Assembly (NCBI GenBank): GCA_030145845.1
Contig: JAIXHJ010000002.1
Span: 310,001-374,000 of the forward strand
DNA: 64,000 nt
Direction of reading: 5' to 3'
Origin: Pseudomonadota bacterium
Lineage (GTDB): Bacteria > Pseudomonadota > Gammaproteobacteria > Pseudomonadales > Oceanobacteraceae
The notes below the pieces were generated by a model that saw only the letters and a list, made by a program, of their open reading frames with translations, was not told the origin of the DNA and searched no databases. Both the position numbers and the translations under genes were made by a program. The stretch's first letter is position 1; each line of letters opens with the position of its first letter. Of this stretch, positions 1 to 64,000 are shown piece by piece.

Positions 1-498
1 GGCGAAACCATCTGGGATATCAAAAAACATATCGGTCTGGTGTCGGCATCGCTGCAGTGGGAATACCGCGCCACCACCAATGTACTGAGCACCGTGATTT
101 CCGGTCTGTACGACAGCATCGGTCTGTATCAGAGTACCGGTGATGACGATAAACAGCTGGCGCTGAAATGGCTGGAAATTATCGGCCTGCGCGACAGAGC
201 CAATCAGAGTCTGCAGCACCTGTCATACGGCGAACAGCGGCTGGTGCTGATTGCCCGGGCGCTGATCAAGCAGCCACCGCTGCTGATTCTGGACGAGCCC
301 TGTCAGGGGCTGGATGACCCCAGTCGTATGCTGGTGCTGGCGTTTATTAACCGTCTCGCGGAGCAGCAGGATATTACCCTGCTGTACGTCACTCACCATC
401 CGACGGAAATCCCGCCAGCGATTGATCACCGGCTGTTATTTACGGCCGTGGATGGTCACAGCACCATTCACCTGCAGCAGCCTTCTGACGGGGCTTAA
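1..498 (+). CDS. modF: ModF-like ABC ATPase, C-terminal part
   Basis: The gene is cut by the left edge and reads in frame from base 1, so only the last 165 residues are visible. They hold the back half of an ABC nucleotide-binding domain: a degenerate signature LSYGEQR, a Walker B/glutamate stretch LLILDEP, a D-loop QGLDD and the switch histidine in THHPTE. The wording GETIWDIKKHIGLVS, with the spacing to the signature, resembles the second ATPase half of E. coli ModF (PhrA), a tandem-ATPase protein linked to molybdate genes whose exact role is unclear. No permease or molybdate gene is visible, so the name rests on sequence resemblance alone. The stop is followed by about 110 bp before the next gene. 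Confidence 0.75.
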   Translation, partial: GETIWDIKKHIGLVSASLQWEYRATTNVLSTVISGLYDSIGLYQSTGDDDKQLALKWLEIIGLRDRANQSLQHLSYGEQRLVLIARALIKQPPLLILDEPCQGLDDPSRMLVLAFINRLAEQQDITLLYVTHHPTEIPPAIDHRLLFTAVDGHSTIHLQQPSDGA

Positions 499-606
499 AC
501 CGCCCCGTATCAATGACCGTTTTCCACAACTGGCAAACTGACACTGACCACTTAAACTGAAAGCAGGAGGGCTTTATGCCCTGTTTTTCACTACAGGTGT
601 GCAGCT

Positions 607-1896
607 TTGATCGGTTCTGTTACCACGACACGTGATGGCCGTAAATTCCGTATCAACCGGAGGCATGTCCGCAGGAAACTGGATGTCTCTGAACTGACCG
701 TCGGGATGTATGTTGTTGAGCTGGACCGGCCATGGGAAGAGTCGCCGTTTTTATTTCAGGGCTTTCTGCTGGAGTCCGAAGACGATATCTACATGCTGCA
801 GGATGTCTGCAGCTGGGTGTATGTGGATGTGGTGGAAGAAGAGTGGGAGCCGCTCGATCAGCAACCGGGCAAACGCCCGCCAACCCGTACCCGCTATGTT
901 GAAAAACAGGATGTTGCCCGCCAGCTGACGGAAGCCAACCGTACCTATCAGGCCACCAAAAAGCAGGTCAAACAGCTGATGATGTGCGTGCAGCTGGGGC
1001 AGGGCATGAACCTGCAACAGGCGCAGGCGGTGGTGAAGGACTGCGTCGACCGGGTGGTCCGTAACCCCAATGCCATCCTCTGGCTGACCCGTCTGAAAAA
1101 TCAGGATGAATACACCGCCGAGCATTCGGTGAATGTCTGCCTGCTGGCAATTGCTCTGGGGCAGCAGTGTGACCTTGCCCCCTACGAGCTGGAGAATCTG
1201 GGCATCTGCGGCCTGATGCACGACATCGGCAAGATGAAAGTGCCGGACAGTATTCTCAACAAACCCGGCCGTCTGACGGCGGAAGAATTTGAGGAGATGG
1301 CGCGTCATACCAGCTATGCGCGCAGCCTGCTGATGGGGCGTTCTGATATTTATCCCGGTGCAGTGGATGTGGCCTGGAGTCATCACGAACGGCTGGACGG
1401 CAAGGGTTATCCGCGTGGTGTGGATGGCAGCAAGCTGTCGCTCTTTACCCGCATTGTGACCGTTGTCGATGCTTACGACGCCATGACCAGTGACCGCTGC
1501 TATCAGCCGGGTATGTCGTCGCTGGATGCACTGCGTATTCTGCATCACAACAGCGGCACTCAGTTTGACAGCGATCTGGTGCGCAAATTTGTTGCCATGA
1601 TCGGCCTGTATCCGCCGGGTTATCTGATGGAAATGAGCAATGGTGAGGTGGGGATTATTCTGTCAGCCGAGCGGGGTTTTCAGCTGAAGCCTCGGGTGAT
1701 TATGATTCTCGGCCCGGATAAAGAGCCGCAGCCGGAACGTATTCTTAATCTGGCGCATGCGCCACAGGATGACCGCGGCCATCCTTATGAACCGGCCGGG
1801 GTATTCCGCAGTGGCTGCTTCGGCATTAATGTCAGCGACTATGTGCAGCGCGGCCTGCGGATCAAAGGGTTTGAATACAGCCTGAATGACGACTGA
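607..1896 (+). CDS. HD-GYP cyclic-di-GMP phosphodiesterase
   Basis: A cytosolic protein of 429 residues with an N-terminal DUF3391-type region (about 20-150) and a C-terminal HD-GYP domain. The metal-binding HD pair is at about H205-D206 (in GLMHDIGK), followed by VPDSILNKPGRLT. The second signature HHERLDGKGYP places GYP at 267-269. Key residues are present, so hydrolysis of c-di-GMP is expected from the family. There is no receiver or membrane segment. The only plausible start in the right place is TTG at 607, since the next in-frame ATG falls inside the conserved region; the start is therefore uncertain. It appears monocistronic, and the next gene is convergent with a 2-bp gap. Confidence 0.9.
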   Translation: MIGSVTTTRDGRKFRINRRHVRRKLDVSELTVGMYVVELDRPWEESPFLFQGFLLESEDDIYMLQDVCSWVYVDVVEEEWEPLDQQPGKRPPTRTRYVEKQDVARQLTEANRTYQATKKQVKQLMMCVQLGQGMNLQQAQAVVKDCVDRVVRNPNAILWLTRLKNQDEYTAEHSVNVCLLAIALGQQCDLAPYELENLGICGLMHDIGKMKVPDSILNKPGRLTAEEFEEMARHTSYARSLLMGRSDIYPGAVDVAWSHHERLDGKGYPRGVDGSKLSLFTRIVTVVDAYDAMTSDRCYQPGMSSLDALRILHHNSGTQFDSDLVRKFVAMIGLYPPGYLMEMSNGEVGIILSAERGFQLKPRVIMILGPDKEPQPERILNLAHAPQDDRGHPYEPAGVFRSGCFGINVSDYVQRGLRIKGFEYSLNDD

Positions 1897-1898
1897 GG

Positions 1899-3185
1899 TT
1901 ATTCCGCCGCGTCAGGCTCTGTGGCTGCGGGTTGCTCTGGAGACCCGGCTTCAGTGGCGCTGCTGTCTTCTGCCGTTATTTCCGCATCTTCGGCGCTGCT
2001 GTCAGTAACCGGCGTCTGGGTTTCTGCTTCCGGCTCTGTGGCGTCTGCCGGGGTCTCAGCTGCTGCGGCGGCGTTTTCTTCCTCTGCCACTGAGGCACCG
2101 GTGCTGTCGCTGTGACCCGCGTCATCTGCAGCGGCGGGCAGCTGCTGATCCGCTGTTTCTGCTGTGCTGTCCGGCTCTGCTGGCGCTGTTTCCGCGGCTG
2201 TTGCTTCAGGTGTTGCTTCAGGTGTTGCCGCGGGCGCCGGGGTCTGACGCTGGCGTTCACGTTCCTGCTCCTGCAGGTACTGAATAATGGCCAGCGTCTG
2301 ATCACGGAACGCCATATGCCGCAGGTCCTGATTGTCGGTCGCGGCGCTGATCCGGTGCAGGTAGCCTTCCAGTTTCAGCGCCTGTTGTTCAGCTTCGGCT
2401 TTTTCCAGACGCTGTAATTTCTCTGCCTCGCGGGCCAGATACAGCGCATGCTGGGCCGCACGCAGGGCCTGATGGCCGGTGGCCTCTGCCAGTTCACGGT
2501 TGCCGTATTCGCGGCTGATGGTGGCTTCTGCCTGCTCCACCAGATCTTCGGCGTAGCGGAAGGTTTCCGGCGCATTGTCATCGGCGTCTTCGTCTTCGGC
2601 TTTATCCAGGGTTTCTTCTGCCGGCCGCCAGTGAATAGCCAGCATGGTGTCACGCTCCAGCGTTTTCATATCCGCCAGCAGGCCGGCAGATTGTTTTACT
2701 GCTTTGGCACTGTTGCCGGCTTCAATCAGGGTGATCAGATCCTTCACTTCATCCAGCATATCGTCATAGTCAGACGGCAGTACGCTGGCGCTGCGGATAT
2801 CATCCAGCACGGCTTTCTGCTGCAGCTGTGCTGCCAGTGTCTGCTGCGCGGTGGCTTTGTTGCGCAGGCCGCCCTGCAGCAGGCCGAGTACCCGGGCCGC
2901 TTGCTGCACGGCCGCGGCACTGTGACCGGCGAGGTCTTCCTGCTGCGCCAGTTTCAGGCTGTCTTCAATCTGCTGCATATGCAGCGGGGCATAAAATGCC
3001 AGCTGTTCGTCCTGCGCCTGCTGATAGGCATTGCGGGCTTCATTCAGGGCGCGGTCGCTGTCGTCACCCAGTTCAGAGACTTTGGCATCGGTAATGTCGT
3101 CGAGGTTGCCGAAGTCGGCGATCCGGGGCGCGGCACAGCCGGCCAGCAGGGAAAGGGTGAGCAGAGGGAGCATAAAGCGAAACAT
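1899..3185 (-). CDS. alanine/glutamate-rich lipoprotein, DUF4398-like
   Basis: The start chosen at 3185 gives a clean lipoprotein signal, MFRFMLPLLTLSLLAGC, with lipobox LLAGC and the modified cysteine at residue 17; a longer reading frame upstream would bury this signal. The 428-residue product is almost entirely predicted helix. Residues about 40-300 are coiled-coil-like (ALNEARNAYQQAQDEQLAF and similar), as in DUF4398-type envelope lipoproteins. The last 110 or so residues are a low-complexity Ala/Glu/Pro/Thr tail with small internal repeats (TPEATPEAT), encoded by a short tandem duplication near 2213-2230. It lies downstream of ilvD but behind a terminator, so it probably has its own promoter. 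The function is unknown; a structural role at the cell envelope is inference. Confidence 0.7.
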   Translation of the reverse strand: MFRFMLPLLTLSLLAGCAAPRIADFGNLDDITDAKVSELGDDSDRALNEARNAYQQAQDEQLAFYAPLHMQQIEDSLKLAQQEDLAGHSAAAVQQAARVLGLLQGGLRNKATAQQTLAAQLQQKAVLDDIRSASVLPSDYDDMLDEVKDLITLIEAGNSAKAVKQSAGLLADMKTLERDTMLAIHWRPAEETLDKAEDEDADDNAPETFRYAEDLVEQAEATISREYGNRELAEATGHQALRAAQHALYLAREAEKLQRLEKAEAEQQALKLEGYLHRISAATDNQDLRHMAFRDQTLAIIQYLQEQERERQRQTPAPAATPEATPEATAAETAPAEPDSTAETADQQLPAAADDAGHSDSTGASVAEEENAAAAAETPADATEPEAETQTPVTDSSAEDAEITAEDSSATEAGSPEQPAATEPDAAE

Positions 3186-3211
3186 AAAACATCCGTATAC
3201 AACACAAACAG

Positions 3212-3248
3212 AAAAATGCCCGGGCTGAGGCAACTCAGTCCGGGCATT
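3212..3248 (-). terminator. Rho-independent terminator of ilvD
   Basis: A 15-bp near-perfect inverted repeat (AATGCCCGGGCTGAG / CTCAGTCCGGGCATT) with a 4-nt loop. On the minus strand it is followed by a T run, as expected for the end of the ilvD transcript. It lies between ilvD and the lipoprotein gene. Confidence 0.8.
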
Positions 3249-3299
3249 ATATCGGTTTTTTCATTCAGGCCGCGTGGCCTGATGCATAAAAACCGCGTA

Positions 3300-5135
3300 T
3301 CAGTCGAGCATGCTCTTATCGCGGACTGCGCCTTTATCCGCACTGGTGGCGAATTTGGCGTAGGCTTTCAGCGCGGTGCTCACTTTACGTGGGCGCTCTT
3401 CGGCTGGTTTCCAGCCTTTTTTGTCCTGCTCGTGGCGGCGGTGGGCCAGCTCTTCCGTACTCAGCAGTACATCGATGCTGCGGTTCGGAATGTCGATTTT
3501 AATCGGGTCACCGTCCTGCAGCAGACCGATCGCACCACCGGCAGCGGCTTCCGGTGAGCAGTGGCCAATGGACAGACCGGAGGTACCGCCGGAGAAGCGG
3601 CCGTCGGTCAGCAGCGCACAGGCTTTACCCAGACCTTTGGATTTCAGGTACGAGGTCGGATACAGCATTTCCTGCATACCCGGGCCACCTTTCGGACCTT
3701 CGTAGCGGATGATTACCACGTCACCGGCTTTGACTTCATCGGCGAGGATGCCTTTTACCGCGCTGTCCTGGGATTCAAAGATTTTCGCGCTGCCTTCGAA
3801 TACCAGAATGGAGTCGTCGACCCCGGCGGTTTTCACCACACAGCCGTCTTCGGCGATGTTGCCGTACAGTACCGCCAGACCACCTTCTTTGGAGAAAGCG
3901 TGTTCCAGATTGCGGATACAGCCATTGGCACGGTCGCCGTCGAGCGTTGGCCAGCGGGTGGACTGACTGAAGGCTTGCTGGGTCGGAATACCGGCCGGGC
4001 CGGCTTTGTAGAATTCCACAACTTCCGGCGATGGGTTACGCATGATGTCCCATTTATCCAGCGCGTCTTTCATGGTTTTGCTGTGTACGGTCGGCAGGTC
4101 GCTGTGCAGCAGACCGGCACGGTCGATTTCACCCAGAATACCCATGATGCCACCGGCGCGGTGCACGTCTTCGATATGGTATTTCGGCGTGTTCGGCGCC
4201 ACTTTACACAGCTGCGGTACGATGCGGCTCAGACGGTCGATATCTTTCATATCGAAGTCCACTTCCGCTTCCTGAGCGGCGGCCAGCAGGTGCAGGATGG
4301 TGTTGGTGGAACCACCCATCACGATATCCAGCGTCATGGCGTTTTCGAACGCTTTGAAGCTGGCGATGGAACGCGGCAGCACGGATTCGTCATCCTGTTC
4401 GTAGTAACGCTTGGCGTTCTCTACGACTAAGCGTGCGGCTTCGAGGAACAGATTTTCACGGTCAGCATGAGTCGCCAGCGTGGTGCCGTTACCCGGCAGT
4501 GACAGGCCGATGGCTTCGGTCAGGCAGTTCATCGAGTTGGCGGTGAACATACCGGAGCAGGAACCACAGGTCGGACAGGCGCTGCGTTCGTATGCTTCAA
4601 CTTTTTCGTCGCTGGCAGAATCGTCCGCGGCGATCACCATGGCATCGACCAGATCCAGCTTGTGCTCAGACAGCTTGGTTTTACCGGCTTCCATCGGGCC
4701 ACCGGAAACAAACACCACCGGAATGTTCAGGCGCAGCGCCGCCATCAGCATTCCGGGGGTGATCTTGTCACAGTTGGAGATACACACCAGCGCATCGGCG
4801 CAGTGGGCATTCACCATGTACTCCACGGAGTCGGCGATGATTTCACGGCTGGGCAGGCTGTACAGCATACCGTCGTGACCCATGGCGATACCGTCGTCGA
4901 CGGCGATGGTGTTGAACTCTTTCGCCACACCACCGGCCTTTTCAATTTCGCGGGCGACCAGCTGTCCCATATCCTTCAGGTGCACATGACCCGGTACAAA
5001 CTGGGTAAAGGAGTTGGCGACGGCGATGATAGGTTTATGGAAATCATCGTCTTTCATACCGGTTGCGCGCCACAGCGCACGGGCTCCGGCCATATTACGG
5101 CCACCGGTAGAAGTCCTGGAACGGTACTCAGGCAT
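3300..5135 (-). CDS. ilvD: dihydroxy-acid dehydratase
   Basis: IlvD dehydrates 2,3-dihydroxyisovalerate and 2,3-dihydroxy-3-methylvalerate to the 2-keto acids of valine and isoleucine, in the cytosol, with an Fe-S cluster. The 611-residue protein begins [22 protein letters not shown], matching the family N-terminus; a longer in-frame reading to 5267 adds 44 unrelated residues and is rejected. Cluster and active-site motifs are present: CDKITPGM at C122, [14 protein letters not shown] around residues 187-200, and [15 protein letters not shown] near the C-terminus. The length is close to the usual 610-620. It ends at a strong terminator. The leader (5136-5528) carries DnaA-box-like motifs but no obvious leucine/isoleucine/valine leader peptide. 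Confidence 0.98.
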
Positions 5136-5528
5136 GGTGTCTCTCGTCGTTTCATCAGCTGAAAATAAGGGCACATATTGTAGCAGCCGGAGTAGCGGCT
5201 TGTCAGTTGTCCACGGTATCTGTGCATAACTTTGTGAGTAAGTTCTGAGTGAATGCCTGTGAGCCATAAGATATGGGCACAGATGACAGATTGATGAAAG
5301 TTTGACCGCCCCGGCAGCATTCAGTGGTTTTCAGAAAAAACCGCTTGAATCAAGGCCTCGCGGGATTTTTTTAGCTGCAAATTCAATATCTTGAAAAAGA
5401 AAGGTTGAGCAGAAAGTCAAGAGTGGATAAAAAGGATTTCAGGATAATCCTGTGGATAACGTTGGGGGTAAGCTGGGAGCAGGGTGGGGAAAATACGCCG
5501 CATGGCGCGCAGGACGGGCGTTCTGCCG
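5136..5528. other. intergenic region with DnaA-box-like motifs
   Basis: This gap of about 390 bp upstream of ilvD contains no convincing gene. It has a TTATGCACA site (complement of 5221-5229) and a perfect TTATCCACA site (complement of 5451-5459). The segments following both sites resemble segments in 34660-34920 upstream of argS, suggesting a dispersed non-coding element. The promoter of ilvD should lie in the right-hand half, but no clear hexamers were found. Confidence 0.5.
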
Positions 5529-5858
5529 TTATCCGCCAGCACTCTGCAGCAGAAACATATACAGCGCCGTGCCGCCGGCAATGCTCACCAGTGCCTGCCG
5601 GAACAGCAGCTGCAGCAGGGCAACCAGCAACAGGCAGCTAAGCTGCAGCAGCACCGCCCTGGCTTCCCCGGCGCTGTCTTTGAAGGCATACACAATCAGC
5701 AGCACCATCATCATCGGCGGCAGAAAGCGTCCCAGCCAGGTCAGCAGTGGGTGGTCACTGACCCGGTAGAGCAGCACAAACGGCAGCAGCCGGGTGGTAA
5801 AGGTGGCCGCCGTCATCACCGCAATGGCGCTGAGCAGATACAGGGTGGTCTCCGTCAT
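5529..5858 (-). CDS. azlD: AzlD-family branched-chain amino acid exporter subunit
   Basis: A 109-residue, very hydrophobic protein with four predicted membrane segments and the family motif FTTRLLPFVLL (about residues 19-29). AzlD proteins are the small partner of AzlC/YgaZ in inner-membrane exporters of branched-chain amino acids and analogues. The start codon overlaps the stop of azlC by 4 bp (ATGA), so the two are translationally coupled. Proximity to ilvD fits the branched-chain theme, although a gap of about 390 bp separates the two units. Substrate specificity is inferred from the family only. Confidence 0.88.
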   Translation of the reverse strand: MTETTLYLLSAIAVMTAATFTTRLLPFVLLYRVSDHPLLTWLGRFLPPMMMVLLIVYAFKDSAGEARAVLLQLSCLLLVALLQLLFRQALVSIAGGTALYMFLLQSAGG

Positions 5859-6556
5859 GGCTGTTCCGCCCTGGCTGGCTGTTGCCGGCGGAACAGCAGG
5901 ATCAGCACACTGAGGCTGAGCAGAATAGCGATCAGCAGCATGTGTTCACGGCTGATCAGCAGCAGCGTGCCAAGCCCGATCAGCAGCGCCATGGCAAATG
6001 GCCGCCAGTCGCGCAGATGGCGGTACTGCTCGGTGGCCAGCACCATAAACAGCGCCGGCAGTACGAAGGCAATACCATCGGTATTGAATGACAGCCGGCT
6101 GCCGGCCCAGGCGCCCAGTGTGCAGCCGCACACCCAGTACAGCTGATGCAGTGCCGACAGACGCAGGCGGAAGCGGCCGCGGTCGGTGCCGGCGGGCAGA
6201 TCGGTGGCAACCAGCAGTGAATAGGTTTCATCGGTCAGACTGAAAATCTGATACAGCCGCCGCCAGCCGCGGTGATCCTGCTGGCCGACGAGGGTCAGCC
6301 CATAGAACAGATGGCGGGAATTCAGCAGCAGGGTGGCGACCGCGATTTCCATCAGTCCGGCCTGATTGGCCAGCAGGCCGACGGCCAGGAACTGGGCGGC
6401 ACCGGCGTAAATAAAGGTGGCCATCACACTGGCCCACAGCCAGTGATAATCCAGCGCGCTGAACAGCACACCAAACGCAGCCCCGAGCGGAATATAACCA
6501 AACATCACCGGCAGGGAAGTGCGCAGTACCAGGGCATTGAGGGGTGACAGCGACAT
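5855..6556 (-). CDS. azlC: AzlC-family branched-chain amino acid exporter
   Basis: A 233-residue inner-membrane protein of the AzlC/YgaZ family, with the typical early motif GYIPLGAAFGVLFSALDY, the following YAGAAQFLAVGLL, and the conserved NSRHLFYGLTL near residue 80. Several membrane spans are predicted. Family members export branched-chain amino acids or related compounds together with AzlD, whose gene overlaps by 4 bp. The unit is divergent from the RNase-J-like gene, and the 150-bp gap between them should hold both promoters. A -10-like TATACT at 6666-6671 faces the other gene. Confidence 0.92.
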   Translation of the reverse strand: MSLSPLNALVLRTSLPVMFGYIPLGAAFGVLFSALDYHWLWASVMATFIYAGAAQFLAVGLLANQAGLMEIAVATLLLNSRHLFYGLTLVGQQDHRGWRRLYQIFSLTDETYSLLVATDLPAGTDRGRFRLRLSALHQLYWVCGCTLGAWAGSRLSFNTDGIAFVLPALFMVLATEQYRHLRDWRPFAMALLIGLGTLLLISREHMLLIAILLSLSVLILLFRRQQPARAEQP

Positions 6557-6709
6557 AAGCCGGTCCGTGGAAAAGAAAGCGGCAGTCTAGGGAGGTGGCT
6601 GCGCTGCTGCAAGCGGCGGCAGGTAAAGACAGTGTTCCGTATCTGCGCTGACCGCGGGCAGACGGTATACTCGCCGCTGAGCCCGCTAATTCTGACAGAC
6701 CAGACCCCC

Positions 6710-8092
6710 ATGACACCGACTGATAACGATCTTTTCTTCCTGCCGCTGGGCGGCACCGGCGAAATCGGCATGAATATGAACCTCTACGGCCACGACGGGC
6801 AGTGGCTGATGGTGGATTGTGGCGTCACCTTTCCCAAACCCGGGCGCGTCAGTGCCGACGGCACGGTGCATCACTCCGGCGAGCCGGATATTCAGATGCC
6901 CGACCCCGGATTTATCGCCAGCCGGCGCGATAAGCTGGCCGGGCTGGTGATTACCCACGCCCATGAAGACCATGTCGGCGCCGTGCCGTATCTGTGGCCG
7001 CAGCTGCAATGCCCGGTGTACTGCACACGCTTCACCGCCGAAGTGCTGAAGAAAAAGCTGGCGGAACACGGCATGCTGCAGCGGGTGAACATTATTATTC
7101 CGGAAACCGGCGACCGGCTGATGATCGGGCCGTTTGACGTGCAGTGGTTAGCACTGACGCACTCCATTCCCGACCCCAACGCGCTGATGATCCGCACCCC
7201 CGCCGGCAATGTCTTTCATACCGGCGACTGGAAACTCGACCCGGACCCGGTGATCGGGCATGGCTATAAAAAAGAAACCTACACCCGGCTGGCGGAAGAA
7301 GGCGTGCGGGCGATGGTCTGCGACTCCACCAATGCCACCGTCAGCGGCCATTCCTGCTCCGAAGGCGACTTATATGCCGGCCTGAAACAGGCAGTGGAAA
7401 GCGCCAGCGGGCGGGTGGTGGTGACCTGTTTCGGCAGTAACATTGCCCGCCTGCTGACGCTGTCGCGCATTGCCGGACAGACCGGGCGTTATATGGGCCT
7501 GATGGGCCGTTCCATGGTGAACATGCACCAGTGCGCGCGCCGCGCCGGCATCTGGCCGCACGATGCCGGCGCCATTCAGGCCGGCCATCTGGGTTACCTG
7601 CCACGCCACGAAGTGCTGGCCGTGGCCACCGGCAGTCAGGGGGAACCGCATACCGCCCTGCGCCGGCTGGCCGCCGGCAGCCACCCCGATTTCGAACTGG
7701 AAGCCGGCGACCGGGTGATTTTCAGCGCCCGTGCCATTCCGGGGAATGAAGACGCCATTGCCGGTCTGATTCAGCAACTGCAGAGTATGGGCGTGGAAGT
7801 GATTACCGCCGAAGCGGCAGAACTGCCGGTGCACGCTTCCGGCCATCCGGCGCAGGATGAATTAAAAATCCTGTATTCCTGGGTGCAGCCTGAGATTGCC
7901 GTGCCGGTTCACGGTGAAGACGTGCACATGCGTGACCACGCCAGACTGGCGCAGGCCTGTGGCGTGCCACGAGCCATGACCGGGCGCAACGGCGACCTGT
8001 TTATGCTCGCCCCGGTGCCCGGTATTCAGCGGCAGAAAGTACACTGTGGCCGGTTGGGGTGGGAGAAAGGGAAGCTGGTGCGGGTGGTATAG
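6710..8092 (+). CDS. beta-CASP metallo-hydrolase, ribonuclease J-like
   Basis: A 460-residue metallo-beta-lactamase/beta-CASP protein. The N-terminus LPLGGTGEIGMNMNLY is typical of ribonuclease J and its relatives. The zinc motif HxHxDH is intact at H83-A-H85-E-D87-H88. The third-ligand region GDWKLD and a late PVHGEDVHMRDH are also present. The start at ATG 6710 is preferred because it precedes the conserved glycine-rich motif directly; an upstream in-frame start at 6632 adds 26 poorly matching residues. It is shorter than classical RNase J (about 550 residues) and appears to lack the C-terminal domain. Family members are 5'-3' exo/endoribonucleases, but the activity of the short gammaproteobacterial form is not established here. 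Confidence 0.85.
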   Translation: MTPTDNDLFFLPLGGTGEIGMNMNLYGHDGQWLMVDCGVTFPKPGRVSADGTVHHSGEPDIQMPDPGFIASRRDKLAGLVITHAHEDHVGAVPYLWPQLQCPVYCTRFTAEVLKKKLAEHGMLQRVNIIIPETGDRLMIGPFDVQWLALTHSIPDPNALMIRTPAGNVFHTGDWKLDPDPVIGHGYKKETYTRLAEEGVRAMVCDSTNATVSGHSCSEGDLYAGLKQAVESASGRVVVTCFGSNIARLLTLSRIAGQTGRYMGLMGRSMVNMHQCARRAGIWPHDAGAIQAGHLGYLPRHEVLAVATGSQGEPHTALRRLAAGSHPDFELEAGDRVIFSARAIPGNEDAIAGLIQQLQSMGVEVITAEAAELPVHASGHPAQDELKILYSWVQPEIAVPVHGEDVHMRDHARLAQACGVPRAMTGRNGDLFMLAPVPGIQRQKVHCGRLGWEKGKLVRVV

Positions 8093-8119
8093 ATTTCTTA
8101 ACAGGTTGTCGGGCCTGCC

Positions 8120-8170
8120 TGACCACCATGGATGGCGGACATGCCTGACGTGCAGGAGTGCGTCTTCAGG
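8120..8170. repeat. CCATGGATGG double-hairpin unit, divergent copy
   Basis: Two adjacent hairpins: CCACCATGGATGGCGG at 8123-8138, then an imperfect stem between CCTGA at 8144-8148 and TTCAGG at 8165-8170 around a GTGCAGGAGTG loop. The order and wording match the 51-bp unit found inside the two long elements at 24652-24702 and 52432-52482, with substitutions that are partly compensated in the stems. Confidence 0.6.
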
Positions 8171-8186
8171 CCTGTGCACCAGGATG

Positions 8187-8236
8187 TCTCGTTCCCACGC
8201 TCCTGCTGTCTCGTTCCCACGCTCCTGCGTGGGAAC
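8187..8236. repeat. REP-like palindrome, one and a half copies
   Basis: The string TCTCGTTCCCACGCTCCTG occurs at 8187-8205 and again from 8209. The second copy completes a palindrome, GTTCCCACGC/GCGTGGGAAC, at 8213-8236. Sequences of this type occur as short intergenic palindromes in many proteobacterial genomes, as recalled from general knowledge rather than a search. Confidence 0.65.
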
Positions 8237-8906
8237 GCAAATACCGCCAGCTTTATAGAGCAAGCTCCGGAGAGTATTTGCTTGGCCTATGCGGGGCTCC
8301 GCCCCCGCCCCCAACGTGGGGAACTTCTCCCCACACCCCTGCTTTCCGGCGCGTCCGTCGTTTAACGGCTTTCTCCTTGTCATCCCGGATCGCGCAGCAA
8401 TTCGCCCGAAATTACTCTTTAAAAACCCTGATTAAGCTGGGTAATTTCGGGCAGGGCTGCGCTTTACTCCGGTCTGACTGGCGTCAAAAACCTACTCCGC
8501 CCGATGCCGGGAAAAACCACTACCGCAATGCTGCTTTTCAAAACAACCCTGATAGGGAGCTTAAGGATGTTGATTGCTACAAAGCGCCTTCACGATGGCG
8601 CCATCGGCCATTGACTCACCTGTCATCAGCGCACAGTATATTTTTTTACATCGCACAGTTTGTGCGCGATTTGCCGCAGGTATAAGCACGTTTTTCCAGT
8701 GCGCGAATATAAGCTATTGATTCATATATAGATTCTGAGTTCAGTCCAGGAATTAATGTGCCAGCTGGCCGGATGTTTGTGCGTGGGTGCGTTTTGGTCT
8801 GTAAGGTTTGTACAGGAACTGCGCGATAACTGAACAGAATCAACAGGCAGGAATGGGTTTTCGTTAATGGGCCCGGGGCAAAGTGAGCATACTCATGACT
8901 AAAACT

Positions 8907-8913
8907 GTTAGAT
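8907..8913 (+). other. possible integron core site GTTAGAT
   Basis: GTTAGAT fits the recombination consensus GTTRRRY, lies 15 bp upstream of the next start codon and is preceded by CTAAAAC, as in some attI ends. It would mark the left boundary of the first cassette. A 7-bp match alone is weak. Confidence 0.3.
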
Positions 8914-8928
8914 TTCTGAGAGGTAAAT

Positions 8929-9600
8929 ATGGAACTAGGGAATACATATCTCAGATTAGATAAGGACTGGGAAATGCAGGAGCTTGCGGACCTAGCGAAG
9001 CTCTACACTCAGTGTTACAGCTTAGTTTATTCTTTGTCTGGGATGCGTGTCGAATCGGAAGATGAAAGAGTTATTGATTGGTTTCATGGAGTATACGCTA
9101 AATATCCATGGAGAGGTGGCTATAGCGCTATTAATTTCTACCATTCACTTTACGCAAAAATTCCATATGAGCAGCGCCCTCAAATTGAAGAAATCCAGTA
9201 TGCCTCTCCAGGTCATATTAAGTTAAAAGAAGCTGCTTTAGTTGCGGGCCTACTTGCTGGAATAGTAACTGCAGTAACTACGTCATTTGATAAAATTCAT
9301 GATAGTTACAATAAAATTCAAAACGGAATGAGTGAGCGAAAGCTCAGGAAGTTAGAAGTAGAGCTATCTGAATTAAAGTTGGATCAAGAGCGGTTGAAAT
9401 TTATTCAGGCATCTAGGCAGTCTCTTATCGAACAAATGAAAACACCTGAGGTAATGCAGCAAGAGCTAAATCGGCGTACGGGCGGTAACGAATTAATGCA
9501 GTTAAAAATACTTATGTCATTCTACCGTAGAGTTCAACCTTTGTCTGAGTTGGAACTGAGGGGTATGCTAAAAGTTGAACAAGATATTCAGAGTGAGTGA
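8929..9600 (+). CDS. hypothetical protein with one membrane segment and coiled coil
   Basis: A 223-residue protein that I do not recognise. Residues about 1-100 look like a small soluble domain (LAKLYTQCYSLVYSL, GGYSAINFYHSLYAKIP, IEEIQYASPGHIKLKEA). A hydrophobic stretch AALVAGLLAGIVTAVTTSF follows (about 102-120), then a charged helix, probably a coiled coil, RKLRKLEVELSELKLDQERLKF (about 138-160), and a helical tail. RBS-like GAGAGG lies 8 bp before the ATG. Codon use is AT-richer than in neighbouring core genes. It is flanked by a GTTAGAT core on the left and an attC-like palindrome immediately after the stop, as expected of a mobile integron cassette gene. No function is proposed. Confidence 0.7.
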   Translation: MELGNTYLRLDKDWEMQELADLAKLYTQCYSLVYSLSGMRVESEDERVIDWFHGVYAKYPWRGGYSAINFYHSLYAKIPYEQRPQIEEIQYASPGHIKLKEAALVAGLLAGIVTAVTTSFDKIHDSYNKIQNGMSERKLRKLEVELSELKLDQERLKFIQASRQSLIEQMKTPEVMQQELNRRTGGNELMQLKILMSFYRRVQPLSELELRGMLKVEQDIQSE

Positions 9601-9603
9601 AAA

Positions 9604-9687
9604 ATTTAACAATATATTGTAGACGCCTGCAAGCGGGCTTGGACCTCAGCTGCTACGAAGCTCCGGTCCCTTAATTAGGCGTTAGGA
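9604..9687 (+). other. attC-like integron recombination site 1
   Basis: The site begins four bases after the stop codon with ATTTAAC, matching the R'' consensus RYYYAAC, and ends AGGCGTTAGGA, close to the R' consensus GTTRRRY (last base off). Between them are nested complementary blocks: ACGCCT 9623-9628 with AGGCGT 9677-9682, GGACC 9641-9645 with GGTCC 9665-9669, and AGCT 9648-9651 with AGCT 9659-9662. The TTAATTAGGCGTTAG end closely resembles attC ends of known cassettes. No integrase gene is visible. Confidence 0.55.
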
Positions 9688-9697
9688 TCAGAGTTCT

Positions 9698-10075
9698 ATG
9701 TTGAGAATCAAGGGATTGATATCGATAGCTGCGCTGCTGATGTTTGTTGAGGATGCGCTCGCTTATGGGCGAGGAGGAGGCTGTCATTCTGCTATATGTG
9801 AAGGAACCGGAATTTTAGTGTTATTCGCAATAGTAGTTGGAGCTGCCCTGGTCGCGTTAGAAGATATCAAAGAAAAGGGCTTGTTGGCGGGAATTATTCA
9901 AAACCGGGTTTTGGTTCCTCTTGTGGTCATCGGTGGTGGAGGGAGTCTATTAATTTGGTTGGTAGCTCAGAGTTTTAAGCTAAATGAAGATCTTGCGATG
10001 GTGGGGCTAATAGTTTGTGCTATTTGGTTTTATTCTAGAATTGGAAAGAACGATGATCATTCAAAAAATTCCTAG
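9698..10075 (+). CDS. small membrane protein, probable cassette gene
   Basis: A 125-residue protein of unknown function. The N-terminus (LISIAALLMFVEDALAYG) is a likely cleavable signal peptide or first membrane helix. Two further hydrophobic segments follow, about 34-51 (GILVLFAIVVGAALVAL) and 70-90 (VLVPLVVIGGGGSLLIWLVA), with a possible fourth at 97-111. A CHSAIC pair follows the signal. The start lies 10 bp after the attC-like site, and the stop is directly followed by a second attC-like palindrome, so this gene with its site looks like a complete cassette. Base composition is intermediate between the island's left part and the AT-rich parA gene. Confidence 0.65.
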   Translation: MLRIKGLISIAALLMFVEDALAYGRGGGCHSAICEGTGILVLFAIVVGAALVALEDIKEKGLLAGIIQNRVLVPLVVIGGGGSLLIWLVAQSFKLNEDLAMVGLIVCAIWFYSRIGKNDDHSKNS

Positions 10076-10156
10076 CAAACCGCTGAAATTTTTTACGGTC
10101 ACAAAAGCGTGGCCTCCGTCGGATTTTTTACCAATCGCCGTTTTGCGGGGTGTTAC
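10073..10156 (+). other. attC-like integron recombination site 2
   Basis: Imperfect palindrome: TAGCAAACCGC at 10073-10083 opposes GCGGGGTGTTA at 10145-10155, with an inner hairpin ACGGTCAC...GTGGCCTCCGT (10095-10119). The layout AAACCGCT...GCGGGGTGTTA resembles attC sites of chromosomal integrons. The R' core reads GTTACAA, which departs from GTTRRRY, so the site is degenerate or of a different subtype. Confidence 0.4.
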
Positions 10157-10181
10157 AAATTGTGTAGAGTTTTTGTAATAA
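10153..10181 (+). promoter_or_regulatory. candidate sigma-70 promoter for parA
   Basis: TTACAA at 10153-10158, a 17-bp spacer and TAATAA at 10176-10181, 19 bp before the parA start codon. It overlaps the end of the second attC-like site. The region is AT-rich, so chance hexamers are likely. Confidence 0.35.
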
Positions 10182-10200
10182 AATAGGATGGAATAAAGAC

Positions 10201-11046
10201 ATGGCAAAAATAATTAGTTTTATAAATTTAAAAGGTGGGGTTGGCAAAACGACAACTGCTGTAAATATAGCATCAATTTTGGCCAAAACTCATAGGAAGA
10301 AAGTTTTAGTAATTGATCTTGATCCACAAACAAATGCAACGGTTTGTTTGATAAAGCAAACAGAGTGGCAGAAGATACATGATAATAAGCAAACACTTTT
10401 TCATCTCTTTGAAGATATGTTGAGGTCTACCTCAAATTTCGATATTGATAAAGCTGTCTTAAAAGATGTAGCGGATATTTCCGGGTTAGATCTGATCCCT
10501 TCAAGTCTTGAATTTGTAAATATTCAAGATGAAATTCCCGAGATTAGTAATAAAGAATATGTAAGTCATGTGGATATTCTCGGAAACACTATTGAGAAAG
10601 TTAAGGAAGAGTATGATTATGTTATTATAGATTGTCCTCCAAATTTAGGGGCGATCACACTAAATGGCATAAATATTAGTGACTACTATATTGTTCCAAC
10701 CATCCCGGATATATTATCAATTATAGGTATTGATTTGATTATAAATAGAATAGATATGTTTAAAGATAAGAAGCGGGCATGTAACGTAGAATTGGCAGGG
10801 ATAATTTTTACAAAAGTAGATTATAGAACTAATCTTCATAAGTCAAAAATGGAGCAGCTTCGACGCGGAGACCTAAAAAAGTACGTTTTTGATAACGAGG
10901 TAGCACAAAAAATTGCTATTTCCGAAGCTCCAATTGATTCAAAGCCTTTTATTAATTCTCCTACTGCAAAAAAAAAGCAGGATTGGTCAACCACTCTTAA
11001 TATGTTTATAAAAGTAACTAATGAAATGATAGAGAATGTAGGTTAA
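10201..11046 (+). CDS. ParA/MinD-type ATPase
   Basis: A 281-residue P-loop ATPase of the ParA/Soj class. The deviant Walker A KGGVGKTT is at residues 11-18, the switch DLDPQTN at 39-45 and Walker B with downstream IIDCPPNLGAI near 140-150. A C-terminal region with basic clusters (KKYVF, KKKQDW) follows. Such ATPases dimerise on ATP and position plasmids, chromosomes or protein complexes. There is no ParB-like gene and no parS array beside it; instead a 124-residue protein follows after 8 bp, probably in one operon. The gene is strongly AT-rich, with codon use unlike the surrounding core genes, pointing to horizontal transfer. Whether it serves partitioning of a lost element, regulation or defence cannot be decided from sequence. 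Confidence 0.85.
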   Translation: MAKIISFINLKGGVGKTTTAVNIASILAKTHRKKVLVIDLDPQTNATVCLIKQTEWQKIHDNKQTLFHLFEDMLRSTSNFDIDKAVLKDVADISGLDLIPSSLEFVNIQDEIPEISNKEYVSHVDILGNTIEKVKEEYDYVIIDCPPNLGAITLNGINISDYYIVPTIPDILSIIGIDLIINRIDMFKDKKRACNVELAGIIFTKVDYRTNLHKSKMEQLRRGDLKKYVFDNEVAQKIAISEAPIDSKPFINSPTAKKKQDWSTTLNMFIKVTNEMIENVG

Positions 11047-11054
11047 GGTGAAGC

Positions 11055-11429
11055 ATGTCTAAAGTTACAAAAAATGATTTGAAAGCTTATGTGAAAGTAT
11101 CGGCGATCTTAGAAGAGATAATGTTATCAAACCCAGACAGGCTTCTCGAGTTGTTGAATTCAATTAATGATGAGAAGTTATCGCCTGAAGTTGATGAGAT
11201 TTTAATTTCTTCACAAGTGGATGGCTATGATTTATTTAGTAAAGCTTCGAGGAAAGAGTTTTCCGATATCGAAGAGTTTCTATCTAAATATGATGTAAGG
11301 GAGTTGTCCTTTATTAACAAGTACCTTAAGTTTCCTTACATCCGTTCAAAATCAAAAACCACGCTTACGCGAGAAATTGTAGATCAGTTAAGTAAAAGAA
11401 CGGAGAGTGTATTTCGTGATCACGAATGA
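11055..11429 (+). CDS. small hypothetical partner of ParA
   Basis: A 124-residue, mostly helical, charged protein I do not recognise. The N-terminal half (AILEEIMLSNPDRLLELLNSI) looks like a small helical domain. The C-terminal part (FLSKYDVRELSFINKYLKF, then KSKTTLTREIVDQLSKR) has the rhythm of SAP/Rho-N-like DNA-binding helices, which is only a resemblance. It starts 8 bp after parA with a GGTGAAGC ribosome-binding region, and the AT-rich composition matches parA, so the two are probably co-transcribed and co-inherited. By position it could be the ATPase's partner or adaptor. Confidence 0.65.
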   Translation: MSKVTKNDLKAYVKVSAILEEIMLSNPDRLLELLNSINDEKLSPEVDEILISSQVDGYDLFSKASRKEFSDIEEFLSKYDVRELSFINKYLKFPYIRSKSKTTLTREIVDQLSKRTESVFRDHE

Positions 11430-11621
11430 AATAAAATTGTTCTGAACACAAAAAAATCTCATAGGAAGTTTTTATCCATTCTGTAAAATTAATCTGAGGT
11501 TTTTTGGTTGTACTTCCTCTGCTCTATGTAATTTGTTAAATCCGATGAGGATATATTACCCATGATTCATGTTGATAATAAAACAGATCTTTCGTTAAAA
11601 AAGTGAGCTCCTGTCTTCAGA

Positions 11622-11656
11622 GACAAAAAAACGCCGCTGACGGCGGCGTTTTTTAT
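11622..11656. terminator. bidirectional terminator
   Basis: AACGCCGC-TGAC-GGCGGCGTT hairpin with an A run on the left and a T run on the right. It closes the minus-strand TauD-like gene and could also stop transcription arriving from the parA side. Confidence 0.8.
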
Positions 11657-11678
11657 CGCTCGAATTAATCCTTAAGAA

Positions 11679-12755
11679 TCAATCCATCCGCGGTACGGCT
11701 GCCAGATCGACGGTAAATTTACCGCGGTTGTCGGCATCGTCTTCCTTGCGGTGTTCGCCGCGTTTCTGTACCACACCATTTTTACCGAAGCCGTCGGATA
11801 CCGGACGGGCTCCTTCACGCTGAATCCACAGGCGCAGCAGGTGACGGCGGCGCTGCGGTTCGGGGAAGTCGATAAATTCGGTGCGTGAGTGCAGCGCGGC
11901 GTAGTTGGACAGCCACTGGATATCGCCCGGGCGGAAGTCCATCTCAATGGCCATGCCCGGTTCGTAGGTAATGTCTTCAAACAGGTCGAGCAGGTCAATC
12001 TGGTCCTGGGTCAGTGGCGGTACGCCCGGGTATTCCTGTGCGGTTTTGATATAGATGGAGCCGGCGTACATATTCATCACGCCGCCGTTTACATCCAGAA
12101 TCGGTGAGGTGTAAGTGTCGGCCGGTGCTTCCGGGTCCTGGCGGCGCCAGTCCCAGTGGAAGGGTTCAAACAGCAGCGGCGCCAGGTCCGGACGGCGTTT
12201 GAGAATTTCATTATAAATTTCAGCACCGGATACCAGACAGGAGGCACCGCCTTCTTTTGATGGCCGCAGGCACATCAGGGATACCACATCGGAACTGTCG
12301 GAGTGGAAGGGCAGTTTGGCGCGGATGGCTTTTGACAGTGCATCCGGGTCTTCCAGCTTTTTGTTGGAGGTGGCATAAATATGGTCGATCAGGTCGCCCA
12401 TTTCATTCTGGCGGAAGGGTTCGCCCATATGCAGGCCGAGAATGTAGTAAATCGCGGCTGACATGGCATCGGAATAAATGTGCGTACGCAGGCCGCGGAC
12501 CAGAACAAAGCCACGGCCACGGTCGACTTCGTCACACCATTTTTTTACCCCTTCTGCGGTGGCCTTCAGCGGATAATCGCTGGCCTGAACAAAGCGCAGA
12601 TCCGGATTTTCCTCTACAAAACGGGTACCCAGGCTTTCGAGTTCATTCACTTCGGCTTCGGACAGGAGATAAATCCAGTCGCTGGTATTTTTCTGCAGTT
12701 CATCACCGCGCCACGCGGCACGGGATGTGACTGGCTTCAGTTCTTCAGGCTTCAT
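11679..12755 (-). CDS. TauD/TfdA-family Fe(II)/2-oxoglutarate dioxygenase
   Basis: A 358-residue protein with the facial triad of 2-oxoglutarate-dependent dioxygenases: H151-x-D153 in LPFHSDSSD and distal H289 in NYAALHSRTEF. An arginine at about 308 in HLLRLWIQR is suited to bind 2-oxoglutarate. The family hydroxylates or dealkylates substrates such as taurine, 2,4-D and gamma-butyrobetaine; this substrate is unknown. It is the distal gene of a two-gene unit, 60 bp downstream of the ferredoxin-type reductase, and ends at a strong terminator. Its place next to a Rieske oxygenase and an extradiol-type dioxygenase suggests a step in the same oxidative pathway. Confidence 0.88.
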   Translation of the reverse strand: MKPEELKPVTSRAAWRGDELQKNTSDWIYLLSEAEVNELESLGTRFVEENPDLRFVQASDYPLKATAEGVKKWCDEVDRGRGFVLVRGLRTHIYSDAMSAAIYYILGLHMGEPFRQNEMGDLIDHIYATSNKKLEDPDALSKAIRAKLPFHSDSSDVVSLMCLRPSKEGGASCLVSGAEIYNEILKRRPDLAPLLFEPFHWDWRRQDPEAPADTYTSPILDVNGGVMNMYAGSIYIKTAQEYPGVPPLTQDQIDLLDLFEDITYEPGMAIEMDFRPGDIQWLSNYAALHSRTEFIDFPEPQRRRHLLRLWIQREGARPVSDGFGKNGVVQKRGEHRKEDDADNRGKFTVDLAAVPRMD

Positions 12756-12815
12756 ACATAATTCCTTGGTTACAGACAGTCGCGTTAAACATCAGGAGAG
12801 ACATCAGGAAAGACA

Positions 12816-13781
12816 TCAGAGGTCGAGAACCAGACGGTCACTCAGGGAACCTGAGCAGCACACCATCATGGTGTTGTTCTGCGCTTTTTCAGCATCCGAC
12901 AGCACGGAGTCGCGGTGGTCCGGCGTACCTTCAAGTACACGGACTTCACAACTGCCACACACACCTTCGGAGCACATATAAGACACGCGCACCCCGGCCG
13001 CGGTCAGGGCATCGAGTACGGTTTCCCCCTGGTGTACGGTGACTTCTTTGCCGGAGCGGGCGAGGACCAGGGTGTATTCATTGCCGGTGGCGGCTTCCTG
13101 ATCTGAGCTGAAGCGTTCGTAATGCACCTGAGCGGCGGGGAAGACTTTGCCGGCGGCAATATAATCATCAAGAAACGCGTTGGAGCCGCAGCAGTAAAAA
13201 TGGCTGTCGGCGGTTGCGCCAGCAAACAACTCAGCAAAATTAAGGCGTTGCCCGCCTTCGCTGCGGGTCAGATACAGGTGCAGGCTGCCGTGGGCTGAGT
13301 GACGGACAAAGTCTTCCGTCATCTTCAGCAGAGCGGCTTCATCGCGGTTGCGGGCGGAAAAATGAATTTCCCAGCGTTTGCCCTGGGCTTCCAGTTCCAT
13401 TGCCATGGCGAGAATGGGGGTAATGCCGATACCGCCGGCAACCAGCACCGAATGGGTGGCGGTGTTATCCAGCGCAAAGTGATTACGTGGCCCACCGATG
13501 GTGACCCGGCTGCCTGTTTTCAGCTGCTGATGAATCCATTCCGATCCGCCCCGGCTGGGGCGGGCAAGTGCCACGGCGACCAGATAACGGTAGCGTTCCT
13601 GGCTGCTGTTGCACAGGGAATACTGGCGGATAAGGCCGTTACCGGTATGAATATCGATATGCGCACCGGCAGTGAACGGTGGCAGCTCTGAGCCATCCGC
13701 GGCACGCAGATCCAGCAGCACGACGTCGCGGCCGTCCTCTGTTACATCATGCACGGTTAACTCTGAAGTGGACTCACTCAT
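12816..13781 (-). CDS. phthalate dioxygenase reductase-like oxidoreductase
   Basis: A 321-residue electron-transfer protein: flavin-binding domain (RQYSLCN at 52-58), NAD-binding domain (GGIGITP at 116-122, YCCGS near 197) and a C-terminal plant-type [2Fe-2S] ferredoxin domain with cysteines 270, 275, 278 and 308. This order is that of class IA Rieske oxygenase reductases such as VanB, CntB/YeaX and phthalate dioxygenase reductase. It most likely passes NADH electrons to the Rieske oxygenase encoded 1.2 kb upstream on the same strand. A terminator-like hairpin lies between the two units, so it may be transcribed from its own promoter in 13782-13917. Confidence 0.9.
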   Translation of the reverse strand: MSESTSELTVHDVTEDGRDVVLLDLRAADGSELPPFTAGAHIDIHTGNGLIRQYSLCNSSQERYRYLVAVALARPSRGGSEWIHQQLKTGSRVTIGGPRNHFALDNTATHSVLVAGGIGITPILAMAMELEAQGKRWEIHFSARNRDEAALLKMTEDFVRHSAHGSLHLYLTRSEGGQRLNFAELFAGATADSHFYCCGSNAFLDDYIAAGKVFPAAQVHYERFSSDQEAATGNEYTLVLARSGKEVTVHQGETVLDALTAAGVRVSYMCSEGVCGSCEVRVLEGTPDHRDSVLSDAEKAQNNTMMVCCSGSLSDRLVLDL

Positions 13782-13917
13782 AACAGCCTCTGTTCTGTCT
13801 TTTTGACCGTTTCCGGATCATGGGTTTATGAGTGACTATATATTCCGCAGGGAAATCTTCTTGATTCTGAGCGCATAAGAAATTGCCTGATGACGCCTGG
13901 CTGAAGCCGGAATGGCA

Positions 13918-13947
13918 GGCAAAAAAAAGCCATAGAAAACTATGGCT
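13918..13947 (-). terminator. Rho-independent terminator downstream of first DODA gene
   Basis: AGCCATAG-AAAA-CTATGGCT hairpin (13928-13947), followed on the minus strand by a run of eight T (complement of 13920-13927). It separates the Rieske/DODA pair from the reductase/TauD pair. Confidence 0.75.
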
Positions 13948-13977
13948 GAACGATGAAGGATTCTTTTATTGCCCTGT

Positions 13978-14757
13978 TCAGCTGTGGAACATCAGGCTGG
14001 TCATGCTGAGGGATTTATGCATGACTTTATCGGTATAGAGCGTCACTTTGTCATCGGCCTGACGGGTGCCCATCACGTACAGCAGCGGCCAGAAATGATC
14101 GGGTGACGGGTGGCACATGCCGGCAATGCGGCCGAGGCCTTCGGCGCCGATAATTTTCGCCGGTTCATTATTGCGGATGGCAGCGCCGATATAGTTGTGA
14201 AAATCCTGCGCCCACGGATAGGGTGTGGAGCGCGGATTCCAGTCCATGGTACCGAGGTTATGGACAATATTGCCGGTGCCGATAATCAGCACGCCCTCAT
14301 CCCGCAGGGCGGCCAGTTTACGGCCCATGGCGTAGCGGTCTTCGGCCGACATACTGACATCCATACTGAGCTGGATAACCGGAATACCGGCCTCAGGAAA
14401 GGCATGCACCAGCACCGACCAGGTACCGTGGTCGAGGCCCCAGCTTTTATCCAGCCCGATGGGTCTGGGGCTGAGCAGGCTGACAACCCGTTGAGCAAGT
14501 TCCGGGGAACCGTCGGCCGGGTACTGCAGGGTATTCAGTTCACGGCTGAACCCCCCGAAGTCATGGATGGTCTTCGGTTTATCCATGGCGGTAACGGCAG
14601 TGCCGCGGGTACACCAGTGGGCTGAAACACTGAGAATGGCTTTGGGAGCCGGATGCATTCCGGCCCCCAGCTTAGCCCAGCAACGGGTGAACTCGTTATC
14701 TTCCAGAGCGTTTCCCGGACTGCCGTGGCCGAAGAATATAACGGGCATGCGTGCCAT
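13978..14757 (-). CDS. DODA-type extradiol aromatic ring-opening dioxygenase (copy 1)
   Basis: A 259-residue protein of the LigB-superfamily DODA/YgiD group, which opens catechol-type rings (for example 4,5-extradiol cleavage of DOPA) with a bound divalent metal. The family histidines are all present: H11 in FFGHGSPGNAL, H47 in SAHW, H110 in GLDHGTW, H166 in GTGNIVHNLG and H221 in PSPDHFWPL. It follows the Rieske oxygenase gene by 13 bp and is probably co-transcribed, fitting a sequence of ring hydroxylation then ring opening. A second, more divergent copy lies at 23439. The true substrate is unknown. Confidence 0.9.
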   Translation of the reverse strand: MARMPVIFFGHGSPGNALEDNEFTRCWAKLGAGMHPAPKAILSVSAHWCTRGTAVTAMDKPKTIHDFGGFSRELNTLQYPADGSPELAQRVVSLLSPRPIGLDKSWGLDHGTWSVLVHAFPEAGIPVIQLSMDVSMSAEDRYAMGRKLAALRDEGVLIIGTGNIVHNLGTMDWNPRSTPYPWAQDFHNYIGAAIRNNEPAKIIGAEGLGRIAGMCHPSPDHFWPLLYVMGTRQADDKVTLYTDKVMHKSLSMTSLMFHS

Positions 14758-14770
14758 AAGCTTTTCCTGT

Positions 14771-15964
14771 TTATCCTGCTTTCTGTTCGGCTTTCATTTT
14801 TTCCCATTGCGCACGGTAGCGTTTAACCGCCCAGGTATTGAACTGCCATTGGGCACCTTCTTCCCAGGAGTAACGGCCACGCGGTGCGTAACGCGAGCGC
14901 AGACCCTGCTGCACCAGATGATCAGCATGGATGTCCTGATCGTTAATTTCCAGTGAACGGGTCATAACGTCAGCCATTTTTTCTTCAAAGCCTTCTTCTG
15001 CCAGGGCGCCTTTGGCAAACAGGATACCCAGATCCAGATAGTGGCTTTCCGGACCATCGGCACGCAGAATCAGATAAATCACGGCGTCGGATGTCAGTAC
15101 CAGTGACAGGGTTGGTGGCAGGTTGGCGAAGGCCATACGGTTACGTTCTTCGTCGGTCAGTTTCGGGAATACCGGCATCAGTGCCTTATGCGTGGTATTG
15201 AAGCTGGCATCTTTGTGCAGGGTGCCGTTGGTACGGAAGTAACCGGCGGTGTTTTCCGGCAGCGATTCCGGGAACTGTGCCAGTTCGCTGGGAATGTAGT
15301 CGTGCAGGCCGGCGTGCAGACGGCTGGCGTGGTAACCATCGTTGTTGTTTTCGAACTGTACTTTCCAGCCGAAATCATAATGGGTGTCACGGTCGGCGGC
15401 CGGACCTTCGGCATTTTCGATGTCGTAGTTGGCCAGAATCGGTTCCAGTGCGGTCAGGCGTGGTGTCAGGGGCTCGGCATTGTCATCGAAGTTGATGAAA
15501 ATAAAGCCGTGCCAGATTTCCAGACGGAACTGTGGCAGACCGTTTTCCTCTTTGTGGAAGTCACAGGTTTTGTGCATTTCCGGCGCGTTGATCAGTTCGC
15601 CTTTGAGGTTGTAAGTCCAGTGGTGATACGGGCAGGTAAAGGTACGGGTATTGCCGCTGCCTTCAGACACCACCATGGCGCGGTGCTGACAGACGGACGA
15701 CATGGCGCGGATTTCACCGTCGCGGTCGTGGACGACGACAATCGGTTCATCAACAATGGTGGTGTTAAAAAAGTCGCCCGGATTCGGTACCCAGTCGGTA
15801 CGGCCGATGCACAGCCATTCTTTATCGAACAGGGCGCGTTTTTCAAATTCATAAAAGTCGGCATCGGTATAACAGAGCGGTGGCAGGGTTTCGGCTTTCT
15901 CAATCGCAATGATTGAACTTTCCAGGCTCTCAAAAAACTGATCGTTTAAAAACTGCTTACTCAT
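14771..15964 (-). CDS. Rieske non-haem iron oxygenase, alpha subunit
   Basis: A 397-residue oxygenase component. The Rieske [2Fe-2S] ligands are C92-x-H94 and C111-x2-H114 (VCQHRAM, CPYHHW). The mononuclear iron site is D209-x2-H212-x4-H217 in NNDGYHASRLH, with electron relay from the neighbouring subunit presumably via D209. The start at 15964 is chosen because AGGAG lies about 8 bp upstream and MSKQFLNDQF begins the conserved region; an in-frame start at 16054 adds 30 unlikely residues. No beta subunit is encoded, so it is probably an alpha-only trimer of the vanillate demethylase/CntA/GbcA sort, which demethylate or hydroxylate small substrates. The likely partner reductase is at 12816-13781. 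Confidence 0.93.
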   Translation of the reverse strand: MSKQFLNDQFFESLESSIIAIEKAETLPPLCYTDADFYEFEKRALFDKEWLCIGRTDWVPNPGDFFNTTIVDEPIVVVHDRDGEIRAMSSVCQHRAMVVSEGSGNTRTFTCPYHHWTYNLKGELINAPEMHKTCDFHKEENGLPQFRLEIWHGFIFINFDDNAEPLTPRLTALEPILANYDIENAEGPAADRDTHYDFGWKVQFENNNDGYHASRLHAGLHDYIPSELAQFPESLPENTAGYFRTNGTLHKDASFNTTHKALMPVFPKLTDEERNRMAFANLPPTLSLVLTSDAVIYLILRADGPESHYLDLGILFAKGALAEEGFEEKMADVMTRSLEINDQDIHADHLVQQGLRSRYAPRGRYSWEEGAQWQFNTWAVKRYRAQWEKMKAEQKAG

Positions 15965-16569
15965 CTTCAGCTCCTGCTTACGTATAAATAACAGCCACTT
16001 GTCGAACCCCTGAATATCAGTGTCCGGAACACGGGCGGGATATTGAGTTTTCATGCTACGTCAGGCCCGCAGAAGATAATTGACCATTCGCGTACAAGTT
16101 ATGGGGTGTCAGCGCATTCGCTGCCTGTGGCCGGATTTTCTCTAATAAGGCGGTTGCTCCGCAGTGGGGCGGCCTGTCATGCGGATGTGACAAACCCGCT
16201 GTATGTCACTCTGCAGCCCATTATTCATTCGTATTTGTTCAAGAACCTGACCGGCTGTCACTGAGATAGTGGATGCACGATAAATCTGCCTGACAGAGGT
16301 GGGAATATGCAGGATTTCAGCCGTAAATTGCCGTTTTCAGCGGATTTTGTCCGCTACGCGATAACGCTGTCCGGATCCCGTTATGTTCACTGTCTTTCTG
16401 TATGGGCGGGCCTGAGGGTTCGGTGGTTTTTATGCCTGCATGGAAGCCGGCTGCTCTCAGTCACAACGCTTCGCTCTCTGCACACAGCGCTTTATGGCGG
16501 CCGGGCAACCCGCTGCTGTATCCGATTCAAGCTCAATGAACAACATAATTTGTGAATGAGGAACTGACC
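15965..16569. promoter_or_regulatory. divergent control region, Rieske operon and porin
   Basis: About 600 bp without a convincing gene between the divergent Rieske and porin units. It should contain both promoters and probably binding sites for the AraC-type regulator encoded at 24837, but I could not identify hexamers or operator repeats with confidence. Short translated frames here show no resemblance to proteins. Confidence 0.4.
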
Positions 16570-17739
16570 GTGAAAACAACCAAGCAACTGAAGAAACTGT
16601 CTCTGGCTTCGGCCGTGGCTGTGGCCTCGGCTGGCGCTCTGGCGGATACGCCGGTCGCAGAGCTTGCCAAAAATGTTGAAATGTACGGCGTACTCGACTT
16701 CGGTGTTACCTGGGTGGATGACGAAGGCGGTGAAAGCAAAGTGACCGGTCGTGACAGTGTGAACTGGGGTAACCGTATCGGTTTTAAAGGTTCACTGCCG
16801 CTGACTGATGATCTGAAAGGTGTGTTCAAACTGGAACATGGGTTCAAACTGTCTGACGGTGTTATTTCTCAGTACGACACTATGTGGGGCCGTCAGGCTT
16901 ACGCCGGGGTTGAAAGCGCCAAATACGGTACGCTGACTTATGGCCGTCAGTACGACTTTATGTACGAAAACTTCAACCAGCTGAACATCGGTGGTTACGC
17001 AACCACTTACGCTGGCCATCACGGTGATCTTGACCGTATCTCCGGCTGGCGTATCGATAACTCCATTAAATACATGTCGCCTTATATGAACGGCTTCAGC
17101 TTCGGTGTTATGTATTCTTCTGACGACCGTGCTTATGCATTGCAGGGCGACGAGTACGGCTTCGGTAACACACCGCTGGAATCGATGAGTGCCGGTGCAA
17201 GCTACTTCGGCGGAACCTGGAGCATCGCTGCGGCTTACGTGAACATTGAAGGCGATACGGTTTACCCGTTACTGCAGGCCGGTGTTCCGTCTCTGGATGG
17301 CGTGACTATGTACGGCGCAGGCGTCAATGCTGACCGTGAAATCTTCGCGTTGGGTGGTTTTGTGATGCTGGGCGACTTCGCGCTGGTACTGAATACCAGT
17401 CAGACGACGCTGTCGGATATGGTTGAGCAGGCTACTCAGACTGCAATTGAAGACGATGCGACACAGAACGTTTATGAAATCGGGGGTTACTACCCGATTG
17501 CAGAAAAAACTCTGCTGATTGGTGGTTACCAGTATTCAGAACTGGAAGAGTATGACTTTGATCAGGTTACTCTGGGTGTCAAATACGACTTTACTGACTA
17601 TGCCTGGTTGTACACGTCTTACTCCTACATGACAGGTTCCGAAGGCACTCAGGTTAATCAGGGCGCAGCCTGGTATCTGGAGAACTCCAGCACGGATTCC
17701 CAGCAGACTGCCCGTATTGGTATGATCCTGACCTTCTGA
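16570..17739 (+). CDS. outer-membrane porin
   Basis: A 389-residue protein with a signal peptide (KTTKQLKKLSLASAVAVASAGALA) followed by VEMYGVLDFGVTWVDDEGGES and many alternating aromatic/polar strands, ending in the C-terminal phenylalanine (IGMILTF) that beta-barrel assembly recognises. This is the trimeric Gram-negative porin type. The GTG at 16570 is preferred over GTG at 16552 because GAGGA lies 7 bp before it and the signal peptide then starts properly. It stands directly upstream of the ABC importer genes, so it probably admits the importer's substrate through the outer membrane. Selectivity cannot be read from sequence. Confidence 0.9.
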   Translation: MKTTKQLKKLSLASAVAVASAGALADTPVAELAKNVEMYGVLDFGVTWVDDEGGESKVTGRDSVNWGNRIGFKGSLPLTDDLKGVFKLEHGFKLSDGVISQYDTMWGRQAYAGVESAKYGTLTYGRQYDFMYENFNQLNIGGYATTYAGHHGDLDRISGWRIDNSIKYMSPYMNGFSFGVMYSSDDRAYALQGDEYGFGNTPLESMSAGASYFGGTWSIAAAYVNIEGDTVYPLLQAGVPSLDGVTMYGAGVNADREIFALGGFVMLGDFALVLNTSQTTLSDMVEQATQTAIEDDATQNVYEIGGYYPIAEKTLLIGGYQYSELEEYDFDQVTLGVKYDFTDYAWLYTSYSYMTGSEGTQVNQGAAWYLENSSTDSQQTARIGMILTF

Positions 17740-17780
17740 TCAGGGATGCGCAGATAATAAACGAATAACAGGGTACAACT

Positions 17781-19298
17781 ATGAAACGCAGAACGTTACT
17801 TAAAACAGTGCTGCTGTCTGCACTGTTCTCAGGTTCTCTGCTGACATCCTCTGGTGCCGCAGCAGAAGAAAAAGCCATTTCCATGGCGCTGCCATTTGAT
17901 GTTGAGAGCTGGGATCCGACCGCACGGGTGATTCCGCACGCGACTTCGCTGTACAAAAACGTATTTGATCAGCCGCTGGAATACGATGCCGACAATAAAC
18001 TGCAGCCGGGTGTGGTCAAGGCGTTTAACTGGATCGGTGATGACGGTCTGACACTGGAACTGGTATTACGCGACGATGTGTATTTCCACAATGGTGACAA
18101 ACTGACCTCCGAAGATATTAAATTCACCTTCCTGGATCATCCGAAATCGGATAAGAGCATTCAGCTCGGCTATATCTGGTGGATGGTGACCGGTATTGAT
18201 ACCCCGTCAGCGGACAAAGCGGTGATGCATTTCAGTCAGCCGTTTGTGACGGCACCGGAATATCTGGGTTTTGCCAGCTCCTTTATCCTGCCGAAAAAAT
18301 ACATTGAAAAAGTCGGTATGGACGAGTTTCTGAAAAACCCGGTGGGCTCAGGTCCGTATAAACTGGTCAGCTATCAGCGTAATAACCGCATTGTGCTGGA
18401 AGCCTTCGACAAGTACTGGGGCGGCGTGCCGGAGATCAAAAAACTGACCATTCAGGTCATTCCGTCCGCCACTTCGCGAGTGTCTGCGGTTCAGTCCGGG
18501 CAGGTCAGCCTGGCTTATGCACTGCCGATCCGTGAAGCACTGCGTCTGGGTAAACTGCCGAATGTCACCAGTGCCCTGACTTCAACGGTCGACACCTATC
18601 TGATTCACATGGTGAACAAGGGACCGCTGCAGGATAAGAATGTCCGTCTGGCGATGCATTATGCGATCGACAAACAGGCGATTTCCCGCGCCCTGCTGAA
18701 CGGTCTGGCCGAGCCTCTGTCTACCGCTAACCCTCCGGGTACGCCGGCCTATAACCCGGATTTCAGCTTCGGTTATGATCCGGAAAAAGCGAAAGAGTAT
18801 CTGGCCAAATCCGGTTACAGCGTGGATAAGCCGGTGACCTTTAAGTTCCTCGCCACCAATGGTGTGCACCCGGCGGATAATCAGATGGCCCGCGCCATTG
18901 TGCAGATGTGGAAAAAAGTCGGCATTAATGCCGAACTGGAAACCATCGACTTCGGTAAATACTTCCAGGAAGTAGCGGCCGGTACGCTGGAAGGCCCGGC
19001 TCTGTGGCTGTGGAATAATTCCACCGGTGACCCGGAACTCTATACCGGCAGCTATCTGAACGCCGATACCATGTTCTCGGTATGGCGCAGCGAAGAGGTC
19101 ATGGAAAAACTGCGTCCGCTGCTGAAAGAAACCGACTATGAGAAGCGTATGCAGGAGTACAAAGGCTTCAACCGCTGGGTGGTGGAAGAAGGCTTTACCA
19201 TCCCGCTGATGGAAGGGGTTAACAGTGTGGCGCACAGCAATGAGCTGCCGTACGTACCTTACCGCAACGGCTGGATTCTGCCGGCCAAGTGGCAGTAA
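17781..19298 (+). CDS. ABC importer periplasmic binding protein, family 5
   Basis: A 505-residue extracytoplasmic solute-binding protein of the DppA/OppA/NikA class (SBP_bac_5). The signal peptide runs to about ASSGAAAEEKA, followed by the typical VESWDPTARVIPHATSLYKNVFDQPLEYD and LRDDVYFHNGDKLTSEDIKFTF. Such proteins bind peptides, nickel complexes, opines or other small organic compounds. It follows the porin by about 40 bp and precedes two permeases and a double ATPase, with a terminator between it and the permeases. That arrangement usually gives higher expression of the binding protein. Given the catabolic neighbours, the ligand is more likely an organic growth substrate than a generic peptide, which is inference. 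Confidence 0.92.
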   Translation: MKRRTLLKTVLLSALFSGSLLTSSGAAAEEKAISMALPFDVESWDPTARVIPHATSLYKNVFDQPLEYDADNKLQPGVVKAFNWIGDDGLTLELVLRDDVYFHNGDKLTSEDIKFTFLDHPKSDKSIQLGYIWWMVTGIDTPSADKAVMHFSQPFVTAPEYLGFASSFILPKKYIEKVGMDEFLKNPVGSGPYKLVSYQRNNRIVLEAFDKYWGGVPEIKKLTIQVIPSATSRVSAVQSGQVSLAYALPIREALRLGKLPNVTSALTSTVDTYLIHMVNKGPLQDKNVRLAMHYAIDKQAISRALLNGLAEPLSTANPPGTPAYNPDFSFGYDPEKAKEYLAKSGYSVDKPVTFKFLATNGVHPADNQMARAIVQMWKKVGINAELETIDFGKYFQEVAAGTLEGPALWLWNNSTGDPELYTGSYLNADTMFSVWRSEEVMEKLRPLLKETDYEKRMQEYKGFNRWVVEEGFTIPLMEGVNSVAHSNELPYVPYRNGWILPAKWQ

Positions 19299-19330
19299 GC
19301 CTGAGGTCATCATGACCTTCGCGTGAACGG

Positions 19331-19356
19331 AAAAGCGGCCTGCGGGCCGCTTTTTT
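19331..19356 (+). terminator. terminator/attenuator after the binding-protein gene
   Basis: GCGGCC-TGCG-GGCCGC stem (19335-19350) followed by TTTTTTGT. It probably stops a large share of transcripts from the porin/binding-protein unit before the permease genes. Confidence 0.75.
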
Positions 19357-19587
19357 GTGCCTGTGCAGCGGGCATTTTCATGATTCGTTTCCGCACCACA
19401 TTCTGTGCGCAGACAAACAAGTCAGCGCGCCGGCAGCTGAGTAGCATACTGACATGGCCTGCTTTCCTGCCGTTGTTTCCATTGTCGGAATTGACGGCCC
19501 GTTTTGCGCAGATCAGCCCGGAATTTGCAGCGCTTCCCCGTCGGTACACAAACGATGGCCGCTGCAGTACTCAGAAAAGGTAAGACT

Positions 19588-20655
19588 ATGTCCGCTGTTT
19601 ATCCTCCAGCCCCTGCATCCACCGGCGCCGTACCGCGCCTGATGCAACAGGTGTGGCTGCTGGCACGCCAGGTGTTATGGCGCCTGCCGATGCTGGTAAT
19701 GGTTTCTCTGATTGTATTTATTATTCTCCGCGCCATCCCGGTTGATCCGGTCACCATGCTGCTGCCACCCGGCGCCTCGCAGGACGATATTGACGCACTC
19801 ACCGCACAGCTGGGCCTCGACCGTAACCTGGCGGTGCAGTTTCTGATCTGGCTGAAAGATGCCTTCACACTGGATTTCGGTACTTCCATTCAGAATGGCA
19901 GTGCGGTGTCTGCGATGGTGGCTGATGCGTTGCCGATGACCATTCAGCTGCTGGTGTGCGGCTTTATCGGCGGCATTGCGCTGGGGCTGGCGCTGGGCCT
20001 GCTGACGTTCCGTTACCGAGGAACACGGCTGGAAAAAATTCTGCTGGCCAGCAACGGTGTGATGATCGCGATTCCGGATTACCTGTGGGCCATTATTCTG
20101 ATCGTTATTTTTGGTGTGACCCTGCAGTGGCTGCCGTTTCTGGGGCCGGTTGGTGCCAATATCAGTATTGAGCATATTACCGGTTTTCTGATGCTGGACA
20201 GCCTGCTGACGGCCAACTGGGAGGGCTTCGCCAGTGCGTTCAGTCATCTGGTGCTGCCATCGCTGACGCTGTCTCTGGTGGTCGCCACGCCGATTGCCCG
20301 TATGGCTTATTCCAGTCTCAGTGAAGTGTACCGGGAAGATTATATTCATGCGGCGCAGTTACGCGGCTTAAGCCATAACCGCATTCTGCTGCATCACGCC
20401 CTGCGCAATGCCTCGCTGCCGACCGTGAGTCTGGTCGGGGTGCAGGCCAGTGTGATTATCGGCGGCACGCTGCTGATTGAATCGATTTTCGGTCTGCCTG
20501 GCATCGGTAACCTGATGATCAAAGCCATGCGCAGTTTCGATATGCAGGTGATTCAGGCGCTGGCACTGACCTACGCCGTGACTGTGCAGCTGGTCAATAT
20601 GGCGACCGATTTTGCCCTCTATAAACTCAACCCGCGCCTGAGGATTCAGTCATGA
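19588..20655 (+). CDS. ABC importer permease, DppB-like
   Basis: A 355-residue inner-membrane permease of the DppB/OppB group: first helix MLVMVSLIVFIILRAIPVDPV, a periplasmic stretch with the family pattern LGLDRNLAVQFLIWLKDAFTLDFGTSI, and the cytoplasmic coupling loop around EVYREDYIHAAQLRGLSHNRILLHHALRNA, which contacts the ATPase. The start at ATG 19588 is chosen because AAAGGTAAG lies just upstream; an in-frame start at 19504 adds 28 residues unlike the family. It overlaps the next permease gene by 4 bp (ATGA). With the following genes it forms a complete importer. Confidence 0.93.
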   Translation: MSAVYPPAPASTGAVPRLMQQVWLLARQVLWRLPMLVMVSLIVFIILRAIPVDPVTMLLPPGASQDDIDALTAQLGLDRNLAVQFLIWLKDAFTLDFGTSIQNGSAVSAMVADALPMTIQLLVCGFIGGIALGLALGLLTFRYRGTRLEKILLASNGVMIAIPDYLWAIILIVIFGVTLQWLPFLGPVGANISIEHITGFLMLDSLLTANWEGFASAFSHLVLPSLTLSLVVATPIARMAYSSLSEVYREDYIHAAQLRGLSHNRILLHHALRNASLPTVSLVGVQASVIIGGTLLIESIFGLPGIGNLMIKAMRSFDMQVIQALALTYAVTVQLVNMATDFALYKLNPRLRIQS

Positions 20656-21527
20656 TGTCGTTTATTCCTGCCTGGGTTTTCTCTCTGCTGAGAGACAATA
20701 ATATCCGCATCGGTGGTGGTTTTTTCCTGCTGCTGCTGATTGCTGCATTGTTTGCGCCGGAGCTGGCGCCACACGATCCGAATGAACAGGATCTTTTTAA
20801 CGTACTGCTGCCACCCATGTGGGAAGCGGGGGGCAGTGCGGATTTTCCTCTGGGCACGGATGCGTTGGGGCAGTGTGTATTATCGCGGCTGATTTATGGC
20901 GCGCAGGTGGTGGTGATTATCGCCCTCACGGCGCCGGTCGGTGCTGCCATTATCGGTTCCATACTGGCCATGATCGGTGGTTATTTCGGTGGCCGTTCTG
21001 ACTGGCTGATTAACCGCGTGGTGGAAACCTGGCTGTCGTTTCCGGCGGTCGTGTTGGCCCTGATTCTGATGATCGCGCTGTCGCCCGGTCTGCATAATGT
21101 GATTATTTCCATTGTACTGGTGGACTGGGCCCGTTTCTGCAAAGTGCTGCGCGCCGATGTACTGGTGATCCGCCGCCGTGACTATGTTGCGGCGGCGAGA
21201 ATTACCGGGGCGCGTCCGGCCGGCATCATTATCCGTGATGTCTTTCCCGGCATTATTCCGACCATGATTTCGCTGATGGCGCTGGAAATCAGTATCGCCA
21301 TTGTGGCGGAAAGTATTCTCTCGTTTGTCGGCATGTCGGTTGGCCCGGATGTGTCTTCCTGGGGCGGCATGATCAGTGATGGTCTGAGCAGTATGTACAG
21401 CTCTCCTTACCCGTTACTGCTGCCGATGATCGCCATGATCCTTACCGTACTGGCGACCACTTTCCTCGGTCAGGGAGTGCGTCAGGTGGTGGATCTTCAC
21501 CTTGCCGAACGTACACGGGAGGCCTGA
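20652..21527 (+). CDS. ABC importer permease, DppC-like
   Basis: A 291-residue inner-membrane permease of the DppC/OppC group, with LGTDALGQCVLSRLIYGAQV early in the protein and the coupling-helix motif DYVAAARITGARPAGIIIRDVFPGIIPTMI. It pairs with the DppB-like subunit to form the membrane channel. The start codon overlaps the preceding stop; a second ATG follows at 20655, so either may be used. The next gene begins 1 bp after its stop. Confidence 0.93.
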   Translation: MMSFIPAWVFSLLRDNNIRIGGGFFLLLLIAALFAPELAPHDPNEQDLFNVLLPPMWEAGGSADFPLGTDALGQCVLSRLIYGAQVVVIIALTAPVGAAIIGSILAMIGGYFGGRSDWLINRVVETWLSFPAVVLALILMIALSPGLHNVIISIVLVDWARFCKVLRADVLVIRRRDYVAAARITGARPAGIIIRDVFPGIIPTMISLMALEISIAIVAESILSFVGMSVGPDVSSWGGMISDGLSSMYSSPYPLLLPMIAMILTVLATTFLGQGVRQVVDLHLAERTREA

Positions 21528-21528
21528 T

Positions 21529-23442
21529 ATGGGCAACACAATGGCAGTTGCGGATATGGAAGCTGTGGTGTTTCCGCGGGTGGAGGAAGACGTGTTACTG
21601 AAAGCAGAAGGTCTCAATCTGGATGTCAGTATCGGTGGTAAAACCTGCCGTGTTTTACGCGACATCAGCTTTACCCTGCCGCGTGGCAAAACCCTCGGTC
21701 TGGTCGGTGAATCCGGCGCCGGAAAAAGTATGCTGGGGCGGATTATTTCACGCCAGATTCCGGCGGGTTTTTCGGTCAGCTCCGGTTCGCTGATGTTCGA
21801 TGGCGAAGACCTGTTGCAGGCTTCCGCCCGTCAGCACCGTGACTGGCTGGGTAAACGTATTGCGTTTATTCCGCAGGAACCGATGACGGCGCTGAACCCG
21901 GTGCTGACCATTGGCCAGCAGTTTACCGAACATATGCTGCGCTTCGGTGTGCCGGCGGCTGAATGCGAAGCGCGTATTATTCAGGCGCTGGAAGAAGTGC
22001 TGCTGCCGGAGCCGGCGGCGCTGCTGAGTAAATACGCTTTCCAGCTGTCCGGTGGTATGTGTCAGCGGGTAATGATTGCCATGGCCTTTGCCAGTGAACC
22101 GGATCTGGTGATTTCCGATGAAGCCACCACCGCGCTGGATGTCAGCACCCAGGCGCAGGTGGTGCGTCTGTTGCGTGACCTGCAGGCACGTAAAGGCACC
22201 AGCGTTATTTTTGTTACCCACGATATGGGGCTGGCCACACACGCCTGTGATGAAGTGACGGTGCTGTATGCCGGGGAAATGATGGAAACGGCGCCGGCGC
22301 GGAATATTTTTCAGCACGCTTCGCACCCCTATACCCGTGCCCTGCGTGATGCCACGCCGCGTCTGAAAGGCAGCGTTATTCCGTTGAAAACCCTGGAAGG
22401 ACAGATGCCGGGGGTGGAAAGTTTTGCCGATATTCCCGGCTGCCGTTTTGCCAGCCGCTGCGATTATGCCGCGGCCAGTTGCAACGCCGGTGTGCCGGAG
22501 CGGGTCAGTGTCAGTCATGGCCACAGTGTCCGTTGTGCGCGTTATGCCGAACTGGAAACGCTCACGGCGGAACAGCACAGCAGCAGCGGCACGCATCAGC
22601 CGGGCCATGCTTTCAGTGCGCGCAGTGTGCTGCAGGCCAGCGGTATCAGTAAGGTTTATCCGGCCGCTAACCGCCGGCAGAAAGACAAGCTGGCGCTGGC
22701 GGCGATGGACTTTACCATCGCGCCGGGGGAATTTATCGGTATTGTCGGTGAAAGTGGCAGCGGTAAATCCACTCTGGGGCGGATGCTGATGGGGCTCGAA
22801 GATCTGACCTCGGGCAGCATTGATATTAACGGCAAAACCCTGGGCAATGATGAGGCCAGCTGGCAGCGGCGGATTTCGCTGGTGCAGATGATTTTTCAGG
22901 ATGCACGTTCGGCGCTTAATCCGCGCCGCAAGGTCGGCCAGCTGTTGACGCAGGTGATGGACAGCCGTCCGCATCAGCGCCTCGAACGCAATATGCGCAT
23001 GAAAGAACTGGCGCGCGATGTGGGGCTCGCTGAGCAGTCGGTGCAGCGTTATCCGGCGCAGTTGTCCGGTGGCCAGCGTCAGCGCGTGAATATCGGCCGC
23101 AGCCTGTGTGATCTGCCACAGATTCTGATCGCCGACGAAATTGTCTCCGGTCTGGATGTCTCGGTACAGGCGCAGATTATGAATCTGCTGCTGGAATTAC
23201 GCCGTGAACATAAAGTGGCACTGGTGCTGATTTCGCACGACCTGAGTGTGGTGCGTTATCTCTGCAGCCGGGTGCTGGTGATGAAAAACGGCGAAGTGAT
23301 TGAAAGTGGCGAAACCGAAAAAGTGCTGTCCGATCCGCAGCATCCTTACACCCGTCAGCTGATTGCCGCGGTGCCGCCGACCGACCCGGATGCGGTCTGG
23401 CCGGGGGCGTCTTTTACCGATAAAGAAGCCGGGGTGTTATGA
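21529..23442 (+). CDS. fused double ABC ATPase, DppD-DppF type
   Basis: A 637-residue protein carrying two complete ATPase domains, as in GsiA/YejF-type importers. Domain 1 has Walker A GESGAGKS, signature LSGGMCQRV and LVISDEATTALDVS. Domain 2 has GESGSGKS, LSGGQRQRV and ILIADEIVSGLDVS. Between them is the oligopeptide-type linker with cysteines (GCRFASRCDYAAASCNAG), which in the family may hold an Fe-S cluster. In domain 2 the residue after the Walker B Asp-Glu is Ile rather than the usual Pro or Ala. ATG 21529 is preferred because GGGAGG lies about 7 bp upstream. It powers the importer formed with the two preceding permeases and overlaps the next gene by 4 bp. Confidence 0.93.
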   Translation: MGNTMAVADMEAVVFPRVEEDVLLKAEGLNLDVSIGGKTCRVLRDISFTLPRGKTLGLVGESGAGKSMLGRIISRQIPAGFSVSSGSLMFDGEDLLQASARQHRDWLGKRIAFIPQEPMTALNPVLTIGQQFTEHMLRFGVPAAECEARIIQALEEVLLPEPAALLSKYAFQLSGGMCQRVMIAMAFASEPDLVISDEATTALDVSTQAQVVRLLRDLQARKGTSVIFVTHDMGLATHACDEVTVLYAGEMMETAPARNIFQHASHPYTRALRDATPRLKGSVIPLKTLEGQMPGVESFADIPGCRFASRCDYAAASCNAGVPERVSVSHGHSVRCARYAELETLTAEQHSSSGTHQPGHAFSARSVLQASGISKVYPAANRRQKDKLALAAMDFTIAPGEFIGIVGESGSGKSTLGRMLMGLEDLTSGSIDINGKTLGNDEASWQRRISLVQMIFQDARSALNPRRKVGQLLTQVMDSRPHQRLERNMRMKELARDVGLAEQSVQRYPAQLSGGQRQRVNIGRSLCDLPQILIADEIVSGLDVSVQAQIMNLLLELRREHKVALVLISHDLSVVRYLCSRVLVMKNGEVIESGETEKVLSDPQHPYTRQLIAAVPPTDPDAVWPGASFTDKEAGVL

Positions 23443-24251
23443 GGCGTTCAATTCCGGCCCGGCGTCTGCCGGCGCTGTTTATCGGCCATGGCTCACCATT
23501 GAATGCGGTGGAAAAAAATGTCTACACCGACAGCTGGTCATGTCTGGGGGGAGGCATTGGAAAACCGCGCGGCATTCTGGTGATTTCTGCCCACTGGCTG
23601 ACCGACGGCATTGAAGTGACGGCGATGGAACAGCCGCGTACCCTGCATGATTTTCATGAGCAGTTTCCGCAGCTGATGGATTTCCGTTATCCGGCACCGG
23701 GCAGCAGTCAGCTGGCCGCACGGGTACAGGAATTACTGACCGGGGAAAATGTCCGCTACAGTCAGAGCTGGGGTTTTGATCAGGGTGTCTGGTCAGTGCT
23801 GAATCACCTGTATCCGGCGGCCGATGTGCCGGTGGTGCAGATGAGTATTCATGTCCGACAGTCACTGGCCTGGCATTACGCCACCGGTCAGAAACTGCGT
23901 GCCCTGCGCGATGAGGGGTATCTGCTTATCGGTAGTGGTAATCTGGTCTATAACCCGATTATGGCCGATTATCAGCACGAAAAGTTTGCTTATGACTGGG
24001 CGCTGAATTTCCAGAAAAAAGTCGCGACCCATATCCTCAACGGCAATGATGAAGCGCTGCTTGATCTGGCGGCACTGGGTAAAGAAAGCGGGCTGGCTGT
24101 GCCTGCTAACGATCATTTCCTGCCACTGATTTACACCCTGGCAACCCGGGATGTGGATGACGACGCCGTCGAATTTATCACCCCCGATTGCATTTATGGC
24201 TCGGTGAGTATGTTGAGTCTGGCGCTGTGGCCGTCGGCAGATCCGGGCTGA
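23439..24251 (+). CDS. DODA-family protein lacking two active-site histidines (copy 2)
   Basis: A 270-residue member of the same DODA/LigB family as the gene at 13978, with metal-site histidines H17 (FIGHGSP), H52 (SAHW) and H226 (NDHFLPL) retained. Two histidines that copy 1 keeps are replaced: the DHG motif reads D114-Q115-G116, and the GTGNIVHN motif reads GSGNLVYN with tyrosine at 171. The second of these positions is the residue reported as important for catalysis in plant and bacterial DODA. The gene overlaps the ATPase gene by 4 bp and so is the last gene of the importer operon. It may catalyse a different reaction, act on another substrate or be a non-catalytic relative; it is not obviously degenerate. 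Confidence 0.85.
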   Translation: MRRSIPARRLPALFIGHGSPLNAVEKNVYTDSWSCLGGGIGKPRGILVISAHWLTDGIEVTAMEQPRTLHDFHEQFPQLMDFRYPAPGSSQLAARVQELLTGENVRYSQSWGFDQGVWSVLNHLYPAADVPVVQMSIHVRQSLAWHYATGQKLRALRDEGYLLIGSGNLVYNPIMADYQHEKFAYDWALNFQKKVATHILNGNDEALLDLAALGKESGLAVPANDHFLPLIYTLATRDVDDDAVEFITPDCIYGSVSMLSLALWPSADPG

Positions 24252-24276
24252 CAGATAAAAAATACCGGCAGCTGGC

Positions 24277-24800
24277 CACTGCTGTTCCACAGTTTTAACG
24301 AAATCTGTTTTCTGTAGACGAGGTTTACATCCGCAACGCCCAATGCCTCGCAGGGGAACTTATCCCCTTGCCGGCGGGCGGACCCCAGCTTTTCGCTTTC
24401 TGGAGCGTGATCCTCATTCTCTCGATTTTTCCTGGCCACGCGCCCATGCGACATCCCTGTCGCTGCGCGCTCGCCGGGCGTCCATGCCCGGCGGGCCGGA
24501 AAAATCATCATTCATTTCGGTGCTCCCAGAGGCGAAGGAGTGGCAGCCGTGACGCCGCTTTTCAATATCGCTCTGTCGCTGAATGCTGATCAGCGACATG
24601 ACATTCAACTTGGTTGTGAATCGTATAAACGAGCCAGACAGCGCGAAGCGGGCCTGTTTTTGCTCCTGCAAAACAGGCATTTCCGCCATCCATGGCGGTC
24701 AGGATTGCGCCCGTCCGGCGAGAGGGGTAAGTCCCCTCTATGAGAAAGGGGACTGGGATTTTTCACAAACATTTAAATAAAAGTTAGTGGGACAGCAGTG
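24277..24800. mobile_element. TIR-bounded non-autonomous element, copy 1 (524 bp)
   Basis: The element runs from CACTGCTGTTCCAC to the inverse at GGGACAGCAGTG, a terminal inverted repeat of about 14 bp with one mismatch. The interior is shared with copy 2 at 52322-52993 over most of its length (for example 24360-24600) but has no transposase and no credible gene. It sits inside a former bidirectional terminator: AAAAAATACCGGC at 24257-24269 on the left and GCCGGTATTTTTTT at 24808-24821 on the right are complementary halves now over 500 bp apart. A degenerate 10-bp direct repeat (GCAGCTGGCC / GCAGTCAGCC) flanks it. It lies between convergent genes. IS4-type mobilisation is a guess from TIR and duplication size. 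Confidence 0.7.
24652..24702 (-). repeat. 51-bp double-hairpin unit nested in element copy 1
   Basis: Two hairpins in tandem (GCCTGTTTTTGC...GCAAAACAGGC and CCGCCATCCATGGCGG). Its reverse complement is identical over 51 bp to 52432-52482 in copy 2, where the unit occupies a different site of the host element. It is therefore mobile or recombining independently of the larger element. Confidence 0.75.
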
Positions 24801-24836
24801 GCAGTCAGCCGGTATTTTTTTATCGCTATGGCCCGC

Positions 24837-25814
24837 TTACAGACTCAGAATCTCGGTTTCCTGTTTCATGCTTTCCACCTGCTGGCGGCGGTATTCCCGT
24901 GGCGTGATGCCAAATGCAGCGCGGAAAGTGCGGCTGAAATGGCCAGCGTCGTTAAAGCCCCAGCGGAAGCAGATATCCGATACCGACAGGTGGCTGTATT
25001 CCGGGTTTCCCAGTTCACAGCGGCAGCGTTCCAGACGGCGTGTGCGTACGTAATTGACGAAACTGATGCCACCGGATTCAAACAGTTTCTGAATGTAGCG
25101 TGATGACACCTTGTATTTCTCCGCCACCATATTCAGGGACAATGACGGGTTGGCAAGGTTGGCATCAATCAGCTGGCAGATGCGTTTGAAATGCAGGATT
25201 TTAGCGGTACTGCCGAATTCCTGGACGCCGCTTTCGTGAATCAGATTGCTGATGACAAACTCTGACATGGCAATTTCAACCGGCCGCAGCATGGAGGTTT
25301 CCAGCTCGTCAATATTATTGCTCAGAGAGGTCAGCATACTGGCGAAGACCTGGTTGATACCGGATTCGCACGGCAGGTAACCAACGTCGATCAGGTTCGG
25401 ATTGAGCAGGCGGGTGTTGACCAGACTGTCGGGGATTTTGACGTACAGAATACGGAAATCCGATTTTACCGACAGCGTCATATCGACCCCGGTGGGAGCA
25501 TAAATAATCGAACCGGTTTCTGCCGGCAGTTCAGCACCACGGTATTTCAGTGAGAACTCACCTTCCAGCAGCAGAGCCAGCCAGAAGGGATAGGGCTGAT
25601 CACCGGATTTGCCGGAAATTTCCAGTGGCGAGCCGGACATAACGGAAAACTCAATGCCCTGAGGGGTGTAAACACAGCTGATATCACCATGAAACTGATT
25701 ATCACTGCAGCCGAACTGGCAGGACGGCATAAAGAGTTTGTCCATTGCTCGCTGCCAGATGCGGGCGCGTTCCTTAACGGAACAATCATCGGTTGAAACT
25801 TTCCACGAAGTCAT
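24837..25814 (-). CDS. AraC-family transcriptional regulator
   Basis: A 325-residue regulator. The N-terminal part (about 1-200) resembles the AraC-binding-like domain of FeaR/NahR-neighbour regulators of aromatic catabolism. The C-terminal 100 residues hold the two helix-turn-helix motifs, ending FNDAGHFSRTFRAAFGITPREYRRQ, the signature of the family. It lies between the importer/DODA operon and the formamidase genes, and is the best candidate for controlling the catabolic island. The gene ends just beyond the inserted repeat, so its original terminator has been split. The inducing ligand is unknown. Confidence 0.92.
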   Translation of the reverse strand: MTSWKVSTDDCSVKERARIWQRAMDKLFMPSCQFGCSDNQFHGDISCVYTPQGIEFSVMSGSPLEISGKSGDQPYPFWLALLLEGEFSLKYRGAELPAETGSIIYAPTGVDMTLSVKSDFRILYVKIPDSLVNTRLLNPNLIDVGYLPCESGINQVFASMLTSLSNNIDELETSMLRPVEIAMSEFVISNLIHESGVQEFGSTAKILHFKRICQLIDANLANPSLSLNMVAEKYKVSSRYIQKLFESGGISFVNYVRTRRLERCRCELGNPEYSHLSVSDICFRWGFNDAGHFSRTFRAAFGITPREYRRQQVESMKQETEILSL

Positions 25815-26252
25815 GAGTACACCTCCAGAATTGTTGATATCGCTGGTCGTCCATGAGGCGTTTGTCGTTATGTCGAGCGTTGTTCTCTCATCTGTTGCTT
25901 ATTTGAGCATTAACTGTACCAACCCTGTGGAAATGCAGAGGCAGATACAAATTGTTGCAGTGACAGGCAGAAAGCAGGGTTTTTCCCGTGTTTTTCCGCA
26001 GCTCATGGCGTTTTTTATTCCGTTTTTTATGTCTGTTGACGGGAACGCTGATCTGGCTGAAATAATGTCGGTTTATAGCCATATTTATTGTGTGTGAATT
26101 GTCTGCAATGGCCCCGGCTTTGCTGGTGACCGGGTAATGGAACAGCACTGATATTGATCATTGTCATTATCCGGTGCCCATATCTGTGCGCGGAGAACAG
26201 AATAAAACCAGCACAGTAATTGTGCTGGTTTTTACCTCTGTTGCCGTCCGGA
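25815..26252. other. intergenic region, AraC gene to first formamidase
   Basis: 438 bp, AT-richer than its neighbours, with no credible gene. It should contain the promoter of the AraC-type regulator (right of 25814) and ends with the terminator of the formamidase gene at 26204-26234. No operator repeats were recognised. Confidence 0.4.
26204..26234 (-). terminator. Rho-independent terminator of first formamidase gene
   Basis: AAAACCAGCACA-GTAAT-TGTGCTGGTTTT inverted repeat with T-rich flanks in both directions. It lies 18 bp downstream of the minus-strand stop codon. Confidence 0.85.
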
Positions 26253-27614
26253 TCAGTGATCCGGAAACATGGATTTGCTGATGACGGCATGGATACCCCA
26301 GTTGCCATCAACAACCTGAGTAATGCCGAAGTCCACGCCGATGGACATCAGCGAAATGGCTTCGTCTTCACTCAGATTTCTGGTGGTCATCAGGAACTCG
26401 CGGGTTTTACGGTAGGCATCGCGCATGGCGAGGTCCATGGTTGCTTTGCGGAATACTTCCATCTGTGCTCCCTCCCCGAGATCAGCCAGGTAGTTAGGGA
26501 AGCTGAAGCCATGGATGACCCATTCATCTTTGGTTTCCAGTAACGGATAGGCCAGTTTTTCCAGTTTACTGTCCTGCAGATCAGCGGCTTTATGCAGAAT
26601 AAACTGGAACTGACCGGTCAGTGAACATTCGATGGCGCTGCCGCTCAGCTCTGAATCACCCTGTGAAGCATGAGGGTCGCCGACAGAGAACAGTGCACCG
26701 TCAACAGATACCGGGAAGAACATGGTGCCGCCTTTACTGATACGCCAGTTATCGAGGTTACCGCCGTTGTAGCTTGGCGGAATACTGGACACATAATCCT
26801 CTTCTTTGGGGGCTACACCGATGGTGCCGAAGTGCGGGCGGACAGGAATCCGGATGTCTTTGAGCACATCAAAGTTTTTTTCGATGGTGTTGTGATCCAC
26901 GACCACGCCGGGGTAGTCAATGGTCGGATGAACCACACCATCAGGGTCAGTCTGCGGTGTCCACCTGAAGTTATAAACTGCCTGTGCCCAATTACGTTGT
27001 TCGAAGGCATCCAGCTCATAAATCGTGACAACTTCACGCTGTTCATCACCGATATAATCCCTGTATTGAAAGCCCCAGGTCGCAGCTGCATTGGAGCCGA
27101 ACGCCTTGCCGGCGAACTCCGGGTTAAAGCATGGACGTTGCTGAACATCCAGGATCCGTACTTCAAGAACATCACCAGGTTGTGCACCATTGATATAGAC
27201 GGGGCCGGTACAGATATGTGCGCCCAAACCCCCTCCGCTGCCATTGGCACTGTCGGTGCTGCCTGCCCCACGGCGGTCAACGTTTTTCTGCTCACTGGTC
27301 CAGTGAAAAATACTTTCTGCCCCCGGATCACCTTTGATCATGCGCTCATAGTCGTCGCCGCTGTGGTGGGTCATGGTTTCGATGGTAGCGAAGTCACCGG
27401 AGTTGATATGGATCAGCGGTTCCTGTTTGTAAGAGAAAAACCCCCAATGAACCGTATCTGCATGGGCGGGGATGTAATAGTGCTGACTTTCGCGGAAATT
27501 GTTCTTTATCAGTGCTTCAATATCGCGGTTTTTAACTGCTTTCTGCAGGGATTCTTTATTGATGTGAGTAAATACTTTTACTTTATCAGAAGAAGAGTGA
27601 TTGCTGTCTTTCAT
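26253..27614 (-). CDS. formamidase/acetamidase, FmdA/AmdA family (paralogue A)
   Basis: A 453-residue cytosolic amidohydrolase of the FmdA/AmdA family, which splits formamide or acetamide to ammonia and the acid. Family hallmarks are HYYIPAHADTVHWGFF, the metal- and substrate-site region DYERMIKGDPGAESIFHWT, GPVYINGAQPGDVLEVRIL, RPHFGTIGVAPKE and GDPHASQGDSELSG. It is closely similar along its whole length to the next gene upstream on the same strand, so the pair arose by duplication. It lacks the Cys/His-rich N-terminal extension of paralogue B. The 287-bp gap from paralogue B suggests separate or internal promoters. Confidence 0.9.
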   Translation of the reverse strand: MKDSNHSSSDKVKVFTHINKESLQKAVKNRDIEALIKNNFRESQHYYIPAHADTVHWGFFSYKQEPLIHINSGDFATIETMTHHSGDDYERMIKGDPGAESIFHWTSEQKNVDRRGAGSTDSANGSGGGLGAHICTGPVYINGAQPGDVLEVRILDVQQRPCFNPEFAGKAFGSNAAATWGFQYRDYIGDEQREVVTIYELDAFEQRNWAQAVYNFRWTPQTDPDGVVHPTIDYPGVVVDHNTIEKNFDVLKDIRIPVRPHFGTIGVAPKEEDYVSSIPPSYNGGNLDNWRISKGGTMFFPVSVDGALFSVGDPHASQGDSELSGSAIECSLTGQFQFILHKAADLQDSKLEKLAYPLLETKDEWVIHGFSFPNYLADLGEGAQMEVFRKATMDLAMRDAYRKTREFLMTTRNLSEDEAISLMSIGVDFGITQVVDGNWGIHAVISKSMFPDH

Positions 27615-27901
27615 ACAGGCACCTCGGATTTCATGTGATTTAAAATGATTTCCAGGGCCTGCCCAACGCTGCAGCTGAGCCGGTCAATATTTTCAGAGGC
27701 GGAAACTGAGTCTGAGCAGAACCCATTGAGGGCAGAGGTCAGCTACTCCTGACTTTTCCTTCCTCTGATGAGGATTGTCAGTCAGCAGAAAATGTTATTC
27801 TATAACACAGCTGAATGAATTATTGATGTTTTTCAGATGGTCCGGTCACGGCCCGGGAACTGGCAGGAAGGCGTGGCCGGCATGACTGCCGGCCGGGTAT
27901 A

Positions 27902-29311
27902 TCAGGCCGGAAACATGGCCTTTTTAATAATGGCATGAATACCCCAGTTGCCATCGACAACCTGAGTAATGCCGAAGTCCACGCCGATGGACATCAGCGA
28001 AATGGCTTCGTCTTCATTCAGACCTTTGGTGGTCATCAGGAATTCGCGGGTTTTACGGTAAGCATCGCGCATGGCCAGATCGACCGACGATTTCTGGAAT
28101 ACTTCAGCCTGGGCATTGGCACCCAGGTCAGCCAGATAATTCGGATAGCTGAAACCGTGCACCACCCATTCATCTTTGGTTTCCAGCAGCGGTGACTGCA
28201 GTTTTTCCAGTTTGGTCTGCGGCAGGTCTTTGGCTTTATGCAGAATAAACTGGAACTGACCGGTCAGTGAACATTCGATGGCGGTACCACAGAGTTCGGA
28301 GTCGCCCTGCGACGCATGCGGGTCACCGACAGAGAACAGTGCACCATCGACAGACACCGGGAAGAACATGGTCGCGCCTTTACCGATACGCCAGTTGTCG
28401 ATATTACCGCCGTTATAATTCGGCGGGATGCTGCTGACGTATTCATCTTCTTTCGGTGCCACACCAATGGTGCCGAAATGCGGCCGGACCGGTACTCGGA
28501 TACCTTTCAGGACATCGAAATTTTTCTGCACTGTGTTGTGGTCAACCACCACGCCCGGGTAATCAATGGTCGGGTGAACCACACCGAACGGATCGGTCTG
28601 TGGTGTCCATTTGAAGTTATAAACCGCTTCGGCCCAGTTACGTTGTTCGAAGGCATCCAGTTCATAAATGGTCACCACTTCACGCGGTACACCGCTGAGG
28701 TAATCGTTGTACTGGAAACCCCAGTTGGCGGCGGCGTTGGAACCGAAGGCCTTACCGGCAAATTCCGGGTTAAAGCTCGGGCGCTGGGCAACATCAAGAA
28801 TCCGCACTTCCAGTACGTCACCGGGTTCGGCGCCTTCGATGTACACCGGGCCGGTGCAGATGTGTGCACCCAGACCACCACCATTGCCGATCGGGCTGTC
28901 GGCAGGGCCGGCACCACGACGGTCGACATTTTTCTGCTCTTTGGTCCAGTGGAAAACACTTTCCGCACCCGGATCGCCCTTGATCATACGTTCGTAGTCA
29001 TCACCACTGTGGTGAGTCAGGGTTTCAATGGTGGCGAAATCACCGGATTTAACGGTCAGCAGTGGTTTCTGTTTATAACTGAAAAAGCCCCAGTGCACGG
29101 TGTCGGCGTGAGCAGGAATGTAATAGTGTTTGCTTTCTTCGAAGTTATTCTGGATCAGGCTTCTGATATCACGGCTGTTGGCAGCAGCTTTCAGTGACCC
29201 CTTACCGATGTAAGAAAAAACTTTTTCCTTACCGGCAGCGAATTCCCCTTTTTCGCTTTCGCCAATGTGACTGTGATGGTTGCAGCCTGCTGAGCACACG
29301 TGATCAGTCAT
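27902..29311 (-). CDS. formamidase/acetamidase, FmdA/AmdA family (paralogue B)
   Basis: A 469-residue paralogue of the downstream gene, with all the same motifs (HYYIPAHADTVHWGFF, GDPGAESVFHWT, GDPHASQGDSELCG). It differs by an N-terminal extension MTDHVCSAGCNHHSHIGE that contains C-x3-C and three histidines, a possible metal-binding tail. Such enzymes release ammonia from formamide or short amides in the cytosol. Two near-identical formamidases beside aromatic-ring oxygenases suggest that formamide or a related amide is a pathway intermediate or a nitrogen source, which is inference. The nearby SBF-type transporter gene is on the same strand 143 bp upstream. Confidence 0.9.
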   Translation of the reverse strand: MTDHVCSAGCNHHSHIGESEKGEFAAGKEKVFSYIGKGSLKAAANSRDIRSLIQNNFEESKHYYIPAHADTVHWGFFSYKQKPLLTVKSGDFATIETLTHHSGDDYERMIKGDPGAESVFHWTKEQKNVDRRGAGPADSPIGNGGGLGAHICTGPVYIEGAEPGDVLEVRILDVAQRPSFNPEFAGKAFGSNAAANWGFQYNDYLSGVPREVVTIYELDAFEQRNWAEAVYNFKWTPQTDPFGVVHPTIDYPGVVVDHNTVQKNFDVLKGIRVPVRPHFGTIGVAPKEDEYVSSIPPNYNGGNIDNWRIGKGATMFFPVSVDGALFSVGDPHASQGDSELCGTAIECSLTGQFQFILHKAKDLPQTKLEKLQSPLLETKDEWVVHGFSYPNYLADLGANAQAEVFQKSSVDLAMRDAYRKTREFLMTTKGLNEDEAISLMSIGVDFGITQVVDGNWGIHAIIKKAMFPA

Positions 29312-29453
29312 ATGAATACCTCTGAAAAATATCCGGTGTTGGTTGTCTGCCTTTCCGTCCGCTCTGTGGCAGCCGGAAAGGCTCTGCGCGTTATCTCATT
29401 ATTCAGCGCTGCTCATGGCAGTTCTTTAATAAAAGCGCACAACTCTTTGCCTC

Positions 29454-30446
29454 TCAGCTCTGTGCTGCCAGTTGCGTTTCGCGCGGCATGGCGGCGTAAC
29501 GCTGGGCAAGGACGGTACAGACCATCAGCTGGATCTGGTGGAACAGCATCAGTGGCAGGATCAGGGTACCCATGCTGGCGCTGCCGGCGAACAGCACCTG
29601 CGCCATTGGCACACCGGTGGCGAGGCTCTTTTTCGAGGCGGCAAAGACGATGGTGATGCGGTCTTCCAGCGGAAAGCCAAAGGCTTTGGCAACCACATTG
29701 GTGAGCAGCAGCACGATGCCCAGCAACAGCAGGCAGGCGACAATCAGACCGGCGATATCCAGCAGCGGCAGACGGGTCCACAGGCCTTCGGTTACGGCAT
29801 GACTGAAGGCACCGTAGACGACCAGCAGGATGGACGACTGATCAACATTTTTCAGCCAGGCTTTATTGCGTGTCACCCAGGCACCGATCCAGATGCGGGC
29901 GATCTGGCCGGCAATAAATGGCAGCAGCAGTTTCACGACAATGCCGGAAATGGCGTCGGCGGGATCAATGCTCTGCGCCTGGCCGCCGATCAGCAGCATG
30001 ACGATAAACGGCGTGAGAAAAATACCGATCAGGCTGGAGGTTGCTGCGCTGCACACCGCCGCCGGAATATTACCGCCGGCCATGGAGGTCAGGGCAATGG
30101 CAGACTGTACCGTGGCTGGCAGGGCACACAGGTACAGAATGCCGATATACAGTTCGTTGCCGACCATGGGTACCAGCAGGGGTTTCAGTGCCAGCCCCAG
30201 CAGCGGGAAGACGACAAAAGTAACACTGAAAATCAGCAGGTGCAGACGCCAGTGGATTAAGCCGGCAAACACTTCTTTGGTGGACAGCTTGGCACCGTGC
30301 AGGAAAAACAGCAGACCAATTGCCAGGTCTGTCACGCCGGAAAAGACGACCGCGGCCTGACCATGAACCGGCAGCAGACTGGCCAGAACAACGGCGCCAA
30401 GCATCATCAGGATGAGTTTATCGGGAATAAAGCTTTTTAATTTCAT
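29454..30446 (-). CDS. bile acid:sodium symporter-like transporter (YfeH type)
   Basis: A 330-residue inner-membrane protein with about ten hydrophobic segments, of the SBF-like/YfeH (DUF4137) group within the bile acid:sodium symporter superfamily. Recognisable stretches are LAIGLLFFLHGAKLS near residue 40, CALPATVQSAIALTSMAGGN near 130 and FAASKKSLATGVPMAQVLF near 270. The substrate in bacteria is generally unknown. It is divergent from an AraC-type gene 95 bp away, a common arrangement for a transporter and its regulator, so the pair may be functionally separate from the formamidases. Confidence 0.88.
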   Translation of the reverse strand: MKLKSFIPDKLILMMLGAVVLASLLPVHGQAAVVFSGVTDLAIGLLFFLHGAKLSTKEVFAGLIHWRLHLLIFSVTFVVFPLLGLALKPLLVPMVGNELYIGILYLCALPATVQSAIALTSMAGGNIPAAVCSAATSSLIGIFLTPFIVMLLIGGQAQSIDPADAISGIVVKLLLPFIAGQIARIWIGAWVTRNKAWLKNVDQSSILLVVYGAFSHAVTEGLWTRLPLLDIAGLIVACLLLLGIVLLLTNVVAKAFGFPLEDRITIVFAASKKSLATGVPMAQVLFAGSASMGTLILPLMLFHQIQLMVCTVLAQRYAAMPRETQLAAQS

Positions 30447-30541
30447 CGGTTACTACTCTTGCGGTCGGTTAAATCGGCTTGCAGCCATTTAACTGCCGAG
30501 TTTAATCTGCACATAAATTCGGACTAACGCGATTAATAACC

Positions 30542-31345
30542 ATGATGTCGAGAAACGGACAGAGCGAAACGGTGTTCCGTGCCGTACCTGAGATGCCGTC
30601 GCTGCCGCGGCGGGTATTTGCCCGGGCTGAGTCACTGCGCCAGCCGGCCATTACCCGCTGGCACGATCATCCCTGGATTCAGTTGTCCTATGCCATCCGT
30701 GGCGTACTGGAAGTACAGACAGAGAGCGGCCGCTATCTGGCACCACCGCAGCGGGCCATTCTGATTCCGGCCGGCCTGCAGCATTGTGTGACCAGCGGGG
30801 CTGAAACCGAAATGCGCAGCCTGTATATCCGCAGTGAAGAAATTCCGGCGTTGCAGGATGACTGCCAGATTCTCGAAATTCAGCCACTGACACGCGAGCT
30901 GATCCGCAGCTTCAGCACCTATGCCGTGGATTATGACGAAGCGGGTGAGGAAGGGCGGCTGGTGAGTGTACTGATTGATCAGCTGCTGGCTGCGCCGCAT
31001 ACCGATCTGCATCTGCCATGGCCGGCGGATGAACGGCTGCAGAAAATCTGCCGTGAACTGTATGAGCACCCGGATAACAGCATGACGCTGGGAGAGGTGG
31101 CGGCGCAGATCGGGCTGTCAGAAAAAACCGTGACACGGCTGTTCCAGAAAGAAACGTCGCTGAGTTTCCGCGCCTGGCGCCAGCGGCTGCGGCTGCTGAG
31201 TTCATTGCCGATGCTGGAGCGTGGTGAGCGGGTAACGGATATCGCGCTGGCCTGCGGTTACGATTCCACTTCGGCTTTTATTTACGCTTTCCGCTCTCAT
31301 TTCGGTGTCACACCGGGCAGTTTTTCACCTTCTGCCGCGGGCTGA
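30542..31345 (+). CDS. AraC-family regulator with cupin domain (NimR-like)
   Basis: A 267-residue regulator: N-terminal cupin-like sensor domain (RWHDHPWIQLSYAIRGVLEVQTESGRYLAPPQRAILIPAG with ligand-type HDH) and a C-terminal double helix-turn-helix, ending CGYDSTSAFIYAFRSHFGVTPGSF. The architecture is that of NimR/YqhC-like regulators, which usually control an adjacent transporter gene. The divergent SBF-type gene is therefore its likely target. A start at ATG 30542 or at the following ATG 30545 is possible. Confidence 0.9.
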   Translation: MMSRNGQSETVFRAVPEMPSLPRRVFARAESLRQPAITRWHDHPWIQLSYAIRGVLEVQTESGRYLAPPQRAILIPAGLQHCVTSGAETEMRSLYIRSEEIPALQDDCQILEIQPLTRELIRSFSTYAVDYDEAGEEGRLVSVLIDQLLAAPHTDLHLPWPADERLQKICRELYEHPDNSMTLGEVAAQIGLSEKTVTRLFQKETSLSFRAWRQRLRLLSSLPMLERGERVTDIALACGYDSTSAFIYAFRSHFGVTPGSFSPSAAG

Positions 31346-31350
31346 ATCTC

Positions 31351-32268
31351 TCAGCTGTGTGCCACCTGCGCTTTGTGCCGGCGGCATTCGGAACTGACGG
31401 TGTGGCGGATCACCTCGGCCAGATACTGCACGTGCGGTGCCGCTGAGCTGCCGTCGCGCAGGGCGATATACACATCCACCAGACGCTCGCCGCCGCGTTC
31501 CAGCGGCAACGGCAGCAGCAGCCCTTCATCCAGCTCGCGCTGAATTTTGACCTGCGGGTACCAGGCGAAACCCAGGCCGGAGGTGGTGCAGTGAATGGAG
31601 GTACTCATGGTGGAAACCGTCCAGCGTTTCTGCGCATCCAGCCAGCCGGCATCCAGCTGCTGTGTGCCCGAATCGCGGATCACGATCTGCCGCTCACAGC
31701 GCAGATCGTCGTAGGTCAGCGTGCGCCCCAGCAGATGCAGCGGGTGCTGCGGATGTGCCACCGCCAGCAGTTTGACCGGCATCAGGAATTCACCGATAAA
31801 GCGCGCCGACTCGTTGGCAATAATGGCCAGTTCGGCTTTGCCTTTACGCAGTGCTTCGTCGGTGCCACTGAGTGCGGTTTCATGCAATTCGACGCGGATG
31901 TAAGGGTATTTTTCTGAGAAGGCAAACAGCGCCCGGGTGAGGATCTCTTCCGGAAACAGCACTTCCATCGCCAGCTGAATACGCGATTCGCTGCCGGCCT
32001 GATAATTGCGCGCAATGTCTTCGGTAAAACGGGCTTTTTCCAGCAGCAGACGCGCCTGATTGTAGAGCGCCTGACCAGCGGTGGTGAGCACGGCTTTGCG
32101 GCCTTCGATGCGGAAGATGGCCACGCCCAGACGTTCTTCCATTTTCGACATCGAATAACTGACGGCTGACTGACTTTTGTTCATCCGTTCGGCGGCTCGG
32201 GCATAACCGCCGGCTTCCACCACGGCGACCAGCGTCTGCCATTGCTCGAGGGTAATTTTCATAGGCAA
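31351..32268 (-). CDS. LysR-family transcriptional regulator
   Basis: A 305-residue LysR-type regulator: N-terminal winged helix-turn-helix (LEQWQTLVAVVEAGGYARAAERMNKSQSAVSYSMSKMEERLG) and a C-terminal periplasmic-binding-protein-like effector domain. The start may be ATG 32262 (MKITLEQW) rather than 32268. It is divergent from azoR across 147 bp, and LysR regulators generally act on the divergent neighbour, so control of azoR, perhaps in response to quinones or electrophiles, is likely. It is convergent with and almost touches the AraC gene (6 bp). Confidence 0.92.
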   Translation of the reverse strand: MPMKITLEQWQTLVAVVEAGGYARAAERMNKSQSAVSYSMSKMEERLGVAIFRIEGRKAVLTTAGQALYNQARLLLEKARFTEDIARNYQAGSESRIQLAMEVLFPEEILTRALFAFSEKYPYIRVELHETALSGTDEALRKGKAELAIIANESARFIGEFLMPVKLLAVAHPQHPLHLLGRTLTYDDLRCERQIVIRDSGTQQLDAGWLDAQKRWTVSTMSTSIHCTTSGLGFAWYPQVKIQRELDEGLLLPLPLERGGERLVDVYIALRDGSSAAPHVQYLAEVIRHTVSSECRRHKAQVAHS

Positions 32269-32415
32269 TCAATCAACTGAGCAGGTCATTTGCGCCTGAG
32301 TATAGCGTTCGTATGAATTTTTTAGATAGATATGTTCGGTTTTTTTCTATTTTTCGGGCGCGTTTTTCTCTGCAGAATGGCAGCCTGAAATCGTTACCTT
32401 CAAGCGGAGATACAA

Positions 32416-33012
32416 ATGGCAACTCTTCTGTATGTGAAAAGCAGCATCTTTGGTGACCACGGTCAGTCAAGCCAGCTGTCGGAAAAATTTATTGCGGCCT
32501 GGAAAGCGAAAAATCCGGCTGGTGAAGTGGTCGTACGTGACCTGAGCGTTGATGTTCCTCCGTATCTGGACGGTGCCCGTGTTGGCGCTCTGTTCACGCC
32601 GGAAGATCAGCAGACCGCTGAACAGAAAGAAGTAGTTGCCTACTCGGATGCTCTGATTCAGGAAATCAAAGACGCGGATGAAATCCTGTTCACTGCACCG
32701 CTGTACAACTTCGCGCTGCCGGCACAGACCAAGTCTTACCTCGACTACCTGTGCCGTGCCGGTGTGACGTTCAAATACACTGAAACCGGTGCCGTTGGCC
32801 TGCTGGAAAGCAAGCCGGTTTACATCATCACTACCCGTGGTGGTATTTATAAAGGCACCGATGCGGATACTCAGACTCCGTTCCTGAAAACCATCTTCGG
32901 CTTTATCGGCCTGTCTGATGTCACCATGATTCATGCTGAAGGCCTGAACATGGGTGATGAAGCCAAAGACAGCGCTCTGGCAGCCGCAGCGGAAGAAATC
33001 GCTGCACTGTAA
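32416..33012 (+). CDS. azoR: FMN-dependent NADH:quinone reductase / azoreductase
   Basis: A 198-residue flavodoxin-fold enzyme of the AzoR family. It begins MATLLYVKSSIFGDHGQSSQLSEKF with the FMN phosphate-binding segment, followed by the FMN-contacting motif APLYNFALPAQTKSYLDYLCRAGVTFKYTE and TTRGGIYKG. The enzymes reduce quinones and azo compounds by two electrons using NAD(P)H. A good AAGCGGAG ribosome-binding site precedes ATG 32416. The divergent LysR gene is the probable regulator. A GC-rich hairpin without a T run (GCGGAG...CTCCGC, 33023-33050) follows the stop. Confidence 0.94.
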   Translation: MATLLYVKSSIFGDHGQSSQLSEKFIAAWKAKNPAGEVVVRDLSVDVPPYLDGARVGALFTPEDQQTAEQKEVVAYSDALIQEIKDADEILFTAPLYNFALPAQTKSYLDYLCRAGVTFKYTETGAVGLLESKPVYIITTRGGIYKGTDADTQTPFLKTIFGFIGLSDVTMIHAEGLNMGDEAKDSALAAAAEEIAAL

Positions 33013-33311
33013 GCCGCTCTGAGCGGAGCCGGGCATGGTCCGGACTCCGCCTCCTCTGTGTCTGCAGCTATATGCTTTGTCAGTAATGTCCTGTTGCTGA
33101 CGGCGGGTTCACCTTCCCGGCAGCAGACACTTTTCCTCCTGACGTCGTTTTTCTTTCCTGCTGAATCAGTGACTTGCCTGTCATCAGCCACCGTTCTGCC
33201 CCAGTTGCGATTGTCGCCTAATGCCAGCTTTGTAATGTCCGCCAGCGGCGGCTGACTTTGCGGTGCCCGGCTGCGCCGTAGACTGGTGGCAACCATGACG
33301 GAGGATATGCG

Positions 33312-34637
33312 ATGAAAGACCTGACCGGCCTCGACACCACGGTACACAGTGCCGATGCCCTGAGTGCATTTAACGAAGCGGTGAATCAGCTCATTCTGTT
33401 TCAGGACCCGATGGACGCCGCGCAGCGGGCGCTGGAAACCGAGCCGGACTTTGTGATGGGGCAGGTGTTTTATGGCTATGTGCATCTGTGGTCAACGGAT
33501 AAGGATGACCTGGCTGCGGCGCGCACGGCACTTGCGGCCTGCAGCGCCGCGGCAGCGCGGGCGAATGCCCGTGAGCGGCTGCATATCCGGGCGCTGGAAT
33601 ATTGGGCCGGCGGTGATCTGTGGTCGGCTTCGCAGCTGCTGGACGCATTGCTGTATGAGTATCCGACCGATGTACTGGCACTGATGACGGGCCATCAGCT
33701 GGATTTTTTTCTCGGTGATGCCATGAACCTGCGTGGCCGGGTGGCCCGGGCGCTGCCATTCTGGGACCGGCAGCACCCGCTCTGGGGCTGTCTGCTGGGG
33801 ATGTACAGTTTTGGCCTGGAAGAAGCCGGTGAATACCGTCGGGCAGAAGAGGCTGCACTGGCTGCCGTGGAAGCCAATGAGCTGGATATCTGGGGCATTC
33901 ATGCGCTGGCTCATACACTGGAGATGCTGGGCGAATACGACCGCGGCAGCGCTTTTATGGCGCGCAGTGAACCCCAGTGGGCGGTCAATAATATGATGAT
34001 TACCCACAACGCCATTCACTACGATCTGTTTATGCTTGAACAGCACCGGCTGGATGACATCGTGCGTCATTACGACCGTGATGTGCACCCGGCGGGGGCG
34101 CCGCCACTGCCCATGGCACTGGTGGATGCGTCATCGGTGCTGTGGCGGCTGTATCTGGAAAATGTGGATACCGGCAGTCGTTTCCGCCAGCTGGCGGCTA
34201 ACTGGGATCACAAAAAAGATCAGCAGTTTTATGTCTTCAACGACGCCCACGCCATCATGGCTTATGCCGGTGCCGGCGATCACCGGGCTGCTGCTGAGGT
34301 GCTGGACGGGCTGCGCCGTTATGTCGCCGGCGGTGATACGCAGGAAACCAATTACCGTATGACCGCCGAAGTGGGGCTGCCGGTGTGTGAAGCAGTGAAC
34401 GATTTTGCCCTTGGCCAATATGGCAGTGCGGTGCAGCGCCTGCTGCCGCTGCGTTACCGTTTCCACCATTTCGGCGGCAGCCATGTGCAGCGCGATGTGC
34501 TGGAACGGACACTGCTGGAAGCGGCGCTGCGTGATGGCAATAAAGCGCTCGCCGCCAGCCTGGTGGCGGAACGAATCGGCAGCCGCCCGCACAGCACGTA
34601 TAACCACATCAAGCAGGAAGCCGTACTGGCCCTGTAA
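33312..34637 (+). CDS. tetratricopeptide-repeat protein, TTC38-like
   Basis: A 441-residue soluble protein built of helical hairpins. Stretches such as LEEAGEYRRAEEAALAAVEANELDIWGIHALAHTLEMLGEYDRGSAFM and MMITHNAIHYDLFMLEQHRLDDIVRHYDR match the TTC38 family found in bacteria and animals, whose biochemical role is not settled. There is no signal peptide or membrane segment. It stands alone, with about 300 bp upstream from azoR and 400 bp downstream to argS. ATG 33312 is preceded by GGAGGATATGCG. Confidence 0.85.
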   Translation: MKDLTGLDTTVHSADALSAFNEAVNQLILFQDPMDAAQRALETEPDFVMGQVFYGYVHLWSTDKDDLAAARTALAACSAAAARANARERLHIRALEYWAGGDLWSASQLLDALLYEYPTDVLALMTGHQLDFFLGDAMNLRGRVARALPFWDRQHPLWGCLLGMYSFGLEEAGEYRRAEEAALAAVEANELDIWGIHALAHTLEMLGEYDRGSAFMARSEPQWAVNNMMITHNAIHYDLFMLEQHRLDDIVRHYDRDVHPAGAPPLPMALVDASSVLWRLYLENVDTGSRFRQLAANWDHKKDQQFYVFNDAHAIMAYAGAGDHRAAAEVLDGLRRYVAGGDTQETNYRMTAEVGLPVCEAVNDFALGQYGSAVQRLLPLRYRFHHFGGSHVQRDVLERTLLEAALRDGNKALAASLVAERIGSRPHSTYNHIKQEAVLAL

Positions 34638-35037
34638 AACCCCGGGGTTATCCGCAGATTCTGTGGATAACTTTCTGAATAAGTTTGGGGCAAATGCCCA
34701 CAGGCGGCATCAGACGGGCAGGCCTGTCAGAACGGTGAAATTTTAAACGTTTCTGACCAATGCCCGCGGGGCCATATATCCCCTGTGCTTTCAAGCATTT
34801 TTTATAAGAAAGATCAGTAGGATAGCAGCACTGTCTGTGGTAATGGCTGAACTGAGCGATGGTGTGAAAATCTGTGGATAAGTTTGTGGGTTAACCTTGA
34901 GCAAGATGGGGAAACCCGCCTGCAGCCGGCAACGGACCGGCATTGGCGGCTTTGCTTCACGCGCGGGGCCATTTTTGCGATAATCGCCGCCTTTTCCGAA
35001 TTCATCTGATCTGACCACCAGGCCGAACCGATTCCCT
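34638..35037. other. intergenic region with DnaA-box-like motifs, upstream of argS
   Basis: 400 bp with no credible gene. It carries TTATCCACA-type sites on the complement of 34662-34670 and 34873-34881, plus TTATCCGCA at 34648-34656. The segments after the two perfect sites resemble those upstream of ilvD (5219-5500). The argS promoter should lie at the right end, but no clear hexamers were identified. Confidence 0.5.
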
Positions 35038-36723
35038 ATGAAACCGCAAATTGCCGAGTTGTTATCCGCTGCTGTCACCAACCTTAAGTCCCAGGGCGTT
35101 CTGCCTGACGATCTGGAGCCACGCATCCAGGTGGAAAACACCCGCGATAAAAGCCACGGCGATCTGGCCACCAATCTGGCGATGATGCTGGCCAAGCCGG
35201 CGGGCAAAAATCCGCGCGAGCTGGCGCAGCTGCTGGTGGCTGCACTGCCGGCCAATAATCTGGTGGAAAAAGTGGAAATCGCCGGCCCGGGGTTTATTAA
35301 CTTTTATCTGAGCGATGCCTCCACCGCCAGCCTGATCAAAGCCGTGCTGGAGCAGAAAGAAGCTTATGGCCGTAACAACGACGGGGCCGGCCGTAAGGTG
35401 CAGGTGGAATTTGTGTCGGCCAACCCGACCGGGCCGCTGCATATCGGCCACGGCCGTGGTGCCGCGGTGGGTGACTGCATCTGCCGACTGCTGGATGCCT
35501 CTGGCTGGGATGTGACGCGGGAATTCTATTACAACGATGCCGGTCAGCAGATCAGCAATCTGGCGCTGTCAGTACAGGCTCGCTGCAAAGGTATGACACC
35601 GGACGATCTGGGCTGGCCGGAAGACGGCTACCGCGGTGATTACATCGTTGAGCTGGCGGAAAGCTACATGAACGGCGATACCGTCAGCTCAGAAGATCAG
35701 AGCTACACCGGTAAGAAAGATCCCGGTGATATCGAGGCCATCCGTCATTTTGCCGTGGCCTATCTGCGCCGTGAGCAGGATCTGGATCTGAAAGCCTTTG
35801 GCGTAGATTTCGATGTCTACTTCCTGGAATCTTCGCTGTACACCGGTGGCAAGGTTGAAGCGGCGGTCAAACAGCTGATCGACAACGGCTTTACCTACGA
35901 AAAAGAAGGCGCGCTGTGGCTGCGCACCACCGATTTCGGTGATGACAAAGACCGCGTGATGCGCAAGACCGATGGCGGTTACACCTATTTTGTGCCGGAT
36001 GTGGCGTATCACCTGGATAAATGGCAGCGCGGCTTCGAACGCGTGGTCAACGAACAGGGTGCCGACCACCACAGCACCATTACCCGCGTGCGTGCCGGTC
36101 TGCAGGCGCTGAATGCCGGTATCCCGCAGGGCTGGCCGGACTATGTGCTGCACCAGATGGTGACCGTGATGCGTGGCGGTGAGGAAGTGAAAATTTCCAA
36201 GCGTGCCGGCAGCTATGTGACCCTGCGTGATCTGATTGATGAAGTGGGCCGTGACGCCACCCGTTACTTCCTCGCCGCGCGTAAGGCCGACAGCCAGCTG
36301 ACCTTTGATATTGATCTGGCACGCTCGCAGTCGTCTGATAACCCGGTGTATTACATTCAGTATGCTCATGCCCGCGTCTGCTCTATTTTCCGCAAACTGG
36401 CCGAAGCCGGTCAGAGCTGGACTGCGGCCGACGGTCTGGCAGCGCTGGGTAAACTGGAGCTGGAAAGCGAGAAAGAACTGATCGTGAAACTGGGCCGTTA
36501 TCCGGAAGTGGTGAAGCGTTCAGCCACCAACCACGAGCCGCATAATATTGCCACGTACCTGCGTGAGCTGGCCGGTGATTTCCACGCCTGGTACAACTCA
36601 GAGAAAACGCTGGTCGACGACGAAGCGCTGCGTAATGCCCGTCTGACACTGGCCGAAGCGGTGCGTCAGGTGATTGCCAATGGCCTGGGTCTGCTGGGTG
36701 TTTCTGCGCCGGAAGAGATGTAA
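35038..36723 (+). CDS. argS: arginyl-tRNA synthetase
   Basis: A 561-residue class I synthetase that charges tRNA-Arg in the cytosol. It has the N-terminal Add-1 domain (about 1-100), the HIGH motif in [18 protein letters not shown] near residue 125-142, and the KMSKS-equivalent [13 protein letters not shown]. The C-terminal helical anticodon-binding (DALR) domain starts with [19 protein letters not shown]. The length matches proteobacterial ArgS. It is followed by a SPOR-domain protein, as in Pseudomonas. Confidence 0.98.
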
Positions 36724-36906
36724 CGTCCGCTGCCTGAGGCGGCGCATACGGCGTTGACGTTTTACACGGAATGTTCACTTATCACTCATAAGCTGTGCCT
36801 TCCGGTAAAACTCCGCCGGCTGGCGCGGCACTGAACGCACCGGATCAGGGATGCTCTGACAAGGCTGAGCGCTCAATTTAATACGACAGATTAAACAGGA
36901 ATACCA

Positions 36907-37437
36907 ATGTCTGAAGGCACCAGCAAAATCCCGAAGTGGGTGTGGATTATCACCCCCACGCTGGCGGTGGCATTTATCGGTTTTATTCTTTATCTGACGA
37001 CCATTCCCGCCGGCGATGAACTGAATGCGGTGAAAGGCGATGCCAGAAAAGCCTTGCAGCTGGGTGTGGAAAAAGCGAAAGAAGACGCGAAAAAAATCGA
37101 TAAACCATCCTACGATTTTTATAAGCTGCTGGAAAAACAGACGGTAGAAGTCCCGGAAGTGGAGGAATATCACTCCACGCCGAAAGACGAAGTGAATTAC
37201 CAGTACCGTCTGCAGGTCGGCTCTTTCCGCTCGGCGGACGATGCGGAACGGATGCGCGCCAGTCTGCTACTGGAAGGTATGGATGCCTATCAGCAGAAAT
37301 CCGATGTCAATGGCAGTACCTGGTACCGCGTGTATGTCGGCCCGTTCACGGACCGTTCAAAAATGAATAAAGCGCAGGATATTCTCGCCGCGCGCAGCAT
37401 TGTGCCGATTGTGCGCAAAGAGCCGGTAACAGAATAA
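36907..37437 (+). CDS. SPOR-domain cell-envelope protein, FtsN-like
   Basis: A 176-residue protein with one N-terminal membrane segment (VWIITPTLAVAFIGFILYLTTI, about 11-32), a lysine-rich helical linker, and a C-terminal SPOR domain (YQYRLQVGSFRSADDAERMRASLLLEGMDAY through VYVGPFTDRSKMNKAQDIL). SPOR domains bind denuded peptidoglycan at the division septum. Genes of this kind follow argS in related genomes. It is probably periplasmic with a cytoplasmic N-terminus. It is not a full FtsN because it is short. Confidence 0.88.
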   Translation: MSEGTSKIPKWVWIITPTLAVAFIGFILYLTTIPAGDELNAVKGDARKALQLGVEKAKEDAKKIDKPSYDFYKLLEKQTVEVPEVEEYHSTPKDEVNYQYRLQVGSFRSADDAERMRASLLLEGMDAYQQKSDVNGSTWYRVYVGPFTDRSKMNKAQDILAARSIVPIVRKEPVTE

Positions 37438-37476
37438 CGTCCGCTGCCGCGGGCTCATTGAATACAGGAGGTAGTC

Positions 37477-39459
37477 ATGATCCCTGACTGGCAGCAACCC
37501 CTACAGCAGTATTTCGGCTTTGCCGGGTTACGTCCCGGCCAGCAGCCGGTAATCGAAACCCTGCTCAGCGGGCGTTCCGCCGCCGCCATTTTCCCCACCG
37601 GTTCCGGTAAATCCCTGTGCTACCAGTTACCCGCATTAATGCTGCCGCATCTGACGCTGGTGATTTCCCCGCTGCTGGCGCTGATGCAGGATCAGGTGCA
37701 GTTTCTGCAGTCGAAAGGTATTGCCGCTGCCACCATTGATTCCACCCAGAGCCGGGAAGATATGCATGTCGTGATGGATGGCGTGCGTAGTGGCAGCATT
37801 AAAATTCTGATGGTGTCGGTGGAGCGGCTGAAAAACGAAAGTTTCCGTCGTTTTATTGCCGCAGTGCCGCTGTCGCTGCTGGTGGTCGATGAGGCGCACT
37901 GCATTTCCGAGTGGGGGCATAATTTCCGCCCCGATTATTTAAAACTGCCTGATTACTGCCGCGAATTTCATGTGCCGCAGGTACTGCTGCTGACGGCCAC
38001 GGCGACGCCGCAGGTGATCGCCGATATGCGCCGTTATTTTTCCATTGCAGAAAACGATGTGGTGACCACCGGCTTTTACCGCCCCAACCTGCGCCTGCTG
38101 GTTCAGCCGACCGCAGAGGCGGAGCGGGCAGATAAGTGCCGTCAGTGGCTGACTCACGTGGCGCAGAAGTCGGCACAGAAATCCCAGGATTTCGCCGCCA
38201 TTATTTACGTCACGCTGCAGCACACCGCCGAAGAGCTGGCGCAGCGTCTGAACGCACAGCTGCCGTTTGCAGTGGAAGCCTATCATGCCGGCCTGGGGCC
38301 GGAACTGCGTGATGCCATTCAGCAGCGGTTTATGAACGGCGGTACGCCGGTGATTGTGGCGACCATTGCCTTTGGTATGGGGGTGGATAAAAGCAATATC
38401 CGTCAGGTGATTCATTACGATCTGCCCAAGTCCACGGAAAATTACAGCCAGGAAATCGGCCGTGCCGGCCGTGACGGGCAGGCATCAGACTGCATTATGC
38501 TGGCCGATGAAGCGGGCCTGACGGTGCTGGAAAACTTCGTCTACGGCGATACCCCGGAACAGACGGGTATTGAAGCGCTGCTGCAGCAGATCCGCAGTCA
38601 GACTCAGGGCGGTCAGTGGGAAGTGCTGATGACGCCGCTGTCAGCGGAAACCAATATCCGTCTGCTGCCGCTGAAAACCCTGTTGGTTAATCTGGAGATG
38701 CGCGGGGTGCTGGCGGCGCAGTACAGCTATTTTGCCGAGCACAGATACCGTCCGGCGGGTTCAGAAAGCGAATTGCTGGCCCGTCTGCAGGGTGAGCCAC
38801 AGCAGTTTCTGCAGACCGTGCTGAACACCAGTCAGAAGGGGCGCAGCTGGTACACGCTGGATAGCGCAGCGCTGGAACAGGCTGTCGGTAATCAGGGGCA
38901 GCCGGCCCGTTTGCGGGCGCTGAAGGCGCTGGAATACTGCCAGGAAAAAGGCTGGCTGACGCTGGAAAGCAAGCAGATGACGGATGTGTACCGCGTGGAT
39001 GAGCAGCGGCTGGCGGATGCGAACCTGGCGGCCTCCCTGTATCAGCATTTTCTCGACCGTGAGGAGAATGAAATCCGCCGTATCCGGCGTATGCTGGATC
39101 TGTTCCGCCAGCCGCGCTGTATCGCGCGTCAGCTGTCCGCCTACTTCGGTGAGGACATGGGGCAGGACTGTGGCCATTGTTCGGTCTGCAGTGGCCGCTT
39201 TGTTGACTGGCCGTCGCGACGCCATGGCCAGGATCTCAGCCGGCTGGATGCGCAGGCGCTGTGCGCGCCCCTGCAGGAAAAGATACAGGCTCAGTTTGCC
39301 CGGCAGGCCTCGCCGGAATTGCTGACACGCTTCCTGTGTGGCGTTCAGGTACCCTGGCTGAGTAAAGTAAAAGCGCGTACGCTGCCGGCAATGGGGCAGC
39401 TGGCGGATACGCCTTATGCGGATGTCCGTCAGTGGCTGCAGCAGTCGCTGCGCGGCTGA
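37477..39459 (+). CDS. recQ: RecQ-family ATP-dependent DNA helicase
   Basis: A 660-residue superfamily 2 helicase. Motif 0 is FGFAGLRPGQQPVIETLLSG, Walker A TGSGKSLCYQLPAL, motif II DEAHCISEWGHNFRPDYL, motif III LLTATATPQV, motif V IAFGMGVDKSNIRQVIHYDLPKSTENYSQEIGRAGRDG. A RecQ-C-terminal zinc-binding region follows (QPRCIARQLSAYFGEDMGQDCGHCSVC). It lacks an obvious HRDC domain at the end. RecQ proteins unwind recombination intermediates 3' to 5'. The gene begins after AGGAGG with a 7-bp spacer, giving a strong ribosome-binding site. The divergent C-terminus means it may be a RecQ relative rather than the canonical recQ. Confidence 0.9.
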   Translation: MIPDWQQPLQQYFGFAGLRPGQQPVIETLLSGRSAAAIFPTGSGKSLCYQLPALMLPHLTLVISPLLALMQDQVQFLQSKGIAAATIDSTQSREDMHVVMDGVRSGSIKILMVSVERLKNESFRRFIAAVPLSLLVVDEAHCISEWGHNFRPDYLKLPDYCREFHVPQVLLLTATATPQVIADMRRYFSIAENDVVTTGFYRPNLRLLVQPTAEAERADKCRQWLTHVAQKSAQKSQDFAAIIYVTLQHTAEELAQRLNAQLPFAVEAYHAGLGPELRDAIQQRFMNGGTPVIVATIAFGMGVDKSNIRQVIHYDLPKSTENYSQEIGRAGRDGQASDCIMLADEAGLTVLENFVYGDTPEQTGIEALLQQIRSQTQGGQWEVLMTPLSAETNIRLLPLKTLLVNLEMRGVLAAQYSYFAEHRYRPAGSESELLARLQGEPQQFLQTVLNTSQKGRSWYTLDSAALEQAVGNQGQPARLRALKALEYCQEKGWLTLESKQMTDVYRVDEQRLADANLAASLYQHFLDREENEIRRIRRMLDLFRQPRCIARQLSAYFGEDMGQDCGHCSVCSGRFVDWPSRRHGQDLSRLDAQALCAPLQEKIQAQFARQASPELLTRFLCGVQVPWLSKVKARTLPAMGQLADTPYADVRQWLQQSLRG

Positions 39460-39485
39460 CATTCACCACAGGGTCAGGAGTTGCC

Positions 39486-40358
39486 ATGACACCGTCCTGT
39501 TCACAGCACGAACTGGTTATTGCCACCCCGGAAGGGCCACACCGTATCGCCTGGCAGCAGTGGCAGAGCAGCGACGAGCACGATCAGCCGCTGATTATCT
39601 GCGTGCACGGTCTGACCCGTAACAGCCATGATTTTGATTTTCTTGCCCGCCGGCTGGCTCAGCATGGCCGGGTTATCTGTCCGGATATTCTCGGTCGTGG
39701 TGACAGCGACTGGCTGCGTACGGCGGCGCTGTATGGCTACCCACTGTATATCAGCCAGATGCAGCAGCTGCTGACGCATCTGCAGCAGCAGCACGGCAAC
39801 GCGACATTTGACTGGGTTGGCACTTCCATGGGCGGACTGATCGGCATGATGCTGGCCGCGTTACCGGGTGGCGGCGGAATCCGCCGGCTGGTGATGAATG
39901 ATGTCGGTCCCTTTATTCCGTATGCGTCACTGGCGCGGCTGGGGGAATACGTCGGCCGGGGCACACTGTTTCATTCGCTGGCGGAGGCTGAGCAGTATCT
40001 GCGCCGGGTATGTGAACCGTTCGGGCCGCTGACCGATGAGCAATGGCAGCATCTTGCCCGCTATGGCACCGAACCCTGGGATGGCGGACTGCGCCTGCGC
40101 TACGACCCGGCCATTGCCGCCGGCTTTGCGCTGGTCAGCGGTGATGTTGATCTGTCCGGCGTGTGGCAGGGCGTGAGCTGTCCGGTGCTGGTGCTGCGTG
40201 GAGCCGAATCTGACCTGTTGCTGGCGGAAACCGCCAGAACCATGCTGCAGCGGCCGGATACGCGGCTGCTGGAATTTCCTGGTATCGGCCATGCGCCGGC
40301 ACTGATGGCGCGCGATCAGATCGCCGCGGTGGAGAGTTTTCTGAGCGCGTCATCCTGA
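39486..40358 (+). CDS. alpha/beta-hydrolase
   Basis: A 290-residue alpha/beta-hydrolase fold protein: oxyanion-hole motif CVHGLTRNSHDFD at residues 39-51, nucleophile elbow GTSMGG with S114, a later acid residue, and the catalytic histidine in GIGHAPALM near residue 275. The start at 39486 is preceded by CAGGAG; the upstream in-frame start inside recQ is rejected. Esterase, lipase or haloperoxidase-like activity is possible and the substrate is unknown. It follows recQ by 26 bp and may be co-transcribed. Confidence 0.88.
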   Translation: MTPSCSQHELVIATPEGPHRIAWQQWQSSDEHDQPLIICVHGLTRNSHDFDFLARRLAQHGRVICPDILGRGDSDWLRTAALYGYPLYISQMQQLLTHLQQQHGNATFDWVGTSMGGLIGMMLAALPGGGGIRRLVMNDVGPFIPYASLARLGEYVGRGTLFHSLAEAEQYLRRVCEPFGPLTDEQWQHLARYGTEPWDGGLRLRYDPAIAAGFALVSGDVDLSGVWQGVSCPVLVLRGAESDLLLAETARTMLQRPDTRLLEFPGIGHAPALMARDQIAAVESFLSASS

Positions 40359-40476
40359 CATCGCACGGGCTTACAAAAAGCAACAAAAAATCCGGAATAA
40401 ATGATAGAGATATCAGTGCGAAAGCTCAGAATCCTTCTAAGCTATTGGACATAATGAGACATTAAAAGGTGATGTC

Positions 40477-40599
40477 GTGGAAGAGTCTGAAGTCCGGGAA
40501 AACGATCTGAGTGACGAGCAGATGGTGCATATTCATATGGCCGCTGCCGTGGTCAGTGCCATTCTGTTGTTTGCCGTGGCAGCGGTGACCATCAGCTGA
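40477..40599 (+). CDS. small single-span membrane protein (40 residues)
   Basis: A short frame starting at GTG 40477, preceded by AAAGGTGAT, encoding an acidic head (EESEVRENDLSDEQMVHIH) and one hydrophobic helix (AAAVVSAILLFAVAAVTI). It ends 25 bp before a strong terminator, which supports a real transcription unit. No family is recognised; short membrane proteins of this kind are often missed. Confidence 0.5.
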   Translation: MEESEVRENDLSDEQMVHIHMAAAVVSAILLFAVAAVTIS

Positions 40600-40624
40600 G
40601 TGCCGGCAGAAAACAACCCGTCAG

Positions 40625-40652
40625 AAAGCCCGCTGTACTGCGGGCTTTTTTG
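40625..40652 (+). terminator. Rho-independent terminator
   Basis: AAAGCCCGC-TGTACT-GCGGGCTTT hairpin followed by a T run. It closes the small membrane-protein transcript. Confidence 0.85.
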
Positions 40653-40689
40653 TGCACGGATAAAATGGCTGCGGGCTGTGAACAGGCAA

Positions 40690-40752
40690 TAAAAAAGCCC
40701 CGCTCTTTTTCAGGTAGCGGGGCTTCAGGAATAAATGGTGCCCGGAGGCAGA
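40690..40752 (-). repeat. duplicated tRNA-Phe 3' end with its terminator
   Basis: This segment repeats 40869-40929 almost exactly: a GCCCCGCT/AGCGGGGC terminator, the linker TTCAGGAATAAA, then TGGTGCCC and a decaying GAGGCAGA that matches the CCA end, acceptor stem and part of the T stem of the intact tRNA gene 175 bp away. It is a remnant of a second tRNA-Phe gene or an attachment-site-like duplication. Confidence 0.65.
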
Positions 40753-40820
40753 CAAATGGGTCCGGAACCCATTTGCACAGCCGCAGGCTGCCGGCAGGGG
40801 CATAGCCATGGATGGCTATG
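40753..40820. repeat. cluster of three hairpins incl. CCATGGATGG type
   Basis: CAAATGGGT-CCGG-AACCCATTTG (40753-40775), CAGCC-GCA-GGCTG (40778-40790) and the perfect palindrome CATAGCCATGGATGGCTATG (40801-40820). The last shares its centre with hairpins at 8123, 24680, 52437 and 52814 but has its own, fully paired stem. Confidence 0.65.
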
Positions 40821-40868
40821 ATGAATCGGACTGGTGAGATGGCGTCTTAAAATGCATGCGCCAGAAAC

Positions 40869-40900
40869 GAAAAAGCCCCGCTCTTTTCAGGTAGCGGGGC
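40869..40900 (-). terminator. terminator of tRNA-Phe
   Basis: GCCCCGCT/AGCGGGGC stem (40875-40882 with 40893-40900), followed on the minus strand by a T run. It lies 12 bp downstream of the tRNA CCA end. Confidence 0.8.
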
Positions 40901-40912
40901 TTCAGGAATAAA

Positions 40913-40988
40913 TGGTGCCCAGAGACAGAATCGAACTGCCGACACGGGGATTTTCAATCCCCTGCTCTACCGACTGAGCTATCTGGGC
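40913..40988 (-). tRNA. pheT-like tRNA gene: tRNA-Phe (anticodon GAA)
   Basis: A 76-nt tRNA with encoded CCA. On the minus strand it begins GCCCAGATAGCTCAGTCGG, has the anticodon loop ATTGAAAATC with GAA, and the T arm GTTCGATTC. Acceptor stem GCCCAGA pairs with TCTGGGC. It lies upstream of yggX on the same strand order, with its own terminator. Confidence 0.97.
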
Positions 40989-41072
40989 TTACCGGCTGAC
41001 GACCAGGTCGTGATCAGCGAGTGGCGCGTATTAAACCGTCTGTCCGTTCAGGTGTCAAGTATCTGAAACACT

Positions 41073-41351
41073 TTATTTATCTTTATTTTCAGGCACATAG
41101 CCTTCAGCCTGGTCGTACTCTTCGCCACTGAGAAATTTATCGCGCTGGCTGGTGAGATAGCGGCGCGCCTGCATATCCATCATGTTGAGGTGTTTCTCGT
41201 TGATCAGGCGGGTCTGGTGCTGAGTCCATTCCTCCCAGGCCCGGCGTGAGACCTTATGGTAGATCTCTTCGCCTTTCGGTCCGGGGAAGGGTGGGGTGTC
41301 CAGACCTTCAAGCTGTTCACGGTATTTTTGACAGAAAACGGTGCGGGTCAT
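41073..41351 (-). CDS. yggX: Fe(2+)-trafficking protein
   Basis: A 92-residue protein of the YggX family, beginning MTRTVFCQKYREQLEGLDTPPFPGPKGEEIYHKVSRRAWEEW with the conserved cysteine 7. YggX protects Fe-S proteins from oxidants and may move iron; it is cytosolic. Its start codon overlaps the mutY stop by 4 bp. The mutY-yggX pair is an established arrangement linking an Fe-S DNA-repair enzyme with an Fe-S protector. Confidence 0.97.
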   Translation of the reverse strand: MTRTVFCQKYREQLEGLDTPPFPGPKGEEIYHKVSRRAWEEWTQHQTRLINEKHLNMMDMQARRYLTSQRDKFLSGEEYDQAEGYVPENKDK

Positions 41352-42424
41352 ATCAGTTCCTCACTGCTGTGACGTTGCAGCAGCATTTTGACCGGAGCTG
41401 CCAGCCCCAGTGTGCTGGGTGAATCGGGATTGTACCAGTGTACGGCGCTGGTGCCGGCTTCCTGTACGGCTGCGGGCAGCGCGGTCAGCCGGTAAATGAC
41501 CGGCTGAATATCCAGATGATAATGGCTGAAGGTATGGCGGAATGGCGTCAGCCACTCGCCGTCGTCCTCTGTGCGGGCGCCGGGCAGCAGGCTCTGCAGC
41601 AGGGTGTGGGCGGTGGCTGCATCGGCTGCTTCGGGGAAGCTCCACAGGCCGCCCCAGATACCCTGCTGCGGACGCTGTTGCAGCAGGTATCCGCCGTCCG
41701 GGGTGCGGACCATCAGCAGCAGGGTGCTTCTGACCGGCTTTTCTTTTTTCGGTTTGCTGTGCGGAAACTGTACCGGTCTGCCGGTGGCAAAGCCCCGGCA
41801 CTGTGGCTGCAGCGGGCAGATGCCGCAGGCCGGTTTGCTGCGGGTGCACAGGGTGGCGCCCATATCCATCATGGCCTGGGTGTATTCCCGTGAGCTGTGG
41901 GCTGGTGTCAGCTGTTCTGCCAGTTGCCACAGCTGTTTCTGTACACGGGTTTCGCCGGGCCAGCCGTCAACGGCAAAAAAGCGTGTCAGGACGCGTTTGA
42001 CGTTGCCGTCGAGAATCGGTGCATTGATGCCCATGCTGATGGAGGCAATGGCCGCGGCGGTGGAGCGTCCGATACCGGGCAGGCTGCTGAGGGCGTCCAC
42101 GGACCGGGGGAATTCACCGTCAAAGTCACGCACCACGGCCTGGGCGCAGGCATGCAGGTTGCGCCCGCGGGCGTAATAGCCGAGCCCGGTCCACAGATGC
42201 AGGACTTCGTCCTGGGTGGCGGCTGCCAGACTCTGCACATCCGGGAAGCGTTGCATAAAGCGTTCGAAATAGGGGATGACGGTGGTGACCTGGGTCTGCT
42301 GCAGCATGATTTCGGACACCCAGACCCGGTAGGGGCTGATGTGCTGCTGCCAGGGCAGATCTTTGCGGCCGTGCTGGTGATACCAGTGGAGAACGGCCTC
42401 ACTGAAAGAGAATTCTGTACTCAT
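41348..42424 (-). CDS. mutY: A/G-specific adenine glycosylase
   Basis: A 358-residue DNA glycosylase that removes adenine mispaired with 8-oxoguanine. It has the catalytic glutamate region PYRVWVSEIMLQQTQVTTVIPYF, the helix-hairpin-helix LPGIGRSTAAAIASISMG with DGNVKRVLTRFF, and the [4Fe-4S] loop CTRSKPACGICPLQPQC (C-x6-C-x2-C-x5-C). A C-terminal MutT-like domain follows, with GIWGGLWSFPEA. It is co-transcribed with yggX. Confidence 0.97.
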   Translation of the reverse strand: MSTEFSFSEAVLHWYHQHGRKDLPWQQHISPYRVWVSEIMLQQTQVTTVIPYFERFMQRFPDVQSLAAATQDEVLHLWTGLGYYARGRNLHACAQAVVRDFDGEFPRSVDALSSLPGIGRSTAAAIASISMGINAPILDGNVKRVLTRFFAVDGWPGETRVQKQLWQLAEQLTPAHSSREYTQAMMDMGATLCTRSKPACGICPLQPQCRGFATGRPVQFPHSKPKKEKPVRSTLLLMVRTPDGGYLLQQRPQQGIWGGLWSFPEAADAATAHTLLQSLLPGARTEDDGEWLTPFRHTFSHYHLDIQPVIYRLTALPAAVQEAGTSAVHWYNPDSPSTLGLAAPVKMLLQRHSSEELI

Positions 42425-42471
42425 ATCGGACTGCTGGTTTGCGGGGAGCCCAGTATACAGGCCTGATGGCG

Positions 42472-44889
42472 TTACTGCAGCGGACCGGCGCTGTTCTCCG
42501 CCTGGCGTTCGTTCTCATTGAGGAACTGGTGCAGTTGTCCGAGAGAGAGCGGCCGGCTGAACAGATAACCCTGGCCTTCGTCGCAGTTATTACGGCGCAG
42601 GAACTGCAGTTGCTCCTGGGTTTCGACCCCTTCGGCGACCACGGTCAGTGACAGTTTGTGTGCCATCGCGATCACTGCCGCGGTAATGGCCATGTCGTTC
42701 TGGTCGCCGGGGATGTCGGTAACGAATGAGCGGTCAACCTTGAGCACATCAATCGGGAAGCGCTTGATGTAAGCCAGCGAGGAGTAGCCGGTACCGAAGT
42801 CGTCGATGGCGATGGCCACCCCGGTTTTTTTGATTTCCTGCATGATCTGAATGGCGGATTCCACATCTTCCATCAGCGTACTTTCGGTAATCTCAAGTTC
42901 CAGACAGGCAGGCGGGATGCGGGTGATTTCCAGCACGCTGCGGATACGCTGCAGCAGGTAAGGGTCGGTGAACTGCCGGGCCGACAGGTTGACCGCCACT
43001 TTGGCGTGTGGCGGCAGAACTTTGCTGCGGATCAGTGAACTGATCTGACGGCAGCTCTGTTCCAGTACCCAGCTGCCGATTTCCAGAATCTGGCCGGTTT
43101 CTTCGGCTACCGGGATAAAGCGGTCGGGCGTGATCATGCCCTTTTCCGGGTGCTGCCAGCGGATCAGGGATTCCACTCCGGTGACGGTGAAGTCGCTGAG
43201 GCTGATCTTGGGCTGGAATACCAGACTGAACTGTTCCCGGTTGATGGCTTCGGTGATTTCTTTTTCCAGTGACAGGTGCGCCAGAATGGAGTGGTTCATG
43301 TCTTCGGAGAAAAACTGGAAGTTGTTACGGCCGAGTTCCTTGGCGCGGTACATGGCCAGGTCGGCGTTTTTCATCAGCGTGTTCACATCCGTGGAATCAT
43401 CCGGCGTCATGGTGATGCCGATACTGACGGTGGTGATGATGTCCTGGCCTTTGATGCGGATCGGCCGTGCCATGGTGTGCAGCAGCTTTTCGGCCACGAC
43501 CAGGACATCGGAGGTCTGGTGCACGTCGGTCAGCAGAATGGTGAATTCGTCACCGCCGATACGGGACACCGTATCGTTTTCACGCACGGCGGTGGTCAGG
43601 CGGTTGGCCACTTCCTTCAGCAGAATATCGCCGGCATCGTGGCCAAGCGTGTCGTTAACGCGCTTGAACTGGTCCATATCGAGGAACATCAGCGCCATGG
43701 AAGAGCCGGAGCGGAGTACGCTTTTGACGGATTTTTCCAGCCGGTTCTTGAACAGCCGGCGGTTGGCCAGACCGGTCAGGGGGTCATAGAAGGCCAGGGT
43801 TTCCATCTGCAGTTGGGCGGCTTTCAGTTCGGAAATATCAGAGATGGCACCCAGGTAGCCCAGCAGTTCACCGTTGCGGTCATGCAGGGCTGAGGCCAGC
43901 AGCTGAATCCAGACATGGCTCTGATCGCGGCGTAACAGCCGCAGTTCAAGGGCGATGCCTTCCTGATCGCAGATCAGGCGGTTCCAGGCCTGCTGGACGT
44001 CAGCCAGATCGTCGGGGTGAATGCGGGCAAACCACTCCTGCAGGCCGGGCAGGTCATCCTGTACGCCGTGAATGTCGCGCCAGCGCTGATTGACATACTG
44101 CAGCCGTTGTTTGGCATCGACCTGAAAGATCCCCACCGGCGACAGCGCGGTCAGTTTACGGAAACGTTCTTCACTGGTTTTCAGTGAGGCGTTTTCTTCT
44201 TCCACGGTGCGCAGCAGGCTGTTGAACAGGTCAACCAGATCGCCGATCTCGTCGTTGTTTTCTTTGCCGGCACGGATGGAGTAGTCCTTGCGCAGCATGA
44301 TGTTGCGCAGGGTGTTGCTCAGATCCTTCATCGGCCGGGCGACCACGTTCTGCAGCCGCGAGGCGAGCAGAACCGAGAGCATGACGGCGGCGGCGAGGAT
44401 GATGACGGAGAACACCAGGAACTGACGGATTCTGCCCATCAGCCCGTCGGGGCTGACTTCAATATAAAGGGTGCCGATCGGGGTATCGTCGAGCAGGATC
44501 GGGAAAAACTGACTGAAGGCCGAATCCTGCTGGCTCTGCAGCGGGTGCAGCTGGTCGGGGCAGAGGCCCTCACGACTGTCCCGGTTGTACTGGGCGGCCA
44601 GGGTTTTCGGGTCGGCATAGAGGCAGCCGCGCAGTACGCTGCTGTCAGCGCGCAGGGTGTCGAGGTTGTTCTGCAGCAGGGCGTAATCACTGAAGGTCAG
44701 GGCGGCGGTCGAGCGGGTCGCAATCACCTGCCCGAGAATGGACAGTTTCTGCTGTACATCCTGACGCGCCAGATAATATTCCAGTGAAATAAAAGCTAGG
44801 TTGGACATCACCAGTGACAGGCTGGTGGTAATCAGGGCAATGATAACCAGCTTACGGCGCAGCGACTGGGCGTTCAGGGATCTGATCAT
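42472..44889 (-). CDS. membrane GGDEF-EAL protein with PAS domain
   Basis: An 805-residue signalling protein: N-terminal membrane helix (about 12-35), periplasmic sensor region, second helix (about 150-175), HAMP (about 175-230), PAS (about 245-355), GGDEF (about 365-530) and EAL (about 545-795). The cyclase signature GGDEF is intact in RIGGDEFTIL. In the phosphodiesterase domain the EAL motif reads ESL (GVESLIRWQHPEKG), keeping the metal-binding glutamate; downstream EITEST, DDFGTGYSSL and KVDRSF are intact. It may therefore make and degrade c-di-GMP, with the balance set by the sensor. Confidence 0.92.
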   Translation of the reverse strand: MIRSLNAQSLRRKLVIIALITTSLSLVMSNLAFISLEYYLARQDVQQKLSILGQVIATRSTAALTFSDYALLQNNLDTLRADSSVLRGCLYADPKTLAAQYNRDSREGLCPDQLHPLQSQQDSAFSQFFPILLDDTPIGTLYIEVSPDGLMGRIRQFLVFSVIILAAAVMLSVLLASRLQNVVARPMKDLSNTLRNIMLRKDYSIRAGKENNDEIGDLVDLFNSLLRTVEEENASLKTSEERFRKLTALSPVGIFQVDAKQRLQYVNQRWRDIHGVQDDLPGLQEWFARIHPDDLADVQQAWNRLICDQEGIALELRLLRRDQSHVWIQLLASALHDRNGELLGYLGAISDISELKAAQLQMETLAFYDPLTGLANRRLFKNRLEKSVKSVLRSGSSMALMFLDMDQFKRVNDTLGHDAGDILLKEVANRLTTAVRENDTVSRIGGDEFTILLTDVHQTSDVLVVAEKLLHTMARPIRIKGQDIITTVSIGITMTPDDSTDVNTLMKNADLAMYRAKELGRNNFQFFSEDMNHSILAHLSLEKEITEAINREQFSLVFQPKISLSDFTVTGVESLIRWQHPEKGMITPDRFIPVAEETGQILEIGSWVLEQSCRQISSLIRSKVLPPHAKVAVNLSARQFTDPYLLQRIRSVLEITRIPPACLELEITESTLMEDVESAIQIMQEIKKTGVAIAIDDFGTGYSSLAYIKRFPIDVLKVDRSFVTDIPGDQNDMAITAAVIAMAHKLSLTVVAEGVETQEQLQFLRRNNCDEGQGYLFSRPLSLGQLHQFLNENERQAENSAGPLQ

Positions 44890-45254
44890 AAGCTGTAACG
44901 GTTTCCCTGCGGAGCAGGTGTGGTGGGCCGGTGGCTGTGCTTCCTGATGATACTGCCTGTCGGAATCATGCTGTCCTGCTGATTGCTCTCGTTAATCTGG
45001 GCCATGACGGGTGTGTGTATGGCAGGTCCGGTGGCCGTGTGCTGCTGACCGGAACCGTATTAACAGGCTCTTGGAAGAAAGTGTCAATCTGTCTGACGAT
45101 CCGGTGGCCTGATTCCGGTGCCGGGCGAAAACAGCAGAACCCTGATTCAGCATAGAAAAGCTCCGGCCGATTGCTATCGGCCGGGCAAAAAAAACTGGCC
45201 ATTGAGGCCAGTACAAGGGGGAGGAAAACAACAATGGAGAGAGTTGTTACAGTC
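44890..45254. other. intergenic region with tandem hairpins
   Basis: 365 bp with no gene. Right of 45160 two hairpins stand in tandem: CCGGCCGAT-TGCT-ATCGGCCGG (about 45163-45184) and the terminator at 45186-45212. The promoter of the GGDEF-EAL gene should lie just right of 44889. Confidence 0.5.
45186..45212 (-). terminator. terminator of the MlaC-like gene
   Basis: ACTGGCC-ATTGA-GGCCAGT stem with eight T following on the minus strand, 43 bp downstream of the MlaC-like stop. Confidence 0.8.
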
Positions 45255-45875
45255 TTAGTCTGTGGCGTCAGCAGAAAGTTCCGCCAGTAACTCATTCATA
45301 CTGATGTTCTGCAGTTTTTCGGTCAGCTGATCCCGATAGGTTTTGACCATACCCAGCCCGGCAACGATGGCGTCGTATACGCGCCACTGACCGGTTTCGT
45401 CGTCCAGGTAGAGGCGGAAATCGACCGGTACGGTCTGGCCGGTGGTCTGCATCAGGGTGCCTTTGACCAGTGCTTTATCGCCATTGGGGCTGAAGCGTGG
45501 TGCTTCAAAGTTGAACTGCTCGCCACTGAAGGCTTTGAAAGCGCCGCTGTAAGTACGGATCTGCAGTTCGCGGAAACGGTCGATAAATTCCTGACGTTGT
45601 TCAGGCGTGGCGCGGCGCCAGTATTTACCGAGAGCGCCCATGGCGATTTTTTCCTGATCAATGACCGGTACGATGTAGGTCATGACCAGCCGGCGGACCT
45701 CTTCTTCGGTGCGGGCTTCCGGTTCCAGTTTATTCAGCTCAGAGATAATCCCGGCGGTGGCATCTTCAACTACCTGCTGCGGTGGTTTGGTGTCACTGGC
45801 TGCTGCCTGGGCAGAAAGCACAACGGCTGCCAGGAACAGGATCAGAGCAGAAGCGGCCTGGAAGGCGATTCTCAT
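45255..45875 (-). CDS. mlaC: MlaC-like periplasmic phospholipid-binding protein
   Basis: A 206-residue protein with a signal peptide (to about AQAAAS) and the MlaC/Ttg2D fold: KPPQQVVEDATAGIISELNKL, VIDQEKIAMGALGKYWRRATPEQRQEFIDRFRELQIRTYSGAF and GQWRVYDAIVAGLGMVKTYRDQL. MlaC carries phospholipids between the outer-membrane MlaA complex and the inner-membrane MlaFEDB transporter. No other mla gene is in the window, although it ends at its own terminator. Either the rest of the system is elsewhere or this is a second, orphan copy. Confidence 0.9.
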   Translation of the reverse strand: MRIAFQAASALILFLAAVVLSAQAAASDTKPPQQVVEDATAGIISELNKLEPEARTEEEVRRLVMTYIVPVIDQEKIAMGALGKYWRRATPEQRQEFIDRFRELQIRTYSGAFKAFSGEQFNFEAPRFSPNGDKALVKGTLMQTTGQTVPVDFRLYLDDETGQWRVYDAIVAGLGMVKTYRDQLTEKLQNISMNELLAELSADATD

Positions 45876-45996
45876 GGTGTCGGTACTCCGCGATTATAGT
45901 GTTTATCCAGCCAGTATGGCTGTCCCGGCGGTCTGTTAAAAGAGATGCCATATGAATTTTTAGTTTCATTCATGGGACATTAGCTAATTTTTAATC

Positions 45997-46398
45997 TTAA
46001 TTGTATCGTATTTTGTCATCTATCTGTTGAAAGCCACGCCGGAATAATGTCTCTCTGAGATCGTTCGGGCAGGTGCTGAGTTCCAGCGTCAGGCCTTCAT
46101 TCCTCGCCTGTTGCTGAATTAGCTGCAGCATCTGATGCATAACACCGCGCCGTTGCGTGATTTGTCTGACACCAGCCTGGCTGAGGATAATCCGTTGCTC
46201 CTGCGGCTCAGCCAGCAGCACGCCGACGATACGGTCATTAAAACGTCCGGCCCAGATCCAGCCGCCAGCGGCGAGGAAGGTTTCCAGGCCGTCGTCGCTG
46301 CAGGTAAATCCCTGCGGGCTGGTTTCCTGACGGATTTTGCGGATGTCATTCAGGTCGGCTTCGTCAGGGGTACGGATGATCTCGAGTTTTACAGGCAC
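45997..46398 (-). CDS. GNAT acetyltransferase-fold protein, PanM/PanZ-like
   Basis: A 133-residue single-domain GNAT protein. The GTG start at 46398 is chosen because GGAG lies about 7 bp upstream and the product then begins PVKLEIIRTPDEADLNDIRKI, close in size and wording to E. coli PanM (YhhK). The motifs are WAGRFNDRIVGVLL and the acetyl-CoA loop VRQITQRRGVMHQML. PanM/PanZ senses acetyl-CoA and promotes PanD maturation. Some GNAT family members acetylate other substrates, so the assignment is tentative. A longer in-frame start at 46491 is rejected. It is divergent from hisB. Confidence 0.65.
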   Translation of the reverse strand: MPVKLEIIRTPDEADLNDIRKIRQETSPQGFTCSDDGLETFLAAGGWIWAGRFNDRIVGVLLAEPQEQRIILSQAGVRQITQRRGVMHQMLQLIQQQARNEGLTLELSTCPNDLRETLFRRGFQQIDDKIRYN

Positions 46399-46565
46399 TG
46401 CAGGCTCCGGTTTTCGTTCGGGGGAGAGGGGATGTCCGGGGAAGCTGATGCGGGTGGCAGAGAAGCGACTGGGAAATTGCTCCGGGGCCACATCCCCGGC
46501 CTACTTTCTTAAGCGCTTTGCTTTATAATGCTTTCTTTTCCATTTTGCGAGAGTTGGAGCAGACC

Positions 46566-47156
46566 ATGACCCGCGCAGCCAAGGTCGAGCGGAATACGCT
46601 TGAGACCAAGATCAGCGTCGCCATTGATCTCGATGGTACCGGCAAATCAAAGTTTGATACCGGGGTGCCTTTCCTCGAGCACATGATGGACCAGATCGCC
46701 CGCCATGGTCTGATCGATCTCGACATCACCTGCAAGGGTGACCTGCACATTGATGATCACCACACCGTGGAAGATATCGGCATCACGCTGGGGCAGGCCT
46801 TTGCCCAGGCGGTGGGCGATAAGAAAGGGATTGTGCGTTACGGCCACGCCTATGTGCCGCTGGACGAAGCCCTGTCACGGGTGGTGATTGATTTCTCCGG
46901 TCGCCCGGGTCTGTTTATGGACGTTGAATTTACCCGCGCAGCCATCGGTAAGCTGGATACGCAGTTGTTCTGGGAGTTTTTCCAGGGCTTCGTCAATCAC
47001 GCCGGCGTGACCCTGCACATAGATAACCTTAAGGGTTTCAATGCTCACCATCAGGCGGAAACCATTTTCAAGGCTTTCGGCCGGGCGCTGCGTATGGCAC
47101 TGAGTATGGATCCACGTATGGAAGGTATGATGCCGTCCACCAAAGGGTGTCTGTGA
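46566..47156 (+). CDS. hisB: imidazoleglycerol-phosphate dehydratase
   Basis: A 197-residue, single-function HisB (dehydratase only), step six of histidine biosynthesis. Metal-binding histidine motifs are [28 protein letters not shown] and [11 protein letters not shown] with [17 protein letters not shown]. The start at 46566 gives [18 protein letters not shown], and GGAGCAG precedes it; an upstream in-frame start at 46518 is less likely. A -10-like TATAAT at 46524-46529 may serve the operon. It leads a four-gene his operon. Confidence 0.98.
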
Positions 47157-47163
47157 GGAGCGT

Positions 47164-47808
47164 ATGAGCAGTACATTCTGTGCAGTCATTGATTATGGTA
47201 TGGGCAATCTGCATTCAGCCCATGGGGCGCTGCAGACGGTGGCGCCGGATACCAAGGTGGTGGTGACCAGTGATCCGGAAGTGATTCTGAAAGCCGATCA
47301 TGTGGTGTTGCCGGGCGTTGGTGCGATCCGCGACTGCATGGCGGAAATCCGCGCGCAGGGCATTGATCAGGTGGTGGCGGAAGTGCGCAAAACCAAACCG
47401 CTGCTGGGTATCTGTGTTGGCCTGCAGGCGATGATGGATCACAGCGAAGAGAACGGCGGTGTTGACTGCATGGGGTTGTTCCCGGGTCAGGTGAAGTTCT
47501 TCGGTCATGATCTGTACGAAAATGGTGAGCACCTGAAAGTACCGCATATGGGCTGGAATCAGGTGCAGCAGGTCGCCCACCCGCTGTGGTCCGGTATTGC
47601 CGACAACAGCCGCTTCTATTTTGTTCACTCCTATTATGTGGCCGCTGAAAAGCCGGAGCAGGTTAAGGGACGTGGTCATTACGGCGTTGATTTTGCGGCG
47701 GCGATGGGCGAGGACAACGTCTTCGCGGTTCAGTTTCACCCGGAAAAAAGTCACAACGCCGGTCTGGCGTTGCTGCGTAACTTTCTTGCATGGGACGGTC
47801 AGGCCTGA
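47164..47808 (+). CDS. hisH: imidazole glycerol-phosphate synthase, glutaminase subunit
   Basis: A 214-residue class I glutamine amidotransferase. The nucleophile cysteine is in [10 protein letters not shown] and the His-Glu pair in [10 protein letters not shown]. It supplies ammonia to HisF for formation of imidazole glycerol phosphate and AICAR. It starts 7 bp after hisB. Confidence 0.98.
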
Positions 47809-47836
47809 CCCTCAACGAATACATTAAGGTAAAGCA

Positions 47837-48577
47837 ATGCTGGTAATTCCTGCGATTGATTTGAAAGATGGTCAGTGCGTGCGTCTGCGTCAGGGCCGTA
47901 TGGATGACTCCACCGTGTTCGGTGATGATCCGGTTTCCATGGCTAAGCGCTGGGTGGATGCTGGCTGCCGTCGCCTGCATCTGGTCGACCTGAACGGGGC
48001 TTTTGCCGGCGAACCGGTGAATGGTGAAGCGGTCACTGCCATCGCCAAAGCGTTTCCGGGGCTGCCGATCCAGATCGGTGGTGGTATCCGCACGCTGGAG
48101 ACCATCGAGCATTACATCAAAGCCGGTGTCAGCTACGTAATTATCGGTACCAAGGCAGTGAAAGAGCCTGAGTTCGTTAAGGAAGCCTGTCAGGCATTTC
48201 CGGGCACTGTGATTGTTGGTCTGGATGCGCAGGACGGTTTTGTGGCCACCGACGGCTGGGCGGAAGTGTCTTCTGTTAAGGCTGTGGATCTGGCGAAACA
48301 GTTCAAAGACGACGGTGTGACCTCCATCGTTTATACCGATATTGCCCGCGACGGCATGATGCAGGGCGTCAACGTTGAAGCCACGCTGAACCTCGCGGTG
48401 GAAGGCGGCATTCCGGTCATCGCGTCCGGCGGTGTGACCAATATTGAGGATATCCGCGCGCTGTCGAAAGTGGCCGGTCAGGGGATTCTCGGGGCTATTA
48501 CCGGTCGTGCCATTTACGAAGGTACGCTGGATGTGGCTGAGGCCCAGCAGCTGGCGGATGAGTTAACCGGAGCATAA
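47837..48577 (+). CDS. hisA: ProFAR isomerase
   Basis: A 246-residue half-barrel-duplicated TIM barrel that isomerises the ribose of ProFAR (step four). It starts [21 protein letters not shown] with the catalytic aspartate, and later has [31 protein letters not shown] and [14 protein letters not shown]. It lies 28 bp after hisH and 2 bp before hisF. Confidence 0.98.
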
Positions 48578-48579
48578 AC

Positions 48580-49341
48580 ATGGGTCTGGCAAAACGCATT
48601 ATTCCCTGTCTTGATGTTGATAAGGGCCGCGTGGTCAAAGGCGTGAACTTTGTCGGTATCCGCGACGCCGGTGACCCGGTGGAAATCGCCAAACGCTATA
48701 ACGATCAGGGTGCCGATGAAATTACTTTCCTCGATATTACCGCCAGCCATGAGGGCCGGGAGACAACGGTACATATGGTGGAAGCCATCGCTGAGCAGGT
48801 GTTTATCCCGCTGACGGTCGGTGGTGGTATCCGCGAGCTGGATGATATCCGCCGCATGCTCAATGCCGGGGCCGATAAGGTCTCCATCAACTCGGCGGCG
48901 GTGTATAACCCGGAATTCGTAAAGGCGGCTTCGGAGAAATTCGGCGCGCAGTGCATCGTGGTGGCGATTGATGCCAAGCAGGTTGATGACCACTGGGAAA
49001 TCTTTACCCATGGTGGCCGCAAGCCAACCGGCATTAACGCCGTTGAATGGGCGGTGAAGATGGAGCAGTACGGCGCCGGAGAAATCCTGCTGACCTCCAT
49101 GGACCGCGACGGGGTGAAGTCTGGTTTCGATCTGGGCGTGACCCGGGCCATTGCTGATGCGGTGAACATCCCGGTGATTGCTTCCGGTGGTGTCGGTAAC
49201 CTCGATCATCTGGTGGAAGGGGTGAAAGAAGGACACGCCGATGCGGTACTGGCGGCCAGCATTTTTCACTTTGGTGAATACACGGTGCAGGAAGCCAAGC
49301 AGCATATGGCTGCTGCCGGCATTGAGATGCGTCTCGACTGA
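48580..49341 (+). CDS. hisF: imidazole glycerol-phosphate synthase, cyclase subunit
   Basis: A 253-residue TIM barrel partner of HisH. It begins [37 protein letters not shown] with the catalytic aspartate 11, with [15 protein letters not shown] holding the second. It uses HisH-derived ammonia to close the imidazole ring. It is the last gene of the operon and ends at a bidirectional terminator. Confidence 0.98.
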
Positions 49342-49355
49342 GGCGCAGAATGCGG

Positions 49356-49393
49356 GCATAAAAAAAGCGACCCTGAGGTCGCTTTTTTTATGC
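49356..49393. terminator. bidirectional terminator between hisF and serA
   Basis: GCATAAAAAAAGCGAC-CCTGAG-GTCGCTTTTTTTATGC, a perfect inverted repeat with A and T runs on either side, serving both converging genes. Confidence 0.9.
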
Positions 49394-49403
49394 CTGGAAG
49401 AAA

Positions 49404-50633
49404 TCAGTACAGTACGCGGGCACGGATGGTGCCTTCGACTTCCTTCATTTTTTCCAGTGCCAGTTCCGACGCGTCTTTGGAAACATCGATTACCACATAG
49501 CCGACTTCTTCAACCGTCTGCAGGTACTGGCCTGAGATGTTGATATTGTTTTCGGCAAAGATCTGGTTGATCGCGTTCATCACGCCCGGCACGTTTTTGT
49601 GGATGTGCAGGATACGGTGAACATTCGGGTTGGATGGCAGTGCCACTTCCGGGAAGTTCACAGAAGAGGTGGTGGTACCGTTGTCGCTGTACTGAGACAG
49701 TTTTTCGCCCACTTCCTTACCGATGTTTTCCTGGGCTTCCATGGTGGAGCCGCCCACGTGCGGGGTCAGGATTACATTATCGAACTCACGCAGCGGAGTG
49801 ACGAATTCTTCGTCATTGCCACGGGGCTCAACCGGGAATACGTCGATGGCGGCGCCAAGCAGTTTTTTGCTGCGCAGGGCATCAGCCAGTGCATCGATAT
49901 CCACCACGGTACCGCGGGATGCGTTCAGCAGGATGGAGCCCTGTTTCATTTGTGCAAACTGTTCGGCACCCATCATCCACTTGGTCGCCGGGGTTTCCGG
50001 AACGTGCAGGGTCACAACATCGGCCAGGTTCAGCAGCTCGTTCAGGGAGCCGACCTGAGTGGCGTTACCGATTGGCAACTTGGTGACGACATCGTAGAAG
50101 TACACGTCCATACCCATGCTTTCTGCCATGACCGACAGCTGGGTACCGATGCTGCCGTAGCCCACGATGCCCAGTTTCTTACCACGGATTTCGTAAGAGT
50201 TAACAGCAGACTTCTGCCAGCCACCACGATGGCAGACCGCATTTTTCTCCGGCACACCACGCATCAGCATAATGGTTTCAGCCAGAGCCAGCTCGGCTAC
50301 GGAGCGGGTGTTGGAATACGGTGCGTTGAACACCGGGATACCACGCTTGGTCGCAGCTTTCAGGTCGACCTGGTTGGTTCCGATACAGAAACAGCCCACG
50401 GCAATCAGTTTCTCTGCAGCGGCGAAGATCTCTTCGGTCAGCTGGGTACGGGAGCGGATACCGATGAAGTGTGCATCCTTGATGCGCTCTTTCAGTTCGT
50501 CTTCCGGCAGAGAGGTTTTCAGGTACTCAATGTTGGTGTAGCCCGCGGCATTGAGGGTGTCGATTGCCGACTGGTGCACGCCTTCCAACAAGAGGAATTT
50601 GATCTTGCTTTTATCAAGGGAGGTTTGAGCCAT
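49404..50633 (-). CDS. serA: D-3-phosphoglycerate dehydrogenase
   Basis: A 409-residue enzyme for the first step of serine synthesis. It begins MAQTSLDKSKIKFLLLEGVHQSA, has the NAD fold GKKLGIVGYGSIGTQLSVMAESMGMDVYFYD, catalytic Arg/Glu/His in NASRGTVVDIDALADAL and DVFPVEP...LTPHVGGSTMEAQENIG, and a C-terminal ACT domain (HIHKNVPGVMNAINQIFAENNINISGQYLQT) for serine feedback. It is close to the E. coli type in length. In this group SerA can also make D-2-hydroxyglutarate from 2-oxoglutarate, which links it to its divergent neighbour. Confidence 0.97.
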   Translation of the reverse strand: MAQTSLDKSKIKFLLLEGVHQSAIDTLNAAGYTNIEYLKTSLPEDELKERIKDAHFIGIRSRTQLTEEIFAAAEKLIAVGCFCIGTNQVDLKAATKRGIPVFNAPYSNTRSVAELALAETIMLMRGVPEKNAVCHRGGWQKSAVNSYEIRGKKLGIVGYGSIGTQLSVMAESMGMDVYFYDVVTKLPIGNATQVGSLNELLNLADVVTLHVPETPATKWMMGAEQFAQMKQGSILLNASRGTVVDIDALADALRSKKLLGAAIDVFPVEPRGNDEEFVTPLREFDNVILTPHVGGSTMEAQENIGKEVGEKLSQYSDNGTTTSSVNFPEVALPSNPNVHRILHIHKNVPGVMNAINQIFAENNINISGQYLQTVEEVGYVVIDVSKDASELALEKMKEVEGTIRARVLY

Positions 50634-50875
50634 GGTGGTACCTATTAAGGACTGTAGTGGAACCTGAGCGGTGGCTACCGGTGCAGAAGCGACAGGCGCT
50701 GATTCTCAGCCTCTGCGGTAAAGACGCCGGCAGACCACCCGGAGTGAAAAGCACTCCGAAAAATAAGGCGCGTATGCTAGCATACCCGGCCTGTTAACGT
50801 GAGCCTCAAACCCGGTTTTCTTCCGGAAGATTACTCATATTGAGGTGAATACTATTCATTCAGGCGGAAACATTC

Positions 50876-52279
50876 ATGACAGCTCTGACTCAGGAAGCCC
50901 TGATCGAACGGTTATCGGCGATTGTCGGTGCCGATAAGGTACGTACGGATGCCGATTCTCTGGAAACCTTCGGTAAGGACTGGACCAAAATCTACGAGCC
51001 AAAGCCGACGGCTATCGTTTTCCCGAAAACGACGGAACAGGTGCGGGATATAGTTCTGCTGGCTAACGAACACCGGCTGGCGCTGGTGCCGTCCGGCGGC
51101 CGCACCGGTCTGAGCGCCGGGGCGGTTGCCGCCGACGGTGAGATCGTCGTGGCGTTTGACTATATGAATCAGATCACTGATTTCAACGCCGTGGACCGCA
51201 CTGTGAAATGTGGTGCCGGTGTGGTGACAGAACAGCTGCATAACTATGCGGAAGAGCAGGGTCTGTTTTATCCGGTCGACTTCGCCTCCTCCGGTTCCAG
51301 TCAGATCGGCGGTAATATCAGCACCAACGCCGGCGGTATTAAAGTGATCCGCTGGGGCATGACCCGTGACTGGGTGGCTGGTCTGACCGTGGTGACCGGG
51401 CAGGGTGATATTCTCGAGCTGAACAAAGATCTGGTGAAGAACAATACCGGTTATGACATGCGTCAGCTGTTTATCGGGGGGGAGGGAACGCTGGGCTTTA
51501 TCACTGAGGCCACCATGCGTCTGACCCGTCAGCCACGCAATCTGACGGTGCTGGTGCTGGGTGTACCGGAGCTGGATGACGTGATGAAAGTGCTGAACCA
51601 GTTCCAGAGTCAGATGGATCTGACCGCGTTTGAATTCTTCTCCGATAAGGCCATGCAGAAAGTGCTGGCACGCGGCGATGTGCCGGCTCCCTTTGAAACC
51701 AGCACCGATTTCTATGCCCTGATTGAGTTTGAAGCCGTGACTGAGGCCGATATGGATCTGGCTATGACCGTCTTCGAACAGTGCCTGGAGCAGGGCTGGG
51801 TGATGGACGGGGTGATCAGTCAGAGTGAAACTCAGGCGGCGAACCTGTGGCGTCTGCGTGAAGATATCTCCGAGACGATTTCCCACTGGACGCCCTATAA
51901 AAACGATATTTCCGTGGTGGTATCCAGAGTGCCGCCGTTCCTGCGCGATATTGATGAAATCGTGACCCGGGAATATCCGGATTTTGAGATTATCTGGTTC
52001 GGCCATATCGGTGACGGTAACCTGCACCTGAATATCCTCAAACCGGATGACCTGCCGAAAGACGAGTTCTTTGCCCGCTGTGCCAATGTGTCGAAGTGGG
52101 TGTTTGAGATTGTGGAAAAATACGCCGGCTCGGTCTCAGCAGAGCATGGTGTTGGCCGCACCAAGAAACCTTATCTTGAATACACCCGTTCGAAAGAAGA
52201 GCTGGCGTATATGCGCGCGGTGAAAGCGGTGTTCGATCCGAACAATGTGATGAACCCGGGTAAGCTGGTGGATCTGTAA
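50876..52279 (+). CDS. FAD-linked dehydrogenase, D-2-hydroxyglutarate type
   Basis: A 467-residue FAD_binding_4/GlcD-type flavoprotein, with VPSGGRTGLSAGAVAADGEIVVAFDYMNQI for FAD binding, GSSQIGGNISTNAGG, and the C-terminal HIGDGNLHLNILKPDD, SAEHGVGRTKKPYLEY and DPNNVMNPGKLVDL. It belongs to a group that oxidises D-2-hydroxy acids, including D-2-hydroxyglutarate and D-lactate. It is divergent from serA across 240 bp. In Pseudomonas stutzeri such an enzyme re-oxidises the D-2-hydroxyglutarate formed by SerA and drives serine synthesis, so this identity is favoured by context; D-lactate dehydrogenase is the alternative. Confidence 0.85.
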   Translation: MTALTQEALIERLSAIVGADKVRTDADSLETFGKDWTKIYEPKPTAIVFPKTTEQVRDIVLLANEHRLALVPSGGRTGLSAGAVAADGEIVVAFDYMNQITDFNAVDRTVKCGAGVVTEQLHNYAEEQGLFYPVDFASSGSSQIGGNISTNAGGIKVIRWGMTRDWVAGLTVVTGQGDILELNKDLVKNNTGYDMRQLFIGGEGTLGFITEATMRLTRQPRNLTVLVLGVPELDDVMKVLNQFQSQMDLTAFEFFSDKAMQKVLARGDVPAPFETSTDFYALIEFEAVTEADMDLAMTVFEQCLEQGWVMDGVISQSETQAANLWRLREDISETISHWTPYKNDISVVVSRVPPFLRDIDEIVTREYPDFEIIWFGHIGDGNLHLNILKPDDLPKDEFFARCANVSKWVFEIVEKYAGSVSAEHGVGRTKKPYLEYTRSKEELAYMRAVKAVFDPNNVMNPGKLVDL

Positions 52280-52431
52280 CGCGGTCGTCGCTGCAGGCAA
52301 TAAAAAAAGGAGGCTCAGGCCCACTGCTGTCCTACAGTTTTAACGAACTCTGTTTTCTGTAGACGACGTATACACCTGCAACGCCCAATGCCTCGCAGGG
52401 GAACTTCTCCCCTTGCCGGCGGGCATTTATA

Positions 52432-52482
52432 CCTGACCGCCATGGATGGCGGAAATGCCTGTTTTGCAGGAGCAAAAACAGG
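52432..52482 (+). repeat. 51-bp double-hairpin unit nested in element copy 2
   Basis: It comprises CCGCCATGGATGGCGG and GCCTGTTTTGC...GCAAAAACAGGC. It is identical to the reverse complement of 24652-24702, but here sits in the left third of the element rather than near its right end. Copy 1 has only a few bases at this position. Confidence 0.75.
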
Positions 52483-52718
52483 CCCAGCTTTTCGCTTTCT
52501 GGAGCGTGATCCTCATTCTCTCGATTTTTCCTGGCCATGCGCCCCTGCGACATCCCTGTCGCTGGGCATCCATGCCCGTCGGGCCGGAAAAATCATCATT
52601 CATTTCGGCGCTCCCAGAGGCGAAGAAGTGGCAACCTTGACGCCGCTTTTCAATACCGCTCTGTCTCTGAATATTGGTCAACGACATGACATTCAATCTG
52701 GTTGTAAATCGTATAAAC

Positions 52719-52871
52719 AGGCGGTGAGGCTGCGATAAAACAGCGCCTCTGGGCTCGCCGCAGAAAGCGCCGATATTTCCGACCTGCCCGCAGGGACCCG
52801 GGCAAGTGACCCCGGCCATGGATGGCCGATGGGTCACGGGGTCAGGAAATATCAAGGTTTCAAGGATAAAC
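52719..52871. mobile_element. 153-bp nested hairpin insertion in copy 2
   Basis: Absent from copy 1 and flanked by the direct repeat ATAAAC (52713-52718 and 52866-52871), where copy 1 has a single ATAAAC. It contains nested inverted repeats: GATATTTCC/GGAAATATC (about 52770 and 52845), GTGACCC/GGGTCAC (52807-52813 with 52831-52837) and, at the core, GGCCATGGATGGCC (52814-52827). It has no coding capacity and resembles a REPIN or MITE-type insertion. Confidence 0.65.
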
Positions 52872-53031
52872 GGGCCAGACAGCGCGGAGCGGGGAGGTAG
52901 CCCGTCCGGCGAGAGGGGTAAGTCCCCTCTATGAGGACAAGGGGCCTGGGATTTCTTACAAACATTTAAATAAAAATTTGTCGGACAGCAGTGTAGGCTC
53001 AGGCCTCCTTTTTTATTGCTGTTATCCCGGA

Positions 53032-55575
53032 TCAGAACAGCTGTTCCGGGATGACGTCTTCCTCGCCACCGAAGCCGTTGCTGCTGTCACCGGCCACCGG
53101 TACCTTGACGGTCTGCTTGGGGACATTCTCTTCGCGGAAGTATTCGAACATGGCATCTTCCTGACCGGGCGCGGCCAGCAGGCCGGTTTCCGGGTCAATG
53201 CGCACGCTGACAATGCCTTCCGGCTGTTCGAACGGGCGTTCCGGCACATCTTTAAGCGCGGTCTCCATATAGTCGACCCAGATCGGCAGCGCGGTGTTGG
53301 AACCGTAAGCCCAGCGGCCGAGGGTAACCGGCTGATCGAAGCCGACCCAGACGGTGGTCACCAGATCCGGGCTGAAGCCGGAAAACCAGGCGTCTTTCTG
53401 ATCATTGGTGGTACCGGTTTTGCCGGCAATGTCGCGGCGCTTGAGTGCCAGTGCACGCTGACCGGTCCCCAGACGGACCACATCGCGCAGCATGCTGACC
53501 ATCAGGAAATGCACGCGCTTGTCCATGACCCGTGGTGCAGCATTGATTCCGGCGGCGCCATCAGGGGTGCTGGCATCGGTCAGCAGGTTTTCTTCCGTCA
53601 GTTGTTGTTCTGCCTGGCTGAGGTTGTCTGCGGACTCCTGTTGGGGGGCGTTTTCGCAGTCGCGGCAGACCACAGCCGGGTTGGCTTCAAACAGCAGCTG
53701 ATGTTCATCGTCTTCAATGCGGCTGATCAGATAGGGATTGACCGCGTAACCGCCATTGGCAAGGACGCAGTAGCCGGTGGCCAGCTCCATCGGCGTTACC
53801 GCGGAGGCGCCGAGTGCCAGTGACAGGTCGGTGTTCAGTTTATGGCGCGGGAAGCCGAACGGTACGATGTAGTCGACGGCTTTGTGCGGCCCGACCTGTT
53901 TGAGAATGCGGATGGATACCAGATTCTGCGAGCGGTAGAGGGCGCGGCGCAGGCGGGTGGGGCCGTTAAATTTGCCGTTATGGTTTTCCGGACGCCAGGT
54001 GTTTTCCAGACTGCTGTCCTCAAACACCACCGGCGCATCGTTGATGATGCTGGCCGGGGTGAAGCCATTGGCCAGTGCGGAGCTGTAGATAAAAGGTTTG
54101 AAGGAGGAACCGGGCTGACGGTCAGCCTGAATGGCACGGTTGAACTGGTTGCCGGCGTAGGCGAAACCACCGACCAGAGCCTGTACCGCGCCATCGTCCG
54201 GGCGCAGGGATACCAGTGCACCTTCAACCTCCGGCAGCTGCGCCAGACGCAGGCCATCCGGTGTGTCTTCGAGCCAGATCCGGTCGCCGGCGCTGACAAC
54301 ATCCGCAGGGGATTGCGGCTCGGCGCCGATGACATTGACGTTGATGTACGGCTTGGCCCAGGTCATGGCAGCAAATGGCAGCCAGTGTTCACCGTTGCCG
54401 GTGAAATACCAGATGCCATCCTCTCTGACACGGGATACTACCGCCGGGCTGATCAGCCCCATGTCATCCAGTGCGTTCAGTTGTTTGTGCCATTGCTCAT
54501 AAGAGGCCGGCCAGTCGGTGTCATAAGCCGGGTCGGCTTTGTTCAGCCACTCAGCCAGCAGTGGGCTGTCACTGACCGTGAGGGTGACCGGTTTGCTGGA
54601 CGGTTTCGGCTTGCGGTAGCCGTGATCCTGATCGTATTTCAGCAGGCCGCTCTGCAGGGCGCGGTTGGCGGCTTCCTGGCGTACAGAGCTGAGTGTGGTG
54701 TAGACGTTATAGCCATCCGTGTAGGCGCCGTCACCATAGCGGTCAATCATGTCGCGGCGCACCATTTCCGCCACATACGGAGCGTTCACTTCCGATACGG
54801 CACCGTGATAGCGGGCGGTTACCGGGGCGCTGGCGGCTTCTTCGAACTCTTCCTCTGTGATCATGTCCAGAGTGCGCATGCGGGCCAGTACATAGTTACG
54901 GCGATCGATGGCCCGGTCCGGGCTGTTGATCGGGTTGGCGGCCGACGGTGCCTGCGGCAGGCCGGCGATCATGGCCAGCTGAGCCAGATTCAGTTCGCGG
55001 ATTGATTGGCCGTAATAAACCTGGGCGGCAGCTTCAATACCGTAAGCCCGCTTGCCGAGGTAGATCTTGTTGATATAGAGCTCGAGAATTTCTTCTTTGC
55101 TGAGGGACTGCTCAATCTTCAGGGCCAGCAGGATCTCAGTGAATTTGCGGGTAAAGGTCTTTTCGGATGACAGGTAATAGTTCTTGGCAACCTGCATGGT
55201 GATGGTACTGCCACCGGATTTCTTACGGCCGGTGCGGATCAGTTCGACCACGGCGCGGGCCAGACCCTTAATATCAATGCCAAAGTGTTCAAAGAAGCTG
55301 TCATCTTCTGAAGCCAGCAGCGCATTAATGAACTGGCGGGGGGTTTCTTCGTAAGTAATGGGGGTGCGGCGCTTTTCCCCGAACTCGCTGATAAGGCGGC
55401 CGTCGGCGGTAAATACCCTTAATGGTGTCTGTAATTCCACATCGCGGAGTTCGGCGGTATCCGGCAGACCCGGAGCCAGCATTAAATATATGCCCAGACT
55501 GACAATTCCTGTGCCCGCAACGATAGACAAAACAAGCCAGGAGAGGAAGCGGAGTAGCGGGTGTGACTTAGTCAT
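53032..55575 (-). CDS. mrcA: penicillin-binding protein 1A
   Basis: An 847-residue bifunctional peptidoglycan synthase. It has a short cytoplasmic tail, a membrane anchor (LSWLVLSIVAGTGIVSLGIYLML), then the GT51 glycosyltransferase (ASEDDSFFEHFGIDIKG and RKSGGSTITMQVAKN). A linker/OB-like region follows, then the transpeptidase with active-site SSFK in RQPGSSFKPF, SxN-type SQN in YRSQN, and KTGTT. It is anchored in the inner membrane and acts in the periplasm. It is divergent from the pilM operon, as in Pseudomonas. The terminator after its stop has been split by the element at 52322. Confidence 0.97.
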   Translation of the reverse strand: MTKSHPLLRFLSWLVLSIVAGTGIVSLGIYLMLAPGLPDTAELRDVELQTPLRVFTADGRLISEFGEKRRTPITYEETPRQFINALLASEDDSFFEHFGIDIKGLARAVVELIRTGRKKSGGSTITMQVAKNYYLSSEKTFTRKFTEILLALKIEQSLSKEEILELYINKIYLGKRAYGIEAAAQVYYGQSIRELNLAQLAMIAGLPQAPSAANPINSPDRAIDRRNYVLARMRTLDMITEEEFEEAASAPVTARYHGAVSEVNAPYVAEMVRRDMIDRYGDGAYTDGYNVYTTLSSVRQEAANRALQSGLLKYDQDHGYRKPKPSSKPVTLTVSDSPLLAEWLNKADPAYDTDWPASYEQWHKQLNALDDMGLISPAVVSRVREDGIWYFTGNGEHWLPFAAMTWAKPYINVNVIGAEPQSPADVVSAGDRIWLEDTPDGLRLAQLPEVEGALVSLRPDDGAVQALVGGFAYAGNQFNRAIQADRQPGSSFKPFIYSSALANGFTPASIINDAPVVFEDSSLENTWRPENHNGKFNGPTRLRRALYRSQNLVSIRILKQVGPHKAVDYIVPFGFPRHKLNTDLSLALGASAVTPMELATGYCVLANGGYAVNPYLISRIEDDEHQLLFEANPAVVCRDCENAPQQESADNLSQAEQQLTEENLLTDASTPDGAAGINAAPRVMDKRVHFLMVSMLRDVVRLGTGQRALALKRRDIAGKTGTTNDQKDAWFSGFSPDLVTTVWVGFDQPVTLGRWAYGSNTALPIWVDYMETALKDVPERPFEQPEGIVSVRIDPETGLLAAPGQEDAMFEYFREENVPKQTVKVPVAGDSSNGFGGEEDVIPEQLF

Positions 55576-55640
55576 AAAAAATTATGTGAAATACCTCATA
55601 AAGCCAGTAAAAATGCGGGTTGCGGCATTATAAGGGTTTT

Positions 55641-55670
55641 TTGTTCTTTTAATAGGAATGTGCTTATAAT
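55641..55670 (+). promoter_or_regulatory. candidate sigma-70 promoter of pilMNOPQ
   Basis: TTGTTC at 55641-55646, an 18-bp spacer and TATAAT at 55665-55670, about 70 bp before the pilM start. Confidence 0.6.
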
Positions 55671-55686
55671 GACTTCGACTATATAG

Positions 55687-56801
<1,115 letters not shown>

Positions 56802-56802
<1 letters not shown>

Positions 56803-57350
56803 TGGCTAAGATTAACCTGTTACCGTGGCGGGAAGCGCTGCGGAAGGAAAGACAGAACCAGTTCTATGCTGTTATCGGGCTGGTGCTGGCGGTTGCAGGT
56901 CTGATTGTTTATCTGGTTAACACTTCCTACGAAAACAATATCTATAATCAGCAGCAGCGCAACAGTTACATCGTCCAAGGAACCAAGGTGCTGGACGCTA
57001 AAATTGAAGAAATCCGTAAGCTGCGGGAAACCCGTCAGCAGCTGATTGAACGGATGGAGCTGATTCAGGCGTTGCAGGGGAACCGGCCGATTATTGTGCG
57101 GGTGTTCGACGAGATGGCGCGTGCGGTACCGGACGATCTCTATTTCACCGAAGTGGCAATCAAGGATACTGCGGTCAGTATCAAAGGGGTCGCTAAATCG
57201 AACAACCGTGTGGCCGCACTGATGCGGAATTTCGATAGCTCAGACTGGTTTGCGGATCCGGCCCTGATCCGGGTGCAGGCGAAAAGTGAAGGCGTGAACG
57301 AATTCGAGATCAGTATGAAGCGCGTTCAGCCCAAGGCTGCTGAGGAGTAA
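56802..57350 (+). CDS. pilN: type IV pilus assembly protein PilN
   Basis: A 182-residue inner-membrane protein. The N-terminal INLLPWREALRKERQNQFY motif binds PilM in the cytoplasm, followed by one membrane helix (VIGLVLAVAGLIVYLVN) and a periplasmic coiled coil and ferredoxin-like domain. It dimerises with PilO. Confidence 0.97.
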
Positions 57351-57353
57351 GGA

Positions 57354-57995
57354 ATGGCTGATCTGAAGAATATCGATCTTAAGGCTGCAGTGGCGAAGCT
57401 GAATGAGTTTCAGCTGGATGACCTGAATAATATTGACTGGGAAAATATGGGTTCCTGGCCGCTGCCGGGTAAAATCTTTTTCTGTGCGCTGATTTTTGTT
57501 GCGGTCCTTACTGGCGGTTACTTCCTGTTGGTGGCAGACAATATGGAAACCCTGCAGGGCGAAGTACAGAAAGAATCAACACTGAAGAAAGACTTTGAAG
57601 CAAAAGCATTCCGCGTTGCCAATCTTGATGCCTATAAAGCTCAGATGGTGGAAATGCAGGAAAGTTTCGGTTCTCTGCTGAAACAACTACCCCGGGATAC
57701 CGAAGTGCCGGGCCTGATTGATGACATCAGTGCTGCAGCATTGGGAGCCGGGCTGAAACTGAATGCCATTGATCCACAGCCGATGACACAGACAGAGTTC
57801 TATAAAGAGCTGCCGATCAATATTGAAGTCACCGGTGGCTATCATGAAATGGGAGCCTTCGTTTCTTCTGTCGCGGCCCTTCCGCGGATTGTGACCCTGC
57901 ATGACTTTACCATCCAGAAAAGCCGTGATTCGGGTATGTTGTCGATGAAGATACTGGCGAAAACCTATCAGTACAGTGACGGGGGGGATCAGTGA
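57354..57995 (+). CDS. pilO: type IV pilus assembly protein PilO
   Basis: A 213-residue inner-membrane protein with a helix around residues 35-60 (LPGKIFFCALIFVAVLTGGYFLLV), a coiled coil, and a periplasmic domain ending ISAAALGAGLKLNAIDPQPM...GGYHEMGAFVSSVAALPRIVTLHDF. It pairs with PilN to link the motor platform to the secretin. Confidence 0.97.
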   Translation: MADLKNIDLKAAVAKLNEFQLDDLNNIDWENMGSWPLPGKIFFCALIFVAVLTGGYFLLVADNMETLQGEVQKESTLKKDFEAKAFRVANLDAYKAQMVEMQESFGSLLKQLPRDTEVPGLIDDISAAALGAGLKLNAIDPQPMTQTEFYKELPINIEVTGGYHEMGAFVSSVAALPRIVTLHDFTIQKSRDSGMLSMKILAKTYQYSDGGDQ

Positions 57996-57996
57996 T

Positions 57997-58527
57997 ATGA
58001 AACCTCTTATTTTACTGACAGCTGCACTGCTGATTGCAGGATGTTCGGGCAACGAAGGTACTGCTGATATCAAACGCTTTATGGACGATACGCAGAGTAA
58101 ACCGCGTGGCCGGATTGAGCCGATTCCGGTGTTCAAACCGTATGAGTTCTTCAGTTACAGTGCGGCCGGCCTGCGTTCTCCGTTTGAACTGCCGGTGATC
58201 GTGGACGAAGAAATGAAAGTGAAGGGTGGGTCGGATGTGCATCCGGATCTTGAGCGGGGGCGGGAGCATCTGGAGCAGTACCCGCTCTCTGAGCTGAGCA
58301 TGGTTGGTACACTGAAACGCGAAGATGATGTGCTGTGGGCGCTGATCAAGGATGGCGATGGCAGTGTGGTGCGGGTTAAGGAAGGCTACTACATGGGACA
58401 GAATTACGGCCAGATCAAGTCGGTCTCTGAATATCGTTTAAACCTAATTGAAATTGTACCTGATGGCTTGGGCGGATGGATTGAACGGCCGCGTACCATA
58501 GCGCTTGAAGGACTGGGTGGGGAGTAA
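57997..58527 (+). CDS. pilP: type IV pilus assembly lipoprotein PilP
   Basis: A 176-residue lipoprotein; the start at 57997 gives MKPLILLTAALLIAGC with the lipobox cysteine at 16. The C-terminal beta-domain (LEQYPLSELSMVGTLKREDDVLWALIKDGDG through VKEGYYMGQNYGQI) binds PilQ, while the N-terminal part binds PilN/PilO. It lies 1 bp after pilO. Confidence 0.97.
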   Translation: MKPLILLTAALLIAGCSGNEGTADIKRFMDDTQSKPRGRIEPIPVFKPYEFFSYSAAGLRSPFELPVIVDEEMKVKGGSDVHPDLERGREHLEQYPLSELSMVGTLKREDDVLWALIKDGDGSVVRVKEGYYMGQNYGQIKSVSEYRLNLIEIVPDGLGGWIERPRTIALEGLGGE

Positions 58528-58530
58528 TTT

Positions 58531-60615
58531 ATGAATATGGTAAAAGGCTTTCAGGCTGCGATAAAACAGCTGCCGGTCCTGGCAATGGTAATGGTGGCGG
58601 GTCTGGCTTCAGCGGCAACGCTGGAAGACATGAGTTTTTCCTCTCTGCCTGGTGATATCACCGAAATCCGTATGACTTTTGACAGTAATCCGCCGGAGAT
58701 CAGTGGTTACACCATTGAGAAGCCGGCGCGGATTGCCATTGATCTGCCAGGAGTCAGCAGTGCGCTGAAAACCAAACGTCATCAGATTGGTTCAGGCAAT
58801 GCACGAACAGCAACACTGGTCTCCACCAAGGATCGTTCGCGACTGGTGGTGAACCTCACCCGTCTGGTTGGCTATACCACCCGCACTGAAGGTAATACTC
58901 TCCTGCTGCGTATCGGTGATAACGGCGATCAGCAGGTCTTTGCTGATGTAAAAGGCACTGCTCCGGTAGGGCAGAGTAAGAATTCAGATCTGAAAATTGT
59001 TGATGTCGACTTCCGCCGCGGTGATCTCGGTGAAGGTCAGGTGCGGATTATGCTCAATGATGACCGTGCCTCTGCCAATGTCCGTCGCGAAGGCTCAAAA
59101 ATTATCGCTGATCTGGAGGGCGTTCGTCTGCCGGAAGAGCTGAGCCGTCGTCTGGATGTGGTGGATTTCGCTACGCCGGTGCGTTTCGTTGACGTAAAGC
59201 GTGAAAGTGGTTCTGCACGGATCATTATTGAACCGAATACCGATGATTTTGAATATCTGGCGTATCAGACCGACAAGCTGCTTTCCATTAATGTTTCAGT
59301 GCTGCCGGATGATGTACAGGAAGAGCGTAAGAAACAGTTCCCTTACACAGGTGAGAAGCTGTCACTGAACTTTCAGAATATCGAAGTACGGGCGGTGCTG
59401 CAGCTGATTGCAGACTTCACCGGTCTGAACCTGGTGGCTTCTGACACGGTGCAGGGCAACATTACCCTGCGTCTGCAGAATGTTCCATGGGATCAGGCGC
59501 TGGATCTGGTACTGAAAACCAAAGGCCTTGGTAAGCGCCAGATGGGTTCTGTGCTGCTGATCGCACCGTCAGAAGAAATCGCGGCGCGTGAGAAAGTTGA
59601 GCTCGAAGCGGTCAAGCAGGTAGAGGAGCTGGCGCCGCTGGTTACCGAATATATGCAGCTGAAATATGCCAAGGCCAGCGTACTGGTGGACCTGCTGACG
59701 TCTGATCAGGGTCTGCTGTCAGAGCGCGGTTCTGCGGTAGTGGATGAGCGTACCAATACCCTGCTGATGAAAGATACTGCCAGCAACCTGGAGAAGATCC
59801 GTGAAGCGCTGGCGATGCTGGATGTGCCTGTACGCCAGGTGCTGATTGAGGCCCGTATTGTTGTGGCAGCAACCAATGTCGGTGAAGAGCTGGGTGTGCA
59901 GTGGGGTGGTGGTGCTTACGATCTGAGCAGTGACGGTACCAGTGCAACTCTGTACGGTGGCAGTACCGACACAATGGCAGAACTGAGCACGATTCTGGTA
60001 GAAGGTGAAGGCGATATCACTTTCCCGAATGCCAATATTATTGACTTTGGCGTGTCCACGGCTTCTGCTTCCAGTTTTGCTATTGGATATCAGACTGCGG
60101 ATATGCTGATTGATATGGAGATTTCCGCACTGGAGACGGAAGGGCAGGCGGAAACGGTATCCCAGCCGCGGGTAATTACTGCTGATGGCAAAACCGCAAT
60201 TATCGAATCCGGTACTGAGATTCCTTATCAGAAAGCAAGCTCCAGTGGTGCAACCAGCGTTTCCTTCAAGTCGGCGGTGCTGAAACTTGAAGTGACACCA
60301 CAGATTACACCGGATGACCGTATCATCATGGATCTGGTGATCAATCAGGATTCAGTCGGTGAAGAGACCAATAATGGACCGGCGATTGATACCAATGCGG
60401 TGGAAACCCAGGTTCTGGTTGATAACGGTGAGACGGTAGTACTGGGTGGTATTTTCCGTGAAGAGAAAATCAAGAGTGTCAGCAAAACGCCTTTCTTTGG
60501 TGATCTGCCGCTGATCGGGGCTCTGTTCCGGTACAGCAATGAATCAACTGAAAAGAGTGAACTGCTGGTGTTTATTACTCCACGTCTTGTGAAAGAGTCG
60601 CTGACCAGCCGCTGA
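58531..60615 (+). CDS. pilQ: type IV pilus secretin PilQ
   Basis: A 694-residue outer-membrane secretin. It has a signal peptide, two AMIN peptidoglycan-binding domains (about 30-115 and 145-240), a secretin/TonB-like N-domain with LNFQNIEVRAVLQLIADFTGLNLV, N-domains, and the C-terminal secretin ring (VSQPRVITADGKTAIIESGTEIPYQ through LVFITPRLV). It forms the pore through which the pilus leaves the cell. It is 3 bp from pilP and 5 bp from aroK. Confidence 0.97.
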   Translation: MNMVKGFQAAIKQLPVLAMVMVAGLASAATLEDMSFSSLPGDITEIRMTFDSNPPEISGYTIEKPARIAIDLPGVSSALKTKRHQIGSGNARTATLVSTKDRSRLVVNLTRLVGYTTRTEGNTLLLRIGDNGDQQVFADVKGTAPVGQSKNSDLKIVDVDFRRGDLGEGQVRIMLNDDRASANVRREGSKIIADLEGVRLPEELSRRLDVVDFATPVRFVDVKRESGSARIIIEPNTDDFEYLAYQTDKLLSINVSVLPDDVQEERKKQFPYTGEKLSLNFQNIEVRAVLQLIADFTGLNLVASDTVQGNITLRLQNVPWDQALDLVLKTKGLGKRQMGSVLLIAPSEEIAAREKVELEAVKQVEELAPLVTEYMQLKYAKASVLVDLLTSDQGLLSERGSAVVDERTNTLLMKDTASNLEKIREALAMLDVPVRQVLIEARIVVAATNVGEELGVQWGGGAYDLSSDGTSATLYGGSTDTMAELSTILVEGEGDITFPNANIIDFGVSTASASSFAIGYQTADMLIDMEISALETEGQAETVSQPRVITADGKTAIIESGTEIPYQKASSSGATSVSFKSAVLKLEVTPQITPDDRIIMDLVINQDSVGEETNNGPAIDTNAVETQVLVDNGETVVLGGIFREEKIKSVSKTPFFGDLPLIGALFRYSNESTEKSELLVFITPRLVKESLTSR

Positions 60616-60620
60616 TGTAA

Positions 60621-61136
60621 ATGAAGCGATCACAATCTGTATTTCTTGTCGGGCCAATGGGTGCTGGAAAAAGCACCATTGGCCGTCTTCTTTCCTCCGA
60701 ACTGAAACTTGAATTTATCGACTCCGATAAGGTCATAGAAGATAAGTGCGGAGCTGATATTCCCTGGATCTTCGATATGGAAGGCGAGGATGGCTTCCGC
60801 GAGCGTGAAGAGCAGGCCATCGATGAACTGACCCTGCGTAATGATATCGTTCTGGCGACAGGTGGAGGCGTGGTTATGCGTGAAGCAAACCGCCGTCATC
60901 TGTCCTCCCGGGGGACGGTGGTGTATCTGTGTACCTCGGTAGAACAACAGCTGGCGCGTACAGCACGCGATAAAAACCGCCCGTTACTGCAGACGGAAAA
61001 CCCGGAAGCTGTGTTACGCGAGCTGTTCGCACGCCGGGATCCGTTGTACCGAGAAATCGCGGATATCATTATTTACACTGACAGGCGCAACCCCCGCTGG
61101 GTTGTGCAGGAACTGAAAACAAAGATTAAAGGCTGA
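60621..61136 (+). CDS. aroK: shikimate kinase
   Basis: A 171-residue kinase; Walker [12 protein letters not shown] at residues 11-21, shikimate-binding [18 protein letters not shown] and [11 protein letters not shown], with lid [11 protein letters not shown]. It phosphorylates shikimate. It is tightly linked to aroB, as in enterobacteria and pseudomonads. Confidence 0.97.
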
Positions 61137-61140
61137 TCTG

Positions 61141-62232
61141 ATGAATACCCTTACGGTCGACCTTGGTGACCGCAGTTACCCTATTTACATTGGTACCGGT
61201 CTGCTTGATCAACACGAGCTGTACTCCCCGCATATTGCCGGTAAGCAGGTTCTGATAGTAACCAACGAAACTATTGCGCCTCTTTATCTGCAGCGTGTAC
61301 GCAACGCCCTGTCCGCCTATCAGGTCGATGAGGTGATTCTGCCGGATGGGGAGGCCTATAAAAATCTGGAAACCCTGAACCGGATTTACGATGCCCTGCT
61401 GGAGAAAAAACATAACCGCACCACTACCCTGATTGCACTGGGTGGTGGAGTCATCGGTGACATGTGCGGTTACGCTGCTGCTTCCTATCAGCGTGGTGTG
61501 AATTTTATTCAGGTGCCGACCACACTGCTTTCTCAGGTCGATTCTTCGGTTGGCGGTAAGACCGGGGTCAATCATCCGCTGGGCAAAAATATGATCGGTG
61601 CCTTTCATCAGCCACAGTGTGTGCTGGCCGATACCGAAACCCTGAACACCCTGCCGGAGCGGGAACTCTCGGCCGGTATGGCCGAAGTGATCAAATACGG
61701 CCTGATCTGCGATAAAGCCTTTTATGGCTGGATTATGGATAACATCCGTGCGCTGATGCAGCGTGACCCTGCGGCACTGGCGTATGCCATCGAACGTTCC
61801 TGCCGGGATAAGGCCGAAGTGGTTGCTCAGGATGAAAAAGAATCCGGTATCCGGGCGATTCTGAATCTGGGGCACACCTTCGGTCATGCGATTGAGGCCC
61901 ATCAGGGCTACGGCAACTGGCTGCACGGTGAAGCCGTTGGTACCGGAATGTTGCAGGCGGCCGACCTGTGCTGGCGCATGGGTCACATCAGTGCCGCAGA
62001 GCTGCATGCGCTGCGTGATCTGCTGGTTGCAGCCGGATTGCCGGTGGTGGGCCCGGCAGATATGGCTGAAGACGATTATCTGAGCCGCATGCAGGTGGAC
62101 AAAAAAGTGCTGGACGGCCGTCTGCGGCTGGTGCTGCTGAAACAGATCGGTGAAGCCTATATCACCTCAGATGTGCCCCGGCAGCTGTTGACTCAGACCT
62201 TACTTGCGGGTGATAAACTGGGTCAGGCCTGA
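61141..62232 (+). CDS. aroB: 3-dehydroquinate synthase
   Basis: A 363-residue NAD- and zinc-dependent enzyme converting DAHP to 3-dehydroquinate. It has the NAD-binding [53 protein letters not shown] and zinc-ligand region [11 protein letters not shown]. It starts 4 bp after aroK. Confidence 0.98.
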
Positions 62233-62247
62233 CGACGGGGAGGCGCC

Positions 62248-63699
62248 ATGGATACCGAATACTCACTGGATCAGCACGTGCGGCAGAATGAGAATGACTC
62301 TGCGCTGAGTGGATATGAAACCGGTATCCCGGCATTGTTGCCCGCTCAGGTCCGTCAGGTTGAGCTGCTTGCTCATCTGGCGTCCTACAGTGAACTGCTG
62401 GTTGCAGTCACCGCGCCGGATGGTGGCGGTAAAACAACGCTGGCGCAGGCGCTGGCGGCACACCGCGAAGAACCGGAAGAAATTCTGTGTCTTACCGCCG
62501 GCCTGACGCTGGGGTTGCCGGCGGTGCTGAGTGCTGTTGCCTCGCACTGGAATATGCCGCGTCTGCCGGATGATCTGGTCTCTGCCCGCGAAGCGGTCAG
62601 AAGCGAAGCGGAGCAGCGTCTGGCAGAAGGTACCAGCCTGCTGGTCATTATTGACGATGCTGAACAGCTGGACGCTGAAACGCTGAATGAAATCTCCCAT
62701 TTTGCTCTGTTAGCCCCTCAGGCCATCTCTTTTGCCCTGTTTGGCCGTGATGGCTACGAAGCAGGGTTCCGTGAGAGCCCTGCCCATGCGCCACTGCATG
62801 TGATGGCGCTTGAGCCTTTGTCGCTGGATGATGCCGCCCGGCTGCTGCAGCAGGTGTTTGCTCCTGGTCAGGCGCTTGCGCTGAGTCAGGATGATATTCT
62901 GCTGATTTATCAGCAGTCCGGCGGCTGGCCCGGAGCCCTGCTGCGCCAGGCCGAAGATTATCTGCTGAACAACTCCTCCGGCCAGCCGGCTCCCGCAGCA
63001 CGCGAGGACGAAGCCACAGGCAGCCGTTTCCCTTTGCCTCATCTGCTGGCCATTGCTGCGGTTGCAGCGGCTCTGCTGATGTCATATTTCTACAGCGGCA
63101 GCAGCACAGAAGATGCTGCAACGGAAAGCACAGAAATGCTAACCACGCTGACGTACCCGCCGCAGCAAGCTGAACCTGAGCCGGCTGAGGAGCTTGTCCC
63201 GCCAGTGGTGGCGGTAATGCCTGATGCCGGAGCTGAGTCAGAGTCTGAAGCGGCCCTGACGGAAGAACCTGATTACAACTATGAAGCACCTGCTTCATCG
63301 CTGCCGCAACAGCAGAAGCCGGCAGAAACTGTAGTCACCGGGCCATTGGCAGCGGCTCCTGCGGTAACAGAAAAAACCGTGCCGGCAGCGGAGCCTCAGC
63401 GCAGCAAAGCCGAGCAGGTGCTGCTGGCGGCGGCGGCGGATAGTTTTGTCGTGCAGTTATTTGCTTCGTATCAGGCGGACAGCGCAGAACGCTTCCGCCA
63501 GCAGTGGGCAGATAAAGTAACAGGCTCCCTTTATCAGTATGAAACTGAGTATAAGAACCGGCCCTGGCATGTGGTGGTGGCAGGCGTATTTGCCTCACGG
63601 GCGGAAGCACAGGCGGCGGTCAATGCCCTGCCTGTGGCGTTGCGCCGCCAGTCTCCCTGGATAAGGGATGTTACGGCTGTGCAGAAAGTGCTACGCTGA
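62248..63699 (+). CDS. damX: DamX-like SPOR-domain membrane protein with ATPase domain
   Basis: A 483-residue protein. The N-terminal half is a cytosolic AAA-type domain with Walker A PDGGGKTTL (G59-T64) and Walker B-like VIIDDAEQL. One membrane helix follows at about 263-283, then a Glu/Ala/Pro-rich periplasmic stretch and a SPOR domain from about 395 to 480 (FVVQLFASYQADSAERFRQQW through VVAGVFASRAEAQAAVNAL). Position after aroKB is that of damX. SPOR domains localise to the septum, and DamX influences division. Confidence 0.88.
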   Translation: MDTEYSLDQHVRQNENDSALSGYETGIPALLPAQVRQVELLAHLASYSELLVAVTAPDGGGKTTLAQALAAHREEPEEILCLTAGLTLGLPAVLSAVASHWNMPRLPDDLVSAREAVRSEAEQRLAEGTSLLVIIDDAEQLDAETLNEISHFALLAPQAISFALFGRDGYEAGFRESPAHAPLHVMALEPLSLDDAARLLQQVFAPGQALALSQDDILLIYQQSGGWPGALLRQAEDYLLNNSSGQPAPAAREDEATGSRFPLPHLLAIAAVAAALLMSYFYSGSSTEDAATESTEMLTTLTYPPQQAEPEPAEELVPPVVAVMPDAGAESESEAALTEEPDYNYEAPASSLPQQQKPAETVVTGPLAAAPAVTEKTVPAAEPQRSKAEQVLLAAAADSFVVQLFASYQADSAERFRQQWADKVTGSLYQYETEYKNRPWHVVVAGVFASRAEAQAAVNALPVALRRQSPWIRDVTAVQKVLR

Positions 63700-63775
63700 C
63701 TTTCCTGATTAAGAATTCCCCCCGATACCGGCACCCGGCCGGCATCTGACAACAATAACGTGGGCGCGTTCACAT

Positions 63776-63804
63776 TTGTGGCAGGGGCTGCAGATGTGTA
63801 GAAT
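63776..63804 (+). promoter_or_regulatory. candidate sigma-70 promoter of gltB
   Basis: TTGTGG at 63776-63781, a 17-bp spacer and TAGAAT at 63799-63804, about 95 bp before the gltB start codon. Confidence 0.6.
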
Positions 63805-63899
63805 GGGCGTCCTTTTGTCTCGATGCTGCTTATTTTTTGCGCACCAGATTGGCGTAAGCCCTTGATATACAAAAAATTTTTACTGATGAGAGCTGTTCT

Positions 63900-64000
63900 A
63901 TGAGAACTGGTCTGTACACCCCAGGCGACTTTAAGGACAACTGTGGATTTGGTTTGCTGGCCCACCTGGAAGGCCAGCCCAGCCACAAGCTGCTGAAAAC
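63900..64000 (+). CDS. gltB: glutamate synthase large subunit, N-terminal fragment
   Basis: Cut by the right edge: 33 codons are visible, reading [25 protein letters not shown]. This matches the GltB N-terminus, where a short propeptide precedes the glutamine-amidotransferase cysteine (here residue 15 in DNCGFG). GltB makes glutamate from glutamine and 2-oxoglutarate. The damX-gltB order is as in Pseudomonas. Confidence 0.92.

What the first reader, a model, noticed from the sequence alone, without database searches (positions are those of the whole stretch)
24277..24800. Transposase-less element targets the loop of a bidirectional terminator
Seen in sequence: a 524-bp element with ends CACTGCTGTTCCAC / GTGGGACAGCAGTG splits AAAAAATACCGGC (24257-24269) from GCCGGTATTTTTTT (24808-24821), which would pair as one terminator between convergent genes. 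The same happened independently at 52322. Two of two copies hitting terminator hairpins suggests the unknown transposase recognises DNA hairpins or terminators. Inference: IS4-like mobilisation, from the 10-11-bp target duplications. The split may change termination of both flanking genes.
Basis: partly seen in the sequence, partly recalled or inferred. Interest (0 to 1): 0.8.

Follow-up and report, generated by a model that had tools for sequence, protein, structure and literature searches.

The report
Terminator-seeking jumping DNA element
A short mobile DNA element without its own transposase, and the IS4-family insertion sequences that share its ends in other bacteria, sit mostly in the middle of DNA signals predicted to stop transcription, probably because their transposase recognises the paired A-run and T-run of these signals, a habit that would let this branch of jumping DNA land at gene ends rather than inside genes.

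Summary
The own genome has 13 full copies; 12 sit in a terminator-like hairpin. It has no matching transposase, but a congener carries a complete 1,276-bp IS with the same ends and an IS4-family transposase. Relatives in Oceanospirillales, Cellvibrionaceae, Marinobacter, Alcanivorax and Acinetobacter behave alike. Of 92 deduplicated insertions, 87 have an A-run before or a T-run after the target (15.6% of random positions), 66 have both (1.0%), and 71 have a hairpin plus a run (0.9%). Target duplications are mostly 10 bp, centred on the hairpin, with A- and T-runs mirrored about them. Distant relatives with other ends show no such runs (0 of 4). A target profile trained without the own genome ranks the two window sites 1st and 4th in the window. 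Refinement: the A-run/T-run frame is more constant than the hairpin. Terminator targeting is known for IS1272 (another family, with deletions) and palindrome targeting for ISRm22 (IS4 family), so this is a new variant of a known kind. No transposition or termination was measured.

The parts
24277..24800 (+). copy 1: 524-bp transposase-less element (MITE) with terminal inverted repeats at 24277-24291 and 24786-24800
24257..24276 (.). left half of the split terminator at copy 1 (A-run, GC arm, decayed target duplication)
24801..24821 (.). right half of the split terminator at copy 1 (decayed target duplication, GC arm, T-run)
52322..52993 (+). copy 2: 672-bp element of the same family
52302..52321 (.). 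left half of the split terminator at copy 2; target duplication AGGCTCAGGCC at 52311-52321
52995..53014 (.). right half of the split terminator at copy 2; target duplication AGGCTCAGGCC at 52995-53005, then arm and T-run
23439..24251 (+). gene whose 3' end faces copy 1 (LigB-type ring-opening dioxygenase domain)
24837..25814 (-). convergent gene on the other side of copy 1 (AraC-type regulator)
50876..52279 (+). gene whose 3' end faces copy 2 (FAD-linked oxidase)
53032..55575 (-). convergent gene on the other side of copy 2 (penicillin-binding protein with transglycosylase and transpeptidase domains)

Best explanation
The element is a transposase-less sequence whose ends match those of a complete IS4-family insertion sequence in a congener, and it sits at predicted intrinsic transcription terminators, probably because that transposase recognises the terminator's symmetrical A-run / GC-rich core / T-run arrangement and would cut about 10 bp apart around its centre. 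Shown: the shared ends, the IS4-family transposase, the 9-11 bp duplications centred on the hairpin apex, uninterrupted empty sites for three insertions of relatives, and the absence of the pattern in the four scored distant relatives. Inferred: that the transposase itself supplies the specificity, that it reads the A-run/T-run pair (as duplex DNA, with the hairpin helping or simply coming along), and that the own genome's copies moved when a partner transposase, now lost or unassembled, was present. The likely benefit to the element is a supply of harmless sites at gene ends.
For: Ends: the congener's IS has CATTGCTGTCCCACAG / CTGTGGGACAGCAGTG and a DUF4372 + DDE_Tnp_1 transposase, 255 bits to NCBIfam IS4_1 against a cut-off of 115. 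Targets: of 92 deduplicated insertions 87 have a run on at least one side, 66 on both, 72 a hairpin, 71 hairpin plus run; at 33,285 random positions 15.6%, 1.0%, 5.4%, 0.9%. Symmetry: in 50 exact 10-bp sites A is 0.76-0.94 at 5-9 nt outside the left edge of the duplication, T 0.82-0.98 at 5-8 nt outside the right edge; in-register A+T of at least 7 of 10 in 81 of 92 against 1.0% of 33,300 random positions. Run over hairpin: 71 of 72 hairpin targets have a run, while unoccupied non-ORF hairpins in the same DNA split 87 with and 141 without (its hairpin test is stricter, 7 of 8 at a fixed centre); of 20 targets without a good hairpin 16 have a run and 8 both. Prediction: a profile trained on 50 sites outside the own genome puts site 2 first and site 1 fourth in the window. 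Empty sites. Context: 49 convergent, 38 tandem, 1 divergent of 88 by simple ORF calls.
Against: Register does not separate run midpoint from hairpin centre (sd 0.62 against 0.54 on the same 54 sites, 3 discordant sites that do not agree), so reading of the runs rests on frequencies, not position. Twenty-one of 92 sites lack hairpin plus run, and 5 have no run at all (L100, L101, L148, L195, L248). One own copy (L043) fits poorly. One insertion (L244) lies at the 3' end of an annotated gene. Eleven copies were left out because their two flanks do not match. The control clade is 4 scored sites, one of which has a chance hairpin. Survival bias against insertions in genes is not removed by any of these data.
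Confidence: 0.72

Rival explanations
1. The transposase recognises the hairpin itself, extruded as a cruciform or read as a GC-rich palindrome, and the A- and T-runs are bystanders of terminators.
For: 72 of 92 targets have a hairpin of at least 6 of 8 pairs; the duplication centre matches the hairpin centre with sd 0.54 on 54 sites, slightly tighter than the run midpoint (0.62); ISRm22 of the IS4 family inserts at a palindrome axis (PMC1525189, passages).
Against: 71 of 72 hairpin targets also have a run although 141 of 228 unoccupied non-ORF hairpins do not; 16 of 20 targets without a good hairpin still have a run.
Confidence: 0.25
2. Insertion is close to random between genes, and purifying selection has removed all copies except those at gene ends, where terminators happen to be.
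For: Nearly all copies lie outside genes, and no experiment with unselected insertions is at hand.
Against: Random non-coding insertion would also hit promoters and sequence next to terminators; 1 of 88 is divergent, the runs are phased to the duplication edges, a profile from other genomes ranks the window sites 1st and 4th, and four distant relatives in comparable genomes show no runs.
Confidence: 0.04
3. Target choice is coupled to transcription termination (paused or leaving RNA polymerase, or supercoiling between convergent genes), not to the DNA sequence.
For: The targets are predicted terminators, about half of them between convergent genes (49 of 88).
Against: Targets with both runs but no good hairpin, which would terminate poorly, are used too (8 of 92), and the strict mirror symmetry of the runs is more natural for DNA reading. 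Not tested directly.
Confidence: 0.12
4. The hairpin arms and runs belong to the element and were brought along, so that each copy supplies its own flanking terminator.
For: Nearly every junction shows the same layout of run and arm.
Against: Arm sequences differ from copy to copy while the element is conserved; joined flanks with one repeat copy exist without the element at 100% identity for two sites and 92% for a third; 7 of 8 congeners have an intact terminator at site 2.
Confidence: 0.01

Closest known systems
ISAbe18 (IS4 family, Acinetobacter)
   Same: Name given by annotation to transposases 59% identical to the congener's. The plasmid copies and relatives looked at have the same end type, 1.27-kb size and, mostly, terminator targets.
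   Different: No description of its target choice was found in the searches (where the name itself had 0 occurrences in the listed papers); it is complete, while the window copies are transposase-less.
ISRm22 (IS4 family, subgroup IS4Sa) in REP sequences of Sinorhizobium meliloti
   Same: IS4-family element that inserts at the axis of a palindromic extragenic sequence (PMC1525189, passages read; PMC2266710, sections read).
   Different: Target is one repeated sequence family with 6-bp repeats, not terminators of varied sequence; sequence relation to this clade not tested.
IS1272 / TnSha1 (IS1182 family, staphylococci)
   Same: Inserts into hairpins, several of them confirmed terminators, with little primary sequence preference (PMC4923244, passages read).
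   Different: Another transposase family; deletes part of the stem and makes no target duplication, whereas here there is a 9-11 bp duplication and no loss.
YPAL / RU-2 of Yersinia
   Same: Small repeat element without transposase whose targets span or adjoin dyad symmetry (PMC2229807, passages read).
   Different: About 168 bp, 3-26 bp duplications, internal inverted repeats; the passages read name no partner IS and no terminators.

Membership tests
IS4 family (partner element) | Y(2)R(3)E(6)K motif and DDE spacing D(60-110)D(100-150)E (PMC2266710) | tested here: met
   invariant Y287, R290, E294, K301 and D125, D191, E294 in alignment A1 of 12 transposases; NCBIfam IS4_1 255 bits
IS4 family (partner element) | single-ORF transposase and target duplication of about one helix turn | tested here: met
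   one ORF between the ends; 71 exact duplications of 9, 10 or 11 bp
IS4Sa subgroup | ends CA------T, size 1150-1750 bp, duplications 8-10 bp (PMC2266710 Table 1) | tested here: inconclusive
   ends CACTGCTGT fit and size about 1.27 kb fits, but duplications reach 11 bp (7 of 71 exact) and the IS4Sa transposase itself is only 21% identical over part of the length; ISfinder subgroup data not available
MITE of this IS clade | no transposase, ends of a known IS, target duplications, several copies | tested here: met
   13 copies of 519-769 bp without transposase in the own genome, shared 15-bp ends with the congener's IS; mobilisation by it is inferred. No interior homology to the IS was tested
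IS1272-type terminator insertion | deletion of part of the stem and no target duplication (PMC4923244) | tested here: not met
   duplications present; empty sites match joined flanks without loss for two sites
REP-targeting IS (ISRm22 type) | targets belong to one repeated sequence family | tested here: not met
   the 92 targets have different arm sequences after removal of identical ones

The most novel reading that the evidence does not exclude
A whole branch of IS4-family transposases finds intrinsic transcription terminators by reading, as duplex DNA, a dyad of an A-run and a T-run set four base pairs outside a 10-bp core, so that an RNA signal is recognised at the DNA level as a safe landing site, and MITEs built on its ends now split terminators across marine gammaproteobacteria.
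Probability: 0.5. Interest if true: 0.8.

Novelty: new variant of a known kind. Interest (0 to 1): 0.7.

Why it matters
It gives a case in which a DDE transposase appears to pick a functional feature found in nearly every bacterial genome rather than one repeated sequence. Relatives near 40% identity without the habit make the determinant mappable. The target profile already predicts where such elements land (2 of the 5 best places in the window are occupied), and a terminator-directed transposase would be a useful tool for placing DNA at gene ends in laboratory bacteria. Whether split terminators cause read-through is an open question about the cost of such elements.

Tried and rejected
Rejected: that the flanking arms belong to the element (empty sites). 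Rejected: that terminator insertion is a general IS4 trait: relatives near 40% identity with other ends (mostly CACTCTTGTCCAAATT) have 9-10 bp duplications without runs (0 of 4 scored; L213 and L227 looked alike by eye).

Led nowhere or undecided: the empty-site search for copy 1 (1 of 8 congeners has the neighbour gene, in another context). Separating hairpin centre from run midpoint by register (3 discordant sites). A flank search of L230, whose left side looks like a fragment of another IS. Promoter and terminator scans over the two elements found nothing above shuffles (one terminator-like match across the left junction of copy 1). A first boundary script printed nothing because of a pattern error. 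Paper searches were narrow (0 and 2 papers). YPAL was considered from memory as a terminator element; the passages read say dyad symmetry only.

Rows dropped before the count of 92: of 144 loci given to, 27 gave no end pair by the pattern, 6 lay at a contig edge, 7 were distant relatives (4 used as control, 3 with uncertain ends), 11 had flank repeats with more than 3 mismatches (L036, L103, L153, L157, L158, L160, L176, L178, L194, L196, L221), and 1 was a duplicate (L247). Copies were chosen for fetching by their ends, not their flanks: 12 of 14 end matches of G003, 3 stretches of G002, 5 of G008, 40 of G005 (which has 103 end matches); copies in G001 and G006 and most of G007 were not looked at. 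The named loci are the best 80 of 177. The tree used 47 of 68 translated transposases, its label was distance and not target type.

Full report
WHAT IS THERE. Two transposase-less elements lie in the window at 24277-24800 and 52322-52993, each splitting a terminator-like hairpin between convergent genes. Copy 2 keeps an exact 11-bp target duplication centred on the hairpin apex; that of copy 1 has decayed.

THE OWN GENOME. A search with copy 1 and a check of the ends found 13 full-length copies of 519-769 bp in the 4.08-Mb assembly. They share a core and differ by whole modules. Twelve of 13 have a hairpin with an A-run before and a T-run after: 11 of the 12 that pass the repeat filter, plus L036, which fails the filter but has stem 5 of 8 and both runs. 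The exception is L043, with a T-run only. No DDE_Tnp_1 or DUF4372 domain was found in the own assembly, which is 95% complete.

THE PARTNER. In congener G007 a complete IS of 1,276 bp has the ends CATTGCTGTCCCACAG and CTGTGGGACAGCAGTG and one transposase gene with DUF4372 and DDE_Tnp_1 domains. NCBIfam names it IS4 family (255 bits against a cut-off of 115), and the YREK motif is invariant in 12 aligned relatives. That locus is contained in a public record of an Oceanospirillaceae MAG, PAJK01000076.1, and the closest named relatives are from Thalassolituus and Amphritea, so the window probably comes from Thalassolituus or a near relative; this is inferred. No interior similarity between the short elements and the IS was tested; the link is the shared ends and the shared target habit.

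GENERALITY. One scan of named genomes gave the best 80 of 177 loci. Elements with ends CACTGCTGTCCCA occur in Thalassolituus, Amphritea, Marinobacterium, Marinobacter, Cellvibrionaceae, Zhongshania, Alcanivorax, Pseudohongiella and many Acinetobacter species. With the own genome, four congeners (G002, G003, G005, G008) and plasmid copies, 92 deduplicated insertions could be reconstructed (dropped rows are under Tried and rejected). A run of at least four A before or four T after the target was present in 87 of 92, both in 66, a hairpin with at least 6 of 8 pairs in 72, hairpin plus run in 71. At 33,285 random positions in the same loci (coding and non-coding together) the rates were 15.6%, 1.0%, 5.4% and 0.9%. 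The five sites with no run are L100, L101, L148, L195 and L248. Duplications among the 71 exact ones were 10 bp in 50, 9 bp in 14 and 11 bp in 7. In G005, with 103 end matches, 16 of 20 one-sided contig-end copies have a T-run.

GEOMETRY. In 50 exact 10-bp sites A reaches 0.76-0.94 at 5-9 nt outside the left edge of the duplication; T reaches 0.82-0.98 at 5-8 nt outside the right edge and 0.58 at 9. An in-register A+T count of at least 7 of 10 holds for 81 of 92 sites and 1.0% of 33,300 random positions. The centre of the duplication matches the hairpin centre (sd 0.54, 54 sites) and the run midpoint (sd 0.62 on the same sites, 0.77 over 64), so register does not tell the two apart. Frequency does: among unoccupied hairpins in non-ORF parts of the same DNA and the window, 87 have a run and 141 do not (ORFs called by length only, hairpin test stricter than), yet 71 of 72 hairpin targets have one; and of 20 targets without a good hairpin 16 have a run and 8 both. 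In the gap between the runs, 65 of 69 targets with both measure 14-19 nt, against 39 of 51 unoccupied run-framed hairpins, so targets are only somewhat narrower than terminators at large.

EMPTY SITES. For copy 2, all 8 congeners have the neighbour gene, none shows the element in the stretch displayed after its stop codon, and 7 have an uninterrupted A-run/hairpin/T-run there; G004 does not. The hairpin sequences differ between species, so this shows a terminator kept in place, not the identical target. For three Acinetobacter plasmid insertions the joined flanks with one repeat copy occur uninterrupted in other plasmids: 100% identity over all 250 bases for L244 and L248, and 92% with an 18-base length difference for L247. 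L244 and L248 are among the sites without a good hairpin, and L244 lies at the 3' end of an annotated gene.

CONTROL CLADE AND TREE. Relatives near 40% identity, from Brocadia, Planctomycetota, Rokubacteria and Deltaproteobacteria, have other ends (mostly CACTCTTGTCCAAATT) and duplications without runs: 0 of 4 scored, one of which has a chance hairpin. In a maximum-likelihood tree of 47 transposases the 13 distant rows, which include the Pseudodesulfovibrio plasmid copy L232, fall on one side of a branch with support 100/99. The control is small, and the Pseudodesulfovibrio copy has a T-run close to its right end, which I did not score.

PREDICTION. A profile trained on 50 sites outside the own genome (congeners included) was run over the window with both elements and one repeat copy left out. 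Site 2 ranked first and site 1 fourth after merging neighbours; five places scored above 20, two of them occupied. For 12 of the 13 own targets at most 14 of 62,749 window positions score as high (best of several alignments per target); for L043 it is 51.

GENE CONTEXT AND EFFECT. By simple ORF calls, 49 of 88 insertions lie between convergent, 38 between tandem and 1 between divergent genes; 4 could not be called. One own copy (L032) is called tandem because of a spurious ORF. Folding 28 nt before the T-run gives a mean of -8.4 kcal/mol for empty and -6.0 for filled sites over 153 junction strands; 121 and 69 reach -6. This suggests weakening, not proof of lost termination.

WHAT IS KNOWN. 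IS1272/TnSha1 of the IS1182 family targets terminator hairpins with deletion and no duplication (PMC4923244, passages read). ISRm22 of the IS4 family inserts at the axis of REP palindromes (PMC1525189, passages read). The IS4 survey notes conserved target arms in some IS4 and IS4Sa elements; the word 'terminator' does not occur in its text (PMC2266710, term search and two sections). YPAL targets dyad symmetry (PMC2229807, passages read). Ten full-text searches listed no paper that I recognised as reporting terminator targeting by IS4-family elements; I read passages of 7 papers, the library holds open-licence papers only and ISfinder was not available, so this is not proof of absence. From memory only: IS10 and IS231 also prefer dyad-symmetric targets.

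VERDICT. The likely mechanism is choice of intrinsic terminators by the transposase, with the A-run/T-run frame as the best-supported cue; hairpin recognition and coupling to transcription remain open.

Noticed in passing
L031-L043; window about 24370-24730 and 52420-52910: The copies are modular: a stretch around GCCTGTTTTGCAGGAGCAAAAACAGGC lies near the left end in some copies and inverted near the right end in others, and short pieces of about 45-60 bases of it recur in other genera.
   Followed up: no
L153, L157, L158, L160, L176, L178, L194, L196, L221: Copies whose two flanks do not match look like halves of two different terminators on most sides, as expected from recombination between copies or adjacent deletion.
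   Followed up: no
L084 2194-2222, L085 1766-1800, L086 285-315: Right end of the complete IS carries a perfect hairpin around GAGCCTCA..TGAGGCTC followed, on the opposite strand, by a T-rich stretch, so the element may carry its own terminator against transcription from the right.
   Followed up: no
congener G005: 103 matches to the 15-base end, many of them about 70-85 bases from a contig end, so the element family is in high copy there and seems to break the assembly.
   Followed up: partly
window, ranks 2, 3 and 5 (scan positions 48836, 11634, 19337): Three unoccupied terminator-like sites score above 20 with the target profile and are predicted landing sites.
   Followed up: no
L228 (viral contig): One relative of the IS lies on a viral contig, with a T-run hairpin on the one flank that is held.
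   Followed up: no
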